This document shows, in pieces, positions 1 to 64,000 of a stretch of 64,000 bases of DNA. A model generated the notes under the pieces. It ran no database searches, had not been told where the DNA came from, and saw nothing but the letters and a program-made list of their open reading frames with translations. Where the stretch lies: contig OU612068.1 in the NCBI GenBank assembly GCA_914767715.1, forward strand, positions 30,010,001 to 30,074,000. Direction: 5' to 3'. Numbering within the stretch: position 1 is the stretch's first letter; the number at the start of each line of letters is the position of its first letter. The position numbers and the translations under genes are program-made. Source of the DNA: Membranipora membranacea. Lineage: Eukaryota; Bryozoa; Gymnolaemata; Cheilostomatida; Membraniporidae.

Positions 1-804
1 GTCTGAGACAGCAGTAGCCATAACGGGGTAGTTGTCCCTAACATAAGTCTCTATATCAAACACAAGGGCCTCCTCTGTAGGATAATCTACCTGCGTCACA
101 CTTCCATCACTGTTATATCGATGCCAACCGGCAGCATGCTGCCATTTACTGGGTCGAGGTGGCAGCTTGTATGTATAGAGCTTATCAGCAAGTGTTACAT
201 ACGGACCAACCTGCTGCATGGTTATGTTCTGAATATGCTCAGTAAGGTTATCACCTTTAAAAATATACAGATGACAGAGTGTTACATTACATAAAGTTAA
301 AATTTTAAACGTGAATAAATCAAAAGAAAATAAAGTATATAATGGGATTATGACCCACACTGATACACTGATACACCATATATCATATAAAGGACTTTGC
401 ATTCTGCCTTTATACATCACATCAGTCTAGCGACATTATAATATAGAGATACATCAAAACATAGGGTCAAAGAGTCAACAATGAACATTACCTTTCATGT
501 GAGGGAGCTGAAAGTCTACTTCAGGCTGTACGCTCATCTCCTTATCAAACAAGTCATGCTCTTTCAAGTGCTGGAAGACCTTGTCGAGTAAGTCAGGACT
601 GAGCGTATCTGCGTCGCAGGCACCTGAGTCTTTAAACAGTTGTCTATGAATTGAGTCGGACAGCATTTGGATGCCAAGAGGATTTTTCCGTTTGGACTCA
701 TGATTCTGCTGGTTGTGGTGACAATGGCGACAGATTAACTTCGAGTTACAGACACTTAAAGAAGGGACAAGGCTTGAACCCGCTCTTGAAATTCGATAGG
801 CCAT
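1..804 (-). CDS. POLG: DNA polymerase gamma catalytic subunit, N-terminal part (5' two coding exons)
   Basis: Mitochondrial replicative DNA polymerase, family A, acting in the mitochondrial matrix. Coding exons on the minus strand are 804..492 and 254..1; the gene continues off the left edge. Exon 1 ends ATGAAAG before GTAATG and exon 2 begins after TTTAAAG, giving an in-frame join through MKGDNLTEH. Exon 1 has an Arg/Ser-rich, acid-poor leader (MAYRISRAGSS...) that fits a mitochondrial targeting peptide, then KNPLGIQMLSD, which matches the conserved NPL-IQMLS block at the start of animal POLG. Exon 2 carries KLPPRPSKW, AAGWHRY and EEALVFDIET, the last being exonuclease motif I (D-x-E) of the proofreading domain. 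I chose the ATG at 804; the preceding GTG codon is not a eukaryotic start. The polymerase domain lies outside the window. Identification is from recognised family motifs. Confidence 0.93.
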
Positions 805-1257
805 CACACACCTAAAGGGATTCTCTCATGTCAACCACCTAGTCTCCTTCCAGACAACTCTAAGCTTGCCTAAAAGAACCAATCCAAATTACAAAATGTT
901 TCGCACAAGCAAAATTTAAGCTTTCTAAATATGAAATATGAACAAGTCGTTGTTTCATTTAAGCTTCTCCCATAGGATAAGGTGGGTCCTTGCTGTGTGG
1001 AGGGCGTGGTTGCGGGGTTGAGTACATGTAGTCTTGGATGTTTGATGTCTGTTGTTTTCAGCGAAAAGAGTCTCATGGTCACACCATGATCTCAGAAGTA
1101 ATTGTGTGGGCTGTCTAATTGGGATATAGGTTTGATTAATCAATAAGCATTGATTAATTATGATAGCTGGAGCATATGTACTTTACTTTGGCCATGAATT
1201 ATCATGTGTTATTTTGATGGTTAAACTTGACATTGGCAAAATAGAAGGCATATGAAA
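805..1257. other. 5' flank of POLG, no gene seen
   Basis: This stretch lies upstream of the POLG start codon and should contain its promoter and 5' UTR. I see no convincing exon. The last 40 bases (about 1217-1250, GATGGTTAAACTTGACATTGG) resemble one arm of the adjacent MITE and may be a decayed partial copy. Confidence 0.5.
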
Positions 1258-1265
1258 CATCCCAG

Positions 1266-1389
1266 CATGGGCCCCTGGGACTTACATGTCTTTACTTTGC
1301 CAATGTCCAATATCAACCACCCAAAAAACATGGTGATGGTTGATAGTGGACATTGGCAAAGTAAAGACAGTAAGTCCCAGGGGCCCATG
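1266..1389. mobile_element. hAT-like MITE, 124 bp, with 8-bp target duplication
   Basis: Near-perfect foldback with terminal inverted repeats starting CATGGGCCCCTGGGACTTAC and running about 45-50 bp into the element. It is flanked by the direct repeat CATCCCAG at 1258-1265 and 1390-1397. An 8-bp duplication with short CA-starting inverted ends is typical of hAT-superfamily non-autonomous elements; the superfamily call is an inference. A second copy with its own 8-bp duplication lies at 11248-11382, and a decayed half copy is near 15003-15035. There is no coding capacity. Confidence 0.85.
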
Positions 1390-1543
1390 CATCCCAGTGG
1401 TCAATGTAGGACAACTGGTAGCCTGGGCAAGCTGTCTGTATTCACCAGGCTAGGTAGGTCCCAGACAGACTCACACAAACAAGCTTCTCGCAGGTGCAAC
1501 ACACATACAATACATACATGCTTGATGAAAAATGTCGAAAAAA

Positions 1544-1635
1544 TTATAGGCATCTGGAGTTACAAGCATGTATACCTTGCCATATCGATGATGAACACTG
1601 TCAGGTTATACATGCTTGCAACTCCAGATACCTAT
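1544..1635. repeat. inverted repeat, about 30-bp arms
   Basis: The arm at 1544-1574 (GGCATCTGGAGTTACAAGC core) is repeated in inverted orientation at 1607-1635 with a few mismatches and a 32-base loop. It resembles a small foldback element. I could not see a clear target duplication. Confidence 0.6.
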
Positions 1636-1639
1636 GCTT

Positions 1640-2720
1640 CAAAGCCCGGTCTCTCATGCAAGAGTACTAGCCCTTGAGTTACCATACGTACGTACTAAGC
1701 GCTGCATGTATCAATAAATCCGATGGATTTATAAATTTATACATGTGCTTGAGTTACCCGCCATAAAATCCTCCATCTCATTGGCTATTGTGGGTGCTGA
1801 AAAGCTAAAGTTTTCAAACTCCTTGGTTTTACAATATCGATTTTAAGACTGTTTTACCCAGGATACTGTTGAAGTCCTGGTACGATTCGTACTGAGGACG
1901 ATTCGTATGGACGTTTCGTACTTCCCAACTTTTTCTAATTTTTATTTATTTTATGATGGCACAACTCCTTATTAATTCTCATATAGCCTTTTATGTGGCC
2001 AAAAATACAGAGGCTAACAAATAATGTTGCTCTTTTTTTCTTTAGATACATCAATAACACTGAGAATTTCCTGATAATTCCAAATATGACATCAGAATTT
2101 GGGTAGAAACAGAGGTTCAAAAATTATCACTGTTTTTGTGACACCCCACTCTATTTTTTCAGGCGATTATTTTTCTACTTAGCCACCATTATTACTAGTC
2201 ATGTCGACCATTCTGCTTGCAGGATAGCCTTGTGACATAGTCTATCTCTGCAGCACAGCAGTGGTGGCGCTGCCTTCCATCAAGAAAGGCAACTCCCAGG
2301 GTTCAAGGTTATGAGATATCAAAACCAGTGTTCCATTTAGGCCCAAATATTTCCAAATTATGGGTTTCCATTGTTTTCCCAATTTTGGTACTCAGACTAG
2401 GTGAATTAGTTCAAGCCCTATGCTGCAGAGACGAACGTATGCCTCAACAGTTCGCACATGCGCAGACTGCATGTCGACACAAATACAAGCGAATCGTTCT
2501 TAGTTTCTCATAATTTGTAATGATATCTCACTGTAGCATAAAATATAAGCATGATCATTGAAATTGATAGACCAATTTATAGAAAGGTAATCATAAAATC
2601 TCCACAACATTTCATCAATAAAGTCTGCAATCAAGGTCTCATGCCACCTATTATTTCCGTGAATTCAATACATTTAAAAAAATACATTATGTATCAACCA
2701 CCAAAATTATTTTACCGTGC
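1640..2720. other. intergenic, no gene seen
   Basis: AT-rich sequence with only short frames full of stops. No splice-consistent exon, RNA gene or clear repeat structure was recognised. Confidence 0.5.
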
Positions 2721-2726
2721 TTAGAT

Positions 2727-2972
2727 AACCAGAACAGGCTGTCCGTTTTAGATTTGTGCACACTAGACTCTTTTATCAAGAAACTATCTGTAAATCATTT
2801 TCGAAAGATTTCTGGAGATGACAAACATCCACTTTTTAGTAGAGTAAATTTTAATCTGGAGAAACAATCCTCTTGCCTAAATACGAAGTATAGACCACCT
2901 AGATGTCGCACTGTGAAGCGAAACAACAGCTTTTTCCCATTTTTTATGCGTCTCTCAAACAATTTTTCTTAA
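2727..2972 (+). pseudogene. LINE reverse transcriptase ORF, C-terminal fragment
   Basis: An open frame ends with RPPRCRTVKRNNSFFPFFMR before its stop at 2970-2972. The R-T-x(2-4)-R-x-N-S-F-F-P pattern is the typical last conserved block of jockey/CR1-type LINE ORF2 proteins. The upstream part (NRLSVLDLCTLDSF) fits the region before it. Endonuclease and polymerase domains are absent, so this is a 5'-truncated dead copy. Confidence 0.6.
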
Positions 2973-4715
2973 CACACTCATTTTTATCATCCTGAAATAT
3001 TTCTCACTATGATACAGAATGTGAAATAAAATAGATACATACATACACCAACAAGAAGTAAAACAAAACATAAAACATCGAAAAATCACTGAGAAGCAGC
3101 AAGGTACTGTAAACAATCAAGAATATGACAGTTGGCTGACTTCCATAAACAATTTTAATGCTTTCTGGTGATGTCTCTCTGAATCCTCCCAAGGTAAAGC
3201 TCATTCCCATTACATTCTTGGAGGAGCAACAGTAGCTTTGTTGTACATAACTGACAAATCAACATAACCAATCTCAAAGTCCCTTCCTTCATCATGTACC
3301 TCAAACAACACACCTATCAAAGTTAACTGTAAATTGAAAATAAAATAACTCAATACTTATGGAGCCGTTTGCTCTTCTTACATGAGAGGATAAAGAAGCA
3401 CCATTGCTATTTGTCACATAGAAGCAATATTAAGAACAATATGCAAGACCGAAGCTTTAAAACATGTAGATATTGCGCAGGGAAACATCATTATTGAACA
3501 ACCAATCTGCATATGAAAATCTCAACATAGTGGTACTAAGGATACAAGAGACTCATTTGAGCCTGGACACGCTGATTGTCTTATTTCTCCAGCAGTGATT
3601 GTGATTGGGACTTTGATTGAGCTAGGCTGGTGTTGATTCCTGCATTATTTGCGAGATAAAAAGCAATGAAAGGCAGGAAGCCAAAGGATGACACAAGTGT
3701 CCCCTGTGGACACATAGGCAGCATATCAGCAACATATTTATCTATGAAGAGTTGTATTTGCACTCCGTACTGTCAGACTTACTGATAAGTACATTGATGT
3801 CAATCCTGCATTCCAAGGTAAGCTTTCTCTGTTGAGTGCCACTTCTTCATAGACGATCTCTACAATGATAAACCATTCCCCTGATGATGACATGCAGGAA
3901 TGAACATCATGAATAAACATGAACTGGTCTCAAAAGTCTAACAGTGATGTGGAGGGGCGGCATAATGGCATAAAATGCAGGTAAAATGAGCAGTCCGCAA
4001 GTAAACAGACGGCAAAAACAACAGTTGTGATATAGGGTAAATCGTAAAAGCGGTTGATTTGATATGGGATTTGAATATATGGCATTTCATTTCGCACTAT
4101 TTTAGTACTTACAGCATTGATGCAACTGAGATACGGGATATGCCAACTTCCTTGTCAATAAATCGCTCACTGCGAATTCTGGGTTAAAAACTCCTGATAA
4201 ATTGTCAGCAACCGGGGATCACTCCTGAGATGCGACCTCTGAAAAATTGAATGCCCAATTATGTGGCTTGATATTTTGTTAGAAAAATCAGTAAAATCAA
4301 AACAAGACTGATGCGCAGTTAGTTGGTTATATTCTGAATACAAATTGGTACTTTGGTGTACCATGACTACTAACTTGACAAATGAGGACTGGAGTAGTCG
4401 CTTCCACTGATGAAGGCTCCAGGAATGTTTCAGGCTAGTCAATCGGTCCATGTCAGTCATCAAATAACTTGCCCTCCAAAGTTACTGGAACCTCTCAAAC
4501 AGAAGGATCTACAGGTATTAAAGAGCCATATGGATAAGGGGATATTCCACAATTTAGGATTGGCAACATAGAGCTCTTATTGTGAAGGTTTGAATACGGG
4601 GTTACACCAGGAACAAGGACTAGACTACCAGGCCCAACCATAAATAAACATGCACCCAAGGTCACCAGGGACAGCCAATGGAAAATAAATTGTTCTCAAG
4701 CCAGAGGGACTCAAG
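2973..4715. other. intergenic, no gene seen
   Basis: Unannotated sequence between a LINE tail and the LTR-like element. A 98-codon minus-strand open frame (4167-4463) and several 60-codon frames match no family I know and lack supporting splice structure. They are most likely chance. Confidence 0.45.
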
Positions 4716-4951
4716 CTGTGATACGTTGTTGAAAGCAATTGCAAGGTGGTTCAACTTAGCCCAGCTAAGATTTATATCCATCAGAAATAAGGCTGAGTGT
4801 TCACAAATAATTACCAGATATATTATGTAGGATCCGTGCACAGTAGGTCTATCCGTAAGTCAGGGTCAGGGTGGTCTGGTGTCCTAGTTCAGTTGTCTAT
4901 CCGTTTCAAGTCCTTTGTTACATCCTAGCTTGCAGAGTTAATTACTTGAAA
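4716..4951. repeat. LTR-like direct repeat, left copy
   Basis: About 236 bp from CTGTGATACG to ATTACTTGAAA, repeated in the same orientation at 6193-6433 with scattered substitutions and one 5-base length difference. On the minus strand the repeat ends in ...CACA. The bases following it (4952-5055) belong to another repeat also found at 10510-10615, so the outer boundary is uncertain. Confidence 0.7.
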
Positions 4952-5151
4952 GCTAGGAGTAGCTTTCAGTAATTATTAAGAGTGAGTCAGTTATTGTCAA
5001 AGTAGAGGGCCATGGTTAGTGTAATTACTTAATTAATTACTTCCATTGTCAATTTTGATATTTAAGCCCAGTGGTAAAGAGTTCGAGTCTGACATAACAT
5101 ACATCCTAGGAGGCTATGCCTCTGCCCAGTGAAAGATGCTGCTTAGCATCT

Positions 5152-6137
5152 TTACATAGAATATCCACCACCTTTTACTGTTGAATGAGAAAACCGTAAC
5201 GGTTTTGATGAGTATACTGAGTAGAACCATAACCATTTGCAGTGCCATAGCAGATTTGAACTATAGTGTGTAAAGATAATGTAAGTGAAATAGCGTATGT
5301 TTGGAATGTTACACGAAGTTTCTGGTGTCTGGTTACATGTCCTGAGATACATGTCAATAGACGAGGCCAGAGCGGGAACACTTAGTAGGGTGTCAGTAGT
5401 TTCTGATAATGAACGGTCCATTGTATACTCAGTAGCTTGGTTCACATTTTGGGTAGATATCAGATTAGCAGCAGCTACATCATGATTTGACTCAGCAGAA
5501 CAAAACATATCTGGATGCAAGGTTGGTTCAACAGCAGTAGTCAACACAGATGTCATAGCAATGACAGACACAGCAGTAGCAAGAGTAGCAACATGTCTCG
5601 TAGCAACAAGTAGTCTATCAGAGTGAAAAACCTTAGCGAAGGTCTCAGATTCACCCACAGTTTCTAATTGAAAAGTTTCTGCAATTGATGTACAGCTAAC
5701 GACAGGATTCACTGATACGGTTTCACATATCTTAGCGCCATGATGAACAATAACAGGCAATGGAGTACGATAACGAACAGGTACATAAGAGAACAAGAAT
5801 TTTTCTTCAAAGCTTTGAAGATAAAGTTTACAACCTTGTACATGAGCTTCACTCTGAGCATAGAATTGTAGTCCAAGCTGATGGTTGTAATCAAACATAT
5901 CTATTGCCTTCTGTAATGTGAGGGTATTGCATTCGTACTCGCAAATATCCTGGACATAATTGACAACTCTGTATGGTCATCCCATATTTGATGCCTTTCG
6001 CAGAACCTCAGTGCCCTATCAAGTCCAAGTTGTATATCTGGATCAGCAGGTAGCAGTTGCCTCTGCCCAGTGAAGAGATTATTCATCAGTTTACAGAAAG
6101 TTTCACCTGGGTAATGTTCCTTGTGTGGTGAATCCAT
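5152..6137 (-). pseudogene. gag-like ORF of an LTR-like element, frameshifted, identity unknown
   Basis: Two minus-strand frames, 6137..5901 and 5898..5152, abut in different phases. Reading across about 5960-5940 shows that one frame continues the other after a single frameshift, so one protein of roughly 330 residues is broken here. Its first part (MDSPHKEHYPGETFCKLMNN) is helical and charged, and the last quarter is degraded and low in similarity to anything. It starts about 50 bases inside the right-hand direct repeat. The sequence at that junction, TTTGGCGTCCTCGGATGGGC, looks like a tRNA primer-binding site because of its TGG start. No zinc knuckle, protease or polymerase is present. I infer a non-autonomous LTR element. 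The host-gene alternative is weaker. Confidence 0.45.
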
Positions 6138-6192
6138 AATAGCTGGATCCAGTTAGTCTCTGTTGGTTATTGGCCCATCCGAGGACGCCAAA

Positions 6193-6433
6193 CTGTGATA
6201 CGTAGTTGAAAGCAATCGCAAGGTGGTTCAACTTAGCCCAGCTAAGATTTATATCCATCAGAAATAAGGCTGAGTGTTCACAAATAATTACCAGATATAT
6301 TATGTAGGATCCGTGGACAGTATGTCTATCCGTAAGTCAGGGTCAGGGTGGTCTGGTGTCCTAGCTCAGTTGTCTATCCGTTTCCAGTCAAGTCCTTTGT
6401 TACATCCTAGATTGCAGAGATAATTACTTGAAA
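6193..6433. repeat. LTR-like direct repeat, right copy
   Basis: Partner of 4716-4951. Shared core blocks include GGTTCAACTTAGCCCAGC and TACCAGATATATTATGTAGG. For the minus-strand ORF between them this copy would be the 5' LTR. The divergence between copies suggests the insertion is not recent. Confidence 0.7.
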
Positions 6434-6711
6434 AAATGATGGATCGAAACATAATGCACACACGTCAAAATATACAACAGCCTAAACCACATCGGATAAA
6501 CCCTGATCCAAACACAACTTTAGTAGTGTATAATATCGAAAGGAATGGGAACATAAATACTGTCATCGAACATCTACGTCTACTCTGTAATATCTATTCA
6601 AACGACCTTCAAGATATACAAAGGGGAAATACAAGAAGAGAATAATGGTAGAAGAACTAGATACAACGATGAAGAAGATGATGAGGATGAGTTCCACAGT
6701 TCTATGGATGA

Positions 6712-6823
6712 TGACTTTAGCTTGTTATTTTCTAACAGCCCAGCTTAACACTTTTATTACCATATCCGGTTATGGTAGTAAAAGTGTTAAGCTGGGCTGT
6801 TAGAAAATAACAAGCTAAAGTCA
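6712..6823. mobile_element. foldback element, 53-bp arms
   Basis: TGACTTTAGCTTGTTATTTT at 6712 begins a 53-base arm that returns in inverted orientation at 6771-6823 with one visible mismatch and a 6-base loop. Such a nearly perfect hairpin suggests recent insertion or gene conversion. No target duplication is obvious at the ends. Confidence 0.75.
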
Positions 6824-7621
6824 AAAGGTCATCCTTATTGCACATGCGCACTTTGAGTTTCTGGACAATTGAAACACTAACCAAGAGGTAGGAGCACACA
6901 ACTGCTCACAAAATCAGCTTTTTTCAGATCACAAGCAATTCTGTTAGTTGTCTTATTTCTTGTTGGAGATGCACAACTACAATTTAGAACGCACATTTGA
7001 GCAGAACAAGGGGTTTTGAATTACAAATAAGGAGTTTTTGTATGTACATACATTTTTCTGTGCTCCATCCAAAAAGGGATCAGAAGTGTATTATCCCTTT
7101 AAGTATGAACTGTAATTCGATTAAAGGCAAACTAAATATCATAAAAACGAATGTTGTAGCTTTCGAGCCTGATATCATAGCGGTAACAGACTAAAATAGG
7201 AGATTTATTTGACGACAACGAGCTCCATGGTGTTTAATACACACTTTATAGGAAGGACAGAGTAAAGGGTGGAGGAGGAACACTCCTAGCTTTAGCGAAT
7301 AAATCTAGACTGACTATTCTCCAAACCACATATGGCCCAGGTGAGTCTGTCACACTGCAAGTCCAGATACATCCTAAGCTTAAATTGAAATTGATTGTCA
7401 TGTATCGACCTCCTAATGAATACTGCTTAGACACATTTGAAACTTTAATAGATGAGAATGCTCATGACAACTGTTTGATTGTTGGTGATTTCAACTTTCC
7501 GGATATCATTTGGCGAACTAAGGAAAGTGGTAGTAGTTATGTCAGGGCAAATTCTCATAAGAAAGCGATGTATACTAAAGCTCTTGATATTATTTGTCAC
7601 GCTGATCTTGTACAGTTAATA

Positions 7622-7640
7622 CAATGAACTTCCTTCATTG
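7622..7640. mobile_element. 19-bp palindromic micro-insertion with 7-bp target duplication
   Basis: CAATGAACTTCCTTCATTG sits between two copies of GTTAATA (7615-7621 and 7641-7647). Without the palindrome and one GTTAATA, the LINE endonuclease frame reads straight through (LVQLI then HEPTH), so the empty site is known. The insertion shifts that frame. It shares its ends with copies at 11564, 14734 and 39244. Confidence 0.85.
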
Positions 7641-8835
7641 GTTAATACATGAACCCACTCATCGCTCTGGCAACATTCTTGACCTTGTCTTGATAAATAA
7701 GCTTGCTCTTGATGATTTGCATGTTGATTGTGAAGTGAAACCGTACATCATTCTCTGATCATAAAATGATCCTTACCAACATCAAGACACAATGCTACAC
7801 TAAAGACACAGAAAACATCACACATCCTAAACGATATAACTTTAATAGAGCAGACTACACACTCATCGAGGAAAAGTATTCAAGTTTAATAAATTATTTC
7901 ACTAATGAAGCTACGTCAGAGGACAGTGTGGAACCTGGGAACGATTTCATCAAACAACAACAGATTCACTGTCTACCATCCCAGGTATGTTAAATCGTCC
8001 TAGGGGTCACCCTTGGGTTGACCGTGAATTGAAGCGGCTTATAAACAAGCGCGACAGAATATTCGATAGAAACCAACGCTTCCCTAGTATTGCCCATGAA
8101 GAGGAATACGACCATATATGTAAAACTATTAACGACAAGGTTACAAAAGCCAAGTCTAACTACCTTAAAGACAAGCTCACCAAACAAATGGAACATGGCG
8201 ATTCAAAACCACTGTATAATTATCTGAAGAAAAACAGTGGTAGGTCAAACAATATAACAACCATAAAAGACACACCTGTTGATCTAAACCCAGATAAACT
8301 GGCTGAACACTTCTCATCAGTGTTCTCAATGCAACAGCATAATGTGCCTATAATGGATGAAAAACTATGCAACTATGGAAAATATCCATGTTAGCAAAAG
8401 TGGAGTGGAGGCTTTGCTGAAACGCCTTGACCCTGGGAAGTCATGTGGTCCAGACAAACTATCTGCTATGACACTTAAATGTTTTCTAACTTTGTTCCTT
8501 CCTTTATAGATTGTGTACATTACATCATTAAGAAGAGCGTTATAATTAAGGATGGCAGAGTACCCAAGATATGGCGAGATGCTAACATCACCCCTATATT
8601 CAAGGGAGGAAACAGATCCGAGAGCAATAACTACCGCCCTATTAGCCTAACATGTATATTATCAAAAGCTACTGAACACATAATATGCTCAAATATGTGG
8701 CGACATATAGACGATTATGGTATAATATCCAACAAGCAGCATGGATTCAGAAAAGGTCTGAATACGACCACTCAGCTTCTGCACGTTGCACACTTTGCAG
8801 CTGAATGTCTAGATAGAAAGACTGATTACCACATA

Positions 8836-9209
8836 CCGTAATCCCTCACTTATAAGTCACCGGACTTATAAGTGAATCACCCCCCTCAGAAAAAATAAAA
8901 ATGCTGCAGCTATAAGACACCCCACAGCTATAAGACACCCCACCGCTCTAAGACACTCACTACACTACACTCACTACAAATGAACTAAGTAGTTTTGGGA
9001 AAAAAACTGCCCTCAGTGGGTTTAGAACTCACAACTCAATGTTTACAAGTCAACGCTCTACCACTGAGCTATTCATCTTCGTGATTAAAAGGTTTTGGTC
9101 CAAACTAGATATAATAATGCTTCAAATGATAGTCGTGTCTATATACTACTCTCTTATAGCCACCTTCACTTATGCGTCGTCCGCACGATCTATAGGTGAG
9201 GGATTACGG
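8836..9209. mobile_element. 374-bp TIR element inserted at TA in a LINE
   Basis: Terminal inverted repeats CCGTAATCCCTCAC / GTGAGGGATTACGG are bounded by TA on both sides (8834-8835 and 9210-9211). The interrupted reverse transcriptase frame resumes exactly if the element and one TA are ignored (TDYHI then VSFDFAKAF). A TA duplication fits the Tc1/mariner group, which is an inference. The interior has short GCTATAAGACACCCC repeats near the left end and an antisense tRNA-like segment. It has no ORF. Confidence 0.9.
9008..9079 (-). repeat. tRNA-Thr-like segment inside the TIR element
   Basis: On the minus strand TAGCTCAGTGGTAGAGCG matches the tRNA D-arm/A box, CTTGTAA fits an anticodon loop with TGT (Thr), and GTGAGTTCTAAACCCAC resembles a T-arm/B box with one stem mismatch and a changed TTC loop. 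The expected acceptor stem strands (AGATGAA and TGAGGGC) do not pair. This is therefore a tRNA-derived, SINE-like remnant and not a working tRNA gene. Confidence 0.6.
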
Positions 9210-10141
9210 TAGTTAGCTTTGACTTTGCAAAGGCTTTTGACAAAGTGCCTCACAATCTATTGTTGCATAAACTTGTGATCTATAAATTCAACCCTCATTG
9301 TATTAAATGGATTGAAGACTGGCCGACAGGCAGAAAATCTACTGTCAAGGTAAATGGCAGAACATCTTGTCAATTTGATGTCACCTCGGGTGTACCCCAA
9401 GGTTCTGTGTTAGGACCATTACTTTTCCTCATTTATGTTAACGATATGACAGATTCTATTGTACATTCTGATTGCTGACTATATGCAGACGACACCATTT
9501 TGTGTTAAGACATCAATTCACTGCAAAACAATGTAAATAAATTGTATGAATGGGCAAACAAATGGGGTATGCTTTTTAACCACAAAAAGTGTACACACAT
9601 GAAGATCGGTTCCGAGAAACCTAACATTCAGTTAAAGCTTGGTTCTGCTGATATACCACACTCTCACTCTCTAAAATATGTTGGTGTGAATATTGAATCC
9701 AACATGAAATGGAATAAACACATATCCAAAGTAGTCAAGAAAGCAAATCGTACCCTTGGCCTCATCAAAAGAGGTCTTCACGAAGCACCGATCAAAACTA
9801 AGCTTACTGCCTATAAAACTGTAGTGAAACCTCTTCTTGAATATGCATGTCAGGTTTGGTCGCCTCATAGTTCGGGGTTAAAAAATAGTCTGGAAAAGGT
9901 CCAGAGAAATGCCATTAAATGGGTGTATCATTTGACTCAGGATGACAGTGTTAACGATTGTATGACTAATCATGCCATGCCTCTATTATCGGATAGGAGA
10001 GATGATCTTGATGTAAATTTTCTGCGGAAAATTGAAGGAGGCTTGTTTGACATCAAGTTGAATAACTTCGTACGATTTGTATCAACATCACATGACACTA
10101 GAAACAAGACCATCAGCTGGCAGCACAACATTGATGCCTGA

Positions 10142-10505
10142 ACTTACAGCTATTTCAACAGGATAAGGCCAGAGGTGAAAATTTACTTTCCTCCTGACTA
10201 ACCACTGAATACATTCTAATCACTTACTAATCTAAAAATAAGTATATAGGTATTGTGTACGAAAAGGTCACACTGATCACTACAATTGAACCATTCTACA
10301 TCTATCTTCCGAGTGAACAATCACCACAACTTGTTAGATAAAACAAGTCAAGGTTGGGTTTTTCTTTTGTTTATTTTTTATATATTATATCTAAATTAGT
10401 AATAGCATCCGATAACCCCAGCGATAAACTCAGCGCAACACTGATGGTATATATCCAAATGTGCCCAGTGATTGTGGACGTATTGGATTAAGTTGAAGGT
10501 AAGGT
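10142..10505 (+). repeat. LINE 3' untranslated tail ending in GGTAAG repeats
   Basis: Directly follows the LINE stop codon and ends GAAGGTAAGGTAAGG, a short tandem tail typical of CR1/L2-like LINEs. Most of it is present in inverted orientation at 10742-10855 and 11420-11670, so a second LINE tail faces it tail-to-tail. Confidence 0.6.
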
Positions 10506-10509
10506 AAGG

Positions 10510-10615
10510 AAAAGCTAGGAGAAGCTTTCAGTAATTATTAAGAGTGAGTCAGTTATTGTCAAAGTAGAGGGCCATGGTTCGTGTAATTACTTAATTAATT
10601 ACTACCATTGTTGTG
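10510..10615. repeat. dispersed repeat shared with 4947-5055
   Basis: AGCTTTCAGTAATTATTAAG and the following roughly 90 bases, including GAGGGCCATGGTT and TTACTTAATTAATTAC, occur almost unchanged at 4947-5055. It lies between the two facing LINE tails. A hairpin with TAGTTAGTAG arms follows near 10635-10675. Confidence 0.65.
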
Positions 10616-10909
10616 TAAACGTATCTCACAAGCCCTAGTTAGTAGCCATATTATAGCTACTAACTAGTGCTTGCTCCAGTTGAGTCCCTCTGGATTGAGA
10701 ACAATTACTTCTTGGGAGAATGAGACTTAGGTATTTGTTTACTCCTTACCTTACCTTCAACTTAATCCAATACGTCCACAATCACTGGGCACATTTGGAT
10801 ATATATACCATCAGTGTTGCGCTGAGTTTATCGCTGGGGTTATCGGATGTAGCCATTTAAACCACTGCTGACACATCTGGGCTTTGCCAAACTGTGCCAC
10901 CATACAAAA

Positions 10910-11218
10910 ATTTAAATAGAGAGTTGTGGTATCAAAACATCTAGCCAGTAGCTTTGAATAGAGTTATATGAGCTCTCAAAATGTAAGGAGTATCTTCTTC
11001 CCCAGCCATCCACCATTAGTGATGACATATGTTGAGGTTGACCAATCAGGTTGGAGCTCAGCTAGATTTCAAAGGCACCTGATTGGTCAACCTCAACATA
11101 TGTCATCACTAATGGTGGATGGCTGGGGAAGAAGATACTCCTTACATTTTGAGAGCTCATATAACTCCATTCAAAGCTACTGGCTAGATGTTTTGATGCC
11201 ACAACTCTCTATTTAATT
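10910..11218. mobile_element. foldback element with about 140-bp arms
   Basis: From AAATTTAAATAGAGAGTTGT at the left to the matching inverted end near 11218, the two arms are almost identical, meeting at ACCAATCAGG / CCTGATTGGT with a short spacer. An 82-codon frame over it is a by-product of the hairpin and not a gene. Near-identity of the arms suggests it is young. Confidence 0.75.
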
Positions 11219-11247
11219 TTTTGTCTGATGGCTATGCTGGGCAAAGC

Positions 11248-11382
11248 CATGGGACCCTGGGACTAACATGTCTTTACTTTGCCAATGTCCACTATCAACC
11301 ACCCAAAAAACGACATGGTGTTTTTTGGGTGGTTGATAGTGGACTTGGCAAAGTAAAGACATGTAAGTCCCAGGGGCCCATG
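11248..11382. mobile_element. hAT-like MITE, second copy, 135 bp
   Basis: Same family as 1266-1389: starts CATGGGACCCTGGGAC and ends GTCCCAGGGGCCCATG. It is flanked by the perfect 8-bp direct repeat GGCAAAGC at 11240-11247 and 11383-11390. It has inserted into an older foldback, whose GGGCAAAGCCCAG end it interrupts. Confidence 0.88.
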
Positions 11383-11563
11383 GGCAAAGCCCAGCTGTGG
11401 CAGTGGTTTAACATTCTTATTCTACATTACTAATTTAGATATATTTTATTATATAAAAAATAAACAAAAGAAAAACTCAACCTTGACTTGTTTTGTCTAA
11501 CAAGTTTTGGTGATTGTTCACTCGGAAGATAGATGTAGAATGGTTCCATTGTAGTGGTCAGTG

Positions 11564-11587
11564 CAATGAACTCCCTTCAGTTTATTG
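11564..11587. mobile_element. 24-bp micro-insertion of the CAATGAACT family
   Basis: The element begins CAATGAACTCCCTTCA and ends TTTATTG, flanked by GTCAGTG (11557-11563) and ATCAGTG (11588-11594), a 7-bp duplication with one mismatch. The inverted paralogous repeat near 10270-10290 has the uninterrupted site (TAGTGATCAGTGTG when read in this orientation), proving insertion. Confidence 0.78.
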
Positions 11588-11689
11588 ATCAGTGTGGACT
11601 TTTCGCACACAAACAACAATACCTATCTATTTCTATACTTACTATATACTTATTTTTAGATTGCTTGCTTTAACATCTAGACTGGGTGT

Positions 11690-12096
11690 ATGATCAAGGA
11701 GTAAATTGGTATGAATATAACATGGATGTTTATGTGCACAATAACAATAAGCCTGTCTTACCAAATGTCAGTTGGAAGAGCTTGTGTCTGGTTTCCACAC
11801 ATGAGTCATGACTAGCAAAGCTTGATATATTAGCTCTGATGACTAGTATGTAAAAGTATCTCATGCTAATGTATCTGCGCCTGCGCATTTGTACAGGAAG
11901 TACGAGCTGACCTTAGTACGAACTGGAAGTACGAATGTGCACAAGTACGAAACGATATAGATTCGAAGACATAGCTCCAATGAGTGGCAAATGGGGGGGG
12001 AGTCGGCTGAGCCCCTTTATCAATATCAGATATCTAAACTAGACATAATACTTAATAAGTGGTTGCAGGGAATGAGAAAAGAAATTCCCACTCAAT
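11690..12096. other. no gene seen
   Basis: Repeat-flanking sequence with no frame or RNA gene I recognise. It contains a homopolymer run of eight G around 11993. Confidence 0.5.
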
Positions 12097-14610
12097 ATGG
12101 ACCCTTTTGATCCTTCCAAGCTACCTTGTTGGCCCATTTGTGAATTGATAAAGGGTCCGGCCCTGATCAGCTTTCCCCTGCCCTTCTTCACTTTCTTGCT
12201 CCATATGTTGTTGTTTGCATTACCACGTTATTTCAGTATATTTACGACTCTCACACTTGTGTATGGATGGAAGTCAGCCCATGTTATTCCTCTGTACAAG
12301 AAAGGTAGTAAAACTAACCCTCTAAACTACAGACCTATCTCGCTTACTTGCATTCTATGTAAAATATTTGGACATGTTGTAGCCCATAACATTCACAATT
12401 ACTTTTCAGATCATAACCATCATCATCATCAACACCAAAACAACAGCACAGAAGATAGAATTGGTGCAAAATGACGCCATCAGATTCATAGGCAACCTGA
12501 AGGGCTGTGGTGCGAGTGTGACCGAAGCCAGGAATCAGCTAGAAATTGGGTCGCTGGAAGAAAGGCGGAGAAATCATCGGCTGTGTCTGCTCACCAAGAG
12601 TTCTTCAGAACGAGAACCAACACCATGCTCTCTCTAAAGCATATAATGAAATCACCGAAGACAGGGAAAAAGCTACAATGACCACCAGAGCAGCCGCCAG
12701 AGGTGAACCTAACTCTGTTGCCACAAACAAAAGTATTTACCACGCCAGTTTCCTGCCTCGGACAATCCGTGAGATGAGAGGGCAGAAAACCGCCCAACCC
12801 TAAACAGTGCCATGCTATTAAAACCACATTCCCTGGTCTAAACCTTGGTCCTAACATTTAGAGGCATCCCTAAACCGATTTCTTCGACAAATCAATAGGA
12901 TGTGCTACCTCATCTGAGGTAAGAAACTGAGGTAAGAAACACGGATTCTGTAAAAAGCATGGGTGCGACACCCAGCTTTTAAATACTGTACAGGATCTTG
13001 TAAATTTTTATGATGAAAATATTCCTGTGGACATCGCAGTTTTGACTTTTCGAAGGCCTTCGACGTCGTATCGCATAAAAAACTATCCGAGCAGATGCGC
13101 GTCATTGGAATAAACAACAAAACTCGTATGTGGATAGATTCGTGGCTATCCGACCGCCTTTTGTTTGTTACCGTAAACTTCGTTAAGTCTACGGCTAGAC
13201 CGGTTACGTCTGGGGTACCCCAAGGCAGCGTTTTAGGGCCTCTGTTATTCTTGATATTTATAAATGACATGCCGTCGCAAGTATCAACTAGCACTCTCAA
13301 ACTTTTTGCCGATGACTCCTTATTGTATCATCCCATTTCTAGCTCGACTGATAAAATGGACTTCCAACTTGACCTAAACAGACTTTATGACTGGACAAAA
13401 TTTTCACAAATGTCTTCTAATGTTGAAAAATGTCAGCATATGTGTATCGCTAGGAAATCATCAAATCACACTGTAACCCAGTACTCAATGTCTTCTGAGA
13501 TCATTGAAACTGTCAATGAAGTAAAATACCTAGGTGTTATTGTTGATAACAAACTTTCCTTTCCTAACTTTCCTTTCCTTTCCTAATGACAAATTTGTAG
13601 CAAAGCTAATAAGGTTCTGTTTATGCTCATGCGTAATCTTAAAAAGGCACGTCCTTAAGCCCGTAGACTAGCCTTTATTACCATTTGTAGGCCCAAATTA
13701 GAATATGCATGTCAAACATGGTCTCCACATCTGAATAAGCATGTGGACATGATTGAGGCTATTAATGGAAAAGCATTTCGTTGGTGTTATGGCATGAATA
13801 AGTTTGATAGTATTTCTCATCTTATGTTGTTTCACATTTGGCCTGACTTGAAAACAAAAAGGGCTGACTGTGATCTTTCCATGTGCGCTAGAATCGTTAC
13901 AGGTCAGGTCGCTCTTGATAAAGAGCGATTTCTACCACGCCAAGCGGATGAACGCTCGACATGATACGGAGGCACCAAGGGTAACATTAACACCGATGTG
14001 AAGAAGTACTTTTTCACCAATCGACTACACAGAGCTCCCTGACCAGACCTCATCCCACAGCCCATCTACTCCCTCCCCATTCCAGTGTGCTAATTTGTGT
14101 CTGCCATACTGATTATAGTTCTCTGTGTTATTTTTCTCATAATTACGTATATGAATTTCACATCTCATATGTACCTAGTCCTGCGCAATTCCTTCAGATA
14201 TGCCACTGAGAGATTTTTCAGACCGGTGGTCTCGTGCGGTCCGTCCATGTGTCTATCTCTACTGTATGCGAATGGGTTTATACTACCAACTTACTGATAC
14301 TAAGACATCTTGAGCATTATTACACCTCTAACCCAATTAACCCCCACACTATGGTTTGAGATTCGAAACTCTCCTGCTGAAATCAGGGCCTTTTTCACGC
14401 ACTTCACTGTGATCTAGTTGTGAGTCGTGGAATTCCGGCTGCTATAAACTGTTCCTAAAAACTGCATCTTTAATTCTGCCAATTTTCTTTGGACATTCAG
14501 CTGTCACTGACTACTGCCCTACCAATCACTGTACAGATGGGCTGTAAATCACTATAGAGGAGCATCAACGCCCGACGGTGATATAACTAAAGACAAAGAC
14601 AAAGATCAGT
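12097..14610 (+). pseudogene. second LINE ORF2 copy, rearranged and decayed
   Basis: Reverse transcriptase blocks appear in order: VIPLYKKGSK and NYRPISLTCIL (about 12285-12355), a corrupted KHGCDTQLLN stretch (about 12955), SGVPQGSVLGPLLFLIFIND (about 13208), LFADDSLLYH (about 13303, catalytic FADD), KYLGVIVDNK (about 13525) and LEYACQTWSPHLNKH (about 13700). A TTTCC-rich microsatellite breaks the frame at about 13560. Between 12440 and 12870 lies a piece from the C-terminal end of another LINE (IELVQNDAIRFIGNLKG, GSLEERRRNHRL), so the copy is a mosaic. The 3' end appears to be the ACAAAG short repeat near 14590-14606. It is divergent from the copy at 7085. Confidence 0.8.
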
Positions 14611-14733
14611 ATTCCAGCTGGAGTATATGAAGAAGATCAATATTTCTGACGCTAGCCGCTTGCAAGCCCACTATTCTATCAACAAACAATATTTATCATC
14701 TACAAACACTAACTACCCTGTCCCTAGCTAGAC

Positions 14734-14765
14734 CAATGAACTACCTCTGAAGAGGGAGTTCATTG
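14734..14765. mobile_element. 32-bp palindromic micro-insertion with perfect 7-bp duplication
   Basis: Arms CAATGAACT / AGTTCATTG enclose ACCTCTGAAGAGGG, itself partly self-complementary. It is flanked by GCTAGAC at 14727-14733 and 14766-14772, an exact 7-bp direct repeat. This is the longest member of the family seen and may be closest to the full-length form. Confidence 0.85.
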
Positions 14766-14772
14766 GCTAGAC

Positions 14773-15660
14773 CCTGGCTAGACTTGGTCACTACTAAATT
14801 TACTACTAAAATACATCACAATGACTTACTAACTAATGACTTATTATTATTTTATTATAGATATGTAACTGACTCTACCTACTACCAGGTTCAAATTACT
14901 CACCTCTAGCTTTGGTACTGCCATCCTAATCATAGTCCATCCAATGATTAAGTTATCACTTACCCCCCCCCCCACCCTCATCATCATGGGACAATGAGAC
15001 TGCCTTTACTTTGCCAATGTCCAGTACCAACCAACCCCAAACAAGGAGTAGGCCTAACAGCTGTAACAAGCTGTGAATCCCATAATTTTTATTAAGTCAT
15101 GTGGGATGATGTGATATTGTTCTTGTATATGTGGATGTGTGGGGGCCCCACTAGAGTTGTAGGCAATGGCAAGGCACATTGGTTTTGCAAGCATGTTATT
15201 ATGATTTTATGGGCGCCATATTATATTCCATGGATAATCCATCTGGTAAAGCCTGAACTGAATGTGGAAAAATAGCTTCTTCTTAACTGTTACCTAGCAC
15301 TCTAGAGGGAGGACATAATAACAGAAATAAAAAGAGTGTTGATGACACCTGGTGACAGCATATCGCATGCCTGTCTCTCTGTAGAATAAATAGGAAAGAC
15401 TGGACCAGTCGATGACCAACGTTTCATTAATTGTTAACGGTGATGTTTATCAATACATTCAAGTGGGAAACTGACATGAACCGCTCCTGTGTGTCTTGTA
15501 CTGAGAGTCTCGACCCTTAGAAAGAAGGTTAAAATGTATTGAACATGACGGGAATTGGTGTACTGAAATGACCTATGGTCAATTAGTAGAACCACAGAGA
15601 TGGTGTAGTCTAAATCATTACCCCCCCTCCCCGCATAATTTGTGTACAGAACACATGTAT
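14773..15660. other. upstream flank of DNAJC30, with a decayed MITE half
   Basis: CTTTACTTTGCCAATGTCCA at about 15007 is one arm of the hAT-like MITE without its partner. A C-run interrupted by A lies near 14960. A splice-acceptor-like TTTTTGTTGTAG at 15661-15672 directly before the DNAJC30 start suggests a 5' UTR intron in this stretch, but I cannot place its donor. Confidence 0.45.
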
Positions 15661-15674
15661 TTTTGTTGTAGATA

Positions 15675-16373
15675 ATGCAATCCTGCTGTGTCAACTACAT
15701 CAAGAACCTGTACCAGTTCATGCCCAGCAAATCGCTAGCTAATCCCATACGGTGTAACAACTTTCATACAACAAACAAGAACCGAAATCAAAAGTTCAAA
15801 TCTGCCACATATTATTATGATGTCCTGCACATCACCCCAAAAGCTACAAATAAACAGATAAAAGCTGCATTCTACCGATTGTCAAAACTTCATCATCCTG
15901 ATGCTAACATAGAAACTGGATCCATAGAGAAGTTTCATGAAATATCTGAAGCCTATGAAGTGTTAGGGAATCACTTTAGTCGTAGGAAGTATGATAGAGG
16001 TCTAATAAGACCGGAGCAGAGGACAGCTACAGCAGAAAATGAGGGAAATCAAGAAACGGCCTTCAAACCAGGTGCCTTCAAGGCTAGAGGCCCTATACAA
16101 ACTGGCCGTACTAAATACTATAATTTCGATGAATATTATAAGCAGCATTATGGAGACTGTGTGAAACAACAATTCCAAAAGAGACACGGTAAAGAAGTAG
16201 CGAGTAAAGCAGAACCCAAAGAAGAGATTCATGATTACACTCACCTAGTAGAAGATCCCATAATGGGCAGGATATTTGTGGGTTTAGGCCTCACCTTAAT
16301 GGCTGTCTACATTTGTATAGCTGCAAATCCTTCTGTTACCAAAAGACTGGAGGAGACTCCCAAATCGAAGTAG
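15675..16373 (+). CDS. DNAJC30: DNAJC30-like mitochondrial J-domain protein
   Basis: A single coding exon of 232 codons plus stop. Residues 1-40 are basic and nearly acid-free, fitting a mitochondrial presequence. The J domain spans about 46-110: YYDVLHITPKAT, the HPD catalytic loop at 74-76 that stimulates Hsp70 ATPase, and FSRRKYDRGL at its end; the YDRGL ending is characteristic of DNAJC30. Residues 146-158 (KYYNFDEYYKQHY) match the second conserved DNAJC30 block (N-F-D-x-F/Y-Y). A single membrane helix at about 201-220 (IFVGLGLTLMAVYICIAA) near the C-terminus agrees with inner-membrane anchoring. In mammals DNAJC30 associates with ATP synthase and helps complex I repair; a role here is inferred from orthology. 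The gene ends 291 bases from the convergent VPS37 stop. A methionine at residue 16 is an alternative start. Confidence 0.92.
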   Translation: MQSCCVNYIKNLYQFMPSKSLANPIRCNNFHTTNKNRNQKFKSATYYYDVLHITPKATNKQIKAAFYRLSKLHHPDANIETGSIEKFHEISEAYEVLGNHFSRRKYDRGLIRPEQRTATAENEGNQETAFKPGAFKARGPIQTGRTKYYNFDEYYKQHYGDCVKQQFQKRHGKEVASKAEPKEEIHDYTHLVEDPIMGRIFVGLGLTLMAVYICIAANPSVTKRLEETPKSK

Positions 16374-16664
16374 GATCTTTTGTGGATATAAATGCTATAT
16401 TTGCTAGTCCTTGCAAGCCTAACCCTGTGATTGACTTTTAATATGCTCAATGACCTCATGCATTATAATGAATAGGCATGGTCTCGTTTTCATTGACATA
16501 TGTGATAAACTATTTTTGTACCTGGTAGGCAAGTGACATAAAAATATACTAAGCATACAGTTTATAAATATTCACAAATTTTAAAGGATTCAAATTTTCA
16601 AATAGGATGTGTAATAATAACTACAGTGTGAGTGTGATGCAGAAGTTACAAGTATCGTTGTCTA

Positions 16665-18563
16665 TCAGTTTGACACTGGTGGTAAGTGTAATTGTGGCAT
16701 AGCCGGGTTACCATGCATCGGATATGGAGGATTGCCACCAGAGCCTGGGTATCCGGTATTGTGTGAAGTATTAGCTCCACCCCATGTACCATGACGAGCA
16801 TGCTGCTGTATCATTTCTCCCAATTTCTCAGACTTAATTTTTAGTAAATGTGTCTTAGTTCTCTCTTCCATGTATTTATCCAAAAACTCTTCACAGTCTA
16901 TGTTCTTATCCAGAAAGGTCTCGCTTAAACGCTAAAAGTAAAAATATCAACCATACATAACATTGAGTTGGTATTCAGGCAAGAAAAGGCAAGCTCCTTG
17001 CTTCACATCACTGTTTGTTGCAAAGAAAATTCATCCTATGCATGTCAAACAAATAGGTAACATTTCAAAGACTGGCTTTCCACATAAGAGGGAACAAAAC
17101 TCCCGATGCAAATTACACCTCATTCAGTAAACTTGAACATATGTATTACACTCACATCAGTGTCTTCCTCACTTTGTGCTGCTTTAGTCTGAAGCAAAGC
17201 ATGTGTGGTATCAAGAGACTGTCCCTCACTGGAAGAGTCTACAGTGCAACATGAATGAGAATAATATGCGTAAGACAAGAAAGTGACCTCACAACCACAT
17301 AATTATGTATATACAAGTTATCAAATACCGTAAACACATAAATCCTACTTTATATATCTATTTATGTCAAATTCAAATTGATAAACTAGTGATGAAGATG
17401 TAGTAAGTTATAACAAACAAAAAACAACCCATTGTTCGATGGCAAAGCCAGCATGATGAGCATCATGTCCGTTGAGGTTTTGGAGCATCGAAACCCGTGG
17501 CTAGGTACGAACAGTGTTCATTTATGAAAGAAAAAGCCCCAAATCTAGTTAACGCATAACATTAATCATTTGTTTTGCGCTTGCCACACATTGAGTGGAG
17601 ACGCACTATCACTTTGTTGGAGTTGAGACCAATCAACATTGGGTATTTCCGGCATGTCATTGCGATACATCAACAATGCATCGCAGGATAACGGAATTCC
17701 AAATATTTACATAGTTATCAAATAGACAGAGTGAAATATCAAAGATGTAAGCTATCGATGGAACAAACTGCATGTTACTCTGCTGACATAAACAGTATAC
17801 GCTGTCTGTATACTTAGTGTGGAGCTATGAGGAATGAGTCATTACAATACAGCTCAGCTATAAAATGCTTGCATCTCCATACACCAGGTAAATAGATTTG
17901 AGAATACAATTTCAGAACTATAGACAGTAATGCGGTTATAACAATATAACGAGGGACTTAATCAGTATCAACTGGCTATATGGGGCCAGTCTACATACCA
18001 AGCACTGATCGCAAGGTATCATACTCCTCTTTAAGCTTGCTGACTTTCTCATACTGTAAGATCAGATATTCTCGACCTTGATTGATCCTGGGCTGTAACT
18101 TCAGGTTGTATTCTGCCAAGCTCTTATTACTGGTTATCAGTATTTCTTTATCTTGAGACAAGTCCCTCACCTTGAAATTTCATTATTCGAGTTACCAAAG
18201 AATGATGATGTAAAAGTTCAAAGGCTTGTATGAATGTTGTAACGGCAATGTACTGCTGGCCTAAAGGGAATTAAGACTCAATTTAAAATGCGTTCATTTG
18301 TTGTATAGAGATTATCAATTTCAACAAGCCAAGGACTTGATTTTTACCAAACTAGGGCGGACCTTACAATCTTTGAAATAATTGTGGAACCGAACCTGCT
18401 GCAAGTCGTTGACTAAATCATCAAGTTTTTCATCATTATCATTGAGTCTCTGCAATTCATCCTTATCTAAATAAGTGAGAACACCCAGCGCCTCAGTCTC
18501 ATTAAAACTCATAGCTCCGTTGTTTCTGTTCGACACTCTGTGAAGTGTGTTTTCTCGCTGCAT
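16665..18563 (-). CDS. VPS37: VPS37 subunit of ESCRT-I
   Basis: Four coding exons on the minus strand (18563-18396, 18170-17999, 17238-17156, 16931-16665) join in frame to 229 codons plus stop; every junction is GT-AG. The Mod(r)/VPS37 domain covers most of the protein. It includes LQRLNDNDEKLDDLVNDL, KEILITSNKSLAEYNLKLQP (the hallmark ASNxSLAExNL block), EYDTLRSVLDSSS, HALLQTKAAQSEEDTDRL and FLDKYMEERTKTHLLKIKSE. The C-terminal tail is Gly/Pro-rich, as in VPS37B/C, and probably unstructured. VPS37 pairs with TSG101, VPS28 and MVB12/UBAP1 on endosomes to sort ubiquitinated cargo. A TTTTTTTCAG acceptor lies two bases upstream of the chosen ATG, so a 5' UTR exon is likely. The vertebrate A/B/C/D paralogue cannot be assigned. 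Confidence 0.93.
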
Positions 18564-18651
18564 CCTGAAAAAAACCCACAACTTATTACTCTTCACTTAC
18601 TCACTATTTACTTATCACTCTCTATCTCCCCCTCCCTCATTCTATAATAAC

Positions 18652-18688
18652 CATAAACATATAAATACTAAGTATTTATATGTTTATG
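18652..18688. mobile_element. 37-bp palindrome with 8-bp target duplication
   Basis: CATAAACATATAAATA and its exact inverse are separated by CTAAG. The hairpin is flanked by ATAATAAC at 18644-18651 and 18689-18696. It has the anatomy of an extremely small foldback insertion, distinct in sequence from the CAATGAACT family. The AT-rich context makes chance more likely here than for the other family. Confidence 0.65.
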
Positions 18689-20932
18689 ATAATAACTATT
18701 TCACACTCGTATGAGATCAAAGAGTTTTTACCAAACCATTATTAAGCTGACATTTGAATCATTAAAAGCTTATCTATTAGGAAAGAGCGAGCTAGATCTC
18801 GAGATGAATTAAGTTGTCACAAATCATATCTCATCGCCACAATCAAGCAAGTGGTTCATGGGGTTTACCATCATCCTTGACAGCCCTCCTTCACAGTAAG
18901 CTAGCAAGCGTAGAGATGTCTCATCATTGCCATATGCAGCGTATTAATAATTTCTATTTTCCGATCCCGATCATAAAGAAATCAATGTCCACAAAGCGCA
19001 AATAAGAGTAAAATCACACTGAAGATGATGCATGGTACTACTCATAAGCCTAAAGAAGGAGGAATTTGACCTTACCACTACAGTACAATACTCCTGCAAA
19101 GATTTCAAACATGTTCCATACAGTATGATATAACATATATATATGACAACTAGATTAGTCTGAGCCCCCAGACCACTGCCCCCGCCCGACAGCCCCCCGC
19201 TTAAATCGATGAAGTTTAGGCCTAAGCTCAGGTGCTAAACACAGTGACAATACCCAATTTATAGCCCATTGCTAGCTGAGATTATATACGATGTTACTAA
19301 TTGTACGTACATACTGTTCATCTAACAACAAATTCAGATTACATAATTGGAAGAAAATCTTGTTTTACCTTCTTAATAAACTATGCACTGCTCTGTGATG
19401 GGCTGATTGTATTCGATGTCAATACAACAAGTTACAATAACTTGTGATTCTTTGGTTGTTGCTGGCTGATCCCTAGCTGTGTTGAATGACAGATAGTTCT
19501 ATAAAAGAAGAGTCTATGATGACAGATAGATTTGTAACTGAGACACTGTGTGATGCTGAGTCACGGTTGACTTAGATAAATTGTTGAACTAGTACTACTA
19601 GTACTATCTAATCTATATCACTATCAGTGACTATATATTTATTATAGTTAGAAACTGTTGACTCACTCACTGAAATTCTTTTTCTACCTCCGTTCAAAAC
19701 TTCACAATGTTCACAGATACTCTAGACAATAGACAGCATCTGTTTGGACAATACAGTATTTTACAAACGTTGAACAATTACAGTCCAAATTGTATACATT
19801 TCCTACACTTTTTCCAAAAAGAATATTTACAGAATATGTTTGTTGATGAAACAGGAAATAAGTTTAGTAGCTAAAAAGGAAAAAACTAGAGTCATCCAAA
19901 GATCTTTTTATGCAGGAGGGCACAACTCCTCTAACTATCAGAAACTATATCTCTACAACTGAATTTTGATCCTCTTTTAGGGCACTGAAAGCCCAAAAAC
20001 ATAAAAAATTCTAAATTTTAAGTAACCTATCACCTATTATGAGTTAAATTATCGGGTTTTAGCGCCATTATCTGGCAATTAGCATCAGATTAACTTATCA
20101 ATTCTTCTGCGGATGTGTTGACTCTGTCCGCCATATTGATTGCGCTCAATGGACAATAACATTGTAGTAATTCAATGAAGATCAAGTAAAACATATGATA
20201 TGTCATCAATTTTATGAATCATCAGTGTGTTCACAATCGCAAGTATCATGTATACATTGCCATGGCTCAACACATACTCCTATGACATATGAGTGGATAG
20301 GTGAAAAGATTAAATGTTGTGTGAGGTAAGATATGGTTACGGTATTATTAGTATAAGAAGGAATGAATTGGTTGGACGGCAAAAGCTCTACAATAATTGT
20401 TTTCAATAGATAGGATGGTTGGTTTAAACTCAATTTGTTGGATAAATAGAGACCATGTTAACATTTACCTAGAATTATAGTTGGTAAGGTAGCTAGCGAA
20501 GCTATGTGAGGAATTTGTAGCTGTCAGATTAAGGATTTTGAATAAGAATGAAGGATTTAGTCTCACTCACTCTTAGATTATTATTTACTTAGAACAATTT
20601 GTTGATGGTGGCATAATAATATCACTAAGTTAAGTAAGTTGGTAACAATGTTACCATCGTCCTAATAGTCAAGCAAGCAAATAGCAATCTGTGATTATTG
20701 TCTTTTGGCATGTTTGTTACCATGACAAGAGCGGGAACTTGGATTGATCCCACTCAATCATAGATAGGTCTACTAGAAAATCACGGCTGTGGAGAGCGGG
20801 TATAAGTTAATTTATTAATCTACATTGTGACACACTACTATGGCTCCTTGCTTGACCTAGCAAACAAAACTTTTACATGACACGGCCATAGATAGGCATC
20901 TGGATTTTCCATTTTCAAAGCCTCCTAAACAT

Positions 20933-20968
20933 CAGATTCAAGGCAAACTGATTTTGCCTTGAATCTGG
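20933..20968. repeat. 15-bp inverted repeat hairpin upstream of KAT6
   Basis: CAGATTCAAGGCAAA returns as TTTGCCTTGAATCTG after a short loop, about 230 bases before the KAT6 start codon. It could be a small foldback remnant or an RNA or DNA hairpin. No target duplication was seen. Confidence 0.55.
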
Positions 20969-21191
20969 TGCATATGATTTTGATGGCAAACTTTTTCCTA
21001 TTATTATATTTGTTTCATATTAGACGCAAGATTGCAAGTAGGCCTGTGGAAGCACACAGCACTGGGTTGGGCGTTTTAGCAAATATGTGCAGAGTCCTAT
21101 ACCTGTGGGGGTAACCTAAAACATATGAAAACACTTTTGCAGCTGCTGTGGAGGCGAAACTAACCGCCTTGAGCTGTTGTGACATCTCACA

Positions 21192-36972
<15,781 letters not shown>

Positions 36973-38049
36973 CTAGTTATTATAAATATCTCAATTTTCT
37001 GATTTTTTACTTTTATAGTTGACATGAAAATGTGTAGGTGCATACACCCTGCATAGTTTAATGCAAATGCAAGAAACACTCTTTGTTATGAACGACTGCT
37101 GATTCCAATCGCAGCATATGCCTTTTTTTCTGTATTTTTCCGATTGAATACATAATGCGTCTCGAAAAATTAAAAGAAAAAATGAGGTATTGAACCATGA
37201 AACTATTTTGTTATTCAATTCTTGCTTTTATCCATTTTTCTTGATGTTTTTCTCTGCTTTAGTCGATTTATTTATTTTTATGTTTCATCTCTTACACTGG
37301 AAGTGAAGCATTTTGTCCAAGTAACTAACTCTCTGCTTCATAATGATTGTTATACATTATTTGCAATCATTCATAATTGTACATGGCAGCATTTATATGT
37401 GATTAAAACTAAAACGGTTAACTTGAGGAATATCATAGGTTGGTTCAGTTTAAGACTCTCACTTTTCACTCTGGTCATCACTTTATGATACAGCTTTGGT
37501 CATCAACATATCAACGGAGTTATCTGGCATTATGCCTCATCATTAACATGGCATTAGACCAAAAGGGAATTTTGTATCAGATTCAAACAAAACAAGCCGA
37601 TCACAGTCTACCTTCCAACTCTTCAAATTTGGCTGCACATGGAGAAGCTTGCTGAATGTCATACATCCAAATCTCGCAGCAAACTTTGTGTTTGTGACAA
37701 AATAAACCAACCAACTCATACAAACTCTCTCACACACTGCCATTTATTTAGACAGTATGTATGCTGGTATTGTCAAGAGCGCACATATTTGTTGTCTGGA
37801 TTGTGATGCCCAAACTGCTAATGGGATATCTGACAACAGGAAAATCTGCGTTTTCAGTTTCAGACAAATCAACATAATCAATACCTAATATTAAACAGTA
37901 TTATAGTGCCAAGAAAACGCAACTTTAAAGTCAAGTTGGTTATATTTATGCTCATCATATTCATGCGGAGGCCATACATTGTGCCCTTGGGCTGTCACTT
38001 CATTAGCTTGATAGATAGACATAGATCTTGCTCATACATACTGTGGCAG
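36973..38049. other. KAT6 3' region and upstream flank of the sodium channel gene
   Basis: The KAT6 3' UTR followed by a possible promoter for the ENaC gene. Candidate poly(A) signals include AATAAA near 37699. No additional coding exon was recognised. Confidence 0.45.
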
Positions 38050-41000
38050 ATGATGGAGAAGGTGAGTATAATGGGGTATGAGTATTTATGTAAATATATT
38101 ATAATACAATATCCAGGTTTATAGTTTCTTATGCAGCCTGGCTATTCACAATTATACCGTTTTATAAAAATAAAAACTTGTGTTTTTATATTCGTGATCA
38201 TATGTTTTATTTTATTAATCTTTTTCAACATCTCAGAAAAATGATACATGGAGTAAGGATGAGGATTCGCGCAGCAGCTCATTTCATACCTTTGCCTCAT
38301 CAACGACAGCGCATGGATTTTCACGCCTGGTCGAAGCTAAACACATCATACGTAGAGCCGTGTGGTGTACTTTATTAGTGACAGCCGGTATAGGAGTGGT
38401 CACTGTACTGGGTATCAGGTCAGAAAACTACTGCACAAATATGACATTAAAATTATCACTTGTGTTCATCTTGTAGATTGAAGCGTGGCTAAATATTAAA
38501 GCTCATAAATAAAATGTTAACATAGAGGCTCAATTTGGCTTCATACTGCTTCTGACGAGGTTTTGTACATTTTTTTTAGTTTGATTGATTTGTCGAATGT
38601 CAAATTACCTCACACTATTGAACAAAGGAGAAACAGGTTGCTCCTTGATTGAACTGTAGCCTGGTCAGCTGTAGAAATAGAGTCATGCAAGTGGCAAATA
38701 ATCGATAGATAGGTATTTTATTTTGGTACTTTTGTCTAAATAGTACTAAATGACAGAGCCTTGTTTCCGCAGTACTTTGTAATTTAATTACAAAGTACTT
38801 TGGAAACGAGGCTGTCATATAATACTGTTTAGAATCTTTACACTCTGTGGCACAAAACTCTCCAAAAATCTGTTGGTTCTTGTCCTCGGCATCAGGAACT
38901 GTGACCTTCCTCTGACATAACAGGAATGTAAAATATGTTCTTCAACAGTAATAGACAGTTTTCTGAGCCCTTATTTATGGCTCAATTCGGAGTTGTCCTC
39001 TCTCCAGTTTGGTACTTTTAACCCAGGCCGCATAGGAAAAACGTGCTGAAAGAGGGTTATCTTGAAAACCGCTTATGTAAGGATAAAAATGGCTTTTGAT
39101 TCAGAGTCTGCCCCATTGAAAACCCTGCAAACAGGGTTTCCAAATCATTGGAGGCTTGAATGTTGATACATCTTAATTTTAGTGATGAAACTCGTGAAAA
39201 ATTATGCCAAATGGTCAGCAAAATAGGCAGAAAATGCTATAATCAATGAACTCCCTTCATTGCTATAATTGACTATCCAAATACTAAAATTTTTTCCCAA
39301 ACTATGTCCATATGAGTTTTCAATGTTTCAGATTCTGAATCAAAAATAATCTTTATCCTATTATGAGCGGTTTTCAAGATAACCCTCTTTTCAGCACGTT
39401 TTTTCTATGCGGCGTGGGTTAAAAGTACCAAACTGGAGAGAGGACAACTCCGTATTGAGGCCTAAATCAGAAGTCAGAAAACTGTCTATAAAGCCTGTTT
39501 CCAGCTTTTGAACACTGTCCGAGATGAAAAACTTCATATCAAGCTCAAAAGATTGTCTGTGAAAAAGACCAGTTAGCTTCCTTCGCTTTTTTTGTGTGGC
39601 TGACATATACCACATCTCAATAATATAGCGCAACGGGTCTGTAATCATTGTTTTCTTTAGGGTTCACTTCGTTTGGCACAGGGACCATGTTAGGAGAGTT
39701 CCCATAGGTTTGGAAGCCTGCCTTCAGAAAGGCAACTCTCAAAAATATCACAGAAAACTGGGCAAAAGAAAAATAACATGAACGACTTTAAAGTGCAACC
39801 AAGGTTTCGAACAACTTCTCATTGATGGCCATTGATTCATAGCAGATAGCACCTTCTGCATGGGGAAAAAGACAAAATATAATTCGGATGATTATTCAGC
39901 CAGAATTCTTGTGAAACATTTCTTCCATCAGGTACTCAAACTCAGCTAAAAGAGAATACCACATAGCAGTTTCCTGTTCCTGTTATTATTTAGCCAGTGC
40001 TCTATAATTATTACAGCAAAGTCTTGGAACCTCCCCTAAACTGAAGTGTTACCCAGCTTAGAGTCAGCAACTACTTTGAGTTTTGCATCGCGTAATGCAC
40101 AAAGCTGATGCTGCCCAGCACATTATTTGCTATTTAATGCATTGCTGCGAAACCTTGGTATCTTAGCACTTATATTATCAGGGCCACTAGCTTTATCAGT
40201 CTTACACATCCGTAACTGCTTCCGGACTTCAGCCACACTGATATCTGGAGTCAGGGCAATATCAGTTTCAGGTCTGCTTGGCTCACTGTTACTGGGTGGG
40301 TCATTGCATCCACTGCTGTGTGACTGCTCACTGCTGTTAGTATAGTGGTCTGCATTATCATCAGAGGTGAATCTATTATAGAAGATGTTCTTCTCGTTGG
40401 CCAACTCAAACTGCTTCGTTGTTGAAAGGTGGTCATAGTTATCCCTTATCTTTGTTTAATCCTGACATGTTTTTAATCCCTTGCCAGGCTTTTTTTCATG
40501 TTTTACGACATGTTACTTAGCATCTTGTTCTTGTATGCTACTTTGGCTTCTGTAACGTGTTTGTTTATGTCCTTCTGTGTAGATTTTGCTTGAGTGAGGT
40601 CATTAGATTTTATGTCCGGCAACCTTTTTTGCCATCAGTGATTTTATATCTGGTGTTAATCATGACTTAGTAAACATCAAACCTCTGTGATTATCTGTAT
40701 TATAATATATACACGGACATCACAGCGCACTGCGTGTTCATATATTGGTTGTTCCATATTGTAGATTAAAAGAGTTTCTACAATTTAATACAATCTCAGA
40801 ATCAGATATAAGATCCGAGCCATATTTTGAATTCCCAAGTGTCACCATATGCAATCATAACCTGTGAGTATTGTGATTACTTAGTAATGTTGTGATGGTG
40901 AGGATGATGGTGATAATGACGATGATGTTTCTCATGATCATTGTGTCGAAAGTTTCAGCAACTATTTGAAAAATCCCAAATGCGACTGGTTTCAGCTTGA

Positions 41001-44000
41001 ATTGTCAGTTGTGATTATCTCACCATTCATAAAAGTATATTGTTTATTTCTTTGTAATTACCCCGTCCCGGTACATAAAAATCTCAAATTCAAACAATAT
41101 TTTGCAGATAGAATCAGTGGCACATTTTTTCTTCAATATTAAAATATATGTCAGTTGGGTATAGGCTATATATAGCCAGATGGAAAGAACTTTCATCACG
41201 CCATCACGCCACGATGGCACGATGACCCCACCATGTATCTAGGGTGCTGTTACCGATCAAATCGTACGGATTGTTTAATTTTTATCACCAATCATTGCAG
41301 AGTGAGCAAAGGACAGTTGGTAGCGAAACAGATGAATGAGCAGCACGCGGCTGGTAGTGAGTATCATGGATTACGTCCTGATGCTCCAGAGAACTTCATG
41401 ATGGAGTATTATGAAAGTAAGTCCCCAAACTCGGACCATGAGAGAGTTTTTACTATCTCGTTTTGTGTGAATAGTTTTGTGCTGGCATGCTAAAATTACG
41501 GGCAGGGAAATTTGGTGGATACTTTTGTTCAATACTCACTAGGCTATGTGAGAAGTTTTATGGTCATATTGGTATCACTTTTACCATGTTCGTAAACCAT
41601 GTACCACATCTGTATTGGATAAAACTTAGAATTCAGCCAATAATTCAGCGTTGCTTGTAATTCTCTGACTCGTATCCAGCTTTTTGCGGCTGGAATTAAG
41701 TGTCTAATGTGCCAAACTAGTAAGTAGCTGATTTCCTTCTCTCTTCAGTCTCAATTTTATTTATAATCCACTTCATGAGAGACACTCAAAACTAAAGTGC
41801 ATTGAACGCAGAAAAAATCACCACACTGGATAAAAACTTGATCTGTCAATGACTTTTCAATACTGTTGTTATCATGATTGTGAAGCTCTACTGATGCCCA
41901 GAGTATTGATTATGATAAAAAAAAAATGGATCTACTGAAGTTTTCCAGGGTTTTAGTTATTTTGAAGCAGCCTGTAACTTGACAACCCCTCCCATTACCA
42001 ATCACATCCTTTGTGATGCCAATTCATATTTATAATTCTGATGCATAGTGTATTGGGGATGGTAGCCTGTTTTGACAAGATTTGTTGTGGGGTTCTCCTC
42101 CCCCCACAACAATTCTTGTCAAGACAGGCTAGGGTGATGGTTGGTCTCATTTTATCTGCATGAAATTAGCCGGATTAGGCTTCCAATTATTTCTGTGGAT
42201 CAAATCAAATCGAACTGGTTATTTATTGCTGTTTTTTTTCGATAATGCAAGATTCTGCTTTGAAATCAATTTCATAATGTATCAAATCTAAATACATATT
42301 TAAAATAAAATACATATTTTGACCAGCACATCACCATCTACCTTGTGTATTGCTATAAGATATTCAATGTGGTTTTGCCACTCAATCCTTTATTGGATAT
42401 ATACATAAACACACCCATATATATACATATATATGAGTTGATAAAAAGCTAAAAATATATTAACTGTGTGAATCTTATTAATGCTGTAGGCGTTTGTGAG
42501 CACACAGAATGTTCGAGTGATGAGATGAGATGTATCAGAGGACCTACTGGATGCTGTATTAGTATGGTGATGGTATGTGACGGATATTCTGATTGTATGG
42601 ATGACAAAGATGAGTCAAACTGTCCTGAATATAATACTAACTCCCGTAAGTGAATGAGTTATAACATCATAACAAACACAAACTTATTCCAATGGATAGT
42701 CTATAATTTGTACGTTTGATTTAAAAAATTGCTAATAATTGGGTCCAAATTTTATTAAGAAGCTAGTTTCAGCTCCATATAACCTCACACTTTATGTTTC
42801 AATCCTAGACGATCAGCATATCTAAGGATTACATTATGCCATTCTAGGGATGGCACAATGAGCCCCTGTCTCAATCACAACGTACATACATACATATAAT
42901 AAGCCCCTGCCTTCATCCCAGGGTTAATTTGAAACAATGGGCAAGAGTTGAGATAACAGGCAGGGGATAAATTCTCAGGAGATTTACAGACTTGATGAGT
43001 TCTCTTACTGCCTTATAGTCTCTGAAGCTTTTTTGACAGCAGCAGAAAATGATTCTGGGAAAGTTGTGAATCTCCTGGCACCCTCAACTCCCCAAATCAC
43101 CGTGCAGATAATGAGTTTCTAAAGTTATCAATAAGAATTAAGTCTTAAAAATCTAAGATCCCTCTTCACTAATGCAAACATACATTAAATACACTATCAG
43201 TGAACCTGACATGAAAAAGCTGAACTCTTCTCAATGTGTATCTCTTTTACAGCAATTGGTAGCGATGATATAGCCTCAGGTAGTGGTGACGGTGCAGCCC
43301 CAGAAGTTGGGGACGGTGCAGCCCCAGAAGGTGGAGACGATTCAGCCCCAAAGGGTGGGGACGGTACAGCCCCAGGAAGTGGGGACGGTACAGGTTCAAA
43401 TAATAGTGAAGAAGGTGGTATTGATATACCCTCTGTTGAGAGACAGACTGAATCAAACACGACCACATCTTCTCAGTCTAACAGCTCAGACTATACAGCT
43501 CAGTCATTAGACTTTGATCTGGCCTCTATGCTGAGGATCAGCGGCTGGCAGCTTCATGACAGATCTCAAACTAACCAAACTACTACTCTGCTGGATTGTA
43601 CTTTTGATGGGATCAAATGTAACTCAAAGGTCAGATTCACTTTGTTTTGGCCATCTTTCATTGTGGCTAAAAGTATTTCTCTTTACTATACTCATGTTTC
43701 TAATGTTATTCAGTTTAACTTGACAACCATTTCAACAGAAAATGGTATATTTCTAAAAGTATTATTCATCAAAAATGTCTGTTTATGATAATACAGAGAC
43801 TAGAATACCAACCATTCCAAGGGCAAATAATTACTAGAAATAAAACATGGCAATACTTATTAGAAGCCACCAACATTTAATTCTGGGCTGTAGAAGATGA
43901 CAGTTGAATGGCTTAGAACAAGTTTGTTTCCTCTCTGGCTGTGGGGGCTATTGTGCCTCTGTACCCAACGCTTGTATATCCTTTCACTACCAGACCAGAG

Positions 44001-47000
44001 ATAGCAACCTTGTTTTTAGTTTTTTACTTTCCACTTCCACTTTACTAATTGTCAGTGTTTTACAGTTGGCAGTATATGTGGCCATATGTACGCTTGGACG
44101 AGTTGGGTATCTTATATTATTACAGAAGTGAAGAGGGAAATTGGATTAAGTTTGATCTGTCTTTTTTCACAGTGGTTTGAGCAGGTTTTGACAGAAAAGA
44201 GCGTTTGCTACACATTCAATCATCCTAAAAGACAAGAATGGCTGTCAACACAAACTTCAACTCCAATCAAGCAATGGAATGGAGGTTCCAGTTCTGGACT
44301 TCAACTTATGCTGGATGCAAGAACGGTAAAGTGTCTATGTATGACAATTTCAACCAAACCAAACCTATTTATGGTTGGCGACATTTTGAAAACGTGTTAT
44401 GGTAGAAATTTAGTCATGACTCACTAATTTGGTTAGTTTTCATTCTTGCACTGCCTATTATGATTAAACGATATGCTAAGCAGGTTCTACAGTCTAATAT
44501 AATCACCATGTGCTTCTTTTGTAGGCTGATTATATGACAAACATTTACACAAACCTTTTTAAAGGACTCATAATCAGAGTCCATAGTTCGAACGAGAAGC
44601 CGGATATGAGAAACTCAGGCATATATCTATCAGTAGGCTTCCACACCAACATAGCTTTATCAAAAGCAGAGGTATGAACTAAAGCTGAGGTGTTTCTCCC
44701 AAAATATTCAGCGTTGAATTGTGGATTAGGCCACTGTAGGACTGTCCCCTTTCGTACAGTTTAGACATGTGTAATTCCTATTTAATAGAATCAATCAAAT
44801 AACCTAATAAGGAAGTTTTGTACCCAACAACCTTATTGAAGGAGCTTGAATTTTATCATAAACAAGTTTTGGTGATAAGACAACCCAGCGCAGTAACAGT
44901 ATTGGTTTCAACTCTATTTTATTCTAACACAAATATGAGTGATTTTGTATACTGTAGCTCACACAACTGGAGGAGCCCTGGGGTAGATGTGACAGGAATG
45001 CCCGTCTAAAGTACTCACCCACAAAGTACACATATGAGGGCTGCTTTCTGGAATGCAAGGTTGAACATGTTATCAATAAATGTGATTGTTTACCTTACTA
45101 TATCGACTTAGGTTAGTTGTGTATCAATCGACTGTTCTCATACAAGCATTGCCTGGCTGTTATTTTTGTTGGTCATTTGCTTTATGTCAATCATTTAACT
45201 TTAATTAAAGGTTTTCAATCTTAAATGTTTATTTTTATGTTGATTCACATGAAATTGGTCAACAAAGCTGTTGTAGATCAATTTAGTGTTTTAAAGGAGT
45301 TGTCTGCTCACAAACAATAAGGATATAGCTCCAAATATATGTTCCCAAACTCCCTGCTCGGACAATCTATGAAAGCCGAGCAAATGTGCTTGCTCTTAAA
45401 TGATTACCCCCCCCTGTTGGGTGGGAAAGTCATGGCCTTAATTTCTCTATGTTCATAGATGTTGCAAGTTATGAATGATTTCTTAGATAATTTGCCGCGT
45501 CTTATTTTTTTAGAAAATGCCCAGAAAGATACATGTGACTATACAACATGGATAACATGTGGTACTCAGGCTATCTGTAAGTATACAACTTTGTGTCAAC
45601 ACTATCGAATACTCCACATTAAACTAATAGTAATCCTCACTTTGTGTTGTAAATCGGCACAGAAAATATGTAAAACTCATCAGTCAAGCTGTGACCAATA
45701 CTAACTCAAGTATTTTTACACTCGCATGAAAATGTTGACCATCTCGCTACAATGCGGAGATACTCATGTCTTCTAGTTTGAGCAATACAAATACAAAAGT
45801 ATTTTCATCACAAAATAAATTTTTTTACTTGCTCTCTACAGTGGACTAATGTCTCATAGATGGCCTGCATGTCTTAATGAAACACAATCTTTGTGAATTA
45901 GATAATGAAAACCATAACTATAGCACGTGAACATTTCATACTTGAAATTAACCTAATACATTTAACAATTGCTTTTTAGCTCAAACCAGCCAGGTACTTT
46001 TGTAATATATGAGAAACAGTATAAGATTATTCTGGTATTTTCAGTGGAGGTTGAGGGGAATTCGTCAAGATTTTGTAATTGTAATCCGGGATGTATAGAG
46101 AAGCAGTATCAAACTCAAACATCACAAAGTCAGATCGTAGACTCTCTCGATGATTGGAAAGCTATGAATTCTAAATACTACAAAAAAGGGCAGATCGGAG
46201 ATCACTCGACTAATAATCACTCTTTCTACAGGTCAGGGGCGACTATAGGTATTGTAAGGCCATGTGTCCAGTGGTCTAAGTGAACTTCTTTCTTCGTGGG
46301 CACTCTATTTTCTGGGTAACAGCAGGAGGGTGCCGGAGACACCTTTTTTTTGCAATATCTATTTCATATCTATTCATGTTGAGCATTACATTTAAGCAGA
46401 AATATAGATATGTAATAGAATGATTGATAATTGATGATATGATTGATATCTGGGCAAAAAGAGAGTTTTCATGCAGTTTTTTTGCACAGAATCCAATGGG
46501 AACAGTTTTCTAAACTTTCCCCGTCTATTATTTATGGGAACTCAGTTCCCACCAGATCCCTGATGTATCTGACAAGTTTATCTGTTAACTTGCTACTGGT
46601 ACTTGTCATATCAGGGAGCGAGAAGCTTCAGATTATTCAGCTCATGAAGTTATTTTAATGTTGAATCTTACGCCCAATATCAAGCGCCAGTTCTCCTGAC
46701 CAAATATAGGATGGAATGTTCAGTTACTCAGAAGGTCTCCTGTTTCAGGCTGATCTTGAGTGTTTCACTTTAGTGATCACACTAAAATACTTCAAGCATA
46801 ATAATTTTATTTCAATTCGTTGGAACTAATGAATGTACCTTTTTTCACAGGGACAGCGTCGTTAGCCTGAATGTTTACTTCAAGGACATTAGGCTCACTA
46901 CTATAAAGCAGAAGAAAGCCCTAGATGAGTTGGCACTTTTAAGTAAGTTGCTGTTGACAACAATGTACAACATGTAAATAACATACATAACAAAACAGAA

Positions 47001-47867
47001 TTATATACCTGTAAACTCGTTCCAATAGATGAGGCATTGGCATCTGGCCCTTGACTGACTCCAAAGGGAACACTTAGCAGGGTGTCAGGGCATTTACAGA
47101 GTTTTTTCTTCTTTCCTTTTTCTCTCCCAAACTTTTGAATTTTCAGATTAAGTTAAGAGGATGTGAATTTTGTAGATGACTCAGGGTTCATAATTACACA
47201 TAAATTTCTATGCATCAATGTAATAAATAGTATACAGAATCATACTAAAATACATGCATACAGATTATTTACTTACTTCTGTGATGTTCAGTTATCAGGA
47301 TACATAATCCTCTCTTAGTAGTGTGAATGGCAGCCAAGAACTCAACTACTTACTTCTGTGACCTAACTACTTACATCTGTGACCTAACTACTTACTTCTG
47401 TGACCTAACTACTTACTTCTGTGACCTAACTACTTACTTCTGTGACCGACAAGTCAACGTTTCATTGTTGGCTTTCTGTAAAACATCTCAGCAATTCAGT
47501 GGGAGTTATCAGATGTTTTTCGACACTAAATAAATTGACTGACCAGGTAAATTTATTAAGTGTAAATGTGCTAACTGAGGAGAGTTGTTAATACAGGCGG
47601 AGGGAGGGGGAAAGAAGCCTTATCTTATAACTGTGAACGCTAAATTTGTGAGAACAAAGGGAGCCTTTACTACTTTTTTACGATATTATTATGACTGCAG
47701 GCGAGTTTGGAGGAATGCTGGGATTGTTTATGGGTCTGAGCCTACTGACTGTAGTAGAGATAATTGAGGCGATTGTGATGGCTTGTTACAAATACTACCT
47801 GAAGGGAAAGTACAGGAGGCCAGGTGTGACGCCGTCAGCTGATCAAACAACAGTGTCATATCAGTAA
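38050..47867 (+). CDS. DEG/ENaC-family sodium channel with an LDL-receptor class A domain
   Basis: Thirteen exons (38050-38061, 38237-38418, 40765-40863, 41301-41416, 42490-42645, 43253-43629, 44173-44325, 44525-44671, 44958-45111, 45514-45576, 46045-46231, 46851-46942, 47701-47867) give 634 residues, all phases consistent. Cytosolic N-terminus with the gating His-Gly (TTAHGFSRL, H30-G31), TM1 about 46-64, then the conserved FPSVTICNHN. An LDLa module (about 139-181, CDGYSDCMDDKDESNC) and a Gly/Asp/Ala/Pro repeat linker are followed by the Cys-rich ENaC ectodomain (EGCFLEC, KCDCLPYY, FCNCNPGC, LNVYFKDI). TM2 about 584-606 contains the G-L-S selectivity filter (GLFMGLS) and the EII motif. It forms trimeric amiloride-sensitive Na+ channels at the plasma membrane by family. 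Exon 1 is tiny and the start is the least certain part. The exon 10 acceptor at 45513 is chosen because the earlier one at 45458 runs into a stop. Confidence 0.92.
38751..38817. repeat. 67-bp foldback in an ENaC intron
   Basis: TGACAGAGCCTTGTTTCC and AGTACTTTGTAA return as TTACAAAGTACT and GGAAACGAGGCTGTCA with a few mismatches and an ATT-rich loop. No clear target duplication was found, so it is recorded as a hairpin repeat only. Confidence 0.65.
38954..39486. mobile_element. 533-bp long-TIR element, copy B, in an ENaC intron
   Basis: Same family as 27381-27888: begins GACAGTTTTCTGAG and ends CAGAAAACTGTC, with TA on each side (38952-38953 and 39487-39488). Removing the 26 bases of a micro-insertion at 39244 and its duplication gives 507 bp, close to the 508 bp of copy A. 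It lies in intron 2 of the channel gene. Confidence 0.82.
39244..39262. mobile_element. 19-bp palindromic micro-insertion with perfect 7-bp duplication
   Basis: CAATGAACTCCCTTCATTG is flanked by CTATAAT at 39237-39243 and 39263-39269. The related element copy A (about 27670) has the uninterrupted site GCTATAATTGAC, so the 26-base difference is an insertion plus duplication. The sequence differs by one base from the copy at 7622. Confidence 0.88.
40127..40640 (-). pseudogene. LINE ORF2 linker/RT fragment, antisense in an ENaC intron
   Basis: On the minus strand the frames read KDINKHVTEAKVAYKNK, KKAWQGIKNMSG, KNIFYNRFTSDDN and MCKTDKASGPDNISAKI. These are the region between endonuclease and polymerase of jockey/CR1-type LINEs, ending at the conserved K-A-x-GPD-x-I. 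Frameshifts and stops separate them. It is opposite in orientation to the host gene. Confidence 0.75.
42063..42131. repeat. 69-bp foldback in an ENaC intron
   Basis: TAGCCTGT...GACAAGA...TGTTGTGGGG returns as CCCCACAACA...TTGTCAA...ACAGGCTA around a TTCTCCTC-rich loop. The flanks GGGATGG and GGGTGATGG hint at a target duplication but differ by two inserted bases. Confidence 0.65.
43262..43396 (+). repeat. coding 24-bp repeat in the ENaC gene
   Basis: About five units encoding G-D-G-A-A-P-E/G-x-G follow the LDLa domain. The encoded segment is acidic and flexible and looks like a spacer between the LDLa module and the ENaC ectodomain core. Nearly identical codons in neighbouring units suggest recent slippage or unequal exchange. 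Confidence 0.8.
47342..47447. repeat. 21-bp tandem repeat, about five units, ENaC intron 12
   Basis: The unit TAACTACTTACTTCTGTGACC is repeated about five times with one or two changes. It lies between exons 12 and 13 of the channel gene. The open frame over it is a by-product of a unit length divisible by three. Confidence 0.9.
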
Positions 47868-49244
47868 GCGACTGCAAGTGCAAACTCTCCAAATGGTTGT
47901 GAATGTCTGCAATTGATTTATGATTTAATATATATAGTATCATTTTCTGTGCAACTACTAAAATAGATCACAATACAGTATTGACACTTTATATGGTTCA
48001 GCTTTTTTCTCATCAATTCTGTTGTCTATGCACATTACACAGGTTTTTTTCTGTATTCATTTTTATATATACATTTATACTTTTCTCTTCTTCTCACTCA
48101 GATTAAGTTTCTATGGATATATTTTCCCTCATTTATTGATATATGGTTTTCCCTCATTTATCATCTTTATAGTACCATGATTCTTGATACATATCACAGG
48201 CTACTATGAGGTCATTCAACCCTAAATAGAAGTTGTAACTCATCAGCCTTGGAGAATCTTATTCCTTTTACTTTGACTCGTATCTTCAACCGAATCCAAC
48301 ATCTGTCACTCTTGTCACAGTTTGGAACATTTAGTAAGCCTCACCATTTTGTTTGCCCTTACTTTTTTCACACTAGACAGGCTATTGATGGTGTACTTGA
48401 TACGTTTAGAATTCAGCCTGGATCATGTTTGATCCAATTGCCTGCATTTTGATTTGCTCCGATTCTAATGGTACACTGATAGCACAAGGCAGCGACCGGG
48501 AGGGGGGGGAGCAATTCCAAATGGATCAGTTAGTTCTAAATCATCATAAATCATGAACTTGTTTGCCTGGCTGGTGGCTCTACGCGGCAAACAATCAATA
48601 AAAGGTGAGAAGAACAGAAACATAAGAATAGTAGAGAAAATAAATCTTTATTGTTGAGTGCAGCAGCAGCGGCGCCGGCGGCATGTATACATAAGAGAGA
48701 AATATTGTAATAATTATCTACATGTACATAACACAGAATGGTTTGACGATTTGAAAATCAATTTGTACAAAAAATGAGTGAACAACAAATCATGGTGATG
48801 ATGGTGATGATGATACAAAATATTACAATGGCAACAACAAAACTGACCAGCCAGCATCACCTGTTACAGGTAACCGTCAACCCAAAAGCTTAAAAATCTA
48901 CTTAAAAGATCGAGAGCGTGGTCATGCCATGACAAAAACTTTACAAAACATACAACTACATCACTGCTTTACAAACAGCTAAACTACAATATGAGTATGA
49001 GGGCAGTTTTACTGGGAGCCTATCCAAAGAGACACTTAGCCCCAAATACTGTCCAGTATCAGGAGGCTGATACCTGCAGCGTAACAATCGAGCAGGGATG
49101 GTCTCTCGCATATGTGTGTGATCAGCTCTGCATGAGGGAGAGAGCGAGGGAGGTGGCAGTGTTCATATATCCATCCTCAAGTACTGAGTCAGCATAGAGA
49201 CGCTGTGTGTAACACAACGACATTGTCAGCACCTTCACATCCCA
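47868..49244. other. convergent 3' region between the sodium channel and TLE
   Basis: Both genes point into this 1.4-kb stretch, which should hold both 3' UTRs. The overlapping poly(A)-like signals at 48639-48652 are the only feature I can support. A GATGATGGTGATGATGAT microsatellite is near 48793. Confidence 0.5.
48639..48652. terminator. back-to-back poly(A) signals on both strands
   Basis: AATAAATCTTTATT contains AATAAA on the plus strand (48639-48644) and AATAAA on the minus strand (48652-48647). It is placed to serve the minus-strand TLE gene (about 590 bases past its stop) and possibly the plus-strand channel gene (about 770 bases past its stop). Use of the site is inferred. Confidence 0.5.
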
Positions 49245-62297
<13,053 letters not shown>

Positions 62298-62935
62298 GGC
62301 GCTAGCAGAGCCAGACGTGGAGGCCTTCTGTGTAAAGATATATTTTGACTACGAATCACAGTTAAACGGCAAACAGCAGATTATCCTTATAACAGAGAAA
62401 TGATGACACTTCTGACGACAATAAAACGCTTCTCGATTTGAATACTCAGCTGGTGCAGTGAATTGAAAGTATCCAAGTTTGATAGTACTATCCAAGATAA
62501 GGTTTAGTTCTTGTTTGAACAGAGGTAAAGCGCTAGCCTGCTTGTGAGAAATTCAACTCAATGCTATCAATCTCGCATCAAATCAGCCAACAAACAAAGA
62601 CCACAGCTAACCACACAAGACGGGAATGCACCGATCTGATTGGCCGCAATCAGTTTTAGTCTGATCAAAAGCAACGTGGACTAGGCGGAGATTACACACT
62701 AATTTCACTGCAGTCCCTTATTCAGCCAATCAAAGGGTATAATCAATTGCAAGCACCGCCCAGTGTATGACTAGTGAGCTGTCAGTTAGAGGCACGTGGT
62801 TTGGCTGTTGGAACAAAGAAGTGGCTGCTTTGAGCTCACAACTTAATGGAAACTATCACATATTTTAGCACCCTCTGGTTCTAATACTTATCCCAGCAAT
62901 CTACAGCCGATATCATATAATTCTTCTTTTTGTAG
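62298..62935. promoter_or_regulatory. probable TLE promoter and 5' UTR region
   Basis: Directly upstream of the TLE start codon. CCAAT boxes appear as GATTGGC near 62638 and GCCAATCAAA near 62724, and the sequence is less AT-rich than surrounding introns. No transcription start can be fixed from sequence, and a divergent plus-strand gene may share the region. Confidence 0.35.
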
Positions 62936-63042
62936 CCGTTTATTCACCCAAATCAATATATCATCACCTAATGTCCACGAGATTTTACTGAAATCCCTGC
63001 CAAATTACTGCAATGACGCCATCATTTCAATGTTGAGAAAAG
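62936..63042 (+). other. exon-like segment of unknown gene
   Basis: CTTCTTTTTGTAG precedes and GTAAAAAT follows a 107-base stretch with a single open frame containing SSPNVHEILLKSLPNYCNDA. Composition is protein-like and helical. It does not join in phase to the downstream open frame at 63511. Identity is unknown and it could be chance. Confidence 0.25.
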
Positions 63043-63510
63043 GTAAAAATATTCATATAAATAATCTAGGGCAGTGTCACACTGATATCAACTGTGAATA
63101 TCAGTAGTCCTGCCTGTGAACCAAGCATGAGCTGTCAACTCATGCTAGCATCGCAGTGATAGTCTCTTCCCACACGACCAGGGATAAGGGTGTAAAGGTA
63201 CCATCACCACCAAGTCATGAGTATCAGTATACTAACAAAGCTGCTGGTATGACAGCCGGCTCTTTCCTCAGTACAGTTTCAAATTAAAACCGCATTTAAC
63301 CACACACAATGGTACGAGATCTATGGGTGGTCATTAGAAGTGAAGAAGGTTGAGAAAAAAAGGTCCGCAATAGTCAGGTCGGAAGTCAGTGTCAATTCCC
63401 ATTCTCTAGCACAACTCACTACCTACATCAGGACAGTAATTGTACAGTCACACTTCCTGTGATTGTTTGTTATAAGCTGCAGTGATATGTATTATGTTGA
63501 CATATTTCAG

Positions 63511-63672
63511 GTTACTGCTCAGGAGATGGCAGGAGATGGCAGGTGGCCTTTGTCTGTCACTGACTATAGTAGATTATATCAGCACACATTGATACCGTCC
63601 GCAGCTCTTACTGCTGCCGATATCTGTGAATATATCATTCTCTGTCATCAGTCAAACGCTGCGGCCAGCTAG
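63511..63672 (+). other. possible terminal exon of an unknown plus-strand gene
   Basis: After the acceptor-like CATATTTCAG an open frame reads SVTDYSRLYQHTLIPSAALT and continues to a TAG at 63670-63672. The sequence looks protein-like but matches no family I can name. Confidence 0.25.
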
Positions 63673-63678
63673 CTCTCC

Positions 63679-63746
63679 TCATCCCTTTTTCTTCCACTGC
63701 TCCTTCCATTTGGAGTAAAAATCGGCTACTTTGTGTATCACCAGAC
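63679..63746 (-). other. possible terminal exon of an unknown minus-strand gene
   Basis: On the minus strand TTTTTTTTTCAG is followed by an open frame reading VIHKVADFYSKWKEQWKKKG and a TGA at 63681-63679. The polypyrimidine tract and lysine-rich ending look like a real last exon. The rest of the gene would lie to the right of the window. Confidence 0.35.
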
Positions 63747-64000
63747 CTGAAAAAAAAAGATCAATAGTAAATATGTTTGTAAAATGTGTGTAGTCTAGCT
63801 GATGTACAGGGCCACAGCGGCAGACCTAGGCCAAGGAGTATTATAACTCACTCGACCAAGATAAATTACAATTTTCATGTCTAATCAAAAAGTATCAACT
63901 ACAGTAGCACAAGGTTTTATACTATTATTTAGAAGGCACGCTCATCAGAAAATAAGATGAGGTGGTATTGATTAGAGCGGTCATAGACAACTTGTATCAA

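Follow-up and report, generated by a model that had tools for sequence, protein, structure and literature searches.

The short palindromic insertions found in this stretch of the Membranipora membranacea genome are very probably excision scars sealed by end joining, and probably those of a cut-and-paste transposon of the P superfamily (7-bp, Galileo-like). The window, by which is meant the whole stretch of DNA analysed, comprises 64,000 nt of contig OU612068.1 (positions 30,010,001-30,074,000, forward strand). A transposon with 33-bp terminal inverted repeats would have inserted, making a 7-bp target duplication, and its transposase would later have excised it with a cut approximately 18-20 nt into each terminal repeat, so that a stub of about this length stayed attached to the flank on either side. 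These stubs would have been sealed by end joining, whether direct, through microhomology or with templated filler, and what would therefore remain is a 7-bp repeat, a stub, an inverted stub and the second 7-bp repeat.

The original prediction placed four micro-insertions of one family, here called the CAATGAACT family, in the window, and all four are real, with sequences and flanking repeats as placed; the 7-bp repeats are exact at three sites and differ by one mismatch at 11564-11587. These sites, their empty counterparts and the look-alikes are as follows.

7615..7647, no strand: putative scar 1, the 19-bp CAATGAACTTCCTTCATTG (7622-7640), with exact 7-bp repeats GTTAATA either side
11557..11594, no strand: putative scar 2, the 24-bp CAATGAACTCCCTTCAGTTTATTG (11564-11587), with flanks GTCAGTG and ATCAGTG, one mismatch
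14727..14772, no strand: putative scar 3, a 32-bp palindrome (14734-14765), with exact repeats GCTAGAC either side
39237..39269, no strand: putative scar 4, the 19-bp CAATGAACTCCCTTCATTG (39244-39262), with exact repeats CTATAAT either side
10271..10403, minus strand: empty site for scar 2, an inverted-repeat arm paralogous to the scar 2 flank, without the insertion
27377..27892, plus strand: empty site for scar 4, a paralogue of 38950-39490 without the scar, the gap being exactly 26 bp
61425..61460, no strand: CAAGGATTTCAAGAAATCCTTG (61432-61453), with exact 7-bp repeats ATACAAG; resembles a scar, with ends of a second family
54781..54812, no strand: CAGAGAGAATTCTCCCTG (54788-54805), with exact 7-bp repeats GTCACAG; resembles a scar, with ends of a third family
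28272..28304, no strand: TGTGTATTTTCATTACACA (28279-28297), with repeats GCAAAGT; may be a scar with different ends or a product of chance
37337..37376, no strand: TGATTG...CAATCA (37344-37369), with repeats TTCATAA; may be a scar with different ends or a product of chance
18644..18696, no strand: possible scar of the type with 8-bp duplications and CATA... ends, a 37-bp palindrome with 18-bp arms (18652-18688), flanks ATAATAAC

Three empty sites had been claimed within the window, of which two stand. That of 39244 is confirmed because its paralogue lacks exactly the 19 bp of the insertion plus one 7-bp repeat, and that of 11564 because the paralogous arm runs uninterrupted; the third falls away since a BLAST search with 200 bp each side returned no paralogue of 7622 or 14734 in the window. 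A scan of the window specific to the CAATGAACT family returned the four places (14734 being picked up from both strands), whilst the same scan on 40 dinucleotide-preserving shuffles returned none. More generally, six palindromes of 12-40 bp which carry 7-bp repeats and have ends of 6 bp or longer were observed in the window against 0.19 expected, and none of 41-80 bp against 0.25 expected. Palindromes with 5-bp ends and 7-bp repeats are likewise in excess at 201-600 bp (9 against 2.69 expected), which counts against the scar reading.

The original prediction also called for a genome-wide scan against a control, and for a search for longer elements which share these ends and carry a transposase ORF. 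In the 339 Mb genome (18 contigs) the pattern CAATGAACT-N0-30-AGTTCATTG has 1,818 matches compared to one for the reversed pattern; the flanks were read in a sample of 30 non-overlapping palindromes in 40 loci, chosen without regard to flanking repeat or stub length. An exact flanking repeat was found in 23 of these, its maximal length being exactly 7 bp in every one, a further three have a repeat with one mismatch, and four have none directly adjacent, although in three of the four a repeat lies farther out, past extra filler. By comparison, no flanking repeat of 6 bp or more was found at any of 165 palindromes alike in form but unrelated, taken from contigs of prokaryotes and viruses. The target duplication is kept on both sides with only end sequence, with or without filler, between. 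Empty sites (the two paralogues in the window) and longer forms of the family both exist, at different loci. At 35 sites with CARKGR ends, counted so that palindromic symmetry was imposed, position 2 of the target is T and position 6 is A, each at a frequency of 0.80, and position 1 is G (0.41), A (0.29), C (0.24) or T (0.06), so that G and C are commonest at the ends. Six window sites had suggested an 8-bp duplication that has lost one base, but no such flank-position bias was seen at the 35 sites.

Longer elements with ends of the CAATGAACT family were found. The eight fetched are 0.27-2.2 kb in length and all non-autonomous; their 7-bp duplications are exact in five of seven and carry one mismatch in the other two, the eighth being exact. 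The five of the seven that keep both ends whole (L195, L196, L198, L199 and L200) have 33-bp terminal inverted repeats at both ends, this repeat in subfamily T1 being CAATGAACTCCCTCTTCCTCAGGAATAACAACA. In L197 and L201 an internal deletion has cut one end to 19 nt and fused it to internal sequence. A second subfamily, T2, with ends CAATGAACTAAACCTCA..., is known from its ends alone. The copies of 0.27-1.6 kb resemble MITEs, being non-autonomous elements with terminal inverted repeats and target site duplications; however, we take the forms of 19-46 bp to be products of repair and not elements. The 2,163-bp element L243 was considered as a transposase carrier and rejected, as it contains a reverse-transcriptase stretch and no transposase.

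As for the stubs, 172 + 176 (348) ends match T1 to nt 18 and only 38 + 40 (78) to nt 24. Amongst 20 places where T1 is matched over 18 nt or more, two are intact ends and 18 are scars, and in 15 of these 18, which were picked for long stubs, the longest T1 match is 18-20 nt; this limit, together with the drop from 348 to 78, implies a cut near nt 18-20. The match runs beyond 20 nt in three scars (L203, 23; L204, 25; L211, 21), which, as with one P-element scar (L230), is explainable as a chance match to filler. Most of the small forms resolve into two end stubs, each of 20 nt or less. Of 25 T1-type scars, 11 are exactly stub plus stub, four overlap by 1-3 nt and ten have filler or other end variants. 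The suggestion that the insertions are repair footprints of a larger element is therefore supported by the elements which share their ends and 7-bp duplications and by this resolution into stubs. The DNA itself displays the ends with their duplications, the longer elements and the empty sites, as well as the filler and the limit on stub length; the stubs would have been created by transposase cleavage.

The genome also provides a positive control. Of the THAP/P-type transposase domains (PF05485, PF12017, PF21787-PF21789), it holds 78 matches to PF12017 and at least 134 to PF21787 (150 of 211 PF21787 candidates were scored), whereas none of 14 control genomes has such matches. The P elements with definable ends (four of six fetched loci) carry CATAG where the present family has CAATG, and duplicate 8 bp in place of 7 bp; this speaks against the P reading, and for this reason they were rejected as the direct source of the CAATGAACT scars. 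The P families of this genome, CATAGACCT... and CATAGAGTT..., differ from the CAATGAACT family in their ends, in their 8-bp duplications and in having a transposase present. The scar pattern of the CATAGACCT family has 149 matches against 17 for the reversed pattern, a sizeable background which weakens this control. Of 20 P scars fetched, 16 have exact 8-bp repeats and four differ at a single base; in 17 of the 20 the longer of the two stubs measures 18-21 nt (L230 matches to 24). Palindromic scars whose longer stub is mostly of this length, lying between target duplications, are thus what elements encoding a P transposase leave in the same genome, again favouring the repair footprint.

The P transposase is described as making a staggered cut 17 nt inside the terminal repeat (PMC7776569), and P-element end-joining footprints as retaining overhang sequence between the target duplications (PMC7776569, PMC3878927). 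The Drosophila P element, as these accounts present it, resembles the present family in that cleavage within the terminal repeat, putative here, leaves each flank with a long stub. P cuts at nt 17 of its 31-bp repeat and duplicates 8 bp; here the stub limit is approximately 18-20 nt of a 33-bp repeat, the duplication is 7 bp, and more than 1,000 scar-like palindromes lie within one genome assembly. Galileo, a member of the P superfamily in Drosophila, is reported to make 7-bp (rarely 8-bp) target duplications with the consensus GTANTAC/GTATTAC (PMC4168063). The duplication length is the same here, and the T at position 2, the A at position 6 and the commonest end bases give a similar target around GTNNNAC; however, the terminal repeats of Galileo are very long and part of it codes for a transposase, whilst the repeats here are 33 bp (compared to about 31 bp in P) and no coding copy was found. 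We infer that the enzyme probably belonged to the 7-bp, Galileo-like branch of the P superfamily, because the P transposase is the one described with so deep a cut and because P-transposase-encoding elements here leave the same scars. This is put as an inference since no autonomous CAATGAACT copy with a transposase was found, either among the eight longer elements fetched or within 10 kb of the PF12017 and PF21787 matches. L194, which carries a 754-aa P-type transposase ORF and is 99.3% identical to L222 over 6.4 kb, was considered with L222 as an autonomous partner, but no CARKGA ends with a 7-bp repeat were found.

It is possible, though rather unlikely, that these are excision scars made by a transposase of another superfamily, known or new, which also cuts approximately 20 nt inside and makes 7-bp duplications. 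None of the 78 intact 24-nt T1 ends has any of the at least 212 P-domain matches within 10 kb, so that no P-type transposase gene was found inside or near an intact CAATGAACT element; the nearest is 66.5 kb away, and about one end of the 78 would be expected within 10 kb by chance. The ends CAATG, CAAGG and CAGGG are also compatible with the hAT end rule, YARNG. The hAT target duplication, however, is 8 bp, whereas the maximal exact repeat here is never other than 7 bp in the exact sampled cases. Furthermore, hAT excision is described as proceeding by flank hairpins with random footprints (PMC3878927), and the 17-nt staggered cut is given as what distinguishes P from other characterised cut-and-paste transposons (PMC7776569). 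The agreement with Galileo in duplication and target, and the same anatomy left by this genome's own P elements, argue likewise for a P-type enzyme.

It is improbable that the small forms are extreme internal-deletion derivatives, in which abortive gap repair after excision has removed all but the ends of the element. Such deletion is plain in L197 and L201, and derivatives of this kind grade into scars because both arise from repair of the same break. However, abortive gap repair should often leave more than 18-20 nt on one side, which neither side shows in 15 of the 18 long-stub scars, and, in addition to the empty 41-80 bp class of the window, three palindromes with 7-bp repeats and ends of at least 6 bp were found at 46-80 bp in 276 kb including the window; one of the three, L170 (55 bp, with CAAGGAGTT ends), resembles a long scar.

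Still slightly less probable is that the 19-46 bp palindromes are themselves mobile, as ultra-short MITEs moved or copied by a transposase supplied in trans; the original prediction offered such end-only relics as an option, which is not needed. Identical forms do recur: one 26-mer accounts for nine of the 50 matches listed, and as its joint overlaps by only 1 nt microhomology does not account for the recurrence; an identical 21-mer occurs at two separate loci, and two window sites carry nearly the same 19-mer, flanked in each case by a separate 7-bp duplication. On the other hand, most lengths and junctions differ among the matches listed, within the limit of two stubs of approximately 20 nt, and L165, L186 and L187 contain filler and repeated copies of flank plus stub sequence, as in break repair. 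Nucleotides 21-33 of the terminal repeat, common to the longer copies, are missing from the small forms, and two transposase sites in synapsis would hardly fit into 19 bp. Palindromes or simple repeats that have flanking repeats by accident may, taken singly, account for some window candidates whose ends differ (28279, 37344, 42297), but for the CAATGAACT family this is already refuted by the reversed-pattern, shuffle and unrelated-palindrome counts.

The claim that no family of such anatomy is described holds only in part: P-element excision with a long staggered cut and its end-joining products are known (PMC7776569, PMC3878927), whilst no account of a genome-scale scar family of this kind was found in the part of the literature searched. 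Each scar would be a single natural product of end joining, in which microhomology and filler can be measured. Scars would log departures as well as landing places, the former being missed by element counts alone, and would allow the cut position of P-type transposases to be estimated from genome sequence without biochemistry. A scan for end palindromes with exact duplications could expose extinct transposon families in other genomes. Unrecognised scars may pass for unexplained micro-insertions in genes and alignments. It is about as likely as not that a P-like lineage, making 7-bp duplications and cutting at approximately 20 nt, is the source of the more than 1,800 end-joining scars and retains only a few dozen intact non-autonomous copies, with T2 surviving only as scars. 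If so, this would be a transposon family known from its wounds, and the scars a natural library of more than 1,000 break-repair products in one genome.

Amongst the minor results, the 19-mer had no match in viral contigs, reverse-transcriptase queries against viral contigs gave either none or five stretches, none of the five encoding a relative, and positions 38900-39550 had no match in phage records. The end variant CAATGAACTTCCTCTCAGG occurs at seven places, none of which led to a new element.

The micro-insertion finding is real and its mechanism is most likely one known in kind, that of P-type excision footprints; the novelty lies in the scale, in the 7-bp/20-nt variant and in a possible scar-only subfamily. 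When the window sequence was re-read, all four CAATGAACT-type sites (7622-7640, 11564-11587, 14734-14765 and 39244-39262) were present with the sequences and flanks described in the original prediction. That prediction also placed empty sites at three loci, which holds for two of them: site 39244 has an empty paralogue in the window that is shorter by exactly 19 + 7 bp, and site 11564 lies in a long inverted repeat with one filled and one empty arm, but no paralogue of sites 7622 and 14734 was found within the window. The window (39% GC from base counts) is eukaryotic in character, with a reverse transcriptase, a DnaJ gene and long non-coding stretches. Broken reverse transcriptase pieces occupy 7987-10141 and 12097-13586, the first scar lying just upstream of the first piece, and a 141-bp tandem repeat of 2.7 copies occupies 51463-51845.

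A scan for the CAATGAACT family found 4 places in the window versus 0 in 40 shuffles, and a sequence-blind scan (lengths 10-60, inverted ends of 6 bp or more) found 6 sites with 7-bp repeats versus none in 25 Markov-3 windows:

Three of the six sites: CAATGAACT family
61432: CAAGGATTTC... ends, a second end family
28279 and 37344: weaker candidates
54788: additional site, from a looser scan

Against a second null, an offset null on the real window sequence for the same class (ends of at least 6 bp, 7-bp repeats), there were 6 sites of 12-40 bp with 0.19 expected, none of 41-80 bp (0.25 expected), none of 81-200 bp (0.44) and 2 of 201-600 bp (0.69). With 5-bp ends allowed, the last length class contained 9 cases with 7-bp repeats versus 2.69 expected, an excess which may reflect longer elements or artefacts of tandem repeats. 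For an outside comparison, 164 viral and prokaryote loci supplied 165 chance palindromes of matching form, none of which had flanking repeats as long as 6 bp and two of which had repeats of 5 bp.

Across the genome (339,339,785 bases, 18 contigs) the pattern CAATGAACT-N0-30-AGTTCATTG, which is palindromic so that forward and reverse counts are one set, gave 1,818 matches versus 1 for the reversed control, a total that includes some copies that are nested or lie in segmental duplications. Of the first 50 places, those listed, nine are a single 26-mer with a joint overlap of only 1 nt. Exact 7-bp flanking repeats were present in 23 of 30 non-overlapping testable matches, drawn from 40 loci picked by palindrome or for other reasons, with neither flanking repeat nor stub length as a criterion, and the maximal repeat length was exactly 7 in all 23. 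Three of the remainder had one mismatch and four lacked an adjacent repeat; in L185, L186 and L187 the repeat is present farther out, past extra filler, and in L174 there is none. Among 20 loci selected because they carry 18 nt or more of the end of T1, one of two subfamilies (T1 and T2) of the terminal inverted repeat, 12 of 15 testable matches had the exact repeat. The target 7-mer is biased towards T at position 2 (0.80) and A at position 6 (0.80; 35 sites).

Comparison of 25 small forms (CAATGAACTCCC ends, 7-bp repeats, at most one mismatch) with the first 20 nt of T1 gave 11 that are exactly stub + stub, 4 in which the stubs overlap by 1-3 nt and 10 that include filler or a different end variant. 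All 25 were chosen because they have the repeat, and about half because their stubs are long; two duplicated events are counted twice (both L168 copies; L194 and L222). The 20 places chosen for T1 matches of 18 nt or longer comprised 18 scars and two intact ends (L217, L220); the longest T1 match was 18-20 nt in 15 of these scars, the exceptions being L203 (23 nt), L204 (25 nt) and L211 (21 nt), which fit filler copied from the opposite stub, or chance. Two 40-bp scars (L205, L206) are exactly 20 + 20 with differing flanking repeats. Filler in L165, L186 and L187 resembles stub and flank sequence, as is usual in break repair. Nested and tandem scars with flank and stub repeated (L176:150-178, L186:5037-5084 and, in reverse-strand coordinates, L187:4699-4781) look as if several rounds of templated repair had occurred.

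A P-like enzyme is proposed because the implied cut lies deep within the terminal repeat; the transposase would cut there and the break would then be sealed by end joining, to leave stub + stub between 7-bp repeats. P cleavage is reported 17 nt within the 31-bp repeat, the duplication being 8 bp (PMC7776569), whilst Galileo has a 7-bp, rarely 8-bp, duplication with consensus GTANTAC (PMC4168063). Footprints of overhang plus duplication from end joining have already been described, and breaks left by P and Sleeping Beauty are repaired by end joining as one of the major routes (PMC3878927). Nothing decisive came from PMC10983969 or PMC2874221. A literature search with coverage short of most subscription journals listed no P-type palindromic scar family at genome scale.

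The enzyme was predicted from the deep cut before the P-domain search was run. PF12017 had 78 matches in this genome and PF21787 at least 134 (150 of 211 candidates scored), versus none for either in 14 control genomes. Six P-type loci were examined:

Two 4.9-kb P elements: perfect 31-bp repeats CATAGACCTACTAATAATAAACCTAGACAGG, 8-bp duplications
L190, one of this pair: THAP, PF12017, PF21787, PF21788 and PF21789 in a domain scan
L192 and L191: about 6 kb, CATAGAGTT ends, 8-bp duplications
L193 and L194: no ends defined

The CATAGACCTACTAATAATAAACCTAGACAGG-family scar pattern occurs at 149 places genome-wide versus 17 for its reversed control; in 20 fetched scars the 8-bp repeats were exact in 16 and had one mismatch in 4, and the longer stub was 18-21 nt in 17 (12, 16 and 24 in the others). 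Elements with a P transposase therefore produce such scars in this genome, and the CAATGAACT scars differ from them in end sequence and duplication (7 versus 8 bp). Near L222:6587-6714, about 127 bp between 8-bp repeats CCAGTGGT is present in only one of a pair of P-type transposase loci that are 99% identical, and is a recent short insertion.

Longer elements with the same ends, which the original prediction proposed looking for, were found, seven of 274-1,590 bp from paired 18-mer ends and an eighth of 2,163 bp, but no autonomous CAATGAACT element was. The 18-mer CAATGAACTCCCTCTTCC matches the genome at 172 places forward and 176 in reverse, a 24-mer of the T1 end at only 38 + 40, and 11 of 16 facing 24-mer pairs, read by eye, span 863-892 bp. 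Among the seven, the 7-bp duplication is exact in five and has one mismatch in two, the five with both ends whole have 33-bp terminal inverted repeats, and the common interior is about 95-99% alike. The eighth, flanked by the 7-bp repeat CTTTACT, shares 94% identity with L196 over 868 bp and contains a stretch of reverse transcriptase. In L197 and L201, 19 nt of one end is fused to internal sequence, as expected if a break within the terminal repeat was incompletely repaired. None of 78 intact T1 ends had one of the listed P-domain matches within 10 kb (chance expectation about 1).

The 17-nt T2 end has 87 + 78 matches genome-wide, and no facing pair at 0.1-10 kb was seen by eye among 100 of these 165 places; scars may be all that survives of T2. 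At 18.7-19.4 Mb of contig C3, nine matches to the T2 end share one orientation, with six of the eight gaps about 40-52 kb, which suggests a large segmental tandem array. On contig C2 a T2 end (7594129-7594145) lies between PF12017 (7593247) and PF21787 (7594388) matches.

In the sampled palindrome loci, 7-bp repeats also flank families that end in CAAGGAGT, CAGGGAGT and CAGGGAGGG. Further scar-like families, with 7-bp repeats around CAGGGAGT, CAGGGAGGGTGGGA and CAAGGAGT ends, were seen at L180:9046-9070, L181:9169-9202, L187:1302-1335, L182:5098-5115 and L170:4789-4843, the last being 55 bp long.
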